From: Paludibacteraceae bacterium
GTDB lineage: Bacteria; Bacteroidota; Bacteroidia; Bacteroidales; Paludibacteraceae
DNA length: 64,000 nucleotides
Direction: 5' to 3'
NCBI GenBank assembly: GCA_017461505.1
Contig: JAFTXV010000007.1
Location: 496,001 to 560,000, forward strand
Made by a program: the position numbers and the translations under genes. Positions 1 to 64,000 of the stretch are shown piece by piece (the stretch's first letter is position 1; the number at the start of each line of letters is the position of its first letter). Below the pieces are notes generated by a model. The model did no database searches. It was not told the origin of the DNA and saw only the letters and a program-made list of their open reading frames with translations.

Positions 1-2
1 CA

Positions 3-1241
3 GATGAACTTTTGCAAAAGATTTCGGCTATTCGCACAGATGGTAATATTCTTCCTTTGCCCGTAATGACTGTAGACACTATCGCCTTTGAAGATGGTGA
101 AGTATTGGTCGTAGAAGTTACACCTTCTTTATTACCACCTGTACGTTATCGAGGTCGTACTTTTATTCGTATCAGCGCACGCAAAGATTTGGCTACACGC
201 GAGGAAGAAGATTTGTTAGTAGAGCGCCGTACTGCCAATTTCCCTACTTTTGATGCTACTCCTTGCTTAGAAGCAACATTAGAAGATATCGATATTGAAC
301 AAGTACATTTATATCTTTCTAAGGCCGTTGATACAGAAGTATTAGCTGCTGATCAGCGAACGATAAAAAAACAGATGGCAGCTTTGCGTTTGTATGATCT
401 TCATTCTGATCACCCTACTTTTGCTGCAATTATTTTGTTTGGTAAAAATCCGAACTATTTTCTATTTGGTAACTATATACAATATGTTCGTTTTAAAGGA
501 GAAACTAACGCATCGGATATATTAAATCAGTATGAATTTAAAGGAGCGTTAGCAACATTATTACCTAAATTAGATACCTTTGTAGATACTGCTCTAATAC
601 AAAGTCGCCCCATTCCTGTTTCTGTGTTAAAGGAGAAGAATTTTTACAATTATCCTCAATGGGCAGTGCGTGAATTACTAATGAATGCAGTAATGCACCG
701 TGATTATAAGACTCATACACCAACTAAATTATATCAATATAGCAATCGCATAGAGATTATTAATGCTGGTGGCTTATATGGAAATGCACGTCCAGAAAAT
801 TTTCCTAATGTCAATGACTATCGAAATCCTATTGTAGCAGAAGGTATGAAAACATTAGGTTATGTTAATATGTTCAATAGAGGTATTTCACGTGTACAGA
901 AGTTGTTAGAGGAAAATGGTAATGGCAGAGCAACATTTGTAGTTGATCGTATTACTACTTTTGAGGTACATATTAAAGATGCCTCATTGGTGGAATATAC
1001 AGATATAGAAGAAACAGATACAAAGGTTCATAAGACAAGTAGAAAAGAACAAAAACAACTCACTATAAAGAAAATATTACAACTTATATCCAATAATCCA
1101 CAAATTACTCGTAAGGAAATAGCGATAGCTATCAATATATCATTGAGTGGCTTAGATTGGTATATTAATTATCTCAAGAAAGAGAAAATCCTTAATCGTA
1201 AAGGACAACCGAGGAATGGTCAATGGATAATAATTGAATAA
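3..1241 (+). CDS. ATP-binding protein with AlbA_2/Schlafen-type domain and C-terminal HTH (5' partial)
   Basis: The frame is open from base 3, so the gene starts upstream of the window; about 412 residues are visible. The first part reads as the end of an AlbA_2 (Schlafen AAA_4) domain, including VRYRGRTFIRISARK. The middle matches the GHKL-like ATPase domain usual in this family: RELLMNAVMHRDY, then IEIINAGGLYG. The C-terminal 55 residues form a winged HTH (ITRKEIAIAINIS, then a YINYLKKEKIL recognition segment). Such proteins are common in mobile and defence regions and are often called transcriptional regulators, but their activity is poorly known. A phased palindrome array follows directly at 1247-1399 and could be its operator; that is inference. 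Family call is fairly sure, role is not. Confidence 0.8.
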   Translation, partial: DELLQKISAIRTDGNILPLPVMTVDTIAFEDGEVLVVEVTPSLLPPVRYRGRTFIRISARKDLATREEEDLLVERRTANFPTFDATPCLEATLEDIDIEQVHLYLSKAVDTEVLAADQRTIKKQMAALRLYDLHSDHPTFAAIILFGKNPNYFLFGNYIQYVRFKGETNASDILNQYEFKGALATLLPKLDTFVDTALIQSRPIPVSVLKEKNFYNYPQWAVRELLMNAVMHRDYKTHTPTKLYQYSNRIEIINAGGLYGNARPENFPNVNDYRNPIVAEGMKTLGYVNMFNRGISRVQKLLEENGNGRATFVVDRITTFEVHIKDASLVEYTDIEETDTKVHKTSRKEQKQLTIKKILQLISNNPQITRKEIAIAINISLSGLDWYINYLKKEKILNRKGQPRNGQWIIIE

Positions 1242-1246
1242 TATTT

Positions 1247-1399
1247 ATCACAATAAAATTATATTTTACTATAATAAAATTGTTTTTTACTATAGTAAAT
1301 AACATTTACTATAATAAATCAAGTTTTACTACAATAAAGTAAATTTTACCACAGTAAAATACATTTTACTACAATGAAAGTTTATTTTATAATGATAAA
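1247..1399. repeat. Eight-unit, about 20-bp phased palindromic repeat array (iteron-like)
   Basis: Units resembling ACTAYARTAAA, usually preceded by TTTT, start at 1247, 1268, 1289, 1308, 1328, 1348, 1368 and 1389. The spacing is 19-21 bp, about two DNA helical turns. The unit approximates the palindrome TTTACTATAGTAAA; the third unit (1289-1299) is closest to perfect. The outer units are degenerate. The array fills most of the 272-bp gap between the HTH ATPase gene and the nuclease-helicase gene at 1514, ending about 60 bp upstream of its promoter. Phased palindromes suggest cooperative protein binding, as in operators, parS-like sites or plasmid iterons. Confidence 0.8.
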
Positions 1400-1459
1400 G
1401 TATATTACAATTGATTTATCTATTATTAACAGAGTCTCAATCAACGAAATACCAAAATA

Positions 1460-1492
1460 TTTGCATTAAATGCAAAAAAAGTTGTATCTTTG
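1460..1492 (+). promoter_or_regulatory. Bacteroidota-type promoter of the DUF2075 gene
   Basis: TTTG at 1460-1463 and TATCTTTG at 1485-1492 are separated by 21 bp, matching the Bacteroidota primary sigma pattern. The start codon lies at 1514, leaving a short leader. Confidence 0.7.
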
Positions 1493-1513
1493 CACTTTAA
1501 TTAAAGAAATACC

Positions 1514-3568
1514 ATGACTAATCGTTATTTTTATCAATCTGACATTGCTACATTCCTTGCTGAAGATACGAATACCATCTTCGGACAAATGTCGCGTGCA
1601 GATGAGATGGATACAGCTTCCACGCAAAAATTCGCATGGGAGCAAGAAATAACGCTGATGAAACAGGCACTCGCCTCCTATTCTACCGAGCAAGGATGGA
1701 TCCTTTTTGAATACACAATACCACGTTTAGGAAAACGAATAGATGTCGTAGTACTACTCCGAGAGCGCATATTGGCTATAGAATTCAAAGCAGGAGAAGA
1801 AAACTTTTTGCACCAAGATGTGGATCAAGTGTTAGACTACGCTCTCGACTTAAAGAACTTTCATCAAGGTAGTGCAGACCGTGCTATCATCCCTATCTTA
1901 GTTGCTACTGAAAGCAAACAACACTCGACGTTATGTCAATTATCGCATTACGATGACGATATCTACGAGCCTTTACTGACGGATGCAGAGCACTTGTCCG
2001 ATATCTTTCAACTCGTCCTCGCTGAAAATATCCCTTCCAAAAGTTACAACATTGCTCTTTGTGATTGGGCACGCAGTCGTTATGCTCCCACACCCACTAT
2101 TATTGAAGCTGCTCGCTCACTCTATCTCAATCATAGCGTGGCTGATATAACCAAAAGCGAAGCAGAAGGCGCTCAACTGAATAGCACTACCAAATATGTG
2201 CAAGAGGTTATAGCCCAAACGAAGGCGAACGGAACAAAAAGTATTTGCTTTGTAACAGGTGTGCCTGGGGCGGGCAAAACCTTGGTTGGACTCAACGTTG
2301 CTGTACAACAAGAAGCAGATCAAGACCTTGCGGTATATCTTTCAGGAAATGGTCCGTTAGTTCAAGTACTGACAGAAGCATTAACGCGTGATAAACAGGC
2401 ACAAGAGAAAGCTAAAGGTAACAAGATAACAAAGAAAGAAGCTGAACGCGAGGTTAAACGATTCATCCAGATTATCCACCGTTATCGAGATAATATGCTC
2501 AATAAAGTTAAGGTCGTTGATGGCGCTTTAGAGATTGATCCAACAAAGGAACTAAAGGATGTGACGGCTGGCTATGGCGAAGTGGAAAATATCGCTATTT
2601 TTGACGAAGCCCAACGCTCATGGGATAAAGAGCATATTGCCAACTGGCTCAAGCGCAAAAAAGGATTTGCAGATTTCCCAATGTCTGAGAGCGAATTTCT
2701 TATATGGTCACTTGACCAACGACCAGACTGGGCTGTTATTGTCTGTTTAGTCGGTGGTGGGCAAGAAATCAATACAGGAGAAGCAGGCATTGGCGAGTGG
2801 ATTCGCGCATTAAATGAAGCTTTCCCTCAATGGAATATATACATATCAAGCCAATTAACTGCCAAAGAATACGCAGAAGGACATGTCAAAGATCTACTGG
2901 CTAATAATCCAAAAGTCACTTATTCTGATCACTTACATTTGGGGGTATCTATGCGCAGTTTCCGTGCTGAGAGTTTGTCGCATATTGTACATTATATTCT
3001 TGATGGAGATATTGATAAAGCTCGAGACACTTACACTCAGATAGCAGATCGTTATCCCATCGTTTTAACAAGAGATTTAGACAAGGCCAAAGCTTGGCTT
3101 CGTGAGCGTGCACGCGGAAACGAACGCTACGGATTACTCGTTTCATCTAAGGCTTATCGCCTCAAACCATTGGCTATTGATGTTCGTTGCAAACCGGACA
3201 CTGTCCATTGGTTCTTGGATGATATCAATGATGTACGTTCTTCATTGTTCTTGGAGGATGCAGCTTCTGAATTTGACGTACAAGGCCTTGAGTTGGATTG
3301 GACTTGCCTTGTATGGGATGGTGATTTACGTCGTCAGGATAACGATTGGGCTTTCTATGAATTTAGTGGCGGAACCAAATGGAATAGAATCAACAAGGAC
3401 GACCGCAAAGCATACTTACTCAACGCCTATCGTGTACTGCTCACTCGTGCACGTCAGGGAATGGTGATTTGCGTACCGGAGGGATCAAACGAAGACCCAA
3501 CCCGCAATCATGCGTTCTATAATGGAACATATGAGTATTTGAAACAATTAGGAATAAAGGATATATAA
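1514..3568 (+). CDS. PD-(D/E)XK nuclease-like domain fused to DUF2075 DNA/RNA helicase
   Basis: 684 residues with an ATG start. The N-terminal part has a restriction-nuclease-like core: RIDVVV (Asp77) followed by AIEFKAG (Glu90, Lys92), the usual D...ExK arrangement. A P-loop GVPGAGKT (249-256) and Walker B IAIFDEAQ (about 360-367) belong to the DUF2075/Schlafen group 3-like helicase domain, which fills the rest. Proteins of this architecture occur in defence islands and may cleave or unwind foreign nucleic acid; that role is inference here. It has its own promoter and lies between the phased repeat array and the methyltransferase operon. The end of the gene is separated from the next promoter by only about 30 bp. 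Confident on domains, not on biological target. Confidence 0.82.
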   Translation: MTNRYFYQSDIATFLAEDTNTIFGQMSRADEMDTASTQKFAWEQEITLMKQALASYSTEQGWILFEYTIPRLGKRIDVVVLLRERILAIEFKAGEENFLHQDVDQVLDYALDLKNFHQGSADRAIIPILVATESKQHSTLCQLSHYDDDIYEPLLTDAEHLSDIFQLVLAENIPSKSYNIALCDWARSRYAPTPTIIEAARSLYLNHSVADITKSEAEGAQLNSTTKYVQEVIAQTKANGTKSICFVTGVPGAGKTLVGLNVAVQQEADQDLAVYLSGNGPLVQVLTEALTRDKQAQEKAKGNKITKKEAEREVKRFIQIIHRYRDNMLNKVKVVDGALEIDPTKELKDVTAGYGEVENIAIFDEAQRSWDKEHIANWLKRKKGFADFPMSESEFLIWSLDQRPDWAVIVCLVGGGQEINTGEAGIGEWIRALNEAFPQWNIYISSQLTAKEYAEGHVKDLLANNPKVTYSDHLHLGVSMRSFRAESLSHIVHYILDGDIDKARDTYTQIADRYPIVLTRDLDKAKAWLRERARGNERYGLLVSSKAYRLKPLAIDVRCKPDTVHWFLDDINDVRSSLFLEDAASEFDVQGLELDWTCLVWDGDLRRQDNDWAFYEFSGGTKWNRINKDDRKAYLLNAYRVLLTRARQGMVICVPEGSNEDPTRNHAFYNGTYEYLKQLGIKDI

Positions 3569-3596
3569 CGTATAAAAAAATTAAACTTTTCTTGAG

Positions 3597-3634
3597 ATAC
3601 TGACAACTTTTAGCAGTTTGGTGTAATAATTTTG
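3597..3634 (+). promoter_or_regulatory. Promoter of methyltransferase operon, shared with RhuM-Fic gene
   Basis: TAATTTTG at 3627-3634 is the -7 element. The 38 bp 3597-3634 recur at 12586-12623 with only three or four mismatches, upstream of the RhuM-Fic gene. An imperfect dyad, ACTG-N2-AA-N3-TT-N2-CAGT, lies at 3599-3617, in the place where an operator would sit. There is no clear TTTG at the usual distance. Confidence 0.6.
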
Positions 3635-3681
3635 CCGCCGATTTCAAAAATCGAGTATATTTAACTTTAAAAATTACGGTT

Positions 3682-4743
3682 ATGAATACGGCACAAACAT
3701 TACTAATTCCGTTTGAAGAGACCAATTTTGTATCAGGTTTTAAAGAAAGAATCGCTAGATTATCAAACATTAGGAACATATTAAAACAAATCTGCAATCT
3801 AAATAGTATTGTTTTAGATGATAAACTTGAAATAACAAACCAGCATGTAATTATGTGCAAAGCAAAACCGTTTGTAAAATGGGCCGGTGGTAAGGGATTA
3901 TTGTTACCTCAGTTAGAGGGGCTTCTTCCACCAAACTTTGACAAGTTGCAAAATGTAACTTATGTCGAACCATTCGTGGGTGGTGGTGCTATGTTATTTC
4001 ATATGCTCCGTAATCATCCTAATATTACTAGAGCAGTTATTAATGATATTAATCCCGATCTGATTCATTGCTACGAGTTAATAGCACATCATCCCGATAG
4101 ACTCATTTCAAGACTAAGAGAACTTGAAAATAATTACTATCATCTACATGATAGGCGTGATTTGTACTATGCCTATAGAGATCAGTTTAATCGTGAGGAT
4201 ATTCATCCAGACGAAAGAGCTGCTTTGTTTATATTTCTGAATCATACTTGTTACAATGGATTGTATCGCGTTAATGCAAATGGTAAGTTCAACGTTCCTC
4301 ACGGCCGATATAAGCATCCATTAATTTGCAATGAGGAGCTGATAATGAAAAATCATGAATTGCTCAATGCTGTTGAATTGATCATTTGTCCTCCTGGTGA
4401 TTACAAAAAAGTAGTACGCAGATTGTCAGTAAATCATCCTAATTTTGTATATTTTGATCCTCCATATAGACCATTGCTAAATGAAACTAACTTTAAAGAG
4501 TACTCGAATGTGCCTTTTAATGATGCACAACAAGAGGAATTAAAAGAGTTTTGTGACCATTTAAAAGAAAGGCATTGTATGATAATGGTCAGCAATTCGG
4601 ATAGCCTAAATTTGGATGGAACATCATACTTTGAACAATTGTACGAGGGGTATGATTTCCATAGAATATTAGCGCCTCGTTTCATTAATGCGGATCCTGT
4701 AAAACGCAAGAAACGGACAGAAGTATTAATACGAAATTATTAG
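3682..4743 (+). CDS. D12-class DNA adenine N6-methyltransferase (Dam-like)
   Basis: 353 residues. Motifs are in the order expected for the alpha-class Dam/DpnIIA family: KWAGGK (66-71, motif X), EPFVGGGAMLF (96-106, motif I, SAM binding), NDINPDL (121-127), NGLYRVNANGKFNVPHG (192-208) and the catalytic DPPY (259-262). Members often methylate GATC or related sites, but the recognition sequence cannot be read from this protein. About 58 residues precede the usual family start; an ATG at 3853 gives the shorter standard form, yet the upstream start is in frame after a promoter, so I keep it. First gene of a tight six-gene operon (4-bp gap to the next gene). In this context it would supply the self-marking activity of a restriction-like system. 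Confidence 0.9.
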   Translation: MNTAQTLLIPFEETNFVSGFKERIARLSNIRNILKQICNLNSIVLDDKLEITNQHVIMCKAKPFVKWAGGKGLLLPQLEGLLPPNFDKLQNVTYVEPFVGGGAMLFHMLRNHPNITRAVINDINPDLIHCYELIAHHPDRLISRLRELENNYYHLHDRRDLYYAYRDQFNREDIHPDERAALFIFLNHTCYNGLYRVNANGKFNVPHGRYKHPLICNEELIMKNHELLNAVELIICPPGDYKKVVRRLSVNHPNFVYFDPPYRPLLNETNFKEYSNVPFNDAQQEELKEFCDHLKERHCMIMVSNSDSLNLDGTSYFEQLYEGYDFHRILAPRFINADPVKRKKRTEVLIRNY

Positions 4744-4747
4744 AACC

Positions 4748-5194
4748 ATGAAAAAGATACTTATCCAAGCGAACAATCTAGACACAGTAGTAGATGTTTT
4801 CATGTACATCTATATGCATCCAGAATGTACACATCAAGATGTTGCTGATTATTGCGGATTTACACTCCGACAAGTTCAGTATTATGCAAATGCTTGTAAG
4901 TATCTTGACTTGGTAAATGAAGATTGGAGCAAGACTGCTCTTGCTATTGACATATTTACGAATCATCCTGCAGAGGTGAAGGATAGAGTGTATGCGCGAA
5001 TTATTTCCGATGAGGTCATGGGACAAATATTTGCAAGAATGATACTTCTTCCAGATGGCTCGCATAATGCATATGCTGTAGATGTCGTTAAAGAATATTT
5101 CCCTGGTTATAGCGATGCGGTATATGAGCGTCGAGCTGACAATATTGTAAAATGGTGTAAAAAAATAATTTCGTATATTAAACTTAAAGGATAA
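4748..5194 (+). CDS. Small winged-helix protein (DUF7226-like)
   Basis: 148 residues. The segment around residues 24-55 reads as a winged helix: CTHQDVADYCGFTLRQVQYY followed by ANACKYLDLV. The rest is mixed helical with no catalytic motif visible. Similar small wHTH proteins occur beside type II restriction genes and nuclease operons, where they may bind DNA for specificity or regulation. It lies 4 bp after the methyltransferase stop and 5 bp before the DGQHR gene, so it is almost certainly co-transcribed and co-translated. The exact family name is uncertain. Confidence 0.65.
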   Translation: MKKILIQANNLDTVVDVFMYIYMHPECTHQDVADYCGFTLRQVQYYANACKYLDLVNEDWSKTALAIDIFTNHPAEVKDRVYARIISDEVMGQIFARMILLPDGSHNAYAVDVVKEYFPGYSDAVYERRADNIVKWCKKIISYIKLKG

Positions 5195-5199
5195 GCCAT

Positions 5200-7512
5200 A
5201 TGATTACTCTTACAGAAAAACAGGTTCAAGAGATTAAGTCCCACATGCTTCACGAAGAAGATGCGTTGAGGATAAAGTTTAAAGGCAAAAATACTACCTT
5301 GGAAACTATTTCTGTCCCACACAATGAAGTAGAGGATTATGAAAAAAGAGGTTATATAATTGGTACTTCTACGGCAAGAAGAACCAAGATGAACAAACTC
5401 AAACCTCATGGATTACAGTTAGAGGATGATATATGGTGTATGTTTTACAAGTTAGGATTTCGTAAGTTAAATGCTGACGAACATCTTGTAGTTCAATGGG
5501 GACCTAATTCTACGGATACTCAACAATTAGATGTGGTAGCTGTAGGAAAAGAAGCAATATTCGTCGTAGAATGTAAGGCTGCAAATCAACCGAAAACAGC
5601 AAATTTTAAGGACCAATTAAATAAGATCGAGCAATATAAAGCTGGAGTTACAGATGCGTTGCAGCAAATCTATGGTCATGATAAGAAGGTGAAGTTTATC
5701 TTTGCAACACGAAACTATCGCTTTGCAGATGATTCAGAAGATAAGAAGCGAATGGAAAATATGGAAATTTTTCATTTGAATGATAACTCATACAACTATA
5801 TCAACAATCTTATCAAATCTTATAAAGAATCTGTTATTTATCAGTTCTATGCACTAATGTTTAAAGATGAGTTAATAAGTGATGATAGGCTAAAAATACC
5901 AGTTTTAAGAGGTCAGATGGGAGTACATTCTTATTATATATTCTCCATAGAGCCTAGTACTTTATTGAAGATCGGGTTTGTGCTCCATAGAACAAGAGTA
6001 AATGATTCCATGGCTCCTACATATCAACGACTTTTAGTTCCTTCCCGCTTAAAAGGTATTACTAAATTTATAGATGGAGGAGGCTATTTTCCAAACTCGA
6101 TAATTATAAATTTTGCTTCTAACAAAGATAAAAATCTCAATATTGAGTTCTCACCAATCAAAGCTAGTCAACTAGACTCTAACTCTGAATTTGGTTTCCT
6201 TTATATACCTAATGCATATGGCATTGCATATATAATTGATGGACAACACCGTGTGTATGGATATGCTCAATCAAATTACAAGGATTTAAATCAAATTCCT
6301 GTTGTGGCATTTGAAAATATGGCATCAGAGGAGCAGTTGAAGATTTTTATGGAGATTAACGAAAATCAAAAATCAGTTAGTCCAAGCCTACGTCTTGATT
6401 TAGAGGAGGATTTATATTGGTCATCTCCTCGTTTAGACTCCCGTATGAAAGCTTTGCGCTCATCAATTATCAAGCATTTATCAGGTGATTCCAACTATAT
6501 TCTTTATAATATGATTTCTGTTGGTGAGGATAATGCTAAGCTCGCATTTAAGCCTTTTAGTACAGCTTTAATCCATTCCGGATTACTGCCCAAAGCAACA
6601 AATTCACAATGGACTGCAGATATGGACACATGTATTTATGATACGCATAACATGGACATAAGTCGTGCGATGGTTAATGCTCGTAAGGAGATTGTAGCTT
6701 TTATAGATAAGTGCTATACTGTAGCAAAAAAATATATGAAAGAGGATGTCGCTGATACCTTCTTGTTTTCAAACCGTGCAACATATGCTTTTATCACTTT
6801 TATAGGTTCTTTGCACAAGCATTTAGTACTGACAAATCAAATCCAACAGCATGCTCCTAATAGCGAAAAAATAGATGTAATAAGCAAGTATATTATTACA
6901 CTGTCAGAGAAATTAAATAATCTGTCTGATGAAGATAATAGAAAGATTACAGGCGTCTTAGGACAGGGAGCTGATACATTTTGGTTGCGTTCGTATCAGA
7001 ATCTTGTAAGTAAAGTCCATTCTGATTATCAACCAGAAGAACTGATTGAATGGAGAGAAACCCAAGACCAGTCTATACAAGATGCGGGTAAAAAAATGAA
7101 GGAAGAGATATTAAGTCTTGTAAGTAAATTATTGGTTAGCAGTCTTCGAAAAGTTTATGGAGATATCTGGGAACGAAATGTGAGAACGATAAAAAATCAA
7201 GTAGAAACCAGAATCATTGAAACTTATGGAGATGAAAAGGGCTGGGATATTTTAGATAACGGAGAATGGACTGACTATTTAGATGTAGCAGAATGTAGAG
7301 GGATTATATCGGATAATTTCTCAAATGAGATATTCCAACAACGGTTCGCTATACAAACTGAAGATAATGCCTTTAAAACGAAAAAAGAAAAGCTTAATTG
7401 GATGACCTACATTGTTGTGCAATCTGGTAAAAAAGCGATTCCTCTTACTCAATCTGACTTGAATAGGTTAGAGTTGATAAGTAGCCATCTATCTCAATTT
7501 GAGGAAGAATAA
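5200..7512 (+). CDS. PD-(D/E)XK nuclease fused to DGQHR (DndB-like) domain
   Basis: 770 residues. Residues about 75-170 form a nuclease-type fold: Glu75, QQLDVVAVGKEA (Asp111), then VVECKAA (Glu124, Lys126), so the D...ExK site looks intact. Residues about 270-420 hold the DGQHR signature (IIDGQHRVYGYAQ, DGQHR at 347-351) and the linked MEINENQKSVSPSLRLDL block, as in DndB and Dpd-type proteins. The C-terminal 350 residues are helical and unrecognised. DGQHR proteins are known from phosphorothioate and 7-deazaguanine DNA modification systems; no dndCDE, ssp or dpd genes are seen here, so the partner is instead an adenine methyltransferase. Its stop overlaps the helicase start by one base (TAATG), indicating translational coupling. 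Domain calls are good; function is open. Confidence 0.82.
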   Translation: MITLTEKQVQEIKSHMLHEEDALRIKFKGKNTTLETISVPHNEVEDYEKRGYIIGTSTARRTKMNKLKPHGLQLEDDIWCMFYKLGFRKLNADEHLVVQWGPNSTDTQQLDVVAVGKEAIFVVECKAANQPKTANFKDQLNKIEQYKAGVTDALQQIYGHDKKVKFIFATRNYRFADDSEDKKRMENMEIFHLNDNSYNYINNLIKSYKESVIYQFYALMFKDELISDDRLKIPVLRGQMGVHSYYIFSIEPSTLLKIGFVLHRTRVNDSMAPTYQRLLVPSRLKGITKFIDGGGYFPNSIIINFASNKDKNLNIEFSPIKASQLDSNSEFGFLYIPNAYGIAYIIDGQHRVYGYAQSNYKDLNQIPVVAFENMASEEQLKIFMEINENQKSVSPSLRLDLEEDLYWSSPRLDSRMKALRSSIIKHLSGDSNYILYNMISVGEDNAKLAFKPFSTALIHSGLLPKATNSQWTADMDTCIYDTHNMDISRAMVNARKEIVAFIDKCYTVAKKYMKEDVADTFLFSNRATYAFITFIGSLHKHLVLTNQIQQHAPNSEKIDVISKYIITLSEKLNNLSDEDNRKITGVLGQGADTFWLRSYQNLVSKVHSDYQPEELIEWRETQDQSIQDAGKKMKEEILSLVSKLLVSSLRKVYGDIWERNVRTIKNQVETRIIETYGDEKGWDILDNGEWTDYLDVAECRGIISDNFSNEIFQQRFAIQTEDNAFKTKKEKLNWMTYIVVQSGKKAIPLTQSDLNRLELISSHLSQFEEE

Positions 7513-8939
7513 TGTATAAAGAATATTGTAAAATAGACCATTCTCTTCGTCCTTATCAACAAAAAGCGAAGGAGCAAATCTTCAGCGCATGGGATGAGTG
7601 TAATAATGTAATGTTCCAGATGCCAACTGGAACTGGAAAAACGCGTCTATTTTCATCTATTATCCGGGATATTAAGAATTGGGGAGTGTTCAATTCTACA
7701 GAGGTACGCATTTTGATTATTGCACACCGTATTGAGTTGATCGACCAAATTAGCGAAAATCTCGAACGATATAAAGTATCCCATGGTATCATCGCAGGAG
7801 GTAAGCAAAGAGATCTTAGGCACTCTGTTCAAGTTGCTTCTGTGCAAACTATAACGCACAAAAGCAATCAAGACCTAGCAGAGGGACTAAATGTCGATTT
7901 TATCATTATTGATGAAGCGCACCATAGTGTAGCAAACTCCTACAAGAAGTTATGGCAGTTCTACCCTAATGCAAAGAAGTTAGGAGTTACGGCTACCCCA
8001 TGGCGTATGAATAATAGAGGTTTTCAAGATATCTTTGATACCCTTATTTTATCAGAACCCATTATCAAGTTTATAGAGCAAGGATGGCTTGCCCCATATA
8101 ATTATTATTCTATAAACAATAACAGTTCCATACAACGAGATATTAACTCAATAACCGAGTTTGATATAGAAGGTGACTATAAGATCTCTGCTCTTGAAAA
8201 TTGCATGGATACTTTTAGTGTGCGTGCACAATTACTTAATAGTTATCTTAAATTTGCTAAGGGAAAGAAAGGAATAATTTATTCGATAAGCCGAAAGCAT
8301 AGTGATCATATATGTGAGGAATTTAGAAAGGCGGGGGTTAATATTGTACGTATTGATAGCCTTACGCCTAAGGATGAAAGAAAAATCTATGTTGATAGAT
8401 TTAAACAAGGGCTTATTGATATTATTGTAAATGTTGATATTTTTTCGGAGGGATTCGATTGTCCTGATATTGAATTTATTCAATTAGCCCGTCCCACGAA
8501 GTCTTTGGTAAAATACCTCCAACAAGTAGGGCGTGGTCTTCGTCCTACGAAGGATAAAAGTCGTTGTATCATACTAGATAATGTGGGCTTACATTTTACT
8601 TTTGGTTTACCTAATGCAGAAAGAAATTGGGTAGAATCCTTTGAAGGTGATTTGACAAATGTTCGTCACAAGAGTAGTTCGTCTGTCCTGCTACCAGTAG
8701 AGGAATTAGACGGTGAGTTTGCTGAGGGTGATGACGAGATGTTATTGATCGAAGGTGTAGAAAATAATTTAATTCCCGAACCTGAAGTAAACTGGAAGGA
8801 GGAAGATGATGCACTATTGCGTATGCTTTGTGAACGAAAGTGTCCAATAGAGGTTATTGCTAGTGTGTTTAAAAAAGATACACCAACTATTGAAGAAAGA
8901 ATAAATACTTTGGATATAAAGTTTGAGATTATAAAGTAA
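7512..8939 (+). CDS. Superfamily 2 DEAD/DEAH-box helicase
   Basis: 475 residues. Helicase motifs in order: RPYQQKA (Q-like region), MPTGTGKT (37-44, Walker A), IIIDEAHH (DEAH at 134-137), VTATPWR (159-165, motif III), FSEGFDCP (311-318, motif V) and QQVGRGLRP (337-345, motif VI). This is the RecA-like pair found in restriction-type translocases (the type I/III HsdR or RAD25 group), with no nuclease domain of its own. A short tail after residue 390 is acidic and ends in an HTH-like stretch (CPIEVIASVFKKDTPTIEERI). It is the fourth gene of the operon, sharing one base with the preceding stop and 3 bp from the HNH gene. It probably moves or opens DNA for the neighbouring nucleases. Confidence 0.88.
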   Translation: MYKEYCKIDHSLRPYQQKAKEQIFSAWDECNNVMFQMPTGTGKTRLFSSIIRDIKNWGVFNSTEVRILIIAHRIELIDQISENLERYKVSHGIIAGGKQRDLRHSVQVASVQTITHKSNQDLAEGLNVDFIIIDEAHHSVANSYKKLWQFYPNAKKLGVTATPWRMNNRGFQDIFDTLILSEPIIKFIEQGWLAPYNYYSINNNSSIQRDINSITEFDIEGDYKISALENCMDTFSVRAQLLNSYLKFAKGKKGIIYSISRKHSDHICEEFRKAGVNIVRIDSLTPKDERKIYVDRFKQGLIDIIVNVDIFSEGFDCPDIEFIQLARPTKSLVKYLQQVGRGLRPTKDKSRCIILDNVGLHFTFGLPNAERNWVESFEGDLTNVRHKSSSSVLLPVEELDGEFAEGDDEMLLIEGVENNLIPEPEVNWKEEDDALLRMLCERKCPIEVIASVFKKDTPTIEERINTLDIKFEIIK

Positions 8940-8942
8940 TTT

Positions 8943-9776
8943 ATGTTCATATACAGCAAAATAGTAGATAAATCTGTTCTTTGGGATGGTTTTTCCATTC
9001 CGTTGCAATACCACAAGATATTCCACATGCTTGTTCCTGCAATCAGCGAACATGGCGAAAATGCGAATGTCAAGATATTGATCGATGGAGAGTTCTATGA
9101 TGCGCAGTTGAAGAACATAGCATTTGACCAAGATACATGGGACAATCATGTGGATATTATTCAATTTAGATATTCACCTCAATCTCCTTTGTCAAGGAAA
9201 CTACGGGAGATATTCTCCATCTCAAACCAATACATCCAACAAGAACGAGCTAATCGTCAGCCTGGGGATAGAAGGCGCATCATTGTGCCAGAGGAATTGC
9301 AGGAGTTTATTTACATAAATGCAACTGCCCAAAGCAATGTTTTTGCACTTGATTATGTGACATGTAATGAGGAACAAGCACTCAGACATGATATCAAATC
9401 AATATCTGAAGATGTTTTTGAAACGCTATCAATAGACTCACTAAAGGATGAAAATACGGGCTTCTCTCAAGCAATTCGTAAGGTTCGAAAATTGGACAAA
9501 TCAATAGGCGACACTTTGAAGAAGTTCTATGACTATCGTTGTCAACTTACAGGAGAGAGGATAGGGGAACCATATAGCGCACATGTCGTGGAGGCGCATC
9601 ATATTGTACCTTTTACCGAGAGTTTGAATAATGATGCAAGCAACATCGTTATTGTCAATCCGACCTTTCATCGTATCATACACAAAGCGAAACCAGCGTT
9701 TGATAACGCCACATTATCCTTTAAGTTCCCAAATGGGGTAGTGGAGAAATTGAAACTAACAGATCATTTGAGATAA
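8943..9776 (+). CDS. HNH endonuclease
   Basis: 277 residues. The C-terminal third carries an HNH site: RCQLTGERIGE (Cys200, with TGE rather than a second Cys), VEAHHIVPF (His219/His220), NDASNIVIVNP and FHRIIH (His243, His247). The N-terminal 170 residues are unrecognised and probably bind DNA or partners; they include an arginine-rich stretch ERANRQPGDRRR (101-112). The gene sits in the operon between the helicase and a protein that resembles the N-terminal domain of other HNH restriction enzymes, so the two may work as one enzyme in two pieces. The nuclease call is firm; specificity is unknown. Confidence 0.82.
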   Translation: MFIYSKIVDKSVLWDGFSIPLQYHKIFHMLVPAISEHGENANVKILIDGEFYDAQLKNIAFDQDTWDNHVDIIQFRYSPQSPLSRKLREIFSISNQYIQQERANRQPGDRRRIIVPEELQEFIYINATAQSNVFALDYVTCNEEQALRHDIKSISEDVFETLSIDSLKDENTGFSQAIRKVRKLDKSIGDTLKKFYDYRCQLTGERIGEPYSAHVVEAHHIVPFTESLNNDASNIVIVNPTFHRIIHKAKPAFDNATLSFKFPNGVVEKLKLTDHLR

Positions 9777-9779
9777 TTC

Positions 9780-10226
9780 ATGCCTATGCTCCTACACTAC
9801 ACATATGCATTCTCTCATCTCAATCGCAACAAGTTGAGAGGCGAAGTGGCTCCACATAAGCCAGTACTGCTATTGGCAATAATTGACTACGTAGAGGAGA
9901 AATTGCTAACAGCAGAAGGTCGCGAACAACTTAAACAGCCCATCCCATTCCGACCAGAACTGCAAAGTAAGTTTAATCATAGATGGACAAAGCATGTACA
10001 TTCAGAGGTATTCAAACCGTCGTTCGTAAATCCCATCATTCACATGCAAAACGAGCCATTCTATCACCTAATTCCATACGCCGACCGTGTATATGATGGG
10101 ACACACTCTATGCTTGCAGTGGAAAGTGCATTCCAGGGCATCCAACTCAATAGCGAACTCATGCAGCTCATCATCCAGCAAGATACAAGACAACAACTCC
10201 GACAACTGCTGATAGATATGATATAA
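9780..10226 (+). CDS. Stand-alone N-terminal domain of an HNH-type restriction endonuclease family
   Basis: 148 residues. FSHLNRNKLR followed by APHKPVLLLAIIDY (24-37) is the signature of the N-terminal domain of predicted HNH restriction endonucleases (COG3440-like), which normally continue into a C-terminal HNH domain of similar size. Here the protein stops after LRQLLIDMI, at the natural domain end, so it is either a deliberate one-domain protein or a truncated gene. The HNH half is supplied by the gene just upstream, 3 bp away. The last 60 bp including the stop codon are duplicated at 11078-11146, which marks this end as a recombination point. Confidence 0.65.
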   Translation: MPMLLHYTYAFSHLNRNKLRGEVAPHKPVLLLAIIDYVEEKLLTAEGREQLKQPIPFRPELQSKFNHRWTKHVHSEVFKPSFVNPIIHMQNEPFYHLIPYADRVYDGTHSMLAVESAFQGIQLNSELMQLIIQQDTRQQLRQLLIDMI

Positions 10227-10235
10227 TCCCTCCAT
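10167..10235 (+). repeat. 69-bp repeat, copy 1 (tail of the preceding gene)
   Basis: This stretch, the last 60 bp of the COG3440-like gene plus 9 bp after its stop codon, recurs at 11078-11146 with a single A/C difference. Copy 2 has no gene upstream, so copy 1 is the likely source or both come from a lost longer duplication. Confidence 0.9.
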
Positions 10236-10327
10236 TCGACACATAATTGCATGTGGTAAGTGATGTGGTGGAGGAAGCGGAGCTGCGGTGTAAAGTGGAG
10301 GGTGTAAGGTGTAAAGGCAGGTCAACC

Positions 10328-10344
10328 GGTAACAAATTGTTACC
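10328..10344. promoter_or_regulatory. Perfect 17-bp palindrome, copy 1
   Basis: GGTAACAAATTGTTACC, two 8-bp arms around one central base. The same site with its central base flipped occurs at 10552-10568; flanks (GCAGGTCAACC before, TTCAAA after) are also shared. Operator-like. Confidence 0.6.
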
Positions 10345-10551
10345 AGTTCAAATTGCGTGCTGCAGTAGTTTAAATATGAATTAGAAGAGGGGGCAACTAT
10401 TAGGAATTTCCGAATAGTTCAAACCGAGGGTAGCCGTCAAGTGTCACGCGAGGTGAAGCACTATAGTCTGCAAAATAGTAATCCTGTCTCAACCTCCACG
10501 CACCAGATGGAAAAAGAGGTGTAGATCGTAGGGGATAGAAGCAGGTCAACC

Positions 10552-10568
10552 GGTAACAATTTGTTACC
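10552..10568. promoter_or_regulatory. Perfect 17-bp palindrome, copy 2
   Basis: GGTAACAATTTGTTACC, 60 bp upstream of the small membrane protein gene and 224 bp from copy 1. Its position and symmetry suggest a dimeric regulator site, possibly with looping between the two copies. Confidence 0.6.
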
Positions 10569-10628
10569 AATTCAAACTGTTTGCTAAGGCAGGAAAATAG
10601 AAATTATTAACCTTAAAATACAAAGATT

Positions 10629-10865
10629 ATGGCATATACAATAGCGACAATTGCAGGTTTAATAGTAGGACTGGTGATATTCGCCTACTTCTGGTTTATT
10701 ATCCCTGCTCGTATGGCTCGCAAACGCGGACGAAGCGAAGTTGGATGGGTGCTGTTAGGATTCTGCATCTCGCCATTCTGGGTATATATTCTGTTGGCAA
10801 TCCTAGGAGAAACCAAAGAGAAAATCAAACAAGATATCATCAATGAAATAAGAAACGAAGAATAA
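10629..10865 (+). CDS. Small two-helix membrane protein, unknown function
   Basis: 78 residues. Two hydrophobic segments, about residues 3-26 and 41-60, are separated by a basic loop ARMARKRGRSEVGW, so it probably sits in the inner membrane as a hairpin. The charged tail KEKIKQDIINEIRNEE would be cytoplasmic. I do not recognise a family beyond generic phage-holin-like or PLDc_N-like small proteins. It follows the paired 17-bp palindromes by 60 bp. In a defence-rich block a small membrane protein could be an effector, but nothing in the sequence proves that. Confidence 0.55.
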   Translation: MAYTIATIAGLIVGLVIFAYFWFIIPARMARKRGRSEVGWVLLGFCISPFWVYILLAILGETKEKIKQDIINEIRNEE

Positions 10866-10924
10866 TAAAAGCCCCCTCCTCACATACTCTCACACCCACA
10901 CATATCCACACACACTCACATACA

Positions 10925-10980
10925 GCTTGCTCCTTTTTTTTACGAGAAAGCAGCAAACTCAACAAAAAAAAGGAGCAAGC
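10925..10980. repeat. Long hairpin element 1 of 5
   Basis: Arms GCTTGCTCCTTTTTTT and its complement flank a loop containing AAAGCAGCAAACTCAAC. The stem is about 16 bp. Preceded by CACATACA, as in copy 5. Confidence 0.85.
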
Positions 10981-11077
10981 CAAAGATGAAATCATAAAAA
11001 CCGCATCCACCACATATAAAGCCACAGAAAATACAACTAATTTGCACTTTTCTCTCCAATATGACAAGAAACATCAC

Positions 11078-11146
11078 CTCATCATCCAGCAAGATACAAG
11101 CCAACAACTCCGACAACTGCTGATAGATATGATATAATCCCTCCAT
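11078..11146 (+). repeat. 69-bp repeat, copy 2
   Basis: Differs from 10167-10235 by one base. It carries the last codons and stop of the COG3440-like gene without any open frame before them, so it is a dead fragment. Confidence 0.9.
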
Positions 11147-11293
11147 CTCCACACAAAGAAACAATTCCACCATTCTCACACAAAATTCATACACACTCAC
11201 ACATATCCTCACACACCTATACATACCCACACATACCCATACATATCTATCCCCCCACACATACTTATACATATTTATACACACTCACACATA

Positions 11294-11349
11294 GCTTGCT
11301 CCTTTTTTCTCACAAAAAGCAGTAAACCAAACAAAAAAAAGGAGCAAGT
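11294..11349. repeat. Long hairpin element 2 of 5
   Basis: Same arms (GCTTGCTCCTTTTTT and complement) with loop CTCACAAAAAGCAGTAAACC. Preceded by CACACATA. Confidence 0.85.
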
Positions 11350-11481
11350 CAACAACAAAGAATAATCCCTCCATCTCTACACAAAGAAACAAATCATACA
11401 TACCCATACACATTTATACACACTCATACATATTTATTCACACCCACACATTCTCACACATACTTAATATACTCACATATA

Positions 11482-11536
11482 GCTTGCTCCTTTTTTCTCA
11501 CAAAAAGCAGCAAACCAAATACAAAAAAGGAGCAAG
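11482..11536. repeat. Long hairpin element 3 of 5
   Basis: Same arms with loop CTCACAAAAAGCAGCAAACC, almost identical to element 2. Preceded by CACATATA. Confidence 0.85.
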
Positions 11537-11631
11537 TCAAAAAGCAGTTGTTCGGAAATTCCAAACAAGCATGTAAGACTTAGTGGTTCCACACCCACTT
11601 CCCTCTCCCCTCCCCATAAAGTTCATATATA

Positions 11632-11686
11632 GCTTGCTCCTTTTTTCTTAAAAGAATGAAGCCTCTGCGACAAAAAAGGAGCAAGC
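11632..11686. repeat. Long hairpin element 4 of 5
   Basis: Arms conserved exactly, but the loop is different in sequence (CTTAAAAGAATGAAGCCTCT...). It ends a few bases before the promoter of the TIGR04076-wHTH gene, so it could also affect that gene. Confidence 0.85.
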
Positions 11687-11689
11687 ATG

Positions 11690-11720
11690 TTGTGTGTTTC
11701 AATAATTTTGTGTACCTTTG
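11690..11720 (+). promoter_or_regulatory. Promoter of the TIGR04076-wHTH gene
   Basis: TACCTTTG at 11713-11720 with a TTG at 11690-11692. The ATG at 11741 lies 20 bp downstream, which is why I choose it over the upstream ATG at 11687 that would start inside the promoter. Confidence 0.65.
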
Positions 11721-11740
11721 CAGCAAATATCACACAGATT

Positions 11741-12358
11741 ATGGCAAAAGTTCGCATCACCGCTATTCGCCAAACGGTATATACTGATTTAATGGCGAAG
11801 TATGAAAATCCCATTGAACACGCATGTAGCGTGCAAGAAGGACAACAATGGATATCCATAGATGGCAAATGCCCTGAAGGGTTATGCTTAGCTGCATGGG
11901 AATCTATGCATCAGTTTGTGGAGCAACTATCTCAAGGAAAAGGCAATTTCTACGACGGATGGATGCAAAACCCTATGAGCGCCATGATTAGCTGCAACGA
12001 TGGATTCAGACCATTCAGTTTCTATATTGAAGCGATAGAAGAATCAACTCAAACGTTAGAACAACTATCACAACCAATACTTACTACCCCGTCCACCGAC
12101 AAAGCTGAAGGACGTATACAAAAACTAATACTGGCTATTGGCGATCAAACCATGCCACGACGACAGATCATCGCATATTTGGGTCTGAAACAAAGAAGTC
12201 GCCGTAACTTCATGGATAACTATCTTCGTCCTGCTATTGCCCGAGGTTATGTTGTTTTGGCTTATCCAGACTCTCCAAACAGACCCGAACAAGCATACCG
12301 CCTTTCCGCCAACGGTCTAGCACGCTGGGCTCAGTTAACTACTACTAACATGCAATAA
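11741..12358 (+). CDS. TIGR04076-family domain fused to a winged-helix domain
   Basis: 205 residues from the ATG at 11741. Residues 1-95 match the small TIGR04076 family, with MAKVRITAIRQTVYTDL, HACSVQEGQQW, CPEGLCLAAWESM and a conserved cysteine in AMISCNDGFRPFSFYIEA; the free-standing family is about this length. After a short linker, residues about 115-200 form a winged helix like the C-terminal domain of some Fic proteins: AEGRIQKLILAIGDQ, MPRRQIIAYLGLKQRSRRNF, and PEQAYRLSANG. The biochemical role of TIGR04076 proteins is not known to me. The fusion suggests a ligand- or redox-sensing domain coupled to DNA binding; that is inference. It is flanked by hairpin elements 4 and 5. Confidence 0.72.
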   Translation: MAKVRITAIRQTVYTDLMAKYENPIEHACSVQEGQQWISIDGKCPEGLCLAAWESMHQFVEQLSQGKGNFYDGWMQNPMSAMISCNDGFRPFSFYIEAIEESTQTLEQLSQPILTTPSTDKAEGRIQKLILAIGDQTMPRRQIIAYLGLKQRSRRNFMDNYLRPAIARGYVVLAYPDSPNRPEQAYRLSANGLARWAQLTTTNMQ

Positions 12359-12439
12359 CCACATGCACATTGCATCCGTCCTCTTCTCTACCACCCTCTT
12401 CTATTTCACACTCCAATCCTCACCAATATCTCACATACA

Positions 12440-12494
12440 GCTTACTCCTTTTTCCTCACTAAAAAGCAGCAAACTCAACAGCAAAAGGAGCAAG
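12440..12494. repeat. Long hairpin element 5 of 5
   Basis: Diverged copy (GCTTACTCCTTTTT arm) lying 80 bp after the TIGR04076-wHTH gene. Its downstream flank (AAATCATCGTAAAAACCG) resembles that of element 1 (AAATCATAAAAACCG), so these two share a longer unit. Confidence 0.8.
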
Positions 12495-12547
12495 TCCCAA
12501 TAAAATCATCGTAAAAACCGAATCCATCCCCCATAAATCATATAAAA

Positions 12548-12580
12548 ATGCAGAAAAAATTACATTTTCTGCATTTTTTA
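12548..12580 (+). terminator. Intrinsic terminator
   Basis: Stem ATGCAGAAAA (12548-12557) and TTTTCTGCAT (12565-12574) followed by a T run. Insulates the TIGR04076-wHTH gene from the next promoter at 12616. Confidence 0.75.
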
Positions 12581-12585
12581 TATAC

Positions 12586-12623
12586 ATACTGACAAGTTTT
12601 AGCAGTTTGATGTAGTAATTTTG
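12586..12623 (+). promoter_or_regulatory. Promoter of RhuM-Fic gene, shared module with methyltransferase operon
   Basis: TAATTTTG at 12616-12623. The segment is nearly identical to 3597-3634, including the ACTG...CAGT dyad, although the downstream genes are unrelated. Confidence 0.6.
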
Positions 12624-12650
12624 CAGCGTAATTCAAAAAATAACAAGAAT

Positions 12651-13622
12651 ATGAATGAAGACAATCAAATTATTATCTATCAAACTGCCGACAATCAAAC
12701 GCAGATAGATGTGCGTTTAGAGAATGAAACCGTGTGGCTAACGACTAATCAAATGGCGATGTTATTTGGTCGTGAAGAATCAAATATTCGTCGCCATGTA
12801 ATTAATGTATTCAAAGAGAGGGAATTAGATCGAGAAAATAACGTGCATTTTTTACACGTTAATGGCGTTAAGAAGCCTGTCCCTTTCTACAATCTTGATG
12901 TCATCATCTCTGTAGGCTATCGTGTAAAAAGCCAACGCGGTGTGCAATTCCGCCAATGGGCAAATCGTGTATTGAAGCAGTATCTCATCAAAGGCTATGC
13001 TATCAACGAACGCTTGCGCCATGAGCAAATCAGCGAATTGCGCCAATTAGTACAAGTAGTTGGGCGCACGCTACAACACCGAGAACAGGAAAACACTATC
13101 GAGACACAAGATCTTCTTGACGTCGTAGTCGATTATACCTATGCACTTGATACGCTCGATAACTACGATTACGAACGCTTGACCATTGACCAAACTACTA
13201 AAGTAGCCTCATTTCATGCAACCTATGAAAACGCAATGGAGCAGATTCAGCGCTTGCGCGATAAGTTTGGCGCATCTATTTTGTTTGGCAATGAGAAAGA
13301 TGATTCTTTCCGAAGCAGTATTGGTCAAATATACCAAACTTTCGGTGGCGAGGAATTGTATCCAAGTGTAGAGGAGAAAGCTGCACTGTTGCTTTATCTG
13401 GTAACGAAAAACCATTCGTTTAGCGATGGAAATAAACGCATTGCTGCAACATTGTTCTTGTGGTTTTTAAATAACAACAAAATACTTTACAACTCCGATG
13501 GTAGCAAACGCATTGCAGATAGCACTCTGGTTGCCTTAACGCTAATGATTGCTGAAAGTAAAACAGAAGAGAAAGATGTGATGGTAAAGGTAGTTGTCAA
13601 TTTAATTAATCAACGCAATTAA
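12651..13622 (+). CDS. RhuM-family protein with C-terminal Fic/DOC domain
   Basis: 323 residues, ATG at 12651. Residues 8-125 are the RhuM (PF13310) domain: IDVRLENETVWLTTNQMAML, then FYNLDVIISVGYRVKSQRG and FRQWANRVLKQYLIKGYAIN. Residues about 160-320 form a Fic/DOC domain with the active-site motif HSFSDGNKR (255-263), matching HxFx[DE]GNxR with an intact histidine. Fic proteins usually transfer AMP or phosphate to target proteins. The RhuM-Fic pairing is a known architecture of unclear role, found in mobile regions of many bacteria. It has its own promoter, the same module as that of the methyltransferase operon. No antitoxin-like partner is visible beside it. Confidence 0.85.
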   Translation: MNEDNQIIIYQTADNQTQIDVRLENETVWLTTNQMAMLFGREESNIRRHVINVFKERELDRENNVHFLHVNGVKKPVPFYNLDVIISVGYRVKSQRGVQFRQWANRVLKQYLIKGYAINERLRHEQISELRQLVQVVGRTLQHREQENTIETQDLLDVVVDYTYALDTLDNYDYERLTIDQTTKVASFHATYENAMEQIQRLRDKFGASILFGNEKDDSFRSSIGQIYQTFGGEELYPSVEEKAALLLYLVTKNHSFSDGNKRIAATLFLWFLNNNKILYNSDGSKRIADSTLVALTLMIAESKTEEKDVMVKVVVNLINQRN

Positions 13623-13674
13623 CTAATTCTATCGAATTCGACAGAATTACCAACTCAAAATTCATAATTCTTAA

Positions 13675-13719
13675 TTCTTATCTCGCATTCGCTCGAACGA
13701 TTATTCGCAAGCGAATTTT
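13675..13719 (-). repeat. Dispersed repeat family A, copy 1
   Basis: Reads CTTATCTCG, core CATTCG, CTCGAACGATT, then hairpin ATTCGCAAGCGAAT on the plus strand. Related copies are at 26602-26636 (opposite orientation) and 34508-34555, with the same spacers and different cores. Confidence 0.75.
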
Positions 13720-13915
13720 CAAAATTACTACTATGGGACTATTTGATTTTCTTTTTGGCACTGATAAACTGGTCACAGTTTGTGACTGGTTCCTCTGGAA
13801 ATCTTATCACAATAGCGATGACATAGTTTCTAATACTCTATGACTAGTCGCAATTGCGACCACTTCCTCAGTTCGTTCCATTTTAGAACTAACTTCCTAT
13901 TCCAAAATTAAAAAA

Positions 13916-14800
13916 GTGCACTTTTTTGTAATTTTCTTTGATATACTGACAAGTGAAACTAAGCGTTTGAACGAGCAAGTTAAACGCAATATTGAGCGTT
14001 TCCCAGATGACTTTATGTTTCAACTAACTAAAGTGGAACTCATTAACTTGAAGTCGCAAATTGCGACCTCAAGTGCAATAGAGAATTCTCCAAGATCACA
14101 AATTGTGACATCAAGTCATGGTGGCGTGCGCTATCTTCCTTATGCCTTCACAGAAAACGGAATTGCTATGCTCAGTAGTGTCCTGCGTTCGCCAATAGCT
14201 ATTCAAGTCAACATCCGTATTATGCGCGCCTTTACAGCCATGCGCCAGTTCATTGCTGCCAATGCACAAATATTCCAACGTTTAGATGTGATGGAGCAAA
14301 ATCAATTAGCAATCGTGGCGCACCAAACAGAGACAGACCACAAACTCGAAGAGGTATTCCGTCTTTTGGATAGCGGTAATGTGCAACCTCACCAAGGTAT
14401 CTTCTACGATGGGCAAATCTTCGATGCCTACACCTTCATCAACGACCGCATACGCGAAGCTACCACACGCATCATCCTCATTGACAACTATATTGACGAT
14501 AGTGTGCTCACTATGCTCGCCAAACGAGCAGACAAGGTGGCTGCTACCATCTATACCAAGAAACCATCCGCACAACTGCAATTGGATATCCAAAAGCACA
14601 ACGCACAATATCCTCCGATAGGTATTATCACCTTCGACCGCTCTCACGACCGCTTCCTCTGCATCGACGATACTGTCTATCACCTCGGTGCCAGCATCAA
14701 AGACCTCGGCAAGAAGTGGTTCGCCTTCAACCGCATGGAGATGCCCACAACCGAATTATTGCAAAAAATACAAACTACATATAAAACTCCACCTTCGTAA
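13916..14800 (+). pseudogene. ORF6N-domain protein, 5' truncated
   Basis: The open frame starts only at a GTG (13916) and its first twelve residues are unlike the family. From about 13952 it reads ETKRLNEQVKRNIERFPDDFMFQLT, the second half of the ORF6N domain (PF10543); the first half, normally ending in FDLAxLYxV, is missing or degenerate. The ORF6N part runs on through GGVRYLPYAFTENGIAMLSSVL. The C-terminal part (DAYTFINDRIREATTRIILIDNYIDD...) is the usual partner domain and is intact to the stop. The 293 bp upstream hold no replacement start, only repeat family A and a possible 36-codon remnant at 13734. ORF6N proteins are phage-related DNA-binding proteins. Whether a product is made is unclear. 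A second partial copy of the 3' end is at 27145. Confidence 0.7.
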
Positions 14801-14812
14801 ATCACGATACCA

Positions 14813-15118
14813 ATGCCTATCGACAACCTTAACATAGAATCCAAACTCAAATTTTCCAAACGATTAGGTGCGCTCATCAAAGGACACCAACAGGAAATGC
14901 AGCAAGTACTCAATGAAAATGAGGACTTGCAAACTCTTGTTGAACAATTATTAAAAGAAAACGACACATTAAAGAGCCAATTAGCAGACGAGAAAGCCAA
15001 AAACATCCAACTCCAAACCGAGGTAGAACAGCTTCGCAACCGTCCAATACATACCAATACCTATATCGAAAACGAATACATCAACCAGCAACATAATTAT
15101 TCCCAAACAACTCAATAA
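14813..15118 (+). CDS. Small coiled-coil protein, unknown function
   Basis: 101 residues, 12 bp after the ORF6N frame. Residues about 25-80 form one continuous coiled coil (LNENEDLQTLVEQLLKENDT, then SQLADEKAKNIQLQTEVEQLR); the tail is rich in Asn, Thr, Tyr and Gln. No catalytic residues are visible. It is probably co-transcribed with the ORF6N gene and the next gene, as a small three-gene cassette. I do not recognise the family. Confidence 0.55.
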   Translation: MPIDNLNIESKLKFSKRLGALIKGHQQEMQQVLNENEDLQTLVEQLLKENDTLKSQLADEKAKNIQLQTEVEQLRNRPIHTNTYIENEYINQQHNYSQTTQ

Positions 15119-15142
15119 TACAAACATTAATCAATTACAACT

Positions 15143-15688
15143 ATGGAACAACCCAACCGTATCATCAACGTTGCAGGTGACTACGTACAGTCCAAACATG
15201 TGGACTACGAAATCAACAATGTCGAAGCAGGTGGCATCGGCATTCAATTTGTCAGTAATCCCAAAACTACAACTACTACGGCAACTGTCCGATTAAGAAC
15301 ACCTAAATTACAAACCGCCACCTTCACCTATCGCTATTGGCAAAAATCAACAATGCCAATCACTCAACTTTATCAATGTTTACTTCAGGCTAAATGGATT
15401 GCTGCGGACACCAATCCCGATGATTTCCTTGCTATTTTCTCTGGAGCAGATTCCACAACACGAGTAAAATGGGTAGGCAAACCATCCTATTTATATGGTC
15501 TCATCCGTCGTGCAGTGGAGCAGGAATTAATCTCCATACCTGCCAACGCAAAGTTATGGCAAATCGTAGAAAGCCATTTTGTAGATAGTAATAGCCGTTC
15601 ATTTCACAATTTCCATAAGCAGAAAGAGTCGAAAACAGCGATTCCAACCATAGAGACAATGCTTAAAATACTGCAACCTTCGGCGTAA
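15143..15688 (+). CDS. Hypothetical protein with conserved-looking fold, unknown function
   Basis: 181 residues, 24 bp after the coiled-coil gene. The start MEQPNRIINVAGDYVQSKHVDYEINNVEAGGIGIQFV has the repetitive glycine/asparagine pattern of short beta-helix-like N-termini found in some effector-associated proteins. The middle and C-terminus are helical (YQCLLQAKWIAADTNPDDFLAIFSGAD, then a HNFHKQKESK basic stretch). No enzyme motif is seen. Its stop codon lies just before the structured repeat at 15687. Likely part of the ORF6N cassette; function unknown. Confidence 0.55.
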   Translation: MEQPNRIINVAGDYVQSKHVDYEINNVEAGGIGIQFVSNPKTTTTTATVRLRTPKLQTATFTYRYWQKSTMPITQLYQCLLQAKWIAADTNPDDFLAIFSGADSTTRVKWVGKPSYLYGLIRRAVEQELISIPANAKLWQIVESHFVDSNSRSFHNFHKQKESKTAIPTIETMLKILQPSA

Positions 15689-15851
15689 TCTTCGCGCGAA
15701 GAAAAATATTTTCAAAAAAATCACATTAGTGGAAGACTTTGATTCACAAGGTCTTCCACTTTCTTTATACCCAACGTATAACACCATCCTTCCCAATCTT
15801 CGGCGCAAAATCCTTTCCGCGCCGAAACTTTTTGCAGCATTGTTATAGAAA
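15687..15851 (+). repeat. Structured repeat family K, copy 1
   Basis: Three hairpins in a row: TCTTCGCGCGAAGA (15689-15702), GTGGAAGAC with GTCTTCCAC (15729-15737 and 15751-15759), and TTCGGCGC with GCGCCGAA (15799-15806 and 15819-15826), then TTTTTGCAGCATT. Copy 2 at 27535-27700 has the same order and spacing. The middle stem differs between copies by compensating base changes, so the structure is conserved. Confidence 0.75.
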
Positions 15852-16116
15852 CGCGTCCCACAGAGGACACCACCCCACATGACAAAGTTAAATTACTTAA
15901 ATTCCTTGAAAGAATGACAAACATTGTTATAATTTTTTTTTGTCCACCAATGCAACTCGTTGCATTCTTTTGGACAAAAAAAAATAATCCTGATTTTTAT
16001 TCATTTTTGTAGCAAGCGTAGCGCTGCGTATTTTTGTTACAAAAAAACATCCTCAAATTGACCATAATTGACAACAAAATTGACGCCAATTGTCTTTAAA
16101 TAAAAATCCTATCAAT
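15852..16116. other. Intergenic region with long hairpin
   Basis: No gene seen. A strong hairpin lies at about 15932-15984: a T run plus GTCCA and CAATGCAA on one side, TTGCATT and GGACA plus an A run on the other. It could terminate transcription in either direction. A short run AGCGTAGCGCTGCGTA follows at 16016. Confidence 0.6.
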
Positions 16117-16383
16117 ATGAAACCAAAGCACATCGTTCTCATCTCCATTCCCTGCCAAAGCACAGAGGAACTACAGAAAGCCAAAGAGGCAGTCCTCTTT
16201 CATTTGGAAACTCTCAATCCCGAGTTCTCTGCCGAGGGCACCACCCTTACAGTCAAAGTCATTCCTCTTGACCCACAACTTTTCCTTCCCGACGAGGCAT
16301 GCGACATCATCCGCCAAACCCTCGCCCAGTCCCTCACCTTCAACCACTGCTGGACCTGCACTCTCCATACTATTAATTCTTAA
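16117..16383 (+). CDS. Small hypothetical protein
   Basis: 88 residues from the ATG at 16117. It has an alternating beta-alpha pattern (KHIVLISIPCQSTEELQKAKEAVLFHLETL, then TTLTVKVIPLDPQLFL). Three cysteines are present, two close together near the end (HCWTC). No family recognised. It precedes two paralogous small genes and a lipoprotein gene, with a repeat-filled gap between. The stop is followed at once by AT-rich sequence and small hairpins. Confidence 0.45.
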   Translation: MKPKHIVLISIPCQSTEELQKAKEAVLFHLETLNPEFSAEGTTLTVKVIPLDPQLFLPDEACDIIRQTLAQSLTFNHCWTCTLHTINS

Positions 16384-16515
16384 TTCAAAATTCTTAATTA
16401 ACCCTTTAACCCCCTCCCGGAATGGAGGGCCTCCTCGCTCTAAAATCCACGAAGTCTCCTGACAGACGGGAAACCGTCCTGTGGCGGCGAAAGCCGCTAA
16501 CTAACGAGAGCCTCA

Positions 16516-16553
16516 AGCGGGGTCCCTGAAAAATCATTGATTTTTGGGGTGCT
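16516..16553 (-). repeat. Dispersed repeat family D, intergenic copy
   Basis: The reverse complement, starting AGCACCCCAAAAATC and ending TTTTTCAGGGACCCCGCT, is about 85-90% identical to 18788-18826, which lies inside the DEAD-box helicase gene. The centre is a hairpin (AAAAATC...GATTTTT). Confidence 0.8.
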
Positions 16554-16567
16554 TTGTGGGCTCGAGT

Positions 16568-16635
16568 TAAGAGGAGGAATGGCGGTCGCCTTAAATCGCT
16601 CAGCGATTTCTTTGCGACGAGCCAATTCCGACGAT
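16568..16635 (+). repeat. Dispersed repeat family B, copy 1
   Basis: Conserved left end TAAGAGGAGGAATGGCGGTC, hairpin core AATCGCTCAGCGATT, conserved right end AATTCCGACGAT. It ends directly at the ATG of the next gene (16636). Other copies: 41431-41498 and 53654-53723. Confidence 0.8.
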
Positions 16636-16950
16636 ATGGCAAAAATCACTCCTATGGACTTGGTAAAGTCTATGTCGGGCAAAATCTGCGAACACTCCGA
16701 CATTTCCTTCGCAAAACGTGGTGACACCCAGTACACCGTCAAACGCTGCAACGAGCGTGACCTAGAGAAAAATCCTTACTCTGAGCAAGAGTTGGCACAC
16801 CAAGCGAAGTTCAAAGCCGTGGCTGCTTCTACCGCTGCACGCGTCAAAAGCGCAGCACCAGAAGACATAGATGCTTTCAAGGCGCAAAAGAAGTACAAGT
16901 CTTTCCGCTCGTACATCTGGGCACTTGAGTGGGCTGCTTACACCGCCTAA
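16636..16950 (+). CDS. Small hypothetical protein, paralogue of next gene
   Basis: 104 residues from the ATG at 16636. A longer in-frame reading upstream is encoded by repeat family B and is rejected as the start. The pattern (I/L)-x-P-(M/I)-x-(L/K)-x-K-S-(M/V)-S-G-K, then a C-terminal KKYKSFRSYIWALEW, is shared with the next gene (KSVSGK... TKYKTLWAFVF), so the two are tandem paralogues. No catalytic motif is visible; basic and small, possibly DNA binding. Families like this occur in Bacteroidales near HU-like genes, but I cannot assign a name. Confidence 0.55.
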   Translation: MAKITPMDLVKSMSGKICEHSDISFAKRGDTQYTVKRCNERDLEKNPYSEQELAHQAKFKAVAASTAARVKSAAPEDIDAFKAQKKYKSFRSYIWALEWAAYTA

Positions 16951-17040
16951 CCCTCAGGGGCGCGCAAGTGCCCCGTGCCTTTAACCTTTAACCTCTAACC
17001 TTTAACCTTAATTCGTTAAACCTCAAACCTTACAAAAACG

Positions 17041-17376
17041 ATGGCAAAAGTTATCTACATCGACCCTATCAAGAGTGTATCGGGCAAGCTGGCTAAGAAG
17101 CATTGCGTGGTGTACAACGTGCGCCAAGCTGTAACCAACAACGAGGACATGATCCGCAACCCGAACTACACTTCTTACCGCGACCCAAACAAGAAAATCA
17201 AACTCACGGCTAACCAACGCCAATGGAACCAACGTTTTGGCGAGATTTGCAGTGCTACTCGCATTCGTCTGATGAGTCCTGAATACATCAACACCGACCG
17301 TGCCGAGTTTGCTAAGCAAACCAAGTACAAAACTCTCTGGGCATTCGTCTTCAACAAAATCAAAAACGAAGAGTAA
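17041..17376 (+). CDS. Small hypothetical protein, paralogue of previous gene
   Basis: 111 residues starting MAKVIYIDPIKSVSGKLAKK. It shares the SGK motif, overall length and the C-terminal KYKTLWAFVF block with the preceding gene, at low identity elsewhere. The composition is basic. It is followed 2 bp later by a small lipoprotein gene, so those two are co-transcribed. Function unknown. Confidence 0.6.
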   Translation: MAKVIYIDPIKSVSGKLAKKHCVVYNVRQAVTNNEDMIRNPNYTSYRDPNKKIKLTANQRQWNQRFGEICSATRIRLMSPEYINTDRAEFAKQTKYKTLWAFVFNKIKNEE

Positions 17377-17378
17377 TC

Positions 17379-17594
17379 ATGAAGCAGCTAACTGATATTC
17401 AAAAAGAACGCCTTGTGAAGGCACTCAAGTACCTGGCAGTGGCGATAGCCACAGCCGTTGCGATGGCTCTGGGACTGACCTCGTGCAATGTCACGCGCAC
17501 CATCACTACCGAAAGCAAGTCCCTTTCACATGGGGATACGGCTATCATCATTCAGTCAAAAACCATCGAGTCCTACAACGCAATGAAGAATTAG
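17379..17594 (+). CDS. Small lipoprotein
   Basis: 71 residues. A basic start (MKQLTDIQKERLVKALKY) precedes a hydrophobic helix and the lipobox GLTSC, so the mature protein begins at Cys36 and is only about 36 residues long, with NVTRTITTESKSLSHGD after the cysteine. The lipid anchor is the only clear function. Starts 2 bp after the preceding gene. Similar tiny lipoproteins follow HU-like or hypothetical genes in Bacteroidales genomes. Confidence 0.65.
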   Translation: MKQLTDIQKERLVKALKYLAVAIATAVAMALGLTSCNVTRTITTESKSLSHGDTAIIIQSKTIESYNAMKN

Positions 17595-17758
17595 TTATTC
17601 ACTCCAAGTGGTTGGTCGGGATTTCCGAACAACCACTTGGGTTTACCTTCATCCTCCAAGCTACACTATTTCTCAAGAAAAGTAAACTTTTGTTTGCACA
17701 TATACATTTTTTGTTGTACCTTCGGACGCCGCCTGCGCTAGAGCGCATTCCCCCGAAA

Positions 17759-17794
17759 GTACATTCGCACGATGCAGCCCATACTTCAGTACGC
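17759..17794 (+). repeat. Dispersed repeat family C, copy 1
   Basis: GTACATTCGCACGATGCAGC and the following CCATACTTCAG match 53753-53788 with about five differences. Confidence 0.7.
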
Positions 17795-18011
17795 GTATGT
17801 GCTTTTTTCGGCACGCCCCTTCCCCTGCGGGGTGGGTTCCCTCCGAAAAAAGGATAAGGATTTTGGCTAAGTAATCACGACTATTTATTTCTTCAATGCT
17901 TGCGCATTTATCATCCGTCTCAATACGCCTATTTCATGCGAGCATAATAGGCATATTTCGCCTTATGATAAAAAAAGAATTCTTTTTTTGAAGAAATTCG
18001 TCGTGCTTGCT

Positions 18012-18041
18012 TGCGTATGTGCATTTTTTGTTGTACATTTG
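18012..18041 (+). promoter_or_regulatory. Promoter of the DEAD-box helicase gene
   Basis: TACATTTG at 18034-18041, with a TTG near 18011. Start codon at 18063. Confidence 0.6.
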
Positions 18042-18062
18042 CAGAAAGAAAGAGAATAATAT

Positions 18063-19394
18063 ATGTATTTTGACGAATTAGCATTATCAGATAGGGTATT
18101 GGATGCATTGTGGGATATGCACTTCGACACGTGCACACCCGTGCAAGAGCAGACGATACCTGTGATATTGGATGGACACGATGTGATCTCCTGTGCCCAG
18201 ACGGGTACTGGCAAGACCGCCGCATATATCCTGCCTTTGCTCACCAACTTGGAGTACGACAACCATGACCCCAGCAAACTCAACGCCATCATCATGGCAC
18301 CTACGCGTGAATTGGCGCAGCAAATCGACCAGCAGATGGAGGGATTTGGCTTTTATGTACCGTTCTCGTCGGTAGCCATCTACGGAGGTAATGATAGTGG
18401 TGCGTGGGGTACGCAAGTGACTGGTTTGCAGAAGGGTGCGGATATTGTCATAGCCACCCCAGGGCGACTGCTTAGTCAGATGAATATCTACGATATTGAC
18501 TTCTCGGGCGTGAAGTATTTTATCCTCGACGAGGCCGACCGCATGTTGGATATGGGCTTCTATGACGACATTATGACCATCGTCAACAAGCTGCCAAAAG
18601 AGCGCCAAACGATCATGTTCTCTGCCACTATGCCAACGAATATCCGCAAGATGGCAAAAGCCATCATGCATCATCCAGTAGAAGTGCAGATTGCTATCTC
18701 GCGTCCGCCAGAGAGCATTCGACAAATGGCGGTGGATGTGTTCGAAACGCAGAAGACTGCGTTTCTTATAAGGTTATTAGGCGATAGAGCACCCCAAAAA
18801 TCGGCAGATTTTTCGGGGACCCCGCTGGCGAAAGGCGAAAGGCGAGAAAGCGAGAGATTGAAAAAAGTGATCATCTTCGTGGGAAAGAAGCAGAGGGTGA
18901 AGGAGCTTACGCGTGCGCTACGCGCAAACCATATTGATGCGCGCGCAATGCATTCTGATCTCGAACAGAAAGAGCGCGATGAAGTGATGCTGGACTTCAG
19001 AAATGGTAAAGTGGACGTACTGGTGGCAACAGATATCGTGTCACGCGGCATTGATGTGGATGATGTGCCATTGGTAATCAACTACGATGTACCTCGCGAT
19101 GCGGAAGACTATGTACACCGTATAGGTCGTACGGCACGTGCTGCAAACAAAGGTGAGGCCATCACCTTGGTGAGCCCCGAAGATAAGCGATTCTTCAATA
19201 AGATTGAGCGATTCTTGCAGAAGGTTATAGATCGCGTTCCCTTGCCTGCCGAGCTTGGAGCTGCGCCAGATAGTAGCGTGTGTTCACTTGCTGCTGACGA
19301 CCGTAAGCCGTCTTCCAAGCGCCGAAAAGGCGGCTGGCGCGGAGGGCATAATCGCAAGCCGAAGCATAATCGCCAAGCATCTCATAAGCAATAG
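18063..19394 (+). CDS. DEAD-box RNA helicase (RhlE-like)
   Basis: 443 residues. Motifs: TPVQEQTIP (25-33, Q motif), AQTGTGKT (45-52), PTRELA (80-85), TPGR (132-135), LDEADRMLDMGF (155-166), SAT (187-189) and HRIGRTARA near the end of the second RecA domain. The C-terminal tail is basic (KRRKGGWRGGHNRKPKH), as in RhlE-type helicases that remodel rRNA or mRNA. Odd: residues about 241-263 (DRAPQKSADFSGTPLAKGER...) are encoded by repeat family D and lie in the linker between the two RecA domains, where homologues are shorter. The last 170 bp overlap the convergent DUF6340 gene. Confidence 0.92.
   Translation: MYFDELALSDRVLDALWDMHFDTCTPVQEQTIPVILDGHDVISCAQTGTGKTAAYILPLLTNLEYDNHDPSKLNAIIMAPTRELAQQIDQQMEGFGFYVPFSSVAIYGGNDSGAWGTQVTGLQKGADIVIATPGRLLSQMNIYDIDFSGVKYFILDEADRMLDMGFYDDIMTIVNKLPKERQTIMFSATMPTNIRKMAKAIMHHPVEVQIAISRPPESIRQMAVDVFETQKTAFLIRLLGDRAPQKSADFSGTPLAKGERRESERLKKVIIFVGKKQRVKELTRALRANHIDARAMHSDLEQKERDEVMLDFRNGKVDVLVATDIVSRGIDVDDVPLVINYDVPRDAEDYVHRIGRTARAANKGEAITLVSPEDKRFFNKIERFLQKVIDRVPLPAELGAAPDSSVCSLAADDRKPSSKRRKGGWRGGHNRKPKHNRQASHKQ
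18788..18826 (+). repeat. Repeat family D inserted in frame in the helicase gene
   Basis: Matches the inverted intergenic copy 16516-16553. Adds thirteen codons, followed by a further repeat-like GGCGAAAGGCGAAAGGCGAG stretch to about 18850, without breaking the frame. Confidence 0.8.
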
Positions 19395-20241
19395 CGATAT
19401 TGGCCGCAGCACATGCTGCGGCTTTTTTGTCCTTGCTATCCACCAAGGGCATCCACTGCTGGATAGCACCATTCCATCGTTGCAGACGGAAGGCATCTAG
19501 TCCCCCTTGCAGGGTGGGCATGTCGTAGATATAGCGGCGAGTAGTTTGCCATGAAGGGGCGAAACTGCTGCCGATACCGTTGCCCAATTCGCGGGCGAGA
19601 TATAGCAATGCCTCTTGGCGAGGGGGGAGGTCGCTGAGCGTCTGTGTGCGGTTGTAGTGTAGGTCGCTTTCCCAGAGGAGCGTATCGGCATGCGTGAAGT
19701 TGATTTCTCGCGTTTGTCCTGCATAGTGAATCGTCCAATGAGATTGGGCATAAGCTTGCAGATAAGCGTAGTAAGCACCCTCTTCAGTCGGGAAACTCTC
19801 GAGGACATCGTATAGCACCAACTGGTTGAGTGTCAACAGGGCATCCGCCTGATAATCCTCACACAAGCGTTCTGCTTGTGCGAAAGTGAGCGGCGTGCGA
19901 GTGTAGTAGTTGGTGGAGTGGTTTTGCGAGATATCCATGAGTTCGACAGCATCAAACTCACTTGTAGATTCCATAGTTTGTGTGACAGAAAAGAGGCAGT
20001 AGAGTAGGCTGCGTGAGAGGTTGATCTCAGCATGGTTGTGGTTCTCGCCGTCAATCATGGTGGTATGACCAAAATCGTTGGGCTGGGTCAGCGCATTATT
20101 CACTACGAGAATGCGTTGGGCATTCTGCAACTGCGTACGCTCAGCAGGAAAACGTTCGTCCACGGAGAAGTACCACTGCTGTTGAGCGTTTATAGGGAGA
20201 GAACAAAGAACCAAGAGCAAAGAGCAAAGACGGATATTCAT
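19225..20241 (-). CDS. DUF6340-like secreted/lipid-free protein with TPR-like C-terminus
   Basis: 338 residues with a signal peptide (MNIRLCSLLLVLCSLPINAQ). The middle has an ADALLTLNQLVLYDV core like the DUF6340 family of Bacteroidales, whose role is unknown. The C-terminal part is a helical repeat (ANIAIAYEMLGDYASACDYALRASRLF), probably a TPR. The gene runs against the DEAD helicase and its final 170 bp overlap the helicase's end, including the helicase terminator. Both reading frames look real. 14 bp separate its start from the RsmF-like gene's stop, so it likely follows that gene in one transcript. Confidence 0.7.
   Translation of the reverse strand: MNIRLCSLLLVLCSLPINAQQQWYFSVDERFPAERTQLQNAQRILVVNNALTQPNDFGHTTMIDGENHNHAEINLSRSLLYCLFSVTQTMESTSEFDAVELMDISQNHSTNYYTRTPLTFAQAERLCEDYQADALLTLNQLVLYDVLESFPTEEGAYYAYLQAYAQSHWTIHYAGQTREINFTHADTLLWESDLHYNRTQTLSDLPPRQEALLYLARELGNGIGSSFAPSWQTTRRYIYDMPTLQGGLDAFRLQRWNGAIQQWMPLVDSKDKKAAACAAANIAIAYEMLGDYASACDYALRASRLFGAWKTAYGRQQQVNTRYYLAQLQARQARERDL
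19403..19428 (+). terminator. Intrinsic terminator of the DEAD-box gene
   Basis: GCCGCAGCA (19403-19411) and TGCTGCGGC (19414-19422) followed by TTTTTT. It lies within the coding sequence of the opposing gene. Confidence 0.8.
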
Positions 20242-20255
20242 GGTTCAAATGTATT

Positions 20256-21596
20256 TTAGAGTTTGCGTATACGCCACTCTTTTGGATAGAGGTTGTTGCA
20301 ATGGTTGCCTACATTCTTTACGAAGCCAAGGGGCACATTCTCATAGGTAAGCAAGAGCACACCTGCAGCCGCATTAGGCAGCGACAGTGCTTCGCAGCGC
20401 AGATAGGAGAGTGCTTGCTCAAGGGAGAGTTCAACGCGATTAAAAGCCTTGGTATTGAGATCCTTGAGCATGGCCAAAGCATGTTGCGGAACAACGGTCT
20501 TTCCGCGTAGTTCACCAATGCCGAAGCCCGTGCTGATGCAGATAAACTGCGAATTGAGGAACTCGATGAGCTGTTTGTATTTGGCAGGATATGCTACCAC
20601 AAAACGGTCTTGTTGGCGAATAATCCATTGGTCAGGATGTTGGAGCCAACTGCGCATGATGTCCTTAAACTCTACGGTTTCAGAGACGGGGTTCTTTTGT
20701 TTTGGGATGCGGAACGCACCCGTGGCTATGCCGGCTTTGCGGAAGGCACAGAGATAGAAGCCTTCTCCTTTGGTCTTGTGTGGGTAGAAGTGATAGCCAG
20801 GCTTACCTTCGGTAATTCCCCAAGCTGGGTCGTGCGGTATAGGCAGTATCTCTGCTCCTAATTCTTCAGCAATCCATAGGGCATTCTTCTCATTCTCCTC
20901 GCGGTTGAAAGTACAAGTGGAGTAGATCAATATACCTCCAGGCTTGAGCGCATCCCATACATCATCCAGGATGTCGCATTGACGCTCCGCACATTCTTGC
21001 ACGTTCTTCATGCTCCACTCTGCAATCGCACCTTCATCTTTGCGGAACATACCTTCGCCCGAGCAAGGAGCATCCACTAGGATACAATCGAAGAGTTCGG
21101 GCAGTTTGTTGCCGAAATCAGCCGCAGGGTTGTGGGTAACCACGGTATTGCCGTTGCCCCATTTCTGGATATTCTCCGAAAGAACAAACACGCGTTGGCG
21201 CACTACCTCGTTGCTGACGAGCAATCCCTCGTTGCCAAGAAACTGGCTGATGAGCGTGGACTTGCCACCAGGCGCTGCACAGAGGTCAAGCACGATGCTA
21301 TCTGGCTTGAGGTATCGGTTCAGTACCTGACCAACAAACATACTGCTGGCCTCTTGCACGTAGTAGCAACCCGCATGGAAGAGCGGGTCAAGAGTGAATT
21401 GTGGACGACGGCTCAGATAGTATCCATCTTCGTGCCAAGGCACCTCTTCGGTATCGCAATCGAAGGTGAGACAGTCTAGCTTGTCGTTCAGACGAATAGA
21501 TGTGACCTGCTCCGATTCTAGTGCTTGGCAGAGCTTGTGCACCTCCTCAGGCGTCATCTGTTCGTGTAGGTTTTCTATGAAGTCTAATGGTAGCAT
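20256..21596 (-). CDS. NOL1/NOP2/Sun-family rRNA cytosine-5 methyltransferase (RsmF-like)
   Basis: 446 residues. SAM site DLCAAPGGKS, then VDAPCSGEGMFRKD and STCTFNREENE supply the two cysteines used for m5C transfer. The C-terminal part (after about residue 300) is the extra RNA-binding region typical of RsmF/YebU-type enzymes, ending in GFVKNVGNHCNNLYPKEWRI. A TTG codon lies directly before the ATG at 21594-21596; I take the ATG. Target site (16S rRNA) is inferred from family. Confidence 0.88.
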   Translation of the reverse strand: MLPLDFIENLHEQMTPEEVHKLCQALESEQVTSIRLNDKLDCLTFDCDTEEVPWHEDGYYLSRRPQFTLDPLFHAGCYYVQEASSMFVGQVLNRYLKPDSIVLDLCAAPGGKSTLISQFLGNEGLLVSNEVVRQRVFVLSENIQKWGNGNTVVTHNPAADFGNKLPELFDCILVDAPCSGEGMFRKDEGAIAEWSMKNVQECAERQCDILDDVWDALKPGGILIYSTCTFNREENEKNALWIAEELGAEILPIPHDPAWGITEGKPGYHFYPHKTKGEGFYLCAFRKAGIATGAFRIPKQKNPVSETVEFKDIMRSWLQHPDQWIIRQQDRFVVAYPAKYKQLIEFLNSQFICISTGFGIGELRGKTVVPQHALAMLKDLNTKAFNRVELSLEQALSYLRCEALSLPNAAAGVLLLTYENVPLGFVKNVGNHCNNLYPKEWRIRKL

Positions 21597-21643
21597 CAAA
21601 TGGATGGTTGAAAAAGTTGTAAGAGTTCTAAAAGTTGTACGGA

Positions 21644-22099
21644 TTAGTGTTTTAAAACTCTTTGCATTTCGCGTTTGTCGTCTGCGGCGCGCAGGGCTTG
21701 GCGTTTGTCGTAGGTATGTTTACCCTGACAAAGAGCAATCTCCATCTTAGCGAACCCACGTTCGTTGATGAAGAGTCGGAGGGGTATAATGGTTTTGCCA
21801 GTGTCTTTCACTTGTTTTTCGAGTTTGCGAAGCTCCTTCTTGGTCATCAGCAGTTTACGATCCCGCTTCGCCTCGTGATTGGCATAGCTGCCAAAGCGGT
21901 ATTCCGCAATATGCATCTGCTTCACCCATAGTTCCTTCCCAATGAATTGACAATATGTATCCACCAGCGATGCTTTACTTTCGCGAATGGACTTGATCTC
22001 CGTACCAAATAGCTGAATACCAGCTACATAGCGGTCGAGTATCTCGTAGTCGAACGAGGCACGGCGATTTTTGATATTGACATCACTTTTCAGACGCAT
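21644..22099 (-). CDS. smpB: SsrA-binding protein
   Basis: 151 residues, standard length. It begins [33 protein letters not shown] and has the OB-fold core, then [31 protein letters not shown]. The basic tail ([15 protein letters not shown]) is the decoding-centre helix. SmpB carries tmRNA to stalled ribosomes. No tmRNA gene is visible in the window. 47 bp from the RsmF-like gene. Confidence 0.95.
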
Positions 22100-22159
22100 G
22101 ATTTTAGATACAAACTATGGGATAGCACGGCGACTATCCCATAGTATTGTGATAGAAAG

Positions 22160-23665
22160 TTATCGCTTATAATTCTCCCACTTGGTGTTACGCATGTCGC
22201 CTGACTTGAGGAACTCCTCGTGCATAGCGAGTGCGCAGCTGAGTGTGTGAGGGGTATGAGCGGTCTTAGACATCTCCAAGTACTCATTCAACATTGGGCG
22301 GTATTGTGGATCCACACAATTGTTGATGATCTCGTGAGCGCGTTGGATAGGGCTCTTACCACGCAAGTCAGCAATACCGTGCTCGGTGATGATGATCTTC
22401 ACAGAGTGCTCGCTATGGTCGTGGTGGCTAACCATTGGCACGAAAGCCGAGATAGCACCACCCTTAGCGGTAGAAGGAGTAGTATAGATGCTGATATATG
22501 CGTTGCGAGTAAAGTCGCCTGAACCACCGATACCGTTCATCATCTTGGTACCGCAAACGTGGGTAGAGTTGATGTTACCGAAGATATCTGCCTCGAGAGC
22601 TGTGTTGATGGTGATAAGACCCAAACGACGAGCCACCTCAGGGTTGTTAGATATCTCTTGTGGACGGAGAACGAGTTTATCGCGGAAGAAATCGAGGTTG
22701 TCGAGGATCTCTTGGAGCTTGTCTGCACCAATAGTCAATGAGCAACCAGAAGCGAACTTCACACGGCCCTCTTTCATCAAACCTACTACAGAGTCTTGGA
22801 TTACCTCGGTGTACATCTCAAAAGCAGGGATGTTCTTATTCTCACCAAGAGCGCCCAACACTGCGTTAGCGATATTACCTACACCCGATTGGATTGGCAA
22901 GAAAGATGCAGGGATACGGCCCTCTTTCATCTCGTTCTCAAGGAAAGAAGCCACGTTCGCACCAATCTTAGCCGTAGTCTCATCCAGCGGAGTGAAACCA
23001 CCTACCTCGTTAGGACGGTTGGTCTTCACCACAGCAACAAGTTTCTCAGCAGGGATGGTCACGCAGTCTGTACCGATACGGTCAGAAACGCTATATACAG
23101 GGATCTCGCGGCGTACAGGTGGGTCAGCAGGCTCGTAGATATCGTGCATGCCACGCATAGCAGCAGGCATAGCCTCGTTGAGTTCTACGATCACCTTGTC
23201 TGCCAAGCGGCAGAAAGTAGGTACGTTACCTACACCTGCGGTGAGAACGATCTCTACTTGGTCACCTTTCTCTACTACTTGGCATGCCTCAACGATAGCG
23301 AAGTTTGGCTTTGGCATGAAGCCGTAGCGGAGGTCTTGTGCGAGCTCAGAGAGGTGCATATCGTAGTAGTGTGCACCTTGCGCGTTAAGCTCGGTGCGGA
23401 GGTCTTTGTTACCTTGGTATGGGGTACGGAACTCGATAGCGTGAGCGCGAGCGAGTGCACCGTCGCAGCTGTCGCCTGTAGAGGCGCCAGTGTACATACC
23501 GATCTTATAGGGTTTGCCCTCAGCGTGGAGTGCCTCAGCCATCGCTGCGATAGCAGAAGGAACGTCCTTTGGAGCGCCGGCAGGGGTAAAACCACCCATG
23601 CCGCATATTGCTCCGTGAGGTACAAGTTGTGCTGCTTCAGCAGCGGTCATAAATGGAAGAGCCAT
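22160..23665 (-). CDS. Acetyl-CoA hydrolase / succinyl-CoA:acetate CoA-transferase
   Basis: 501 residues, usual length for Cat1/SCACT-type enzymes. The N-terminal half has the CoA-binding GMGGFTPAGAPKDVP; the C-terminal half has the glutamate-containing EMYTEV and NGIGGSGDF, SAFVPMVSHHDHSEHSVKIIITEHGIADLRG. The enzyme moves CoA between acetate and succinyl-CoA or hydrolyses acetyl-CoA, which in fermenting Bacteroidales helps form acetate. 36 bp separate it from the aldolase gene, so they may be co-transcribed. I cannot choose between hydrolase and transferase from sequence alone. Confidence 0.9.
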   Translation of the reverse strand: MALPFMTAAEAAQLVPHGAICGMGGFTPAGAPKDVPSAIAAMAEALHAEGKPYKIGMYTGASTGDSCDGALARAHAIEFRTPYQGNKDLRTELNAQGAHYYDMHLSELAQDLRYGFMPKPNFAIVEACQVVEKGDQVEIVLTAGVGNVPTFCRLADKVIVELNEAMPAAMRGMHDIYEPADPPVRREIPVYSVSDRIGTDCVTIPAEKLVAVVKTNRPNEVGGFTPLDETTAKIGANVASFLENEMKEGRIPASFLPIQSGVGNIANAVLGALGENKNIPAFEMYTEVIQDSVVGLMKEGRVKFASGCSLTIGADKLQEILDNLDFFRDKLVLRPQEISNNPEVARRLGLITINTALEADIFGNINSTHVCGTKMMNGIGGSGDFTRNAYISIYTTPSTAKGGAISAFVPMVSHHDHSEHSVKIIITEHGIADLRGKSPIQRAHEIINNCVDPQYRPMLNEYLEMSKTAHTPHTLSCALAMHEEFLKSGDMRNTKWENYKR

Positions 23666-23700
23666 TTCGATTTACGATTTAGCAATTTACAATTTATGAA

Positions 23701-24702
23701 TTACTCTGCCTTTCCGTTAGAACCCAACACGTTGATAATTTTGTGCTTGTAGAGCTCGGTCATGAGGTCACGAGCTGGACCGCAGTATTTACGTGGGTCG
23801 AACTCACCTGGGTTGGTAGCGAACACTTTGCGAACAGCAGCGGTGAAAGCCAAACGGCTGTCAGAGTCGATGTTGATCTTGCAAACTGCGCTCTCAGATG
23901 CCTTGCGGAGTTGCTCCTCTGGAATACCTACTGCATCTGGCAATTTACCACCGTATTGGTTGATGATGTCCACATACTCTTGTGGAACTGAAGAAGAACC
24001 GTGGAGTACGATTGGGAAGCCAGGGAGTTGCTCCATGATAGCGTCGAGGATATCGAATGCCAATGGAGGAGGAACGAGCTTACCAGTTTGTGGGTCAACA
24101 GTACATTGCTCGCGGGTGAACTTGTAAGCACCGTGGCTAGTACCGATAGAGATAGCGAGTGAGTCGCAACCTGTGCGAGTAGCGAAATCTACTACCTCTT
24201 CTGGTTTGGTATAGTGGCTCTCAGCAGCAGATACCTCATCCTCAACACCTGCCAACACGCCGAGCTCTGCCTCAACGGTTACATCGTGTGCGTGAGCGTA
24301 CTCAACAACCTTCTTGGTCAATGCGATATTCTCCTCGTATGGGAGGTGGCTACCATCGATCATAACGCTAGAGAAACCGAAGTCAACGCAGCTCTTGCAA
24401 GTCTCGAAGCTATCTCCGTGATCAAGGTGCAAGCAGATTTGTGGCTTCTCCCAACCCAACTCTTTAGCATACTCTACAGCACCTTGTGCCATGTATTGGA
24501 GAAGGGTTTGGTTAGCGTAGTTACGCGCACCTTTAGATACTTGGAGAATCACTGGGCTCTTGGTCTCAGCAGCAGCTTTGATGATAGCTTGAAGTTGCTC
24601 CATGTTGTTGAAGTTGAAGGCAGGGATAGCATATCCGCCTTTGATTGCTTTAGCAAACATCCCTTTGGTGTTCACCAAGCCGAGTTCTTTGTAACTTACC
24701 AT
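23701..24702 (-). CDS. fba: Class II fructose-bisphosphate aldolase
   Basis: 333 residues. Zinc and catalytic motifs: ICLHLDHGDSFE (zinc histidine), EAELGVLAGVEDEV, AISIGTSHGAYKF and VLHGSSSVPQ. It splits fructose 1,6-bisphosphate in glycolysis and acts in gluconeogenesis. A good promoter lies upstream at 24789. Length and motif order are normal. Confidence 0.96.
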   Translation of the reverse strand: MVSYKELGLVNTKGMFAKAIKGGYAIPAFNFNNMEQLQAIIKAAAETKSPVILQVSKGARNYANQTLLQYMAQGAVEYAKELGWEKPQICLHLDHGDSFETCKSCVDFGFSSVMIDGSHLPYEENIALTKKVVEYAHAHDVTVEAELGVLAGVEDEVSAAESHYTKPEEVVDFATRTGCDSLAISIGTSHGAYKFTREQCTVDPQTGKLVPPPLAFDILDAIMEQLPGFPIVLHGSSSVPQEYVDIINQYGGKLPDAVGIPEEQLRKASESAVCKINIDSDSRLAFTAAVRKVFATNPGEFDPRKYCGPARDLMTELYKHKIINVLGSNGKAE

Positions 24703-24788
24703 AGTTGTAGTTGATATTTAATAGTTAATAATTAATATTTTTTGCTTAAATGTTTCGTTATCGGTTGGCATCGTCGCCGAAACGGCGA

Positions 24789-24819
24789 CAAAGGTACTAT
24801 TTTTTTTTGACATTGCAAA
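24789..24819 (-). promoter_or_regulatory. Promoter of fba
   Basis: On the minus strand TACCTTTG (24796-24789) and TTTG (24819-24816), 19 bp apart; start codon at 24702 leaves a leader of about 80 nt. Confidence 0.7.
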
Positions 24820-24872
24820 ATATTTTCGCCCAAACTCCACGAATTGCAATATATAGATAGCAAAAGCTGTAA

Positions 24873-24903
24873 AAAAAGCAGCCACCGATTGGGTAGCTGC
24901 TAA
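24873..24903 (-). terminator. Intrinsic terminator of the epimerase gene
   Basis: Minus-strand stem AGCAGCTACCC / GGTGGCTGCT followed by TTTTTTT, 22 bp after the epimerase stop. Confidence 0.8.
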
Positions 24904-24924
24904 TATGATGCTTGATAGGTGGGG

Positions 24925-26451
24925 TTATTTTTCCCATCCATCAAAGACTTCTGGACCATAGACATTGTCCTCATTCTCATCGTGCAAAGGAGCCCACAAC
25001 TGAGCAAAGAATGGGTTCTTGCGAGCCACTTTATCCCATTGCCATGGACGAGCATTCTTCTCTCCCACATAAGGATAAGGCATACATTCCTCACACCAAT
25101 GACCTCCTAGCAATACGAGGCGTGGAGTAGCGGTAAACTGATGACCTTCAGCGCACTCCCACTCTAATGGAGTGTCCCAATCGCCTTGCACCATCTCTGT
25201 CGATAGACATTTACCACCACGGAAGGCTGCTGCCTTCTGCATATCCTCAATGGTAAACAATGCTTTGGGCTTTTGCTCATCGTAGCCGTGGTCAAGCAAC
25301 ACATACTCCTCGCTGTTGTGCGACACATCGGTATGCTTCCAATCAGGAATAGCTTTGTATGCCTCCAACGTGCCATAATATGCACTGATGCGTTGGGTCT
25401 TGTTGTGCTTAATCCACCATTGCGTACCATGCTCCTTAGACATCGCCATGGCGTACATCGCCAGTTTCACGCAGCGTGGAAAGAGCTTGGCAATCTTGGT
25501 CTTAGCCGCGAACTTGATGCCCCATGGCACACTGTCTGCCTTAGCCATCTGCTTAAAATACTCTTTCACTGGCACATTGGCACGGAAGTGCAAGTAGTTC
25601 TCCAAGCGGTCGCCATCGATATACCACATACCGTGGAAATTGCGCGTAGTAAACCATTTCGCCTCAAAGATTTTCTCTGGGCGAGGGCAACCAATAGCAT
25701 CCAGCAACAAGCACTCAAACTCATAGTTGCTGATACGGTAATCCTTGCCCGAACCGATATTGTAGTAGTTCTTCCAGAACTCCTCTGGCACCTCATCGCG
25801 GCACACGCGCTCCAATAGTCGTCCGCTGTCTTCTACTGTCGCCCATTCCAACACACCACGGATAGGCACGTGGAACATGATAGGGTCGTAGTTCTTCAAG
25901 ATAGCAGGGTAGAGGATACCCGACTGACGGAGTGCCACCCATTGCTTGATAGGCGAATTGGTAATGATGCGCTCTGCCTGCGCTTTGGTCAGACCGTAGT
26001 GGTCGTATGCTGATACGCATATTGGGTCGCCTGCGCGTCCCCAATGCAATGGCTCACGGCGGTCACCCATTTGAGCAACACTACCGATATAGACCACTTT
26101 GGGTTGTTTATCTTCGGGCTGCGCTAACACTGCATCGCGGATATAGGTCGCTGCAGATATATTGGTGCGCAAGGTGGCTTTAGGACGGTAGTCTGCCTGT
26201 GGCGACACCATACCACCCACGTGCAACACAATATCGCTACCTGTCACACCGCGGAGGATATCTTCGTATTTGGTCAGATCGCCCCAGATAACTTCCACTT
26301 TATCCATCAGTGGCGCAAGCAGTTCTTTGTTTTTAGCACTTGGACGAGCCAATATACGCAAGTGATATTTCTCGGGATAGCGCAGAATCTCTGTCATACC
26401 TGCGTATCCCATAGTGCCTGTAGCACCAGTAAGGAAGATTGTTTTTTTCAT
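24925..26451 (-). CDS. NAD(P)-dependent epimerase/dehydratase with C-terminal zinc-ribbon-like domain
   Basis: 508 residues from the ATG at 26449-26451; an upstream in-frame start at 26484 lies in the promoter and is rejected. GATGTMGYAGM is the Rossmann dinucleotide site; YDHYGLTKAQAE holds the YxxxK pair of extended SDR enzymes. The SDR part ends near residue 340. The remainder is unusual: AFRGGKCLSTEM, then WECAEGHQF and GGHWCEECMP, with Cys-rich pairs that look like a treble-clef or zinc-ribbon. Substrate is unknown. Similar two-domain proteins occur in Bacteroidales. Confidence 0.82.
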   Translation of the reverse strand: MKKTIFLTGATGTMGYAGMTEILRYPEKYHLRILARPSAKNKELLAPLMDKVEVIWGDLTKYEDILRGVTGSDIVLHVGGMVSPQADYRPKATLRTNISAATYIRDAVLAQPEDKQPKVVYIGSVAQMGDRREPLHWGRAGDPICVSAYDHYGLTKAQAERIITNSPIKQWVALRQSGILYPAILKNYDPIMFHVPIRGVLEWATVEDSGRLLERVCRDEVPEEFWKNYYNIGSGKDYRISNYEFECLLLDAIGCPRPEKIFEAKWFTTRNFHGMWYIDGDRLENYLHFRANVPVKEYFKQMAKADSVPWGIKFAAKTKIAKLFPRCVKLAMYAMAMSKEHGTQWWIKHNKTQRISAYYGTLEAYKAIPDWKHTDVSHNSEEYVLLDHGYDEQKPKALFTIEDMQKAAAFRGGKCLSTEMVQGDWDTPLEWECAEGHQFTATPRLVLLGGHWCEECMPYPYVGEKNARPWQWDKVARKNPFFAQLWAPLHDENEDNVYGPEVFDGWEK

Positions 26452-26495
26452 TGTTCTTTTCGGGTTTGTGGTGTCTTCACACACCTTTGAAGCTG

Positions 26496-26527
26496 CAAAG
26501 ATAGTGTTTTTTTATGAGATACGCAAA
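26496..26527 (-). promoter_or_regulatory. Promoter of the epimerase gene
   Basis: Minus-strand TATCTTTG (26503-26496) and TTTG (26527-26524), 20 bp apart. Confidence 0.7.
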
Positions 26528-26601
26528 ACAAAGTGTATTTTTCTTAAGATTTCTTTCCTTTGTACCCTCCCTTTCTCCCTCGTGTTAAAGACCAAGGAAG
26601 G

Positions 26602-26636
26602 AATAATCGTTCGAGCCCTTTGGGCGAGATAAGAAC
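26602..26636 (+). repeat. Dispersed repeat family A, copy 2
   Basis: AATAATCGTTCGAG, core CCCTTTGGG, then CGAGATAAGAAC; inverted relative to 13675-13719 and 34508-34555. Confidence 0.75.
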
Positions 26637-26858
26637 CAAGGACAAACCAAGGAACGACCTAAGAACTATAAATCACAAAATGTTCGTTTTATTAAGATTT
26701 ATTAAGATTGCCGTCTCTTTTCCCTCTCTTATACCTTCCCCTATTTCACCGACCGAACACCGACAGACGACCGACGGAACTCCGACTCAACTCCCCGTGA
26801 CTAAAAAGTGACTTTTGTTAAGATTGCCCACGCCATCGCTCCTATGTCCATTACCCCG

Positions 26859-27002
26859 AATGTTATTCGGGTATCCTTTTCTTCCCGCCACCTGTCCAGT
26901 TCTCGGTGCTACTCCGCCGAGTAATCGTGCATTTCGCGGTTCCGCCCGCGAGAATTCTTGCAACTGCTTCGTGTTTGTTTATTGTCCCGAATATATTCGG
27001 GT
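26859..27002. repeat. Cluster of four short hairpins
   Basis: CCCGAATGTTATTCGGG, CTCGGTGCTACTCCGCCGAG, CGCGGTTCCGCCCGCG and the perfect palindrome CCCGAATATATTCGGG follow one another. Unrelated stems in the same spacing style point to a run of hairpin elements. Confidence 0.6.
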
Positions 27003-27144
27003 CTTCTTCGTTTTCCCCTCCGTTCCCTTCTGGTCCTCCGTTCCCATCCGGTCACTCCGGTATATCTGGTACTGCCGTCCCTATTGGCTGTCATGTGCTC
27101 GCGGATGGGAGAGTAGCACTAGCCATACTAGTCGCTCTAGAAAT

Positions 27145-27420
27145 AGCGTGCTCACCATACTATCCAAACAAGCAGACAAAGTAGCTGCTACAATCTATAC
27201 CAAGAAACCATCCGCACAACTGCAATTGGACATCCAGAAGCACAATGCGCAATATCCTCCGATAGGTATTATCACTTTCGACCGCTCACACGACCGCTTC
27301 CTTTGCATTGATGAAACGGTCTATCACCTCGGTGCCAGCATCAAAGACCTCGGCAAAAAATGGTTCGCCTTCAACCGTATGGAGATGCCCACCTCTGAAC
27401 TTGTGCAAAAAATGCAATAG
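27145..27420 (+). pseudogene. 3' fragment of an ORF6N-type gene
   Basis: From 27145 the sequence aligns with 14501-14776 (the end of the ORF6N gene) at roughly 90% identity, encoding SVLTILSKQADKVAATIYTK through NRMEMPTSELVQKMQ. Most differences are silent third-position changes, so the two copies evolved under selection before this one was cut. Upstream sequence is unrelated, and no start codon or regulatory signal is present. The fragment has its own stop, then a family K element 115 bp later, mirroring the other locus. Confidence 0.85.
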
Positions 27421-27534
27421 TTGAATATAATAACTCGGTTTTTGGATCTTAATTGGCATGTTAGGTTTTGATTCTTATGAGGATAATGATTTTTAATGCA
27501 AGTGCATCAATAATCTTCGGCACAACTTTCGGCA

Positions 27535-27700
27535 CAATCTTCGCGCGAAGAAACTTTTTTCAAAAAAAATACACCCAAGCGGAAACTCTTGTAATACAGA
27601 TATTTCCGCGTATTGTATGTACCATTTCACTCTCCGCATTCTCCAATCTTCGGCGCAAAACCCCTTCCACGACGAAGATTTTTGCAGCATTATTATAGAG
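27535..27700 (+). repeat. Structured repeat family K, copy 2
   Basis: Same layout as 15687-15851: TCTTCGCGCGAAGA (27537-27550), a middle stem GCGGAAA / TTTCCGC (27579-27585 and 27603-27609), then CTTCGGCGCAAAA and TTTTTGCAGCATT. The distance between outer hairpins is 106 bp in both copies. Confidence 0.75.
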
Positions 27701-27786
27701 CCTAAAATGTAAGACTTTTCCCCATAACATAGTGTATATAAACATAATACCCAAATTTGGGGAGTGTGTAGATGAGGAAAAAGCAG

Positions 27787-27794
27787 TACCTTTG
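27787..27794 (+). promoter_or_regulatory. Promoter -7 element of the porin operon
   Basis: TACCTTTG, 45 bp upstream of the porin ATG. No clear TTTG partner at the usual distance. Confidence 0.55.
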
Positions 27795-27838
27795 TATTAG
27801 AAATACATAGGAGAAATACTATATAATATACAAAGATA

Positions 27839-29320
27839 ATGAAAAAACATCTACTACTAACTATCTTGCTGATTTTTAGCACGATACCATTTTATGCAAG
27901 CGATTCTGTAAAAGTAAGCACAACAGACCTTACTGCGCTCGTAGCACGCATAGAGAAGTTGGAACAGACCCTTGATTCTACGCAAAAAGAATCCCCAAAA
28001 GTGGGGATGAATGAGGAAAAAGGTGAGAGGTTAGAGGCGAAAAGCAAGGAACAGAAAGGCCGTTTTACTGTGGGTGGATATGGTGAAGCAACCATGAAAC
28101 GCTGCTACTACTCCAACAACTACCTGCGATATACTTCGCCTGACCTCTACAAGAACGACCAATATGGCGAGTTCGACCTCCCACATGTGGTGATTTGGAT
28201 GGGCTATGATTTCGGCAAGGGTTGGTCCGTTGGCACAGAGATAGAGTTCGAGCACGGCGGTCCCGAAGTAGCAGTAGAGATTGAAGCCGAAGAAGGTGGC
28301 GAATACGAGACCGAAGTGGAACGTGGTGGCGAAGTGGCTCTTGAGCAATTTTGGCTACAAAAATCATTCAATCAGCATGCTAACATCCGTGCAGGTATGA
28401 TCATCGTTCCATTAGGTGGCACCAACGCCCATCACGAGCCCGACAAGTTCTTTGGCGTGTATCGCCCCGAAGGCGACAATACCATACTGCCCTGTACATG
28501 GCACGAAGTAGGTGTGCAATTCCATGGTCGCTACAATTGGTTAGGATACACCGCACAATTCTTGCCTGGATTGGAGAGTGCACGCTTTGGCAGTCAGACA
28601 TGGATAGCAGGCGGTTCTGCCTCTTCCTACGAGTTCAAACTCGCAAATACATACGCAGGACTGGTGAGATTGGATTTCTATCCATTGGCAGGTACACCTC
28701 GCCAATCGCCTCATCGCCCTATCGTCTCATCGCCTAAAAAAGTAGATGCTCTGCGTATATCGCTAAGTGGATATATGGGTACATCCTTTAAGAACAACCT
28801 TACCCCTACTACCAACAAGAAATACGAAGGCGTAAAGGGATTGGTTAGTTTGGCAGCATTGGATTGGCAATACAAAGATCACGGTTGGATCTTCCGTGGC
28901 TCGGCGACCTACGGACATATTGATGAGGCAGACATGATTACTTCGTTTAATAAGTCTATGTCTAAAAACTCCGTATCAAAAAAGCAGAATGTAGCCAGCG
29001 ATGCCTATACAGCAGGTGCTGAGATTGGCTACGACTTCTTTTCTCTCAATCATAAACTGCGAGAGAAACATCAGCAGTTCTACGTCTTCGCGCGATACGA
29101 TATATACGATGCGCAGGCACGTATAGATGCCAGTCGCAACTATTGGGCAGGTCGCCAAAAAATCTCTTGCGGATTCAACTATTTCCCTATTCCGCAAGTG
29201 GTAGTGAAAGGCGAGTTTGGATATGGAATCCTCAACCAAAACCCATATTCGGATACCAAGTACAACAACGAACCCTATATTGCCTTTGGTATCAATTACT
29301 ACGGATTATTTAAAATGTAA
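27839..29320 (+). CDS. Outer-membrane porin with N-terminal coiled coil
   Basis: 493 residues. Signal peptide MKKHLLLTILLIFSTIPFYA, a short coiled coil (TALVARIEKLEQTLDSTQ), then a beta-barrel-like part rich in alternating aromatic residues and ending GINYYGLFKM, with a terminal-strand pattern. An acidic stretch (EIEAEEGGEYETEVERGGE) may lie in an extracellular loop and could bind metal. First gene of a four-gene operon with imelysin and dihaem proteins, so it probably passes a metal or haem-related substrate. A TCGCC-type direct repeat (28700-28738) adds TPRQSPHRPIVSSPKK in frame. Confidence 0.8.
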   Translation: MKKHLLLTILLIFSTIPFYASDSVKVSTTDLTALVARIEKLEQTLDSTQKESPKVGMNEEKGERLEAKSKEQKGRFTVGGYGEATMKRCYYSNNYLRYTSPDLYKNDQYGEFDLPHVVIWMGYDFGKGWSVGTEIEFEHGGPEVAVEIEAEEGGEYETEVERGGEVALEQFWLQKSFNQHANIRAGMIIVPLGGTNAHHEPDKFFGVYRPEGDNTILPCTWHEVGVQFHGRYNWLGYTAQFLPGLESARFGSQTWIAGGSASSYEFKLANTYAGLVRLDFYPLAGTPRQSPHRPIVSSPKKVDALRISLSGYMGTSFKNNLTPTTNKKYEGVKGLVSLAALDWQYKDHGWIFRGSATYGHIDEADMITSFNKSMSKNSVSKKQNVASDAYTAGAEIGYDFFSLNHKLREKHQQFYVFARYDIYDAQARIDASRNYWAGRQKISCGFNYFPIPQVVVKGEFGYGILNQNPYSDTKYNNEPYIAFGINYYGLFKM

Positions 29321-29347
29321 TATTCAAACAATAAATCATTTATCAAC

Positions 29348-30526
29348 ATGAAAAAAATCATTTATTCTCTTTCGCTGGTGGCAGCGATGGTAGGTCTCTC
29401 CGCTTGCAACGGAAGCGGAAATGGTGGTGAGGTAGATTCACCAAAAGAAGAAATGCTGAAGAAAGCCATGACCCCTTATGTGGACAACACAGTAGTGGCT
29501 ACCTATTGCGGTATGGCAGATGCAGCCATCAGTTTGTATGACCAATGCGAGGTTATCATGCAGAAGTACGAAGCTGGTACATTGGCTGAAACGGACATCA
29601 AGACGGCTGCTGGCTATTGGGAGCAAGCACGCAGTTACTGGGAACTATCAGAGGCGTTCCTCTATGGGCCTGCTGCCAATCACAACATTGACCCACACAT
29701 CGACTCATGGCCACTGGACAAGGACGGTATGGATGCTATGTTAGGCAATGCCGAGCAGATGGCACAGATAGAGGAGCAAGGTGCTGACTATGTGGGCGAT
29801 AAGTTGGGCTACGGTCTGCTGGGCTTCCACGCAGTGGAATATATGCTCTATGCGAATGACAACACCGATCGCCAGAACCTGCGTTACCACACGACTGATT
29901 ACAAGCGTGCAGAGGTGGTGTATCTCGTGGCTATCGCCGAAGACTTGCGTAACCAAGCAGTCGCTTTGGAAACAGCATGGGCAGGAATCGATAATGTTTC
30001 TGCTACTAAACAAGCTATCTTGGAAGAAGCTGAGATTGACTATGGCGTAGAGTTCGTGAAGGGCTATGGTTCATACATGAAAGTGGCTACAGGTGGTACC
30101 TATGCCAACTACCAAGAGGCAGCCGAAGAACTTATCCAAGGTTGTATTGACATTGCCGACGAGGTGGGTAATGTGAAGATTGGTCGCCCTGCTACAGCAA
30201 CCACCGAAGAGGATCGCAACTATATCGAGAGCCCATATAGTCTTAACTCTATTGTGGACTTTATGGAGAATATCGTTTCGATTAAGAACGCATATACAGG
30301 CAGCAAGAGTGGCGATGCCAGCGTATCGGATTATATCAAAACGGTAGATGCTGACTTGGATGCTGAATGCCGTGCTGCTATTGATGCCGCATACGATGCT
30401 ATCAAGGTGATCCCAGAGCCATTTGCGGTATCTGCCAAGACTTCAGAGGCAGCCAATGCCGTGAAAGTGGTAGGTACAGACTTGGTAGAAGTGCTGCAAA
30501 AAGTATATAATAAATTAGGTGAATAA
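29348..30526 (+). CDS. Imelysin-family lipoprotein
   Basis: 392 residues. Lipobox GLSAC gives a lipidated Cys20. The imelysin signature GFHAVEY (GxHxxE, 159-165) follows a helical bundle with WPLDKDGMD. The family includes IrpA and EfeO-like proteins linked to iron uptake; the peptidase name is historical. It starts 27 bp after the porin and ends 12 bp before the dihaem protein, so it is in the operon. It probably binds a metal ion at the cell surface or in the periplasm. Confidence 0.88.
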   Translation: MKKIIYSLSLVAAMVGLSACNGSGNGGEVDSPKEEMLKKAMTPYVDNTVVATYCGMADAAISLYDQCEVIMQKYEAGTLAETDIKTAAGYWEQARSYWELSEAFLYGPAANHNIDPHIDSWPLDKDGMDAMLGNAEQMAQIEEQGADYVGDKLGYGLLGFHAVEYMLYANDNTDRQNLRYHTTDYKRAEVVYLVAIAEDLRNQAVALETAWAGIDNVSATKQAILEEAEIDYGVEFVKGYGSYMKVATGGTYANYQEAAEELIQGCIDIADEVGNVKIGRPATATTEEDRNYIESPYSLNSIVDFMENIVSIKNAYTGSKSGDASVSDYIKTVDADLDAECRAAIDAAYDAIKVIPEPFAVSAKTSEAANAVKVVGTDLVEVLQKVYNKLGE

Positions 30527-30538
30527 TCGTTCCGAATC

Positions 30539-32188
30539 ATGAAAAAGTATTATTTTTTGCTTTGTGCATTAAGCGTTGCGTTGGTGGCATGCGACATCGA
30601 AAATGGTGAGCAACCCACCGACGACCCACAAGGTTTGCCCGAATGGTATTATGCTGGTGGCGAGTTGGGTACTGCTTTCTTGGCAACCTCCAACGCTCTG
30701 GAGCAACCTGCCCCATCGGTAGAGAATGGTCATTGGATGGAGTCGTTTAAGAACGGTGAAGCCATCTTTGAGAAGCAGTTTATGAGTAATATATCAGGTA
30801 CGCGTGGTGGCTTGGGGCCAGTATATGTACGCGCAAGTTGTTTGCATTGCCACCCTGGCTATAGTCATGGCGAGTCGGTAGAAGCAGGCAAATACAACAC
30901 CGAGGCAGTGGGCAATGGTACACTGTTGGTGATCTACGATCCTGCCACCGAGGCGTACAAGACTTGGGCAGCAGGTATGCCACAGCTGCATGCCGTAGAG
31001 CCATTCAAAGCACCTATCGACCCTTCGCAAATCACCATCGAATGGAAAGTGGCTACTGCTTGCGCAGCCAGTGGCGACAAGATGGCATTTGCAGACGGCG
31101 AGACTTTTGAGTTACGCTATCCAGAGGTGCATCTCCCTAAAGAAGCCATCTATGGATATGAACAACTGAACTTGGGCGATTATAAGGTGAAGTTGGAGAA
31201 TACAATCGGTATCTATGGTACAGGCCTATTGGATGCTATTCCAGAGGATTCGCTGATAGCGCAATGGGCATTGGAAGAAGAAGCATACCAAGCAGGACAT
31301 CTCAAGCACTGGAACTCAGCCATGTTCGAGGGCGGAGTATATAAGAACTACTACAGCAATTCGCGTCAAGGCGACGGTACGAAGTATGTACGCCGATATA
31401 CCTACGCCATGTCACGCGGACCCTTGTTGGATGCTGCGGGAGCAAATGCTATTTGGAATATCACCAACGTGACTCGTTCGGATCGCCGCTACCACTATTT
31501 GGATTTGGCTGGTACCAACTATGCTACTATCTCATCCAAAGACCCAGAGGTACAAGCTGGTTTCCCTGCGTATATTGCCAAAGTGGACCCAAACAAAGAG
31601 CATCCAGAATGGTGGACGGATAATGTAGAGCAAAACATCTACAACTATCTCACATCTACCTCTCTGCCTGTGGAGATGACCGACGACGAGTATGCAGACC
31701 TGATGGTTTGGCACCGCGGATTGGCTGTACCTGCTGTGCGTAATATCCACGATGAGAAAGTGCAAAAAGGTAAAGACCTCTTTACGCAGATTGGTTGTGC
31801 TACCTGCCACCGTCCATCATGGACTACTGGTCCTGACTATATCCAAGATCCTAATAAGTTCTTCACCCGCAACAACGATATGCCTCGTTTCCCATACCAA
31901 AAGATTTGGCCCTACACCGATATGGTGCAACACAAACTCTGCATGGAGAACGATATCCGAACAGGTTGGTGCCGTACCACACCACTTTGGGGACGCGGTC
32001 TGCACCAGAAATGTACGGGTGATGCCTACGAGGCACGTTTGCACGATACTCGCGCACGCAATGTGGTAGAAGCTATCATGTGGCACGGCTATAGTAGCGA
32101 ATCCGATGCTATCGAATCAACCACTAATTTCTACAACCTACCTAAGGCAGATAGAGATGCAATTGTAGCGTTTATCAATGCCATCTAA
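30539..32188 (+). CDS. Dihaem cytochrome c lipoprotein (DUF1111, thiol oxidoreductase-like)
   Basis: 549 residues. Lipobox ALVACD. Two haem-c sites: CLHCH (101-105) and CATCH (420-424). The MauG/peroxidase-like DUF1111 fold is suggested by GGLGPVYVRASCLHCHPG and by TTPLWGRGLHQKC near the end. Such proteins are found next to imelysin genes. It should act in the periplasm or at the outer membrane, passing electrons or changing metal redox state. It needs covalent haem attachment, and the next gene (CcsA type) supplies that. Overlaps the next gene by 11 bp. Confidence 0.87.
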   Translation: MKKYYFLLCALSVALVACDIENGEQPTDDPQGLPEWYYAGGELGTAFLATSNALEQPAPSVENGHWMESFKNGEAIFEKQFMSNISGTRGGLGPVYVRASCLHCHPGYSHGESVEAGKYNTEAVGNGTLLVIYDPATEAYKTWAAGMPQLHAVEPFKAPIDPSQITIEWKVATACAASGDKMAFADGETFELRYPEVHLPKEAIYGYEQLNLGDYKVKLENTIGIYGTGLLDAIPEDSLIAQWALEEEAYQAGHLKHWNSAMFEGGVYKNYYSNSRQGDGTKYVRRYTYAMSRGPLLDAAGANAIWNITNVTRSDRRYHYLDLAGTNYATISSKDPEVQAGFPAYIAKVDPNKEHPEWWTDNVEQNIYNYLTSTSLPVEMTDDEYADLMVWHRGLAVPAVRNIHDEKVQKGKDLFTQIGCATCHRPSWTTGPDYIQDPNKFFTRNNDMPRFPYQKIWPYTDMVQHKLCMENDIRTGWCRTTPLWGRGLHQKCTGDAYEARLHDTRARNVVEAIMWHGYSSESDAIESTTNFYNLPKADRDAIVAFINAI

Positions 32189-34304
32189 TCGATTACGAAA
32201 TATCGCATTTTCACTGATGGGCACCATTATGCTGGTGCTCATCGGTGCTACAATTCTGGAGCAGTTCTTCGGTACCGATTTCGTGGTGCGCTATATCTAT
32301 ACTGCCCCATGGACAATTGCTTTGTGGGCGGTAGCAGTAGTAGCAGGCGGTTGGTATATCCTGCGCAGTTTGCGATGCCATACCATGCGCTGGTCGGTGA
32401 TTGGCATTCACTTTAGTTTTGTGGTTATTCTGGCAGGTTCATTGGTCACGCACCTATGGGGCGATGCGGGTAGTTTACACCTGCGTTTGCACCAACCCAC
32501 GACCACCTATCTGCATGAGGATGACAAGCGCGAACTACTGCCATTTACCGTCACACTATCCGAATTTGTGGTCCACAATTATCCTGGCACGCAAACGGCA
32601 GCCGACTACAGCAGCACCATCACAATTGATGATGGGCAAGAGCAGACAACTGGCATTGTGCAAATGAATAAGATTGTGCGTCATAGGGGATGGCGATTCT
32701 ATCAGTCGTCCTACGACGATGATCGTGCAGGCGCCACATTGCTGCTCAGCCACGACCCAGTGGGCATCGGTGTCACTTATACGGGATATTTGTTGCTGCT
32801 TATCAGTTTCTTGGGCTGGCTCTTACCTATAACCAATAGCGGCTTTGCCGCGTCCAATAGGCGAAGCCGTCCTATATCCATAATTCTCCTCCTCGCCCTA
32901 TCATCCATCGCCTATAGCCAATCGCCTAAAACGCTCCAACGCCCCGTGGCGGAAAGTTTTGGCGACTTGTATGTGGAGTATAATGGTCGTATATGCCCTA
33001 TGTCCACGTTGGCAAATGATGTGTGCAATAAACTTTACGGAAGCAACTATTATCTATCCGATGACGGCACCTGCTATACTGCCAATCAGGTGCTGACAGG
33101 CATACTGTTTTATTACGACGATTGGCTACAAGTGCCGCTAAAAGAATCGCGCAAAGCCATACAAAACGAGGAACGACGCAATATCTTCCAGATGGTGGGT
33201 AATGGTTCACTCATTAAGATTTGGCCCAATCCAACGGGGTGGAACGACATCAACAACGCAGGGCAAGCCGATAGTCTAACACAGGAAGAGTGGACTTTTC
33301 GCATGTACGCCATGCAATATGTGGCATACGATTTGGCGCAAGGCAAAAATATCTCCGCCAATACGACACTGCAAAAACTGCGCACCTATCAGCAGCGCGT
33401 GGCTACCGACTTACCTTCGGAACACCATTTCCGTGCCGAGCAATGGTTCTACCGTATCCCTTATACCAAGCCACTGGCTATGGCATCGATGACACTTGGG
33501 CTGCTGTTCTTCTTGCTCTCGTGTCTCTACCAAGCTCGTGGCAAAGAACTGCCACGATGGCTGCGTGCGACAATGTTTTTCGTCATGCTCTTGCTGTGGC
33601 TTTTCCTAACAGTGATGCTGCTTTGGCGATGGTATATCAGTGGGCATATCCCTATGAGCAATGGACACGAAACTATGCAACTCATGGCGTGGCTGGCATT
33701 GTTGGTGGGTATCCTCTCTTCCATAACCTATAGCGGCTCTGCCGCGTCCTATAGGCGAAGCCGTCCTATAGTTCCTTCGGAGCGTCCTGCAACTCGCTAC
33801 GCGAGTACCATACTCATCTCTGCCATGGCATTGATGGTGTCCATGATGACGGCTTCCAATCCGCAAATCACCCTTCTGATGCCCGTCTTGCAGTCGCCAT
33901 TGTTGAGCATGCATGTCAGTGTGATTATGCTCAGTTATACGCTATTTGCTTTTATGATGATGAATGGCGTGGTCGGGCTCTTTATGTCGGAAGCACATCA
34001 GCAGCGTATGGTAGCATTGAATAGGCGTATCTTGCGCCCTGCTATTGCGTGTCTGGCGATAGGGATTTTCATTGGTGCCGTATGGGCAAATATCTCATGG
34101 GGAAGATACTGGGGTTGGGACCCAAAAGAGGTCTGGGCTTTGATTACATTGCTGGTTTATGCTTTGCCCTTGCACAGTCATTCGCTGCCCCTTTTCCAAC
34201 GCCCCCGCGTATTCCTCATCTATAGCATCATCGCTTTCGCTGCGGTCGCCTTCACCTATTTCGGTGTCAACTTCCTTCTCGGAGGCATGCACTCGTATGC
34301 ATAA
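32178..34304 (+). CDS. Cytochrome c biogenesis protein, ResB-like plus CcsA
   Basis: 708 residues with many membrane helices. The N-terminal third is ResB-like (four helices, a periplasmic DDGQEQTTGIVQMNKIVRHRG domain); the C-terminal third has the CcsA tryptophan-rich haem site WGRYWGWDPKE near residue 645. This system II protein brings haem across the membrane and attaches it to apocytochromes such as its upstream neighbour. Odd: two copies of a 49-bp repeat (32829-32877 and 33723-33771) encode ITNSGFAASNRRSRPI and ITYSGSAASYRRSRPI in the same frame, and a TCGCC-type repeat lies at 32900-32937. Start overlaps the upstream gene by 11 bp. Confidence 0.88.
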   Translation: MPSNRLRNIAFSLMGTIMLVLIGATILEQFFGTDFVVRYIYTAPWTIALWAVAVVAGGWYILRSLRCHTMRWSVIGIHFSFVVILAGSLVTHLWGDAGSLHLRLHQPTTTYLHEDDKRELLPFTVTLSEFVVHNYPGTQTAADYSSTITIDDGQEQTTGIVQMNKIVRHRGWRFYQSSYDDDRAGATLLLSHDPVGIGVTYTGYLLLLISFLGWLLPITNSGFAASNRRSRPISIILLLALSSIAYSQSPKTLQRPVAESFGDLYVEYNGRICPMSTLANDVCNKLYGSNYYLSDDGTCYTANQVLTGILFYYDDWLQVPLKESRKAIQNEERRNIFQMVGNGSLIKIWPNPTGWNDINNAGQADSLTQEEWTFRMYAMQYVAYDLAQGKNISANTTLQKLRTYQQRVATDLPSEHHFRAEQWFYRIPYTKPLAMASMTLGLLFFLLSCLYQARGKELPRWLRATMFFVMLLLWLFLTVMLLWRWYISGHIPMSNGHETMQLMAWLALLVGILSSITYSGSAASYRRSRPIVPSERPATRYASTILISAMALMVSMMTASNPQITLLMPVLQSPLLSMHVSVIMLSYTLFAFMMMNGVVGLFMSEAHQQRMVALNRRILRPAIACLAIGIFIGAVWANISWGRYWGWDPKEVWALITLLVYALPLHSHSLPLFQRPRVFLIYSIIAFAAVAFTYFGVNFLLGGMHSYA
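32829..32877 (+). repeat. Repeat family F in ccsA-type gene, copy 1
   Basis: ATAACCAATAGCGGCTTTGC and the following CGCGTCCAATAGGCGAAGCC match 33723-33771 with about four differences. Contains the mini-hairpin GGCGAAGCC and the stem CGGC...GCCG. Confidence 0.85.
33723..33771 (+). repeat. Repeat family F in ccsA-type gene, copy 2
   Basis: Same unit as copy 1, extended on the right by further modules with cores TTCCTTCGGAG and ACTCGCTACGCGAGT to about 33810. The spacer CGTCCTATAG occurs twice. All remain in frame. Confidence 0.85.
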
Positions 34305-34305
34305 T

Positions 34306-34343
34306 GTATCTTCGGCACAAACTCACCTAAATGCCGAAGATAC
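34306..34343 (+). terminator. Hairpin after the ccsA-type gene
   Basis: GTATCTTCGGCA and TGCCGAAGATAC form a perfect 12-bp stem, starting one base after the stop codon. It lacks a T run, so it may protect the 3' end or be a weak terminator. Confidence 0.6.
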
Positions 34344-34507
34344 GGCAACACTATATTATATAGAGGCACACCGAAAACGGAAAGGTGAAAAGTGAAAACG
34401 GAAAACTGAAAGCCACCGAAAGCCCATAGATATCCCACAGATCTCCTATCGTGGTCCCGAAACCTGCAGGGAACTTGTTGATTACTAGTTTTGAACTAGG
34501 CACAATT

Positions 34508-34555
34508 GTCTTATCTCGCCCAATGGGCTCAAACGATTAATCGCAAACGATTCTT
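34508..34555 (-). repeat. Dispersed repeat family A, copy 3
   Basis: On the plus strand CTTATCTCG, core CCCAATGGG, CTCAAACGATT, then AATCGCAAACGATT. It lies in the intergenic gap before the antiporter gene's end. Confidence 0.75.
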
Positions 34556-34591
34556 CAGCACAAGAAAACTTTTCTAATAAAAGCTCTTTTT

Positions 34592-36205
34592 CTATTGCTT
34601 GCGCTTGCCAGCCACGAGTTGTTGCCATTTCTGCTTGGCGAAGTCCCACGTGTTGTTGATGAGTTGTACACCCCAGTGTTTGCTCTCCTCCTCATTTGTT
34701 TCCTCAAGATATTGAGCTGCAAGCATAGCATCGTTGTCGGTAATAACCAACAACTGGTCGCCCACTTCTAATTCGGAATTGCCCGTTGGCACAAAGAAGT
34801 CTTCGCCACGGCGCACCATGATAACCAAGGTCTTATCTGGGAAAATGAGATTTTTGAGCAAATTGCCATGAACGAGCATTTCCTCTTTCACCTCAATCTC
34901 TGTGGCAGAAGACTCTACCTCCTCTGGCAGATCAATATCAAAGTGGATGAGTTTCTTGAGTTCTACAGGCGGAGTAGCCAGTTTGAGTTTCTTTGCCACC
35001 ACCGACAAGGTTGTACCTTGCGCGATGAGCGAAACAATGGTGCAGAGGAAGACTATATTGAATATCAAATCAGCATGAGGCACATTATTCGCCTCGCACA
35101 TAATAGCGAAGATGATAGGCACAGCACCCTTCAATCCTACCCAACTGAGCAGCATCTTATCGTTGCGCTTGTACTGCTTGAAGGGCCACATACAAAGGAA
35201 TACCGCTATAGGGCGTGAGATGAAAATCATCACAATACTGATAATCAAACATGGCAGCAAGACCTCTAATTGGAATAACTCATGCGGACGCACCATCAAA
35301 CCTAAGACAAGGAAAATAACCAACTGACTCAGCCATGTCAGTCCATCGAAGAAACTGCGCGTTTGGCGCTTGCGAGTGAACTTGCTATTACCAATCACCA
35401 GACCACCGATATACACTGCCAAATAGGTATTACCCTTGAGGAAATAGGTGATACTAAAGATAAAGATACATGCTGTAAGCACCATAAGAGGATACAGCGA
35501 CTCGTTGCCAAGGTCCGCCTTACGCATGATACTAACAATACCTTTACCAAAAATAAAGCCAAGCACCGCACCCATAATCAGCTGAATAACAATATCCTGT
35601 ATCACAGAAAGCGCTGTTACTTGATGGCTGGTTGCAGTCACAATACCAATCATAGTAGTGGTAAGCACGTACGCCATAGGGTCGTTGGCACCCGACTCCA
35701 ACTCCAGCAACGGACGAAGGTTGTGCTTTAGTCCTATTTTGTTGGTACGAAGAATAGAGAATACCGAAGCAGAGTCAGTAGATGACATCGTGGACGCCAT
35801 TAGCATTGCCACAGCAATACTCACACTTGCCACTGAATGTAGCCAACCGAATACATAGTAGGTAATCACACCTGTCACGAGCATGGTGATTAGCACACCG
35901 ATAGTCGCTAAAGTCAGACCTGGTACCATCACAGGGCGAATATCCGAAAGTTTGGTATCCAAACCACCCGAGAAAAGAATGATACACAGCGCGATTGTGC
36001 CAATGGCTTGGGCAGAGCCCACATTCAGCATATAGCCCACTCCGTCATCGTTGATGAGGCGTCCGATACCGTCAGGACCGAACAACATACCTACTGCTAG
36101 AAAGAGCAATAGGGCTGGTACTCCAAACTTATAACCGATTTTATCGGTAAAAATGCTCGCAAAAAAGAGGAGCGAAAGGACGAGGAGAATGAGTTCTACT
36201 TGCAT
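34592..36205 (-). CDS. Cation/proton antiporter of the CPA1 family with RCK_C (CvrA/NhaP2-like)
   Basis: 537 residues. About twelve membrane helices; ESGANDPMAYVLTT (transport-site acidic residues) and GLKGAVPIIFAIM are typical of NhaP2-type potassium/proton antiporters. The last 150 residues include a TrkA-C/RCK_C domain (LIFPDKTLVIMVRRGEDFFVPTGNSELEVGDQLLVITDND), which senses ligands. Inner-membrane protein, likely used to export K+ or Na+ for pH control. Small G-type hairpin repeat lies upstream at 36212. Confidence 0.9.
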   Translation of the reverse strand: MQVELILLVLSLLFFASIFTDKIGYKFGVPALLLFLAVGMLFGPDGIGRLINDDGVGYMLNVGSAQAIGTIALCIILFSGGLDTKLSDIRPVMVPGLTLATIGVLITMLVTGVITYYVFGWLHSVASVSIAVAMLMASTMSSTDSASVFSILRTNKIGLKHNLRPLLELESGANDPMAYVLTTTMIGIVTATSHQVTALSVIQDIVIQLIMGAVLGFIFGKGIVSIMRKADLGNESLYPLMVLTACIFIFSITYFLKGNTYLAVYIGGLVIGNSKFTRKRQTRSFFDGLTWLSQLVIFLVLGLMVRPHELFQLEVLLPCLIISIVMIFISRPIAVFLCMWPFKQYKRNDKMLLSWVGLKGAVPIIFAIMCEANNVPHADLIFNIVFLCTIVSLIAQGTTLSVVAKKLKLATPPVELKKLIHFDIDLPEEVESSATEIEVKEEMLVHGNLLKNLIFPDKTLVIMVRRGEDFFVPTGNSELEVGDQLLVITDNDAMLAAQYLEETNEEESKHWGVQLINNTWDFAKQKWQQLVAGKRKQ

Positions 36206-36211
36206 TGTTTT

Positions 36212-36254
36212 TTAGTTTAGAGAACGCGCCTTAGGCGCTACAGTTTAGAGTTTA
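36212..36254. repeat. Dispersed repeat family G, copy 1
   Basis: TTAGTTTAGAGAAC, hairpin GCGCCTTAGGCGC, then TACAGTTTAGAGTTTA. The copy at 55121-55166 has the same flanks and a different hairpin (GCCCCCGTAGGGGC). Confidence 0.75.
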
Positions 36255-36264
36255 AAGGCAAGGA

Positions 36265-36696
36265 TTATTCCACACCAAGAATCTGCTTGATAGCTTCTTG
36301 CCAATAGTCGAGTTCGTGGTAGCCCTGAGCAATACGTGGACCACCTTCCATGGGGCAGAAGACCACAGTAGGATAGCTGCGCACGCCAAACAAGGCTGCC
36401 ACTTCAGGCTCCTTTTCTGCATCCAAAGTATATACATATACCTTACCCTCGTATTGCTTAGCCACTTGCTCCAAAATAGGATGCAACTTCTTGCACCAAC
36501 CGCACCATGTAGTAGAGAAATCTATCAAGCAAGGTTTGTCGCCAATGTATTTCCATTGAGGTTGTTGACCTGACGTCAAATCATAGAAGCAAACTTTCTT
36601 CTTAAAATCTTCAGTTGAAAGATAAGTCAAGCCCTCTGCCATACTTGCAAGGGCAAAAAACGCTACCAAAATGGTAAAAAAGAGTCTTTTTTGCAT
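36265..36696 (-). CDS. Secreted thioredoxin-like protein
   Basis: 143 residues. Signal peptide MQKRLFFTILVAFFALASMA, then a thioredoxin fold with FSTTWCGWCKKLHP (active site CGWC) and the cis-proline region VRSYPTVVF. The extra stretch of about 25 residues before the active-site strand is common in DUF953/thioredoxin-like secreted proteins. It should act in the periplasm as a disulphide reductase or isomerase. It has a divergent promoter facing aroB. Confidence 0.85.
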   Translation of the reverse strand: MQKRLFFTILVAFFALASMAEGLTYLSTEDFKKKVCFYDLTSGQQPQWKYIGDKPCLIDFSTTWCGWCKKLHPILEQVAKQYEGKVYVYTLDAEKEPEVAALFGVRSYPTVVFCPMEGGPRIAQGYHELDYWQEAIKQILGVE

Positions 36697-36716
36697 AATT
36701 TTCCTAATTTAGGGTG

Positions 36717-36748
36717 CAAAGTTACAAATTTTTTCGTAACTTTGCAAA
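36717..36748 (-). promoter_or_regulatory. Promoter of the thioredoxin-like gene
   Basis: Minus-strand TAACTTTG (36724-36717) and TTTG (36748-36745), 20 bp apart. It overlaps the aroB promoter on the other strand. Confidence 0.7.
36737..36744 (+). promoter_or_regulatory. aroB promoter -7 element
   Basis: TAACTTTG, 24 bp before the aroB start. It is interleaved with the divergent thioredoxin promoter, so the two genes may compete for polymerase. Confidence 0.65.
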
Positions 36749-36768
36749 CTTTTAATCAAAAAACGACA

Positions 36769-37815
36769 ATGCTACACAGTCTAACACAACTTTCCTCTCT
36801 GCTCTCTGACCTCCCAAAAGGACAGTTGTTTGTGCTGACGGATAGTCATACCAAAGTACATTGTTTGCCACTTTTCGCCGAATTCATCGGAGAGAACCCC
36901 TACCTTTTGCTCACACTAGAAGCTGGCGAGGAGCATAAGAACTTAATGTCGGTGCAAGTCGTTTGGGATTTTCTCTTCAAACACCATGCCACACGTGAAG
37001 CGGTACTCATCAATCTGGGTGGTGGCATGATTACAGACTTAGGCGGTTTTGCTGCAGCGACCTATATGCGCGGTATTCGTTTTGTGAATATTCCTACTAC
37101 GTTGCTAGCTATGGTGGATGCATCTTCTGGAGGAAAGACAGGATTTGATTATCAAGGGGTGAAGAATGCGATCGGCACTTTCACACCGCCTTTAGCAACG
37201 CTGATTCATCCCGAATACCTGCATACATTACCTGCCACAGAACTACTGAGCGGCTTTGCTGAGATGCTCAAGCATGCATTGATTGCCAGCAAAGAGGAGT
37301 GGGTAAAACTATTGCAATTGGCGCAAGAGGAGTTGCAGCAAGATCAGTGGGTAGAGGCATTGAGCAGTACAGGCGCATTGCAGGCTAGCATGGCAATTAA
37401 GGAAAAAGTAGTGGCGCAAGATCCTCGCGAAACAGGTTGGCGTAAGATTTTGAATTTCGGTCATACAGTTGGTCATGCCATAGAGTCGGCTACCTTGGAG
37501 AATAATCCTCAACCGCATGGCTATTGCGTATTATGGGGTATGGTGGCAGAAGTGTATTTGAGTGTAGTAAAGGCTGGTTGCCCACGTGAGGTATTGCAAC
37601 AACTCACACAAATCATGCTGCAATGGTACGGTCGACCACAATGCGACTGCCGCCAACGCGAACAGTTGATAGCACGCATGTATCAGGATAAGAAGAATAA
37701 TGCCAACTGCTCGCCGAACTTCACATTGCTAGAGGATATAGGTCAGCCACTTATTAATCAGCATATAGCAGAAGCAGATATAGATGAAGCGCTAGAATAC
37801 TTATTCAGCGTATAA
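36769..37815 (+). CDS. aroB: 3-dehydroquinate synthase
   Basis: 348 residues from the ATG at 36769; an upstream in-frame start at 36691 would lie inside the promoter. NLGGGMITDLGGFAA (82-96) is the NAD-binding loop; IPTTLLAMVDASSGGKTG (108-125), KEKVVAQDP and LNFGHTVGHAIE carry the metal ligands and active site. It catalyses the second step of the shikimate pathway. Length and motifs are normal. A terminator follows. Confidence 0.96.
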   Translation: MLHSLTQLSSLLSDLPKGQLFVLTDSHTKVHCLPLFAEFIGENPYLLLTLEAGEEHKNLMSVQVVWDFLFKHHATREAVLINLGGGMITDLGGFAAATYMRGIRFVNIPTTLLAMVDASSGGKTGFDYQGVKNAIGTFTPPLATLIHPEYLHTLPATELLSGFAEMLKHALIASKEEWVKLLQLAQEELQQDQWVEALSSTGALQASMAIKEKVVAQDPRETGWRKILNFGHTVGHAIESATLENNPQPHGYCVLWGMVAEVYLSVVKAGCPREVLQQLTQIMLQWYGRPQCDCRQREQLIARMYQDKKNNANCSPNFTLLEDIGQPLINQHIAEADIDEALEYLFSV

Positions 37816-37817
37816 AA

Positions 37818-37845
37818 AAATAGGCAGTGAACAAACTGCCTATTT
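37818..37845. terminator. Bidirectional intrinsic terminator
   Basis: AAATAGGCAGT (37818-37828) and ACTGCCTATTT (37835-37845) with A and T runs on the sides. Lies between aroB and the convergent zinc-ribbon gene. Confidence 0.8.
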
Positions 37846-37869
37846 CATGGTTGCTGTATAGCCAAATGC

Positions 37870-38628
37870 TTATTTCTTCTTAGCATCAATCTCTGGATCT
37901 ACCAAGATACGTCCGCAAAGCTCACAAACGATAATCTTCTTGCGCAAGCGGATATCCAACTGACGTTGTGCAGGAATCTTGCTGTGGCAACCGCCGCAAC
38001 TGTCACGCTCCACCTTAACAACTGCTAAACCGTTGTGTGCATTCTTGCGAATACGATGGAATGCAGATACCAATCGATCCTCAATATGCTTCTCCAATTC
38101 AGCAGCACGGAGCATGAGTTTCTCGGTTTGCTCCTTGGTCTCAGAGAGGATAGAATCCAACTCGTTGCGCTTTTGATTCAAATCCACAGTACGATCTTCG
38201 ATATCAGAGATAGTTTTTGCTTTTTCAGCTTGACGCTCCTCTAATTCGGCAGTAAACTTGCTGATTTTGCGTTGTGAAGCCTCAATGTCGAGTTCTTGGT
38301 ATTCGATCTCCTTGGTGAGGTTGTCATACTCGCGGTTATTGCGCACGTTGTTTTGTTGCTCTTTGTAGCGAGAGATAGAAGCATTAGCATTTTCGATGCG
38401 TACACGGAAGTCAGAGATACCAGTCTCGCACTCCTTGATGCTATTTTCGATATTGGTGAGGCGGGTTTTCAAACCTTCCACCTCATCGCTCATATCCTTC
38501 ACTTCTTGTGGCAACTCGCCGGCTAGGATACGCAACTCGTCGATCTTAGTATCAACGGTTTGCAACTCATACAATGCACGTAGTTTATCCTCTACGGTCA
38601 TCAATTTTTCTTCTTCTTTCTTTGCCAT
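37870..38628 (-). CDS. C4-type zinc-ribbon coiled-coil protein
   Basis: 252 residues. A long coiled coil fills residues about 15-190, followed by a zinc ribbon CGGCHSKIP ... CELCGRIL with two CxxC pairs. This conserved Bacteroidota family (CdsZ-like) is linked in some species to translation or nucleic-acid binding, but the role is not settled. 12 bp separate it from the Nif3 gene upstream, so they form an operon with DUF5606. Confidence 0.88.
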   Translation of the reverse strand: MAKKEEEKLMTVEDKLRALYELQTVDTKIDELRILAGELPQEVKDMSDEVEGLKTRLTNIENSIKECETGISDFRVRIENANASISRYKEQQNNVRNNREYDNLTKEIEYQELDIEASQRKISKFTAELEERQAEKAKTISDIEDRTVDLNQKRNELDSILSETKEQTEKLMLRAAELEKHIEDRLVSAFHRIRKNAHNGLAVVKVERDSCGGCHSKIPAQRQLDIRLRKKIIVCELCGRILVDPEIDAKKK

Positions 38629-38640
38629 AATGATATATGT

Positions 38641-39432
38641 TTATATAGTTTCGTTCTGTTTGATTAACCACTTCACAGGTGTTACGTCGCTAGTCGCGAT
38701 ATAGGTTGTCACCTGCTTGTGCAGCAACTCCTGAAATATCTCGCGTGTGAAGTGTTCGCTGGTCCAATGATCCAAGTCGATGATACCAATCTGTCCGCAT
38801 GCACCCTGCATCTCGTGGTACTTCACATCGGCTGTGATATAGACATCTGCGCCCTGAGCAATGGCTACAGGTATGAACTCTGCCCCTGCTCCTCCACAAA
38901 TAGCGATGGTCTTTACCTCCGCTCTGCTGGGAGCGATATAGCGGAGTGAACAATCGAATGTCTGTTGTACTAGACGAATGAAAGCATTCGATTGCATAGG
39001 CGTTTCTAGACTTCCAATCACGCCCAATCCTACGTTTTGCTCCGTGGCGCTAGGAGATAAGATGTGGTAATTAGTGATACCCAGTTTCTCCGCTATCCTT
39101 CCGCTCACTCCGTGTAGGTATGCGTCCATCGAGGTGTGCGACGAGTAGATGGCTATATTGTGACGTATAGCCTTCTCTACACAGCGCTCTTGTGGTGTGC
39201 TACCTGTGAGTTGTTTTAAGCCGCGGAAGAGTAGGGGATGGTGGGAAATAATTAGATCGCAATGCTTCTCAATAGCTTCATCGACGACAGACTCTGTAAC
39301 ATCTACCGTCAACAATGCCGCATGTATCTCTGCATTGCGATCACCCACCTGCAGTCCCGAATTATCCCAATATTCTTGGTAACTCAAGGGAGCTACAGAT
39401 TCTATGATATTGATAATATCCTGAAGGATCAA
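38641..39432 (-). CDS. Nif3-like dinuclear metal centre protein
   Basis: 263 residues. It shows the Nif3 opening (SVAPLSYQEYWDNSGLQVGD), metal ligands in CDLIISHHPLLFRGLK and YSSHTSMD, and the C-terminal VYITADVKYHEMQ and DLDHWTSE. The family binds two metals and is often called GTP cyclohydrolase I type 2, though activity is unproven. The start is a TTG overlapping the DUF5606 stop (TTGA); an in-frame stop just upstream leaves no ATG option, so this unusual start is forced. Translational coupling is likely. Confidence 0.9.
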   Translation of the reverse strand: MILQDIINIIESVAPLSYQEYWDNSGLQVGDRNAEIHAALLTVDVTESVVDEAIEKHCDLIISHHPLLFRGLKQLTGSTPQERCVEKAIRHNIAIYSSHTSMDAYLHGVSGRIAEKLGITNYHILSPSATEQNVGLGVIGSLETPMQSNAFIRLVQQTFDCSLRYIAPSRAEVKTIAICGGAGAEFIPVAIAQGADVYITADVKYHEMQGACGQIGIIDLDHWTSEHFTREIFQELLHKQVTTYIATSDVTPVKWLIKQNETI

Positions 39433-39950
39433 CCTTTTTTAGAGCCGACGCCTGTGCGTGCTGACGAAGCGGCAGCTTTTTGTGTTTTAACTTGTTGCTT
39501 TGGAGCGGCTTTCTTCACCTCTTGCTTCTTCTCCTCAACGATGGTCTCGCCCTCCTCCTCTGCTGTGAAATCGGTAATTCCGGCACCAATGAGAATATTG
39601 TACCATTGAATCAACTTGCGGATATCGCTTGGATATACACGGTCGCGATCATAATCAGGCAATACCTCTGCAAAGAACGCGTGCAATTGGTTGTTGTCAG
39701 CCTTCTTTGGATCAAAAGAAACTGCCTTGAGTTCCTCTTTCTTGCCCAAGTTGGTCAATACTTCGCTCAACGCAATATCCTCGCCCATAGTGTACATAGA
39801 AATCTCGCCGAGAGATACGATCTTGTCACGTGCATAGGTAGGCATACGCTTGCCGTCAATGAGAGACTCTACGATAAGCATGTTGTTGCCTTGACTAACC
39901 AATTTGTACAAACCAGGTTTACCTGTGATGGATAAAATATTCTTCAACAT
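39429..39950 (-). CDS. DUF5606 family protein
   Basis: 173 residues. The start MLKNILSITGKPGLYKLVSQGNNMLIVESLIDGKR and RKLIQWYNILIGAGITDF are typical of this Bacteroidota family, whose role is unknown. The tail is Lys/Ala/Thr-rich (KKQEVKKAAPKQQVKTQKAA), likely unstructured. First gene of a three-gene operon with Nif3 and the zinc-ribbon protein. Confidence 0.85.
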   Translation of the reverse strand: MLKNILSITGKPGLYKLVSQGNNMLIVESLIDGKRMPTYARDKIVSLGEISMYTMGEDIALSEVLTNLGKKEELKAVSFDPKKADNNQLHAFFAEVLPDYDRDRVYPSDIRKLIQWYNILIGAGITDFTAEEEGETIVEEKKQEVKKAAPKQQVKTQKAAASSARTGVGSKKG

Positions 39951-39975
39951 ATGTGCATAATTTTCAAATTCGCTG

Positions 39976-40007
39976 CAAAAGTACTACTTTTTTTGCATAT
40001 GTGCAAA
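39976..40007 (-). promoter_or_regulatory. Promoter of DUF5606-Nif3 operon
   Basis: Minus-strand TACTTTTG (39983-39976) and TTTG (40007-40004), 20 bp apart. Overlaps the divergent HD-gene promoter. Confidence 0.7.
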
Positions 40008-40023
40008 TTTTTTACTACTTTTG
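39992..40023 (+). promoter_or_regulatory. Promoter of the HD-domain gene
   Basis: TTTG at 39992-39995 and TACTTTTG at 40016-40023, 20 bp apart. Confidence 0.7.
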
Positions 40024-40050
40024 CATACTTTTTACTTTTAAACATACGAT

Positions 40051-41286
40051 ATGGCTAAGACACGTAAGATTATCAATGACCCTGTGTTTGGTTTCTTGAG
40101 TATTCCAGATGGTGTGTTGTTCCAGATTTTGCAACATCCCTATTTGCAGCGTTTGAATCGTATTCGTCAGTTGGGCTTGAGTTTCTTTGTCTATCCAGGA
40201 GCGATGCATAGCCGTTTTTTGCACTCGTTGGGTGCCATGCACCTGATGCGCGAGGCAATCGGCTCGCTACGTGAGAAAGGGGTGGAAATAACTGATAATG
40301 AGGCTACTGCTTCCATGGCAGCCATCCTCTTGCACGATGTCGGGCACGGTCCTTTCTCCCACGTGATGGAGCATACTCTGGTCGAGGGTATCACCCACGA
40401 GGAGATCAGCTTGATGATGATGGAGAAGATGCGAGACGAACTGGCTGAGCAGGACAGAGAATTGTTGAATCTAGCCATCGCGATCTTCAAAGATGAATAC
40501 CCCAAGCATTTCTTGCACCAATTAATATCTTCGCAGTTGGATGTAGATCGATTGGATTACCTCTGTCGTGACTCCTTCTTCTGCGGCGTTACCGAGGGTA
40601 GTGTGGCGAGTGCACGCATATTGAAGATGATGAATGTGACCGCAGATGGACACTTGGTAGTCGAAGCCAAAGGTATCTATTCTGTAGAAAAATTTCTAGT
40701 TGCACGCCGACTAATGTATTGGCAGGTATATCTCCACCATACTAGTGTAGCCGCAGAGCAACTGCTGATAAAGATTTTGGAGCGTGCTAAGGCCTTGGCC
40801 AAGCAAGGAGTTGAACTGTTTTGCTCACCAGCGTTGCATTATTTCCTATACAATCGTATTACATCAGAGGTTTTTGTTCAAAACCCCAATGCGCTTAACC
40901 AATATGCTATGCTTGACGATGCCGATTTATTGTCAGCTATCAAGGTGTGGATAGGCTGTGAGGATAAAGTACTTAGGGAGTTGTGTCAATGCTTCACCAA
41001 TAGAAGACTATTCAAGGGCAAACTGCTTGATCAGCCATTGTCCCAGGAGCAGGTCGAGGTGCTGAGTGAGCAATATGCGGAGCGCTTTGGTATTAACAAA
41101 GCGGATGCGCATTACTTCTTTGTGGAGCATGTATCCACCTCCAATACCTATTCGGAGAAAGGTGAAGCAATAGGTATCTTGTATAAGGACGGCATGGTGA
41201 AGGATATCGCCGATGCATCGGATATGCTGAGCATGGAGAGTTTGACGTTTAAGCCACAAAAACGCTATTTATTTCGATTAGTATAG
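40051..41286 (+). CDS. HD-domain phosphohydrolase (dGTPase-like)
   Basis: 411 residues. Metal and active-site motifs: HSRFLHSLGAMHL, LLHDVGHGPFSHVMEH (HD pair) and SQLDVDRLDYLCRDSFF, as in the dGTP triphosphohydrolase/SAMHD1-like group of the HD superfamily. The likely substrate is a nucleotide, but it is not the strict Dgt type. Start ATG follows a clear promoter by 27 bp. It precedes the tRNA-Pro locus. Confidence 0.88.
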   Translation: MAKTRKIINDPVFGFLSIPDGVLFQILQHPYLQRLNRIRQLGLSFFVYPGAMHSRFLHSLGAMHLMREAIGSLREKGVEITDNEATASMAAILLHDVGHGPFSHVMEHTLVEGITHEEISLMMMEKMRDELAEQDRELLNLAIAIFKDEYPKHFLHQLISSQLDVDRLDYLCRDSFFCGVTEGSVASARILKMMNVTADGHLVVEAKGIYSVEKFLVARRLMYWQVYLHHTSVAAEQLLIKILERAKALAKQGVELFCSPALHYFLYNRITSEVFVQNPNALNQYAMLDDADLLSAIKVWIGCEDKVLRELCQCFTNRRLFKGKLLDQPLSQEQVEVLSEQYAERFGINKADAHYFFVEHVSTSNTYSEKGEAIGILYKDGMVKDIADASDMLSMESLTFKPQKRYLFRLV

Positions 41287-41325
41287 GCGTTTTTAAGCGG
41301 CTTTTTCAAAATATAGGCGGAATTA

Positions 41326-41357
41326 TTTGCAGGAATCAAAAAAAAGCAGTACTTTTG
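41326..41357 (+). promoter_or_regulatory. Promoter of tRNA-Pro
   Basis: TTTG 41326-41329 and TACTTTTG 41350-41357, 20 bp apart. The leader to the tRNA (about 140 nt) carries repeat family B. Confidence 0.7.
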
Positions 41358-41430
41358 CACTCGCTTTCGGCAGAATCTTAATGATCAAGCCGCATGGCAA
41401 AGAAACTAAATCGAAAGTTACTTTCGATTT

Positions 41431-41498
41431 AAGAGGAGGAATCGCGGTCGCCTAATGCCGCAGGGCGGCAGTCATTGCGACAAGCGGATTCTGACGAT
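41431..41498 (+). repeat. Dispersed repeat family B, copy 2
   Basis: TAAGAGGAGGAATCGCGGTC..., core TGCCGCAGGGCGGCA, then GATTCTGACGAT; ends one base before the tRNA-Pro. A perfect hairpin AAATCGAAAG/CTTTCGATTT precedes it. Confidence 0.8.
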
Positions 41499-41499
41499 G

Positions 41500-41573
41500 C
41501 GGGATGTGGCGCAGCCCGGTAGCGCAACGGTCTGGGGGACCGGAGGTCGCAAGTTCAAATCTTGTCATCCCGA
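41500..41573 (+). tRNA. tRNA-Pro (GGG)
   Basis: 74 nt cloverleaf: acceptor CGGGATG/CATCCCG, D arm GCGCAGCCCGGTAGCGC, anticodon loop CTGGGGG with GGG at 34-36, T arm AAG-TTCAAAT-CTT. C1-G72 and the general shape match bacterial tRNA-Pro. CCA is not encoded. Promoter at 41326 and a hairpin terminator at 41582-41618. Confidence 0.92.
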
Positions 41574-41581
41574 CAATATTA

Positions 41582-41618
41582 ACGGAAGAATGGGGGTATG
41601 TAATGCTTCCATTCTTCG
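41582..41618 (+). terminator. Hairpin after tRNA-Pro
   Basis: CGGAAGAATGG and TCCATTCTTCG form a stem of about ten pairs; no long T run follows, so termination may be weak. Confidence 0.55.
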
Positions 41619-41637
41619 TTATAAGTAGATAAAGATT

Positions 41638-42567
41638 ATGGCATTAAAAGGAAAATATGAGCAATCGCATGTAGCGGTGAAAGTTATCCAATGGATTGGA
41701 TGTATATTGGTGTGTAGTATGATTGCTGCGGGAAGTATGTTCTTTTTTGAGCAACCTTTGTCGGTTACTGCGCTTAAGTGGGTGCAATTCTTCCAATCGA
41801 CGGCGATGTTTTTATTGCCTCCACTATGTGTGGCCTACTTATGGAGTGAGCAACCATTAAAGTGGTTGAGTGCCTACCCCCTGACTCTCCCTAAAGGGAA
41901 GGGAATTAGACTCGGAATAGGTGCAGTATTGCTGATGCTGGTGGCCTTGCCTGCAATCAACTTGTTGAGCTATTGGAATCAACAAATGAGTTTGCCTGCG
42001 TTCTTAGAACCATTAGAGCAATGGATGAAGACTTCAGAAGAGAGTGCGAAAGTGCTGACAGAGCAGTTTATGCAAGCAACTACCTTTGGTGGGCTGATAA
42101 TCAATATCTTGCTGATGGCACTATTGCCCGCACTAGGGGAAGAATTGACCTTCCGAGGCGTTCTTCAACGTCTTCTAACCCCTCGCCTCATCGCCTCTTC
42201 GCCTTATCGCCAAACACCTCATATAGCCATATGGTGCAGTGCGATATTGTTTTCAGCGATACACTTGCAGTTTTATGGCTTTGTGCCTCGTATGTTAATG
42301 GGAGCATTGTTTGGCTATATGTTAGTTTGGACGGGCAGTCTATGGATACCTATACTGATGCACTTTACCAATAATGCCATGGCGGTATTGCTCTACTTTG
42401 TGTCCTTACGTGCTGGTTGGGATATGGAGATGATGGATGCTATAGGCACAAACGACACCCTGTGGTTGGGTGTCGTCAGTATGGTAATTACGATAGTAGG
42501 GATTTATGCTTTTCGTCGTTCGACCACGATGAGCAATGCCTCTTCGCGGATATCTAGCGGCAGCTGA
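41638..42567 (+). CDS. CPBP-family intramembrane metalloprotease
   Basis: 309 residues with about eight membrane helices. Active-site motifs: GEELTFRGVLQ (EExxxR, 167-173), HLQFYGFVPRMLMGALFG and a HFTNNAMAVLLY end helix, as in the CAAX protease and bacteriocin-processing (CPBP) family. Substrate unknown. The stretch TPRLIASSPYRQTPH (181-195), right after the first motif, comes from a TCGCC-type repeat and may be an added loop. The last 64 bp overlap the convergent neighbouring gene. Confidence 0.85.
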   Translation: MALKGKYEQSHVAVKVIQWIGCILVCSMIAAGSMFFFEQPLSVTALKWVQFFQSTAMFLLPPLCVAYLWSEQPLKWLSAYPLTLPKGKGIRLGIGAVLLMLVALPAINLLSYWNQQMSLPAFLEPLEQWMKTSEESAKVLTEQFMQATTFGGLIINILLMALLPALGEELTFRGVLQRLLTPRLIASSPYRQTPHIAIWCSAILFSAIHLQFYGFVPRMLMGALFGYMLVWTGSLWIPILMHFTNNAMAVLLYFVSLRAGWDMEMMDAIGTNDTLWLGVVSMVITIVGIYAFRRSTTMSNASSRISSGS

Positions 42568-42965
42568 ATGTTGCGCAACTGAATGCTGCGTACCCAACCC
42601 GGTACGTCTCTTCCTTGTAATGTATCAAATACCTCGCGTATCATCTGATACTGCTCTGAGGTGTAGTTTTCTGCTGGGATGCCTGCTAGAGTATCCAGCT
42701 CTTCGTCATCGTAATACTCTACTTTGGCATTGGTTTGCAAGAGTGTCTCGCGTTCGCAGACAAGGTGCTCGCCGCAACAGCCATCGTCGCTAGACGACGA
42801 GAGATCGCTTTGCTGTAGATCGTTCGCAGAGCTCTCTGTAGAACTTAGATCGGCTACGCCTGTAGGTTGCTCGCTGTTGTTTTTTCGCTCCTTACGCGCG
42901 CGTGCTTCAAATATAATAAGGATTACGATGCCCAGAGCAACGAAAAGTATCAATGGAATCATAGT
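42504..42965 (-). CDS. Membrane-anchored small protein with CCGEH-type motif
   Basis: 153 residues from the ATG at 42963-42965; an earlier in-frame start at 43013 lies inside a family E repeat array and is rejected. One N-terminal membrane helix (IPLILFVALGIVILIIF), then a soluble part with CCGEHLVCE near residue 60 and SIQLRNIQLPLDIREEALLIVVERRKA at the end. Such proteins follow parE in Bacteroidales and are often annotated 'phospholipase' without proof. Odd: residues about 31-55 (SEQPTGVADLSSTESSANDL...) are encoded by family E repeats, in frame. It lies downstream of parE, separated by a repeat array. Confidence 0.75.
   Translation of the reverse strand, partial: TMIPLILFVALGIVILIIFEARARKERKNNSEQPTGVADLSSTESSANDLQQSDLSSSSDDGCCGEHLVCERETLLQTNAKVEYYDDEELDTLAGIPAENYTSEQYQMIREVFDTLQGRDVPGWVRSIQLRNIQLPLDIREEALLIVVERRKA
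42802..42875 (-). repeat. Repeat family E, intragenic copy
   Basis: Plus strand: AGATCG, CTTTG, CTGTAGATCG, TTCGCAGAGCTCT, CTGTAGAACTTAGATCG, GCTACGC, CTGTAG. Both spacers CTGTAGATCG and CTGTAGAACTTAGATCG recur, forward or inverted, in the three intergenic arrays. Confidence 0.85.
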
Positions 42966-42977
42966 GTTATTGCTTTT

Positions 42978-43144
42978 TAGATCGCTCGCGTTGCTCGCTG
43001 TAGATCGTTTCACTGTAGATCACTTCGCTTCGCTCGTTGTAGATCGCTCGTTATACTCGCTGTAGATTATTGTAGTAGTCTACAGGCGAAGCCGATCTAA
43101 GTTCTACAGGCGCTTGCGCCGATCTACAGCCCGCAGGGCGATCT
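42978..43144. repeat. Repeat family E array 1 (next to parE stop)
   Basis: 167 bp. Spacers in order: TAGATCG, CTGTAGATCG, CTGTAGATCA, TGTAGATCG, then inverted TCTACAG, CGATCTAAGTTCTACAG, CGATCTACAG. Cores include GCGAAGC, GCGCTTGCGC and CCCGCAGGG. Nearly identical to 48261-48428; shares most of 46999-47140. Confidence 0.9.
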
Positions 43145-43147
43145 GGA

Positions 43148-45070
43148 TTATTCTACATCTTCTTCTACTACAAGGTTATTAATAATGAAGTTCTGGCGCT
43201 CGGTGGTGTTCTTGCCCATGTAGAAGTTAAGCAGATCTTTCACCGCATCTTCTTTGCGCAGGGTCACTTGGTCGAGGCGTATCTCCTTGCCAATAAAACC
43301 TTTAAACTCGTCTGGACTAATCTCACCCAAACCTTTGAATCGGGTGATCTCTGGATTGGGTTTGAGGTCTTCGATAGCTTGCAGACGTTCTTCCTCGGAG
43401 TAGCAATAGCGGGTCTCCTTTTTGTTCTTGACACGGAAGAGTGGCGTTTGGAGGATATAGACATGTCCTTTCTTGACAAGATCGGGGAAGAACTGCAAGA
43501 AGAAGGTGAGCATCAATAGGCGAATGTGCATACCATCCACATCGGCATCGGTAGCGATGATGACCTTGTTGTAGCGCAGCTCGTCAAGTCCGTCTTCGAT
43601 ATTGAGAGCCGATTGCAGGCAGTTGAACTCCTCGTTTTCGTACACCACCGATTTGCTCAAGCCGAAGCTGTTGAGCGGTTTACCGCGGAGCGAGAAAACG
43701 GCTTGTGTGCGCACGTCGCGACTCTTGGTAATAGAGCCCGAAGCGGAAAGACCCTCCGTGATAAAGATACTACTCTCTTGACGCAAATCGTCATCGGCAT
43801 CCTTAGCTGACTTGGTTGGTTTGGCGTCGTTGTAGTGCACTTGGCAGTCACGAAGTTTAGGGTTGTTGAGGAGATTTTTCTTTGCTCGTTCGCGGGCAGC
43901 TTTGGTTACGCCTGCAATGGCTTTACGCTCCTTCTCCGACTCCTGAATCTTTTGGAGCATGACCTCTACCGTGTTTTGATTCTTGTGGAGGTAGTTGTCG
44001 AGTTGTTGCTTGATGAAGTCACCCACGAACTTATTGACTGACAAACCGCCCTCAGGCGACATGTCTTTGGAACCTAACTTCACTTTGGTTTGGCTCTCGA
44101 ATACAGGTTCTGACACGTTGATGGCAATGGCACCTACAACACCGTTGCGGATGTCGCTATATTCTTGATTCTTGCTAAAGAACTCTTTGATAGTGCGGGC
44201 AATGGCTTCGCGGAATGCTACTTGGTGGGTACCACCTTGGATAGTGTGCTGACCATTGACGAAGGAGTGGTACTCCTCACCCGATTGGTTGGTATGGGTA
44301 AGCGCAATCTCAATATCTTCGCCTTTGAGGTGAATGATAGGGTAGAGCGGATCTACCGTCATATTGTCGGTCAAGAGGTCAAAAAGACCATTTTTAGAGG
44401 TATATTTGTTGCCGTTGTAATTGAGTGTGAGTCCGGTGTTGAGGTAGGCATAGTTGCGCATCATGGTCTCAATGAACTCATCGCGGAAGTGGTAGTTCTC
44501 GAATAGCCCCTTGCTGTTGTCTGGCACGAACTCAATGCATGTACCGCGCTTCTCGTTTCCTGTATAATCAATGACGTCGGTGTCGGAGATTAAGTGTCCC
44601 TGTTTGAATTCCGCACGGCGTGTTTTGCCGTCGCGGAAACTCTGCACCACGAACTTCCAACTCAAGGCGTTAACTGCCTTGGTACCTACACCATTGAGTC
44701 CGACCGACTTTTTGAATGCTTTGGTGTCGTACTTACCGCCCGTATTGAGCAGCGATACTGCCTCTACCATCTTGCCCAATGGAATACCACGACCATAGTC
44801 GCGAACGCGCACAATCTCTCCTGTATAGCCCGACTCATCGGTATAAGGACGCACGGTGACCTCGATGGTTTTGCCTTCGTTCATGCGGAACTCGTCGATG
44901 GAGTTGTCGATAGTCTCTTTGATGAGCACGTAGATACCATCGTCGTCGTGCTTACCATCGCCTAGTTTACCGATATACATACCGGGACGGCGGCGGATAT
45001 GCTCGCGGTCGTCGAGATGGACGATATTGTCGTCGTTGTAACTACTGGTTGTGATTAATTCTTCTGCCAT
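43148..45070 (-). CDS. parE: DNA topoisomerase IV subunit B
   Basis: 640 residues. GHKL ATPase domain ([48 protein letters not shown]), then the TOPRIM part with [29 protein letters not shown] and [19 protein letters not shown]. The ITKSRD phrase and overall length fit Bacteroidales ParE rather than GyrB. It untangles replicated chromosomes with ParC, which is not in the window. An E array lies 3 bp after its stop. Confidence 0.9.
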
Positions 45071-45107
45071 GTATGTTTTTGGTTTATTAGTTTATCAGTT
45101 GATTAGT

Positions 45108-45881
45108 TTATAACGCATAGTCAAGTATCATCATAAGTACAAAACCAGCGGTAAAGCCGAGCGTCGGGATATTGCTATGGGGTTCGGCTTGCGCTTCGGG
45201 GATAAGTTCTTCGATTACAACATACATCATTGCTCCCGCAGCGAAAGCCAATAGGTAAGGTAGAGCCGGGGATATGAATCCAATAAGCAGCATAGTCAAT
45301 ATGCTTGCTATCGGTTCTACTATTCCAGACAATGCACCTATTGCAAATGCTTTGCCCTTACCCATCCCTTCTGAGTGAAGAGGCATAGACAGAATAGCCC
45401 CTTCGGGGAAGTTCTGTATCGCAATACCTATTGCTAACGCCCATGCGGCGGACATAGGTATCATACTACCTTCTGCCATGGCACTGGCGAGTATTACTCC
45501 TACAGCCATACCTTCGGGGATATTGTGCAGGGTGACCGCCACAGAGAGCATGGTAGTGCGCTTCCATTGGCAGTTGCGGGTCAAACCTTCTGGCTCTTCC
45601 GAACCAATATGCAAGTGAGGAATAAGTGTATCAAGCAATAATAGAAAGAGTATGCCTAACACGAATCCTACAGCTGCGGGTAGCCAAGTTATCCCCCCTG
45701 CTTCGGCACTCATCTCCAAACTAGGGATAAGCAGCGACCATACCGATGCCGCCACCATCACTCCCGATGCAAAGCCTAAGAGCAACTTACGCAGCAAGTC
45801 GCTCATCTTGCCTCGTAGCAAAAAGACCATGGCTGCGCCCAGAGCTGTGCCTAAGAACGGGAGTAGGAGGATTGGAGTCAT
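45108..45881 (-). CDS. ZIP-family metal transporter
   Basis: 257 residues, about eight membrane helices. VTLHNIPEGMAVGVILA and IQNFPEGAILSMPL contain the HN-PEG and NFPEG transport motifs of ZIP proteins, and EELIPEAQAE ends an upper helix. It likely imports zinc or another divalent metal. Short intergenic gaps (25 and 37 bp) suggest an operon with parE and the Ca/Na exchanger-like gene. Confidence 0.92.
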   Translation of the reverse strand: MTPILLLPFLGTALGAAMVFLLRGKMSDLLRKLLLGFASGVMVAASVWSLLIPSLEMSAEAGGITWLPAAVGFVLGILFLLLLDTLIPHLHIGSEEPEGLTRNCQWKRTTMLSVAVTLHNIPEGMAVGVILASAMAEGSMIPMSAAWALAIGIAIQNFPEGAILSMPLHSEGMGKGKAFAIGALSGIVEPIASILTMLLIGFISPALPYLLAFAAGAMMYVVIEELIPEAQAEPHSNIPTLGFTAGFVLMMILDYAL

Positions 45882-45906
45882 TGTTTGATGAACTATGTGT
45901 GATGAG

Positions 45907-46986
45907 TTATACAGTTATTATTCGGTATGTGAGGTAAGCGGCATAGGTGAGAAGAAGGATGGCTCCGTGCCAACGCTTAATCTCGTGTTTCTTGGTGAGA
46001 TAGACAAAGAGCATCACCAAGACACTACCCAATGCAGCCATCAACGCATCAATCTCCAGTCCGTGGTAGCCAGGCAATGCTTTGACGCATGCGCTCGTAC
46101 CGAGGATAAAGAAGATATTGAAGAGATTGCTACCGATGACATTGCCGAGTGCAATATCGCAGTTCTTCTTAAATGCCGCCATGCAAGAGGTGGCAAGTTC
46201 TGGGAGCGATGTACCCAAAGCCACTACGGTGAGACCGATAATTGCATCGCTTACGCCAAGCGATTGGGCGATAGAAGTGGCACTCTTGACTATCAACTCG
46301 CCACCGACAACCAAGCCCACGAGACCGCCGACAATAAGTGCAAGCGCGCGTTTTGCAGACATAGGCTTGTATTCTTCGTTGCTCTCCGTTTGTGGGGCAC
46401 TACCAATACCTTTGAAGTTATGCCAAAGGAAAATCAAGAAGAAGATAAGCAGAATACTACCACCTACACCAGAAATAAATCCACCATTGCCTTGTCCCAT
46501 TTGGATAGAGCCTAAGTCGCTGAGGGTTGGGTCGGCAATATTCATATTGAATATATGCTCGATTTGCAACCACGATGGGCTGTTATATACCGCAAAGAGC
46601 AATACAAGAAGAGCTGCTAGAAGACTGAATGGTATGTCAAAACGGCGAGTGGATTTTTGTGATGAAATCGGAAATATCAGTGCTGTACAGCCTAAGATAA
46701 CGAAGATATTGATGATATTGCTACCAAGAACATTCGTGATAGCAATCTCCGTACTTCCCTGGCCTACTGCCACCATGTTCACTACAAATTCAGGCATACT
46801 AGTACCGAACGCCACAACGGTGAGACCGATCACGATGTCGCTCACGCCGTATTTCTTTGCCAAAGCAGAAGCGCCATCCACGAGAAAGTCAGCACCCTTG
46901 ATGAGTGCTGCACAACCGATGATAATCAACGGGATTGCTACCCAAAAGCCGCCGTTGGCAAGCCAGTTATTTAAGAATTCGAACAT
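45907..46986 (-). CDS. Calcium/sodium antiporter (YrbG-like)
   Basis: 359 residues in two inverted halves of five helices each. The alpha repeats GLTVVAFGTSMPEFVVN and GLTVVALGTSLPELATS carry the ion-binding glutamates. Exchanges Ca2+ for Na+ or similar across the inner membrane. An E-type repeat array lies just upstream of its start. Confidence 0.92.
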   Translation of the reverse strand: MFEFLNNWLANGGFWVAIPLIIIGCAALIKGADFLVDGASALAKKYGVSDIVIGLTVVAFGTSMPEFVVNMVAVGQGSTEIAITNVLGSNIINIFVILGCTALIFPISSQKSTRRFDIPFSLLAALLVLLFAVYNSPSWLQIEHIFNMNIADPTLSDLGSIQMGQGNGGFISGVGGSILLIFFLIFLWHNFKGIGSAPQTESNEEYKPMSAKRALALIVGGLVGLVVGGELIVKSATSIAQSLGVSDAIIGLTVVALGTSLPELATSCMAAFKKNCDIALGNVIGSNLFNIFFILGTSACVKALPGYHGLEIDALMAALGSVLVMLFVYLTKKHEIKRWHGAILLLTYAAYLTYRIITV

Positions 46987-46998
46987 TGTTTTTATTGT

Positions 46999-47140
46999 TT
47001 AGATCGTTCGCGTTGCTCGCTGTAGATCGTTTCACTGTAGATCACTTCGCTTCGCTCGTTGTAGATCGCTCGTTATACTCGCTGTAGATTATTGTAGTAG
47101 TCTACAGGCGAAGCCGATCTACAGCCCGCAGGGCGATCTG
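46999..47140. repeat. Repeat family E array 2
   Basis: 142 bp. Same modules as arrays 1 and 3, but lacking one unit (AAGTTCTACAG plus core GCGCTTGCGC), a deletion of about 26 bp between repeated spacers. Confidence 0.9.
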
Positions 47141-47141
47141 A

Positions 47142-48248
47142 TTACACATTGAAAAGGAAGTGCATGATGTCGCCATCTTGCACGATGTATTCTTTGCCTT
47201 CGATGCCCAATTTACCTGCTGCACGGCAAGCAGACTCGCCACCAAGTGCGATATAATCTTCGTACTTGATTACCTCTGCGCGAATGAAACCACGCTCGAA
47301 GTCAGAGTGGATGACTCCAGCACATTGAGGCGCTTTGCTACCTGCCTTGAAAGTCCACGCGCGTACCTCGTCGCTACCCGCAGTGAGGAAGGTGCGAAGG
47401 TCGAGCAGTGCGTATGCCGCCTTAATCAAACGGCTCACGCCTGACTCAGAAAGCCCGATTTCATCGAGGAACATCTGACGCTCTTCGTAAGTCTCGAGTT
47501 CGGCAATCTCGCTTTCGATCTTGGCTGCCACGATAAGCACTTGTGCGTTCTCGTCCTTGACAGCCTCGCGCACTTGTTCGACATATTTGTTGCCGTTGAC
47601 CGCAGAGTTCTCGTCCACATTGCAGACATAAAGAACTGGTTTGCTAGTGAGGAGCATGGTCTCTTTAGCCACGAGTTCTTCGTCCTTGTTGATGAGCTCT
47701 ACGGTACGCGCAGACTTACCTTGAGAAAGTGCCTCACGGTATTTGAGGAGTACATCAAGGGCAACTTTAGCTTGTTTGTCGCCACCTACGCGCACTTGTT
47801 TCTCTATCTTTTGGATGCGTGACTCCACCGTCTCAAGGTCCTTGAGTTGGAGCTCAGCATCGATAATATCTTTATCACGGATAGGGTCCACAGAGCCGTC
47901 CACGTGTACCACATTGTCGTCGTCAAAGCAACGGAGTACATGGATAATGGCGTCTGTCTCGCGGATATTCGCGAGGAACTTATTTCCGAGTCCTTCGCCT
48001 TTGCTTGCACCTTTCACCAATCCCGCAATATCCACGATTTCAACGGTAGTTGGGATGACACCGCGCTCTGGTTTGCAGAGTTCGCCGAGTTTGATAAGAC
48101 GCTCGTCGGGGACGGTGATCACGCCTACGTTTGGTTCAATCGTACAGAAAGGGAAGTTCGCCGATTGTGCCTTGGCGTTGCTAAGGCAGTTGAAGAGGGT
48201 CGATTTGCCGACATTAGGCAGACCCACTATTCCACATTGTAAAGCCAT
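47142..48248 (-). CDS. ychF: Redox-regulated ATPase YchF
   Basis: 368 residues, standard length. G1 motif GLPNVGKST (8-16), VEIVDIAGLVKGASKGEGLGN (G3), then the TGS domain to the end (DLRTFLTAGSDEVRAWTF, VIKYEDYIALGG). YchF is a universally conserved Obg-family ATPase linked to ribosomes and oxidative stress. Flanked on both sides by E arrays (46999 and 48261). Confidence 0.96.
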   Translation of the reverse strand: MALQCGIVGLPNVGKSTLFNCLSNAKAQSANFPFCTIEPNVGVITVPDERLIKLGELCKPERGVIPTTVEIVDIAGLVKGASKGEGLGNKFLANIRETDAIIHVLRCFDDDNVVHVDGSVDPIRDKDIIDAELQLKDLETVESRIQKIEKQVRVGGDKQAKVALDVLLKYREALSQGKSARTVELINKDEELVAKETMLLTSKPVLYVCNVDENSAVNGNKYVEQVREAVKDENAQVLIVAAKIESEIAELETYEERQMFLDEIGLSESGVSRLIKAAYALLDLRTFLTAGSDEVRAWTFKAGSKAPQCAGVIHSDFERGFIRAEVIKYEDYIALGGESACRAAGKLGIEGKEYIVQDGDIMHFLFNV

Positions 48249-48260
48249 ATATTCTAGTTT

Positions 48261-48428
48261 TTAGATCGCTCGCGTTGCTCGCTGTAGATCGTTTCACTGT
48301 AGATCACTTCGCTTCGCTCGTTGTAGATTACTCGTTACACTCGCTGTAGATTATTGTGGTAGTCTACAGGCGAAGCCGATCTAAGTTCTACAGGCGCTTG
48401 CGCCGATCTACAGCCCGCAGGGCGATCT
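48261..48428. repeat. Repeat family E array 3
   Basis: 168 bp, all modules of array 1 present in the same order with a few base changes. Confidence 0.9.
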
Positions 48429-48434
48429 GTTTTA

Positions 48435-49964
48435 TTAATTCTTAATTAAGTTATGTCCTGTCATTTCTGCTGGTTGCTCTACGCCGAGGATGTGGCAGAG
48501 GGATGGAGCTACGTCAGCGAGGATACCATCTTCCAATTGCGCATCGGTGTGCTCTTTGCTTACATATACGAATGGCACTGGGTTGAGTGAGTGCGCTGTG
48601 TTAGGTGAACCGTCGGCATTGATAGCATTGTCGCAGTTACCGTGGTCAGCGATAATGATGATCTCGTAGTCGTTCTTGAGCGCAGTATTTACCACTTTAT
48701 CCACGCATTCATCGATCGTTTTGACTGCCTTCTCGATAGCAGCATATACGCCTGTGTGACCCACCATATCGCCGTTAGCGAAGTTGAGGGTAATATAGTC
48801 GTATTTCTGTGTATCGAGTGCCTCGCAGAGTGCCTCAGTCACCTCTGGAGCAGACATCTCTGGTTGGAGGTCATAGGTAGCTACCTTTGGAGAAGGAATA
48901 AGGATACGCTCTTCGCCTGCGTACTCAGCCTCGCGGCCGCCGTTGAAGAAGAAGGTCACGTGTGCGAACTTCTCGGTCTCAGCGATACGGAGTTGCTTCA
49001 ATCCTGCGTTGCTAACGATCTCACCCATGGTGTTTTGTACGTTCTCTTTTGGGAAGAGGATGTGCAAGCCTTGGAAAGAAGAATCGTATGGGGTCATGCA
49101 GTAGTATTGCAGATTAGGAATGGTGGTCATACCTTGCTCTGGCATGTCTTGTTGGGTAAGCACGATGGTGAGCTCCTTCGCGCGGTCGTTGCGGTAGTTG
49201 AAGAAAATCACTACATCGCCCTCCTCAATGGTAGCCACTGGCTTGCCATCACGCACATGAACGATAGGTTTGATGAACTCGTCGGTCACACCCTCGTTGT
49301 AGCTCTCTTGCATGGCTTGGAGCATGTCCTCAGATGCTTTGCCCTCGCCATGTACGAGGCAGTCGTATGCCACCTTCACGCGCTCCCAACGTTTGTCGCG
49401 ATCCATGGCGTAGAAGCGACCTTGGATAGAAGCGATCTCGCCGCAGCTGGTAGTCAAGTGTTGTTGGAGTTGGTCGATGAAACCAAGACCTGACTTAGGG
49501 TCGGTATCGCGGCCGTCCATGAAGCAGTGGATGAAGGTTTTGCCGTCTAATCCGTAGGTTTTAGCAATATCGCAGAGGTAGAACAGGTGGTCGAAAGAAG
49601 AGTGTACACCACCATTAGAGGTCAATCCCATGAGGTGAAGTTTCTTGCCTGTCTCCTTGGCATAACCGAAAGCAGATTTGATTTCTGGGTTTTCGAGGAT
49701 GCTACCGTCTTTGCAAGCACGGTTGATCTTCACGAGGTCTTGATAAACGACGCGACCTGCGCCGATGTTCAAGTGACCTACTTCAGAGTTACCCATTTGT
49801 CCATCAGGCAAACCCACATTTTCGCCACTAGCTTGGAGTTGGCTGTGTGGGTACTTCTCTAAGAGCGCATCCCAATGTGGAGTAGGGGTGCAAGAGATTG
49901 CATCGGCTTTAGATTTGTTTCCGATTCCCCAGCCGTCGAGAATCATAAGTAATGCTTTTGACAT
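48435..49964 (-). CDS. gpmI: Cofactor-independent phosphoglycerate mutase
   Basis: 509 residues. Alkaline-phosphatase superfamily fold with [23 protein letters not shown] (metal-bridging Ser60), and [26 protein letters not shown] near the end. Interconverts 2- and 3-phosphoglycerate in glycolysis, using manganese. Normal length and a clear promoter. Confidence 0.96.
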
Positions 49965-50033
49965 AGTTGTATGTTATTTATTAGTTTATTCACTGTTTTC
50001 GCCGCAAATTTCGGCAAATTAATAATCAACCTG

Positions 50034-50065
50034 CAAAGGTACGGTTTTTTTTGCATTTATGCAAA
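50034..50065 (-). promoter_or_regulatory. Promoter of gpmI
   Basis: Minus-strand TACCTTTG (50041-50034) and TTTG (50065-50062), 20 bp apart. Confidence 0.7.
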
Positions 50066-50480
50066 TAATAGGCGATTTTTCTACCAAATGCGCAGATTTT
50101 TCCTGAAAATCCCTTGCATTTTACGGGTTCATAAGCCACTTTACTATATAGACTATGTGGTTACTATGAGATTAGTATGTGATAACTATGTGATTCATTT
50201 CCCTTGCTTATCCTATACCACTTCGATACCACTTCGAATAGTCACCGATCTCCTTATCGACTCTTTTTTTTATGTAGGAATGTAGGAATGTAGGAAATAA
50301 AAAAGCCACCGATTAAGTGACTACAAAGGTACGAAAAAAAATGATATATGCAAGAAAATAGCGATTTTTTTACACATATCCAAATATGATTGTCAAAATG
50401 TGGCATTTTAGTGCGAAAATACTATATTTTTGTTAGTCATTGATAGGGGTGTTCATAGGGAGTTCATAGGGTAATACTAT

Positions 50481-50524
50481 GATTATCCTGCGATTATCCT
50501 CCGATTATCTTGCGATTATAATAC
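50481..50524. repeat. 11-bp tandem repeat, four units
   Basis: GATTATCCTGC repeated four times with decay (GATTATCCTCC, GATTATCTTGC, GATTATAATAC). The 11-bp step is about one helical turn. Confidence 0.75.
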
Positions 50525-50558
50525 GATACCAATAGCGAGATGAAAGCAGAGGAATGGG

Positions 50559-51030
50559 TTAGTTTTCACTAACCCGTTCGCCCTTCTCGTTGATAAGATA
50601 GCTTTCTCCGTCCTTGCTTACTGCGATGGCTGCGAGCCCTTGCTCGTTGTTAATACTCATCGAATCGTATTCCATCGGCAGGATGGTATTGCCTTGATTA
50701 TCCACGAGTCCGCATTTATTGTTCTTCTTGATTATCAGTATGTTGTGTTTCTTTCTTGGTATGATACTCTGGTACTCCATTGGCAATACCACCTCTCCCG
50801 TGGTTCGGATTGCTCCTTCGCGGTCTTCTTCGCTTTCAAGTGTGGTTTCGCGCACGATGATCACATCGCTCAGGTTGCTGTGCATCACATGGGAGTACTC
50901 GGGTTCTGCGATTACTTGGCCTTGTGCGTTCATGATGCCGAAGTATCCCTCTTCGCAGAAGGCGATGCAGTCCCTTAATCAAAATCGGATACTCCTTGCG
51001 CTTGCCGATATATCCTACTATTCCACACAT
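50559..51030 (-). pseudogene. Chimaera of a glmS 5' end and a WG-repeat protein
   Basis: Starting at 51030 the first 21 codons read MCGIVGYIGKRKEYPILIKG, the exact start of glucosamine-6-phosphate synthase, including the catalytic Cys at position 2. The frame then shifts: 124 codons of WG-repeat protein (EGYFGIMNAQGQVIAEPEYS, then ILIIKKNNKCGLVDNQGNT and GESYLINEKGERV) continue in another frame, from 50933 or slightly upstream, to 50559. Neither gene is whole. It looks like a recombination scar, or a WG protein made with a frameshift. A real glmS must be elsewhere. Confidence 0.7.
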
Positions 51031-51056
51031 AATGTCATTTACTATTTAGTCATTTA

Positions 51057-52223
51057 CTATTTAATCATTTCCTTCATTCTGACAAGAGCAGCGATACAGT
51101 CTTCCCGTTTCGAGAAAGCAGAGAACCGCACAAATCCCTCGCCGCATCTGCCGAAACCGACACCGGGAGTGCAGACCACTTGACATTGCTGCAACAGGTG
51201 GTCGAAGAATGTCCAGGAGTCCCATCCATGCGGAGCTACGCAGAATATATACGGTGCGTTCGTTCCTCCGTACACTTCGTACCCCATATGTTTCAGACCA
51301 TCCATGATAACAGCTGCTGTCTCTCTGTAATAGTTCAGATTGTCCGCTATACCTTTTTGCCCTTCCGGTGTTAAAGTGGCTTCTGCTGCACGCTGGGCTA
51401 TGTATGCTGTGCCGTTATACTTGGTGCATTGCCGCCGCATCCACATCGCCTGCAATCCTGTCTCGTACGGTACTACGGTATAGCCGCATCGCACTGCCGT
51501 GAAACCGGCACTCTTGCTGAAACTGTGCACTTCTATTGCCACCTCCTTGGCGCCTTCTATCTCATAGATACTATGCGGAATGCCCGGTTCCGAGACAAAG
51601 GCTTCGTAGGCGGCATCGAAAATAATAATACTCTTGTGTTCACGGGCATACTCCACCCACAAGCGCAGCTGGTCATGCGTGAGCACGACACCTGTTGGGT
51701 TGTTGGGAAAGCAGAGGTAAATGATGTCCACCGGCTGCTTGGGCAGTTCCGGAACAAAAGCATTTTCTTTCATACACGGTATAAAAACTATCTCCCTGCC
51801 TGCCATGATATTCGCATCCACATAGGCAGGATAGGTAGGGTCAAGAATCGCCACTGTGTTCTTTTGGTCAAATAGTTCGCTGAGATTGCCTAAATCGCTT
51901 CCTGCGCCATCGCTGATAAACACCTCGTCGGGTTCAAAACAAATCCCGCGAGGGCAGTAAAAAGAGTCGATGATACGCTGCTGCAACCATTGGTAACCGT
52001 TTTCGGGACAATAACCACGGAATGTATCGGCGTGAGCCAACTCTTCTGCAGCGGTGTGCATGGCATCTACGATGACACGGGGCAGCGGACGCGTCACATC
52101 GCCCACGCCCATACGCAGCAGCCTCTCATTCGGATGATGTGCCAGATAAGCGTTCACCCGCAGTTCGATGTCACGAAACAGATAATTAGCCGGTAATTCG
52201 GCATAATAGGGATTGATTTGCAT
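51057..52223 (-). CDS. dapL: LL-diaminopimelate aminotransferase
   Basis: 388 residues, fold type I PLP enzyme. RMGVGDVTRPLP near the start, FPNNPTG (172-178), IFDAAYEAF, and SFSKSAGFTAVRCGY with the PLP lysine Lys237. It makes LL-diaminopimelate in one step, replacing the DapC/D/E route, for lysine and peptidoglycan. Starts 2 bp after dapF's stop, so they are one operon. Confidence 0.93.
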   Translation of the reverse strand: MQINPYYAELPANYLFRDIELRVNAYLAHHPNERLLRMGVGDVTRPLPRVIVDAMHTAAEELAHADTFRGYCPENGYQWLQQRIIDSFYCPRGICFEPDEVFISDGAGSDLGNLSELFDQKNTVAILDPTYPAYVDANIMAGREIVFIPCMKENAFVPELPKQPVDIIYLCFPNNPTGVVLTHDQLRLWVEYAREHKSIIIFDAAYEAFVSEPGIPHSIYEIEGAKEVAIEVHSFSKSAGFTAVRCGYTVVPYETGLQAMWMRRQCTKYNGTAYIAQRAAEATLTPEGQKGIADNLNYYRETAAVIMDGLKHMGYEVYGGTNAPYIFCVAPHGWDSWTFFDHLLQQCQVVCTPGVGFGRCGEGFVRFSAFSKREDCIAALVRMKEMIK

Positions 52224-52225
52224 GA

Positions 52226-53059
52226 TTATTCCTCCCAGCTATAGGTACCCTGGAACACTTCTGTTGCCGGACCTGTCATGGTAATTCTGTTTTCCAACGG
52301 GTCATAATGAATCAATAACTCACCTCCCTTGAGGTGCACGATAATCTCCTCTCCTGTCTCACCCATCCGGTACGCCGCTACGGCTGCTGCGCAGGCTCCT
52401 GTGCCGCATGCCATAGTCTCGCCGCTGCCGCGTTCCCACACGCGTACATCTAATTCGCGCGCATTGCGCACATGAGCGAACTCCACATTGGTGCCTTTCG
52501 GGAAATGCGGGTGCGTACCTATTCGTTCGCCCAAATCTGCCATTTCCGCATCGGAGATTACCTCGCTGTGGAAAAATACGGCGTGCGGATTACCCATATT
52601 GACGGAGGTGAAACCCAAGAGGTCACGACCTTTCAAGGCAAGCGAATCAGTGGCTGTCTTCGGGGTGCCCATATCTGCTGTCACTTCGTGTACCAAACCG
52701 TTTTGGATGTGAAGACATAACTTCCGGATACCCGCAATCGTCTTGATTCTCATCTTTGGCTGTGTACATAAACCGCTTTCGTACAGATATTTGCCTACGC
52801 AACGGATGGCATTGCCACACATCTCCGCCTCCGAACCATCGGCATTGAAGATACGCATCGACGCTTCGGCTTCTTTGCACGGAAGAATCAGCACTAACCC
52901 GTCTGAACCTATTCCGAAATGGCGGTCGCTGACAGTACGCGCCAAGGCGGATAAATCCGTACTTGCTATTATGGCGGCTGCGGTTGCAGGGAAACAGTCT
53001 ATATACACATAGTCATTCCCTAAGCCGTGCATCTTGACAAATTTCAGCTCTTTTCTCAT
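52226..53059 (-). CDS. dapF: Diaminopimelate epimerase
   Basis: 277 residues. Two active-site cysteines in matching halves: EMCGNAIRC (Cys81) and MACGTGACAAAV (Cys218). Converts LL- to meso-diaminopimelate, the step after DapL. Promoter at 53137. Confidence 0.95.
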   Translation of the reverse strand: MRKELKFVKMHGLGNDYVYIDCFPATAAAIIASTDLSALARTVSDRHFGIGSDGLVLILPCKEAEASMRIFNADGSEAEMCGNAIRCVGKYLYESGLCTQPKMRIKTIAGIRKLCLHIQNGLVHEVTADMGTPKTATDSLALKGRDLLGFTSVNMGNPHAVFFHSEVISDAEMADLGERIGTHPHFPKGTNVEFAHVRNARELDVRVWERGSGETMACGTGACAAAVAAYRMGETGEEIIVHLKGGELLIHYDPLENRITMTGPATEVFQGTYSWEE

Positions 53060-53136
53060 TTTCGCGCTTTTTCTTTCCCGGGTGACCGTTCATCTTGCGA
53101 CCCGTTTGCCGGATTGTTAATTTTAAAATTCGGGCA

Positions 53137-53144
53137 CAAAGATA
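53137..53144 (-). promoter_or_regulatory. dapF promoter -7 element
   Basis: Minus-strand TATCTTTG (53144-53137), about 80 bp upstream of the dapF start. Confidence 0.55.
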
Positions 53145-53653
53145 CAACAAAAACTGCACATACGCAAGTGTATGGGTGTTTTTTTTCTGAGGGCGGTGAT
53201 AGGCCGCATATGCTCGTATAAAGTACAACGAAAGGAGCACCAAGGTGCTCCCTTCTTTAGTACAGAGTAGTGAGTAGTGAGTAGGGAGTACAGCTCCTAA
53301 CATACGCATAAGATACGCGTAACATACGCCGCTTTGCAATAGTTGTTCGAACACCATTCAAAGCCTTTTGATTAGTAAACATTTTTCGTACTCCAGTCAA
53401 CCTTTTTAGGAATCGAGTCAAAAGTTTACGTTTTTTAAGATCATAACTCAGTAATCGAGTCAACCTTTTTCAGGTTTAGTCAAGGTTTAGTCAAAAAAAA
53501 AGAGTTGTTCAAGTCTCGGTGATAGCTGCTTGATGATACGCTCATCACTCGGTGAGATTCCAATGAAGTTCCAATGAAGTCCCTATGAAGTTCCTATGGA
53601 GATAAGGGGCGAGTAAGTGGCATACAAAAGGGGAATAGCGGGCTCACCCACCT

Positions 53654-53723
53654 CGTCGTCAGGATTGGCTTGCGAACTGAAATCGCTCTGCGATTAAAAC
53701 TCGCCGCCATCCTTCCTCTTCCC
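53654..53723 (-). repeat. Dispersed repeat family B, copy 3
   Basis: The reverse strand reads AAGAGGAAGGATGGCGGCGA, then hairpin core AATCGCAGAGCGATT, then AATCCTGACGACG. It sits beside family C. Confidence 0.7.
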
Positions 53724-53752
53724 ATAAATTAAAAATTTGCGGGAGCCCTATT

Positions 53753-53795
53753 GTACGTTCGCAAAATGCAGTCCATACTCCAGACGCTCGCAAGT
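53753..53795 (+). repeat. Dispersed repeat family C, copy 2
   Basis: GTACGTTCGCAAAATGCAGT then CCATACTCCAG; related to 17759-17794. Confidence 0.7.
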
Positions 53796-53927
53796 TTTAT
53801 AAGAAAATAGGCTACACCTTATTGTACTACTTTAATCCACACTATCGTGAGCGAGCTCACATAGTGGGAATAAATTCGTACAAATAGATTAAAATCTATT
53901 ATTTTCTTATAAATATTGCTTGTTTTC

Positions 53928-53958
53928 TTGCGTATTTGCATTTTTTGTAGTACCTTTG
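53928..53958 (+). promoter_or_regulatory. Promoter of the DNA polymerase III delta' gene
   Basis: TACCTTTG at 53951-53958, with TTG at 53928-53930 and TTTG at 53935-53938. Start codon 53978. Confidence 0.65.
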
Positions 53959-53977
53959 CATACTAATTTGTGTAACT

Positions 53978-55123
53978 ATGCGATTTTGTGAAATAATAGG
54001 TCAAGAGGGCGTGAAGAAACAGCTGTGTCAAGCGGTACAAGAAGGTCGTATTGCTCATGCGCAGTTGTTTACTGGTCAGTCGGGTGTAGGCAAAATGGGC
54101 TTGGCGTTGGCATATGCGCAATACTTAGCTTGTCCTAATAGGACAGAGAGTGACTCTTGTGGTGTATGCCCAAGTTGCTTGCAATATCAAAAATTGCAGC
54201 ACCCCGACCTGCATTTTGCCTTTCCGATTGTGAAGGGTGACAATGGAGATGTGTGTGATGAGTTTGTGGATAAATTTAGGGAAATGGTGCTTGAGGGAGT
54301 TTATTTTGACTTGGATGATTGGTATCGCAGAATGGGTGTGGAGACCAAGCAGGGTATGATCTATGAGAAGGAGAGTAGCGAGATACTGCGTAAGTTGTCG
54401 CTCAAGAGTTTTGGCGATGGATATAAAGTGATGTTGATTTGGCAACCCGAGAAGATGAATGGGACGTGTGCGAATAAACTCTTGAAGTTACTGGAAGAGC
54501 CGCCTGAGAAGACATTGTTTTTGTTGGTGAGTGAACATCCCGAACTATTATTGAGCACCGTGTTGTCGCGTGTGCAAGAGGTGCGAGTTCCTCGTTTGAG
54601 CGAAGATGAGATTGCAGATGCTTTGCAGAAGCAGTATCCATGGCTAGAGTCGCAAGCTGCAACTAGTGTGGCGCATATGGCGAATGGTAGTTATCTGACG
54701 GCATTGCGTGTGATGAATGATAGCGAAGAGAATCAGGGATATTTTGACGATTTTGTGGCGTTGATGCGTAATGCGTGGTTGGTGGGGCAGAAGAAGGATT
54801 ATAGTGCGCTGTTGAAGTTGCGTCAATGGAGCAATGATATGGCTGACTCAAAGGTGGGCCGAGAGAAACAAAAGGCATTTTTGCAATATGCTCAGCGTCA
54901 GGTGCGCGAGAATTATATCTATAATTTCGGTTGCGCGGAGATGAACTATCAGACGGATAAGGAGCAGGGTTTCTCGACGAAGTTTGCTCCGTTTATTCAT
55001 GATGGCAATGTGGAGAAGATGATGGAGGAGTTGGGAAAAGCCGAAGCGCAGATTGCGCAAAATGGTAATGCGAAGATTATTTTCTTCGATTTGTGTTTGC
55101 AGATGATAGTGTTAGTAAAGTAG
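53978..55123 (+). CDS. holB: DNA polymerase III subunit delta'
   Basis: 381 residues. GQSGVGKM (33-40) is a P-loop altered at the last position (Met for Ser/Thr), and a zinc site follows with Cys52, Cys61, Cys64 and Cys67, as in the clamp-loader family. LLKLLEEPPEKTLFLLVSE is the SRC-adjacent block. It is the stator subunit of the clamp loader. First gene of a tight run ending with PorW/SprE-like. A family G repeat begins at its stop codon. Confidence 0.85.
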   Translation: MRFCEIIGQEGVKKQLCQAVQEGRIAHAQLFTGQSGVGKMGLALAYAQYLACPNRTESDSCGVCPSCLQYQKLQHPDLHFAFPIVKGDNGDVCDEFVDKFREMVLEGVYFDLDDWYRRMGVETKQGMIYEKESSEILRKLSLKSFGDGYKVMLIWQPEKMNGTCANKLLKLLEEPPEKTLFLLVSEHPELLLSTVLSRVQEVRVPRLSEDEIADALQKQYPWLESQAATSVAHMANGSYLTALRVMNDSEENQGYFDDFVALMRNAWLVGQKKDYSALLKLRQWSNDMADSKVGREKQKAFLQYAQRQVRENYIYNFGCAEMNYQTDKEQGFSTKFAPFIHDGNVEKMMEELGKAEAQIAQNGNAKIIFFDLCLQMIVLVK

Positions 55124-55166
55124 TTTAGAGGACGCCCCCGTAGGGGCTACAGTTTATAGTTTAGAG
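55121..55166. repeat. Dispersed repeat family G, copy 2
   Basis: TAGTTTAGAGGAC, hairpin GCCCCCGTAGGGGC, TACAGTTTATAGTTTAGAG. It starts in the holB stop codon and ends 3 bp before the next ATG. Confidence 0.75.
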
Positions 55167-55169
55167 AAT

Positions 55170-56348
55170 ATGAAAGAAGATTTTATGATAGAGAATGGTC
55201 CGTGTCGTATCACGAAGAAGGCCGTGAATCATAACCCCAAGCATATGTTGCCTGTGGTGGACTGGTTGAGTGATGTTCCACAGACAGGTGATGAAGGTGA
55301 TTTGGTGGAGGTGCAGTTTAAGAACACCCGCAAGGGGTACTATCACAACAACTTGGGTTTGCCTTTGGAAAAAGGTGTGAAAGTGGTGGTGGAAGCCAAT
55401 CCGGGTGTGGACTTGGGTGAGGTGGTCTTGACAGGCAGACTGGTGCCTGTACAGATAAAGAAAAACCACATCAATACCGAGCGCTATGAGATTCGCAATG
55501 TGTTGCGTGTGGCCACGGACGAAGACCTGGCTCGTGCTGCAGAGGCGCACCAGAAGGAGCAAGAGACGATGATCAAGTCGCGTCAGTTGGCCAAGTCGCT
55601 TGGGTTGGAAATGAAAATAGGTGATGTGGAATACCAAGGTGATGGTTCGAAAGCGATATTTTATTATATTGCTGATGGTCGTGTGGATTTCCGTCAGTTG
55701 ATCAAGGTGTATGCCGAGACATTCCGTATTCGCATTGAGATGAAGCAGATTGGTGCGCGTCAAGAGGCGGGACGTATTGGTGGAACGGGGCCTTGCGGAC
55801 GAGAACTCTGTTGTTCGACATGGATGACACAGTTTACTTCGGTAGGCACGAACGCCGCTCGCATACAAAACATCTCGTTGAATCCGCAGAAACTCGCGGG
55901 TCAATGCGCGAAGTTGAAGTGCTGTTTGAACTACGAAGTGCCTATATATGAAGAAGCGGTAAAGAAGTTGCCATCGCGCAATGTGCCATTGGAGACGAAA
56001 GATGCAACGTATTATTTCTTCTCGTCGGATCCGCTGGCAGACCAAGTGACTTACTCAACTGATCAACGTCGTCCAGCTAACCTAGAGACCATCAGTACTG
56101 CAAGAGCACGTGACATCATTGAGATGAACCGCAGAGGCGAGAAACCGCTGAACTTAGGTGGCAAACAGTCGGCAGTGGCTATCGTGGAGGTGGATTATCA
56201 GAATGTGGTAGGTCAGGATGACTTGACTCGTTTCGACAAGAAAAAGAACAAAAACAACAACAATGGCAATCGTGGTAATCGCCACAATGATCGCCGCAAT
56301 AATCAACGTCGCTCACATGAAAAAGGTGGTTCTTCTCGCGCTGATTAG
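55170..56348 (+). CDS. ricT: PSP1-domain protein (RicT-like)
   Basis: 392 residues. The PSP1 core lies at about 25-250 with GTGPCGRELCCST and CAKLKCCLNYE, cysteine pairs that bind an iron-sulphur cluster in RicT (YaaT). In Bacillus the Ric complex aids RNase Y; in Bacteroidota the role is not known to me. The long Asn/Arg/Lys tail (KKNKNNNNGNRGNRHNDRR) is unstructured and may bind RNA. The last 31 bp overlap gldH. Confidence 0.85.
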   Translation: MKEDFMIENGPCRITKKAVNHNPKHMLPVVDWLSDVPQTGDEGDLVEVQFKNTRKGYYHNNLGLPLEKGVKVVVEANPGVDLGEVVLTGRLVPVQIKKNHINTERYEIRNVLRVATDEDLARAAEAHQKEQETMIKSRQLAKSLGLEMKIGDVEYQGDGSKAIFYYIADGRVDFRQLIKVYAETFRIRIEMKQIGARQEAGRIGGTGPCGRELCCSTWMTQFTSVGTNAARIQNISLNPQKLAGQCAKLKCCLNYEVPIYEEAVKKLPSRNVPLETKDATYYFFSSDPLADQVTYSTDQRRPANLETISTARARDIIEMNRRGEKPLNLGGKQSAVAIVEVDYQNVVGQDDLTRFDKKKNKNNNNGNRGNRHNDRRNNQRRSHEKGGSSRAD

Positions 56349-56769
56349 TCTGCTGTGGCTAGGTTGTCAGCGGGGTGTGGTGTATCATGCGTTTGAGCAA
56401 CTTCCTGCGCAAGGTTGGGAGGCCGATTCTGCGTTGCAGTTTGTGCCCAATCTAACGGACACCTTGGGTAGCTATCAGATGCAAATCATTCTGCGTCACA
56501 CAGATAGGTATGCGTATCAGAACTTGTGGCTGTTTGTGGATGTGCAGAAAGATTCTATATTGCTTCGTCGCGATACGATAGAGAGTTATCTGGCTAACGA
56601 ACGGGGAGAATGGTATGGTAGTGGGATGAGCAAGATGACCTTGCCGCTATTGTATATGGAGAATATCGCCTTGCCCGCTGGTGAATACAAGATAACGGTG
56701 CAACAAGGTATGCGTGAGGAGCAATTGCGCGGGATAACGGATGTAGGATTGAAGGTAATTAATAATTAA
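56318..56769 (+). CDS. gldH: GldH-like lipoprotein
   Basis: 150 residues from the ATG at 56318, which overlaps the ricT end. Lipobox LLWLGC makes Cys17 the lipid site; the mature part ([38 protein letters not shown]-like strands) matches GldH, a lipoprotein linked to gliding and type IX secretion in Flavobacteria, also kept in non-gliding Bacteroidales. 2 bp before trmB. Confidence 0.82.
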
Positions 56770-56771
56770 GA

Positions 56772-57560
56772 ATGGGAAAGAATAAACTGAAGAAATTTGC
56801 CGAGATGGAAACCTTCCACAATGTGTTTCAGTGTGGAGCACGTGAGATGGTGGAAGATAGTCCGATAGTGGCTATGCGAGGCAAGTGGCACGAGGAGTAT
56901 TTCCATAATGATAATCCGATTGTATTGGAACTCGGTTGTGGACGTGGAGAATATACCGTGGGTTTGGCTGCTCGCTATCCAGATAAGAATTACATCGGTA
57001 TCGATATCAAAGGTGCACGTATGTGGGCAGGCGCCAAGCAAGCAGAGTTGGCAGGAATGAAGAATGTAGCATTTCTGCGCACGAATATAGAGATGCTAAC
57101 CCATTTCTTTGCGCCCAACGAGGTGGCGGAGATTTGGATTACTTTCCCTGATCCACAAATGAAGAAAGCGACCAAGCGCCTGACTTCCACCTATTTTATG
57201 CAACGCTATGCGGAGTTGCTGCAAGAGAATGGTTTGATTCACTTGAAGACAGACAGCCCGTTCCTCTACACCTACACGCAAGCAATGGTGAAGGAGAATA
57301 AATATCCGCTACTGGTGGACACGGCGGATTTATATGACGAGAGTCGGGAATCGGAAGTCGGGAATCGGGAATCGGGTGTTGAGGAGGCGAAAGCATTGCA
57401 GACGCATTATGAGCATCAGTGGCTAGACCGTGGATTGACTATCAAGTATTTGCGTTGGCAGTTGCCTGCTAATCCATCGCTTATTGAGCCAGAGATAGAC
57501 ATAGAAAAAGACAGTTATCGTTCATACGGAAGAAATTATGTATCCACAACAAATAATTGA
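56772..57560 (+). CDS. trmB: tRNA (guanine-N7-)-methyltransferase
   Basis: 262 residues. [11 protein letters not shown] (51-61, SAM), then [17 protein letters not shown] and a C-terminal [13 protein letters not shown]. Methylates G46 in tRNA. Residues about 190-204 ([15 protein letters not shown]) are encoded by direct repeats of AGTCGGGAATCGG (57342-57370) and are an inserted loop. Its end overlaps mrp by 23 bp. Confidence 0.93.
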
Positions 57561-58578
57561 TGCATTGCAGCATGTGCGCTACCCGGGCACAGGCAAAAAT
57601 CTCATTGAGGGAGGTATGCTCGAAGATGATATTCGCATCTCGGGCATGGAGGTATCGTTCTCGTTGATCTTTGAGAAGGACAACGATCCATTTCGCAAGT
57701 CGGTGGTAAAAGCGGCTGAAGCTGCTATTCATACCTATGTAGATGAGAACGCTGCGGTGCATATCCATACGAAGTTTGTGAAGCAGAATATGGCTCCTAA
57801 GTCGGACTCGGTGGAGAATTTGCGTGCTGCACAAGTGATTGCCATCCATTCAGGTAAAGGTGGAGTAGGCAAATCTACAGTAGCCGCCAACTTGGCAATT
57901 GCCTTGGCGAAGATGGGCTATAGAGTGGGATTGCTGGATGCCGACATCCATGGTCCATCGGTGCCTAAGATGTTCCAAACCGAGGGGTGCCGTCCTGTTT
58001 CTACACCAGTCAACGGTCGCAATCTCATTGAGCCGATTGAGCAGTATGGGGTAAAGATGCTGTCGATAGGTTTCTTCGTGGATCCACAGCAGGCAGTGGT
58101 TTGGCGTGGAGGTATGGCGAGCAATGCCATCAAGCAACTGATTCAAGATGCCAACTGGGGCGAATTGGATTACTTCTTGATTGACTTGCCTCCTGGAACC
58201 AGCGATATTCACCTCACGTTGGTGCAGCACCTTCATCTCACGGGTGCTATCGTAGTGACCACCCCTCAACCTGTTGCCCTTGTAGATGCACGCAAGGGTG
58301 TGGATATGTTTGTGAACGAGAAAATTAATGTGCCCGTTTTGGGACTGATTGAGAATATGGCATGGTTTACTCCTGCGGAGTTGCCCAATAATCGTTATTA
58401 TATATTTGGCAAGGATGGCGGTAAACAATTGGCAGAGGAACTGAATATCCCGCTGCTAGGACAGATTCCGCTAGTACAGTCAATCCGTGAAGGCGGTGAT
58501 GAGGGTACACCTATCGCCTTGCAGGATGGACACCCAGCAGCACAAATGTTTGAAGATATATGTCAGCACCTAAGATAA
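57538..58578 (+). CDS. mrp: Iron-sulphur cluster carrier ATPase (Mrp/ApbC)
   Basis: 346 residues. An N-terminal FeS_assembly (MIP18-like) domain of about 90 residues precedes the deviant P-loop GKGGVGKS (106-113). Asp motifs and [10 protein letters not shown] follow. The CPxC cluster motif of classic Mrp is absent ([20 protein letters not shown]), as seems usual for Bacteroidota Mrp. It handles iron-sulphur clusters. Starts within the end of trmB and ends within the start of the MATE gene. Confidence 0.92.
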
Positions 58579-59918
58579 CCGAGTTAGGCACGCAGTCCAT
58601 ACGCAGTTTGCTGATGAAATATGCGTTGCCAGGCATCATAGCGATGACTGCGAGTTCGCTATACAATATGGTGGACTCTATCTTCATCGGGCATGGTGTG
58701 GGAGCAATGGCGCTTTCGGGTTTGACAGTAGCGAAGCCCTTTATGGATATCTGTGCAGCATTTGGCACATTGGTAGGCGTAGGAGCGAGTTCACTAGTGG
58801 CTATCAAATTGGGCGAAAAGGACTATCGTTCCGCCAATGATGTGCTGGCGAATGTGATATTGCTGAATGTGCTATTGGGTGCGTTGGTGATGGCTGTTGG
58901 ACTATATTGGTTAGATCCTATTTTGTATGCTTTTGGTGCGAGCGATGTGACCATTACTTATGCCCGTGAATATATGGAAATTATCCTATGGGGCAACATA
59001 TTGACGCATATCTACTACGGACTAAACAGCATGTTGCGCTCCATCGGGCACCCTAAAATTGCGATGTATGCTACCATTGTGGCAGTGGTGACGAATATCA
59101 TTCTTGACCCTATTTTCATCTTTGTATTGGACATGGGTGTTCGAGGTGCAGCGTTGGCTACCATGATTTCGCAGTTGGTGTCCGTGATAATAGAGTTAGT
59201 GATATTCCTTAATCCGAAGGAAGTTATCTATTTCCACCGTGGTATATGGCGCCTGAAACGAGATATTACCATGCGTGCGCTGGGTATTGGCACTGCGCCT
59301 TTCTTGATGCATATGGCAGCATGTTTTGTGGTGATTGTGCTCAACAACCAACTCAAGCGTTATGGTGGTGATATGGCGATAGCTACCTATGGTATGACCA
59401 ATCGCTTTATGTTCTTCTTTGCGATGGTTGTGATGGGATTGAACCAAGGTATGCAACCTATCGTGGGCTATAATTATGGTGCGAAACTCTTCGACCGCAT
59501 GGTGCGTGCACTGAAGTTGACAGCGATGTGTGCTACGTGTGTGATGGGCGTATTGTGGTTGTTTGGTTTGGTTTGGCCAGAAGGATTTATTCGTTTGTTT
59601 ACGCACGACGAACTGTTGATTACGCAATCCGTAGCGCCTGCCCGAGTGATGTTGTGCACGATGGTGCTGGTTGGCTTTCCGATGGTGGTAGGTAACTTCT
59701 ATACCTCCATTGGCTTGTCTGGTAAGGCGATATTTTTGAGCTTGACGCGTCAAGTGATATTCCTTATACCATGTATATTACTTCTGCCATTGCTATTTCA
59801 AACGCTCAACTTCACACCTATATGGGGTGTTTGGTGGAGTTTGCCCCTATGCGATGCATTGGCAGCTATATTGGCAGCCATTATTCTAAATAGGGATATG
59901 AGGAAGTTTAGAGTTTAG
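58560..59918 (+). CDS. MATE-family efflux transporter
   Basis: 452 residues with twelve predicted membrane helices in two six-helix halves. GLTVAKPFMDICAAFGTLVG and GLNQGMQPIVGYNYGAKLFDRM are the typical MATE N- and C-half motifs. It likely exports cationic drugs or metabolites with Na+ or H+. The start overlaps mrp by 19 bp. Confidence 0.93.
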   Translation: MSAPKITELGTQSIRSLLMKYALPGIIAMTASSLYNMVDSIFIGHGVGAMALSGLTVAKPFMDICAAFGTLVGVGASSLVAIKLGEKDYRSANDVLANVILLNVLLGALVMAVGLYWLDPILYAFGASDVTITYAREYMEIILWGNILTHIYYGLNSMLRSIGHPKIAMYATIVAVVTNIILDPIFIFVLDMGVRGAALATMISQLVSVIIELVIFLNPKEVIYFHRGIWRLKRDITMRALGIGTAPFLMHMAACFVVIVLNNQLKRYGGDMAIATYGMTNRFMFFFAMVVMGLNQGMQPIVGYNYGAKLFDRMVRALKLTAMCATCVMGVLWLFGLVWPEGFIRLFTHDELLITQSVAPARVMLCTMVLVGFPMVVGNFYTSIGLSGKAIFLSLTRQVIFLIPCILLLPLLFQTLNFTPIWGVWWSLPLCDALAAILAAIILNRDMRKFRV

Positions 59919-59937
59919 TGTTTAGAGTTTAGAGACG

Positions 59938-60633
59938 ATGAATATATTGTGTATTGAGACATCTACCAACTGCTGTTCAGCAGCTATCTGCAAAGATGGT
60001 GTAGCGGTAGTGAGCAAAGAGAATTTGACGGGAGCTAATCACGCCAGTGAATTGCCTGTCTTTATTGAGGAATTATTGTCGCAAGCTCGTGAAAATGCTT
60101 GGACTATAGATGCTGTGGCGCTCTCGGAGGGACCTGGTAGCTATACAGGTTTGCGTATCGGAGCCAGCACTGCCAAGGGGATATGTTATGCCTTGCAGAT
60201 ACCATTGTTGCCTATTGACACCTTGCAACTGCTGTGTGTGGCTGCGGAAGCTTCTGCCGACATTCCTGCCGATGCGTTGCTCTGCCCGATGCTGGATGCA
60301 AGGCGTATGGAGGTATATACGGCAAGTTATATGCCACGCGAGTGCAAACGTATCAAAGAGGTAGAGGCATTGGTGCTAGATGAGCATAGCTTTGAAGCAG
60401 AGTTGATGGAGCAACCCGTATTCTTCTTTGGCAATGGCGCAGAGAAGTGCAAAGCGGTGTTGACGCATAGCAATGCTCATTTTGTGGACGGTATTGTTCC
60501 ACAAGCGAAATATATGGGTGTGTTAGCAGAGAAACAAGATAAGGTGTTGGATTGTAAGCAAGTAGCATACTACGAACCATTCTATCTGAAAGCATTTGTG
60601 CCCGCACCTAGTCATATCAAAGGACTTAATTAA
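59938..60633 (+). CDS. tsaB: tRNA threonylcarbamoyladenosine biosynthesis protein TsaB
   Basis: 231 residues. ILCIETSTNCCSAA and SEGPGSYTGLRIGASTAKG are the ASKHA-fold motifs of TsaB, the inactive partner of TsaD that is needed for t6A in tRNA. Just upstream is a TTTAGAG-type direct repeat (59906-59932). 5 bp before the PorW/SprE-like gene. Confidence 0.93.
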   Translation: MNILCIETSTNCCSAAICKDGVAVVSKENLTGANHASELPVFIEELLSQARENAWTIDAVALSEGPGSYTGLRIGASTAKGICYALQIPLLPIDTLQLLCVAAEASADIPADALLCPMLDARRMEVYTASYMPRECKRIKEVEALVLDEHSFEAELMEQPVFFFGNGAEKCKAVLTHSNAHFVDGIVPQAKYMGVLAEKQDKVLDCKQVAYYEPFYLKAFVPAPSHIKGLN

Positions 60634-60638
60634 GCAGT

Positions 60639-63359
60639 ATGAAGAAGCGTATATATATATTGTTCGTGTTGGGTATGGCATTGGCTGTGCAGTCATGCTC
60701 TACGCAAAAAAATACGTGGGCATCACGTAGTTTTCACCAGACAAAGACCAAATACAATATCTATTACAATGGTGCTATCTCGTTTAGAGAAGGTGAAGAG
60801 GCTATTCGTCAAGCCAACGAAGATGATTTTTCGACCATCTTGAATTTGTACCCCGTTTCGAATCATGCTGCGGCTGAGGCATCCAAATCGCAAATGGATC
60901 GAACGATTGAGAAATGCCGCAAATGTATCAAGTTGCATAGTATCAAAGCTCGTCCTAAGGTGGATTACGATAAGAAACGCCGCGATCCTGAATATGCTGC
61001 ATGGTTGGAGCAAGAGGAGTTCAACAATCAGATGGGCAATGCCTGGATATTACTCGCTATGGCAGAGTTTCACAAAGGTGATTTCTTGGGCAGTATCAGC
61101 ACGTTCAATTATATCATTCGTCATTATTCCAATGATGTGGATATGGTGGCGCGTTGTCAGTTGTGGGTAGCGCGAGCATATGCCGAGATGGGGTGGCTAT
61201 ATGAGGCAGAGGATATGCTCAGTAAGGTGCAGGTGGATCATCTGAGCCGCAAACATGCGCCCTTGTATGCAGCAGTCAGTGCGGATGTGCTATTGAAGAC
61301 CAAGCACTATAAAGATGCTATACCGTTTGTCAAGATTGCTTTGCCTAATGAGAAGAAGCGTGAAAACAAGCCTCGTTTTCAGTATGTATTGGCGCAGTTG
61401 TACCAAATGGATGGCGAACGTGAAGCTGCGCGTAATGCCTATCAAAAGGTCATCAAGATGCAACCATCCAATGAGATGGATTTCAATGCCCGACTCCGTT
61501 TGGCACAACTCGAGAAATCGCCACAAGATGGAATCAAATTGCTAAACAAGATGGCGAAGTTGGATAAGAACAAAGACCAACTGGATCAAATCTATGGTAC
61601 GATAGGAGATGTGTATCTCGCGCAAAAAGATACCGTAAAGGCATTGGAATACTACGAGAAAGCGATCGAGAGCAGTGTGCAACATGGTATGGCAAAGGCG
61701 AAGGTACTAGTCACGGCAGGCGACATCTACTACCAACAACGCAACTATATCAAAGCTAGTCCTTGCTACAAGGAGGCCACGCAGATTCTTTCGGCTGAGA
61801 GTGAGCAATATGCCCGTATTCAACGTCGTTCGGAAACCTTGGATGAATTGGTGGTGGAGTATTCGATGGTGCAATTGCAGGACTCGTTGCAACACTTGGC
61901 TACTCTTTCGGAGGAAGAACAGCGCGTGGTGGTAGATAGTATCATCGCACGTCTGATTCGCGCGGAAGAGGAGGAGAAAGAGCGTGCAGCTCAGGCGGCA
62001 AGAGAAGCAGAGAATGACATGGGGCCACGTAGTGTGAACACAGCCAATATGTTGGGCGGTGGTGCAGGTAGTGCTAACTGGTATTTCTACAATCCACAAT
62101 TGTTGCGTTCGGGTAAGCAAACCTTCCGCACACAATGGGGTAATCGTGCGTTGGAAGATAACTGGCGACGACTCAGCAAAGCCACTACCGCCTCTATTTT
62201 CGACGATGATATGGGTATGGAGGATGAGGATATGCTACTTACCGATTCTACTTCAATCGATTCGCTCAATACGACCGAAACTACGCCTCTAGAAACGGAT
62301 ATGCACAAACCTGAATATTATCTCCAACAAATACCTAAGACCGAGGAGGATATTGTTCAATCCAACGAGCTCCTCGCGCGCGCGTTATATAATATGGTGT
62401 ATATCTACCGCGACAAGGTGGGTGACCAGCAGCTGAGTGATGAGGCATTTGAGGATTTCTGCAAGCGATTCCCTAATCACGAACTGCTTGTTGATCTGTA
62501 TTATATGCAATATCTGACAGCCTTGAAGAACAACGATATGCTGCAAGCCGAGCAATATAGACAGCAGATTATCGCCACTTTCCCAGAGTCGAACGAGGCG
62601 TATATTGTGTCTCAGCCCGACTATTTCCAACGCCTTCAACGTATGGCACAGGAGCAAGATTCGCTCTATGAGCACACCTATCAGGCATATACACAAAATA
62701 ATTTTGCGGCGGTGAAAACCAATAAACTATATGCTGAGGAGAATTATCCTCTCTCTCCATTGATGCCGCGTTTCCTCTTCCTCAATGCGATAGCTGTTGC
62801 TAAGACGGACGGACAGCCTGCCTTTATTGTTCAACTGCAAGAGATGGTGGCGCGTTATCCTGAGAGCGAGTTGGCGGCTATGGCAAAGGATATGTTGGCA
62901 TTAATGGGACAAGGTGCCGAAAGTCAGCAGGGTGAGGTGGCATCGTTGAAGGAGCGCCGTGCACAACAAAGCACCGACAGTGTTGCTGCTGATTCGGTGG
63001 CTGTGCAGTTTAGTACAGAACGTAATTTGCCAGCTATGGTATTGTTGGTAATGGAGAATGATGAGCAAAAGGCCAACCAATTGCTCTATGAGGTGGCGTT
63101 GTTCAACTTCTCGCAGTTCATGATCAAGGACTTCGATCTAAAGTTGTTGCCTACCTTTGAGGCAAATACAAGCGCATTGCAGATTGCTGGTTTTGAGAAG
63201 ATGGATGAGGCAGAGTGGTATATCAACCTCTTGCAGAAGAATGCAACTATCCTTCAATTCTTGCAAGCCAATAACGTACAAGTGGTTGCGATAACGGAGG
63301 AGAATTTCAAATTGTTGAACACGCATTTTAGTTTGCAAGACTATTTGTCTTCCCTTTGA
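60639..63359 (+). CDS. TPR lipoprotein, PorW/SprE-like (type IX secretion)
   Basis: 906 residues. Lipobox VQSCST gives a lipidated Cys. TPR-like helical repeats span residues about 130-400 (YAEMGWLYEAEDMLSKVQ, ALEYYEKAIESSVQHG, ARALYNMVYIYRDKVGD). The opening RSFHQTKTKYNIYYNGAISFREG is typical of PorW in Porphyromonas and SprE in Flavobacterium, needed for type IX secretion and gliding. The middle region is Glu/Ala/Gln rich. Last gene before the terminator at 63414. Confidence 0.88.
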   Translation: MKKRIYILFVLGMALAVQSCSTQKNTWASRSFHQTKTKYNIYYNGAISFREGEEAIRQANEDDFSTILNLYPVSNHAAAEASKSQMDRTIEKCRKCIKLHSIKARPKVDYDKKRRDPEYAAWLEQEEFNNQMGNAWILLAMAEFHKGDFLGSISTFNYIIRHYSNDVDMVARCQLWVARAYAEMGWLYEAEDMLSKVQVDHLSRKHAPLYAAVSADVLLKTKHYKDAIPFVKIALPNEKKRENKPRFQYVLAQLYQMDGEREAARNAYQKVIKMQPSNEMDFNARLRLAQLEKSPQDGIKLLNKMAKLDKNKDQLDQIYGTIGDVYLAQKDTVKALEYYEKAIESSVQHGMAKAKVLVTAGDIYYQQRNYIKASPCYKEATQILSAESEQYARIQRRSETLDELVVEYSMVQLQDSLQHLATLSEEEQRVVVDSIIARLIRAEEEEKERAAQAAREAENDMGPRSVNTANMLGGGAGSANWYFYNPQLLRSGKQTFRTQWGNRALEDNWRRLSKATTASIFDDDMGMEDEDMLLTDSTSIDSLNTTETTPLETDMHKPEYYLQQIPKTEEDIVQSNELLARALYNMVYIYRDKVGDQQLSDEAFEDFCKRFPNHELLVDLYYMQYLTALKNNDMLQAEQYRQQIIATFPESNEAYIVSQPDYFQRLQRMAQEQDSLYEHTYQAYTQNNFAAVKTNKLYAEENYPLSPLMPRFLFLNAIAVAKTDGQPAFIVQLQEMVARYPESELAAMAKDMLALMGQGAESQQGEVASLKERRAQQSTDSVAADSVAVQFSTERNLPAMVLLVMENDEQKANQLLYEVALFNFSQFMIKDFDLKLLPTFEANTSALQIAGFEKMDEAEWYINLLQKNATILQFLQANNVQVVAITEENFKLLNTHFSLQDYLSSL

Positions 63360-63413
63360 AATCCCCGTACCATTCCCGTAGCACTCCGCTACCACTCTGA
63401 TGTTTCTCTAAAC

Positions 63414-63444
63414 AAAAAAAGCAACCTATTGAGGTTGCTTTTTT
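63414..63444. terminator. Bidirectional terminator
   Basis: An A run, GCAACCT, loop ATTG, AGGTTGC, then a T run. Serves the PorW/SprE-like gene and, on the other strand, tRNA-Met. Confidence 0.85.
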
Positions 63445-63445
63445 G

Positions 63446-63519
63446 TAGCGGGACCCAGGATTGAACTGGGGACCTCATGATTATGAATCATGCGCTCTAA
63501 CCAGCTGAGCTATCCCGCC
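63446..63519 (-). tRNA. tRNA-Met (CAT)
   Basis: 74-nt cloverleaf on the minus strand: acceptor GGCGGGA/TCCCGCT (G1-T72 wobble), D arm GCTCAGCTGGTTAGAGC, anticodon loop TTCATAA with CAT, T arm CCCAG-TTCAATC-CTGGG. No CCA encoded. An elongator Met tRNA fits; a modified Ile-CAT tRNA is a possible alternative. Confidence 0.9.
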
Positions 63520-63548
63520 ATGCATTCGATTCTTCTCGAAAGCGGCTG

Positions 63549-63580
63549 CAAAGGTACTGCTTTTTTTTGGATTGACCAAA
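63549..63580 (-). promoter_or_regulatory. Promoter of tRNA-Met
   Basis: Minus-strand TACCTTTG (63556-63549) and TTTG (63580-63577), 20 bp apart. Confidence 0.7.
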
Positions 63581-63706
63581 TTTTTTACGATATTTTCCTT
63601 ATTTTTCTTATTTTTTTATTGAATAGAACTATTTCACACATGATTCCAATAAAAAAACATCCCTCACCTAATTTAGTGAGGGATGATTTTTTTATTTATC
63701 TATGAA

Positions 63707-64000
63707 TTAGTAAGATGTACGTTGGGTAGCAGCGTAGCTGATCTTCAGTGCGTATGCACGGCGAAGTTCTTGCTTGATATCTGCAATGATACCCATCTTA
63801 GTCTCCTTATCTGCTTTGATAGACACGGTCATCAAACCTTGGTCAGACTCTTTCATAGAAGAACGCTCGTTGATGATATAATCACCAATCTCCTTAGCGT
63901 CAGCGAAAGCATCGTCCAATTGGATACGTGTCTCAGCACCGTATTGCTTACGGAACTCCATAGTAGGAGTACCTACATAGATGTAACGAACCAATGATTT
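63707..64000 (-). CDS. ExbD/TolR-family biopolymer transport protein (5' partial)
   Basis: Only the C-terminal 97 residues are visible; the gene enters from the right edge, and no proper start is in the window. VRYIYVGTPTMEFRKQYG and SDQGLMTVSIKADKETKMGIIADIKQELRRAYALKISYAA match the periplasmic domain of Bacteroidota ExbD, the TonB-system motor partner. A short inverted repeat with a T run (CATCCCTCACCTAATTTAGTGAGGGATG, 63658-63685) follows its stop and is likely its terminator. Confidence 0.85.
   Translation of the reverse strand, partial: KSLVRYIYVGTPTMEFRKQYGAETRIQLDDAFADAKEIGDYIINERSSMKESDQGLMTVSIKADKETKMGIIADIKQELRRAYALKISYAATQRTSY

Follow-up and report, generated by a model that had tools for sequence, protein, structure and literature searches.

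A run of six forward-strand genes in the 64,000-nucleotide stretch of DNA analyzed here (the window) raises the question of whether these genes act together in defense and, if so, which of them form the conserved unit. The initial annotation regarded them as one undescribed operon starting at position 3597 behind one promoter. The six open reading frames (ORFs) do run in the same direction, with intergenic gaps of 4, 5, −1, 3, and 3 bases by ORF coordinates (Table 1), in agreement with the −1 to 5 bp first described. The first gene, however, begins later, at 3682 or possibly 3853, and the single promoter did not hold up, as we count 23 promoter-like sites on both strands versus 29.9 expected by chance. 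Pfam and TIGR profile searches confirm the identities assigned to the methyltransferase, the DGQHR and nuclease domains, the SF2 helicase, and the winged helix–turn–helix (wHTH) protein. The absence of Dnd, Dpd, and Ssp modification genes was likewise borne out among the eight proteins scanned (window positions 12–10226), and the gene order corresponds to no named system in PADLOC (2023), NCBIfam, or Pfam. With moderate confidence, based on the sequences and their predicted folds, we read the operon as an undescribed form of restriction-modification defense in which the methyltransferase would protect self DNA and a DGQHR nuclease gated by its ParB fold would cut unmarked DNA.

Table 1. Features of the operon in window coordinates.
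Product	Role	Position	Strand	Basis
Dam-type (D12) N6-adenine DNA methyltransferase	core gene	3682..4743	+	PF02086, TIGR00571
DUF7226 winged-helix-like protein	accessory	4748..5194	+	DUF7226, E = 4.8e-14
NERD-type PD-(D/E)XK nuclease (~1–225) + ParB-fold DGQHR domain (~238–395) + helical C-terminal part	core gene	5200..7512	+	
SF2 helicase/translocase (RadD/ResIII type)	kept in one Bacteroidota clade	7512..8939	+	PF04851
HNH nuclease-like protein	accessory, this position only in window	8943..9776	+	weak PF13391, visible H-H-N-H
Stand-alone sulfur-binding-domain-like (APHKP) protein	accessory	9780..10226	+	phmmer to SBDHga1 (8h0l)

In PADLOC (2023), the methyltransferase scores best against generic type II or orphan methyltransferases, the DGQHR part against DpdB, and the helicase against type IV, PbeA, and DpdF-like helicases. 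Upstream of the operon, positions 1514–3568 match the PADLOC candidate PDC-S41 with 888 bits. The GC content is 33–44% over the first 16 kb of the window versus mostly 45–53% beyond, and the area around the operon looks like a hotspot common to another genome that carries different genes there.

The methyltransferase matches PF02086 (E = 2.6e-54) and TIGR00571 (E = 6.9e-79), and its nearest solved structures are DpnM (2dpm, E = 1.4e-48) and Dam. Its true start is likely position 3853 (MCKAKPF...), where the protein lines up with Escherichia coli Dam. The DPPY motif is invariant in all 28 rows of an alignment that includes E. coli Dam, and the window protein keeps the residues with which Dam contacts GATC; in the methyltransferases outside the window, R124 and P134 are kept and K9 and Y138 vary (28-row alignment). 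GATC itself is rarer than expected in the window (147 versus 280.5 occurrences), an observation from which we draw nothing because GGCC and CCGG are more under-represented still.

In the second core protein, the DGQHR domain matches TIGR03187 (E = 2.2e-32) and follows a NERD nuclease domain at the N terminus. The NERD match (E = 1.1e-5) exceeds its cut-off, and this domain also resembles the Card1 nuclease (E = 3.6e-5, below the Card1 cut-off). The predicted structure places a PD-(D/E)XK fold at the N terminus and a ParB-type (ParB/Srx) fold around the DGQHR motif, and Pfam detects no HNH domain in this protein. Foldseek alone gave no match at E ≤ 0.001 and weak matches to BrxU (E = 0.12) and SspE (E = 1.0), and a search of PDB sequences with the DGQHR profile returned chance-level matches only. 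The helical part (~450–770) was barely covered by the fold search, and we do not claim it as a new fold. The nuclease residues Q109, D111, E124, and K126 are present in 20 of 20 loci of our first set (described below), and D111 and K126 are nearly invariant in a 29-row alignment. Four of the 19 rows of a wide alignment deviate: L067 lacks the glutamate, and K126 is replaced by arginine in L065 and L066 and by threonine in L064. Nuclease residues are thus missing in some distant members, and part of the family may not cut DNA.

The relationship to known DGQHR proteins suggests a different role, in which the protein would regulate or help target modification, as DndB or DpdB might, with the nuclease domain serving as a backup suicide effector. 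At the superfamily level, the DGQHR part scores above the cut-offs of PF14072 (DndB; 55.9 versus 29.1 bits) and TIGR03187, DndB is described as a regulator in the available part of PMC10853773, and the deviant nuclease motifs in L064–L067 also speak for such a role. The protein nevertheless falls below the equivalog cut-offs for DpdB (54.7/300 bits) and DGQHR_dnd_1 (78.6/450 bits), and the complete conservation of the nuclease residues in the first set also argues against this role, which we consider improbable.

Whether the six genes travel together was examined across genomes. A two-sequence DGQHR alignment, with two peptides from two close proteins as scan patterns, was run over GTDB genome contigs and gave 19 loci, or 20 with the window (the first set). 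Wider searches of 101 relatives, 395 genomes of the class, 395 of the phylum, viral contigs, plasmids, and phages added at least 14 full-length loci: L066–L068 from Bacteroidota, at least nine on viral contigs, and two on plasmids; four phage records hold the DGQHR part only. The resulting set of at least 34 comprises the window, L008–L026 (L014 being the G003 locus), L066–L068, L027–L031, L081, L085, L087, L088, L064, and L065. L080, L082–L084, and L086 lie on the same contigs as L027–L031, and the counts leave out the plasmid matches H2, H3, and H5 as well as DGQHR proteins that lack the nuclease part. Because the scan patterns came from two close proteins and the first viral scan counts the matches listed, these totals are lower bounds, biased to close relatives. 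Full-length relatives are rare, occurring in 2 of 101 relatives and, with two candidates scored per genome, in 3 of 395 class genomes and 3 of 395 phylum genomes, the window's own genome included each time.

Among the matches listed, a Dam-type (D12) methyltransferase gene adjoins the NERD-DGQHR gene in 31 of the 34 full-length loci, counting as positive L013, where a contig end leaves only the C-terminal part, and L081, where the methyltransferase has an in-frame stop. The pair is found in 20/20 loci of the first set and spans Bacteroidota, Paenibacillus, and viral contigs in both gene orders. Some loci carry further genes. A second methyltransferase, of N6_N4 type, is encoded in 5/20 (L008, L009, L010, L012, and L018, in the last between the DGQHR and helicase genes), a GIY-YIG/DUF4357 protein together with a Hypoth_ymh protein in 2/20, and a 237-residue protein without a Pfam match in 2/20.

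On the restriction-modification reading, the methyltransferase would make N6-methyladenine on host DNA, probably in GATC, consistent with its catalytic and base-contact residues. The DGQHR protein would be the restriction subunit: the predicted N-terminal PD-(D/E)XK domain would cut DNA, and the ParB-fold DGQHR domain would act as an NTP-dependent switch, which methylated DNA would either keep off or release, by analogy with the DGQQR domain of SspE and phosphorothioate. The same analogy makes it plausible that the DGQHR protein reads the methyl mark, as the initial annotation proposed; that annotation also recognized the nuclease domain in this protein.

The helicase is related to RadD and ResIII (PF04851, E = 6.7e-31), and its QMPTGTGKT, DEAHH, and GRGLR motifs are invariant in 17/17 aligned helicases. 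It is encoded in 19/20 loci of the first set, being absent from the Paenibacillus locus L025, and in 19/34 overall, a count in which a following helicase could be missed in L028, L081, and L085, whose contigs end soon after the core. In the Bacteroidota clade that has it, the helicase might add translocation and make the system more like ATP-dependent type I/III restriction.

The three remaining genes are less widely kept. The DUF7226 gene occurs in 9/20 loci of the first set; its profile gives chance-level matches only against PDB sequences, and we found no mention of the family in the open-access full-text literature. The HNH assignment stands as far as the visible H-H-N-H residues go, although the profile match (HNH_2, PF13391, E = 0.0018) reaches 18.5 bits, below the cut-off of 21. 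Relatives of this protein amount to two weak partial matches besides its own genome among 295 genomes and five weak plasmid matches, with none in the viral scan. The last ORF, which had been taken for a split HNH-enzyme domain, has no Pfam match and is not merely that: it aligns over residues 4–133 with the sulfur-binding domain (SBD) protein SBDHga1 (8h0l; phmmer E = 1.9e-6), and in a two-sequence comparison (E = 3e-10) it resembles a domain that, in another genome, forms the N-terminal part of a fusion with a close relative of the window helicase. The sulfur pocket of ScoMcrA consists of H116, R/K117, Y164, P165, and A168 in the available part of PMC6224610. By our own predicted mapping, H26, K27, and P85 are kept in the last protein, with Asn84 at the place of Tyr164 and His88 at that of Ala168; the pocket tyrosine is not universal in homologues. 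Relatives of the last protein were found once among plasmids and in three other genomes of 101, with none in the viral scan. The wHTH, HNH, and SBD-like proteins would be exchangeable additions that help contact the target or provide further cutting.

Several of these features would also suit a type IV-like arrangement, in which a modification carried by invading DNA would set off the DGQHR nuclease, and the methyltransferase would have a regulatory role or compete for sites. The best PADLOC match of the helicase is mREase_IV, the ParB-type relatives GmrSD and SspE respond to modified DNA (parts of PMC4619093 and PMC9646914), and the SBD family includes phosphorothioate readers (part of PMC6224610). 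The presence of one methyltransferase type next to the nuclease in 31/34 loci is, however, the pattern of self-protection. If the methyltransferase's own mark were the trigger, the nuclease would attack its host, and no DndC match is present in the draft genome. We regard such an arrangement as unlikely and retain the restriction-modification reading.

The history of the locus was followed in a tree built by maximum likelihood from 26 of the 34 NERD-DGQHR proteins. All 12 sampled helicase-bearing rows lie to one side of a branch with support 100/98, and the four rows whose gene order is reversed lie to one side of another (100/100). The methyltransferase and DGQHR genes are therefore the wider unit, and the helicase is probably a later gain. 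Across 17 loci, pairwise distances correlate between methyltransferase and DGQHR protein (r = 0.84), DGQHR protein and helicase (0.96), and methyltransferase and helicase (0.83), and none of 2000 permutations reached these values; co-inheritance in one operon can explain such correlations by itself.

The check for conserved synteny thus succeeded for the methyltransferase–DGQHR core but not for the full six-gene order, which does not recur among the 34 loci. The idea that the six genes form one unit is not supported: the helicase is confined to one clade, the wHTH gene to fewer than half of the first-set loci, and the HNH and last-gene pair to 1/34 loci, the window itself. The conserved unit is a two-gene core plus a clade-specific helicase and exchangeable add-ons. 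A chance gathering of a solitary Dam, a regulator, and unrelated nuclease genes in a defense island would account for the window-only HNH and SBD-like genes and the hotspot-like surroundings, and it may hold for these last two genes. As an account of the operon it is very improbable, being contradicted for the core by synteny, since methyltransferase, DGQHR, and helicase genes recur together in 19/20 first-set loci and the first two beyond them, which makes the arrangement more than chance.

Three of the 34 loci (L064, L065, and L088) lack the methyltransferase, and tblastn was negative for it within the fetched stretch of each. A radical-SAM-like gene is adjacent to the DGQHR gene in L088 and nearby in the plasmids L064 and L065, on the other strand in L065. 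On the tree, the radical-SAM rows need two label changes, and shuffled labels needed as few in 32 of 500 trials. Such changes can stand for two gains or for a gain plus a loss, and the gene is nearby rather than adjacent in L064 and L065, which makes it too strong to say that the partner arose at least twice. It is conceivable, if doubtful, that NERD-DGQHR is a general reader-nuclease with interchangeable DNA-marking enzymes, mostly a Dam-type methyltransferase and in some loci a radical-SAM enzyme with an unknown DNA mark. Loci in which a radical-SAM-like gene replaces the methyltransferase gene point to a possible unknown DNA modification and, if such a mark exists, to an undescribed kind of DNA-modification restriction.

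If the restriction-modification reading is correct, the operon introduces a new restriction enzyme architecture, PD-(D/E)XK plus ParB-fold DGQHR, into methylation-based immunity. It would also tie the DGQxR proteins linked to phosphorothioate and deazaguanine (DndB, SspE, and DpdB) to ordinary adenine methylation, and a direct test of what DGQHR domains sense would become possible with dam− and dam+ E. coli.

Among known systems, the operon resembles type II restriction-modification in that a D12 methyltransferase with Dam base-contact residues adjoins a PD-(D/E)XK gene. It differs from type II systems with a Dam/DpnM-type methyltransferase in that a ParB-fold DGQHR domain and a helical part share one chain with the nuclease, and an SF2 helicase gene adjoins the DGQHR gene in the window's clade. 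We know of no DndB or DpdB with a fused nuclease domain; the operon protein shares their DGQHR domain at the superfamily level (TIGR03187/PF14072), yet it lies below their equivalog cut-offs, carries such a nuclease, and lacks a Dnd or Dpd partner among the eight proteins. DpdA and the other Dpd genes are likewise absent from these eight proteins, leaving only a weak resemblance to DpdB (DGQHR) and DpdF (helicase).

The nuclease of SspE is of the HNH type. Like the operon protein, SspE combines a DGQQR domain and a nuclease in one chain, and both SspE and DndI act with a DNA-modifying system (parts of PMC9646914 and PMC11662687). In the same partial sources, their nuclease domains are C-terminal, that of DndI being HNH, whereas the operon nuclease is an N-terminal PD-(D/E)XK domain. 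The modifier here is an adenine methyltransferase; the draft genome (82% complete) has no match to DndC (TIGR03183), and DndC, DndD, and DndE have none among the eight proteins scanned. GmrSD and BrxU also join a ParB-type NTPase domain to a nuclease, but as DUF262 plus HNH in one or two chains (part of PMC4619093), and the fold match to BrxU is weak. The last ORF is comparable with the sulfur-binding domains of ScoMcrA and SBDHga1 in its alignment with 8h0l and, by our mapping, in placing H26-K27 and P85 on pocket-type residues; unlike them, it stands alone, has Asn84 at the Tyr164 place, and occurs without a DndC match in the genome.

Neighborhood surveys of Dnd and BREX from 2024 and 2026 cover DndB and NERD nucleases and treat the SBD as a wHTH (parts of PMC10853773 and PMC12839542). 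No description of the Dam-type methyltransferase and NERD-DGQHR pair was found in the open-access full-text literature, including the available parts of PMC4619093, PMC5306136, PMC10853773, PMC12704722, PMC12839542, PMC6224610, PMC11662687, and PMC9646914. A 2025 survey of ParB folds reports, in its available part, ATP and GTP binding by a DndB-like protein, along with ParB-fold/N6_N4 methyltransferase fusions that are enriched in prophage regions (PMC12704722), so the link between ParB folds and methyltransferases as such is already known. The operon differs from these fusions in that its methyltransferase is of D12/Dam type and separate, and its ParB-fold protein carries a nuclease.

In three loci that encode a full-length NERD-DGQHR protein, L088 and the plasmids L064 and L065, a radical-SAM-like gene accompanies the NERD-DGQHR gene, and no Dam-type methyltransferase is found within the examined stretch. 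The radical-SAM-like gene adjoins the NERD-DGQHR gene in L088 and lies nearby in the two plasmids, on the opposite strand in L065. A second DGQHR gene is present in both plasmids, which also encode ATP-binding proteins and a PIN-like protein. The radical SAM label of the plasmid genes is that of the plasmid annotation, and the radical-SAM Pfam scores fall below the cut-off for L065 and L088.

Separately, we observed a 168-residue N-terminal domain common to two proteins, one in L079 of genome G039 (7481-9430) and one in L014 of genome G003 (4418-5866), with 49% identity. One of the pair is a Dam-type methyltransferase, and its partner belongs to a defence-like locus of the other genome. Read by eye, a cysteine stretch in this partner appears radical-SAM-like; a Pfam search of the protein gave no radical-SAM support.

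Methyltransferase and DGQHR genes also occur in other arrangements. In L085, methyltransferase-like genes flank the DGQHR gene, the upstream one with only ~25% identity to the family. The viral contigs L090, L091, L092 and L096 carry a cassette that combines a methyltransferase with a short DGQHR protein (342-353 aa) and a third protein of 293-310 aa. Pfam assigns the methyltransferase to N6_N4 in both cases checked, those of L091 and L096, and gives no match for the third protein in any of the three checked. The SF2 helicase part of the L078 fusion is 46% identical to the helicase of the window.

Coordinates of further genes and alternative arrangements
Feature	Position	Remark
NERD-DGQHR + radical-SAM-like gene	L064 8890-14023; L065 8914-14405; L088 4956-8481	
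Methyltransferase-like genes, one either side of DGQHR gene	L085 4017-4793 and 7261-8169	
Sulfur-binding-like domain fused to SF2 helicase	L078 1927-3954	
Schlafen group 3 helicase protein	window 1514-3568, directly upstream of operon	PADLOC candidate PDC-S41, 888 bits

At the 3′ end of the operon, a 72-base repeat (10164-10235 and 11075-11146, 97% identity) has its upstream copy spanning the 3′ end of the SBD-like gene. A remnant resembling it is present in genome G039, at 81% over 31 residues, and together these are possibly the scar of a gene exchange. In the region after the operon (10867-11656), a 34-base sequence occurs four times, at 82-100% similarity, alongside CACACATA-rich repeats. 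Because the window's genome (L007 6090-8085) and G039 (L079 9805-11239) have common flanking genes, identified by eye as encoding a small regulator-like protein and a metallophosphoesterase-like protein, and the defence-type genes beside them differ, the comparison suggests an insertion hotspot. In L024, a relative of the Schlafen group 3 helicase protein is found on the downstream side of the operon.
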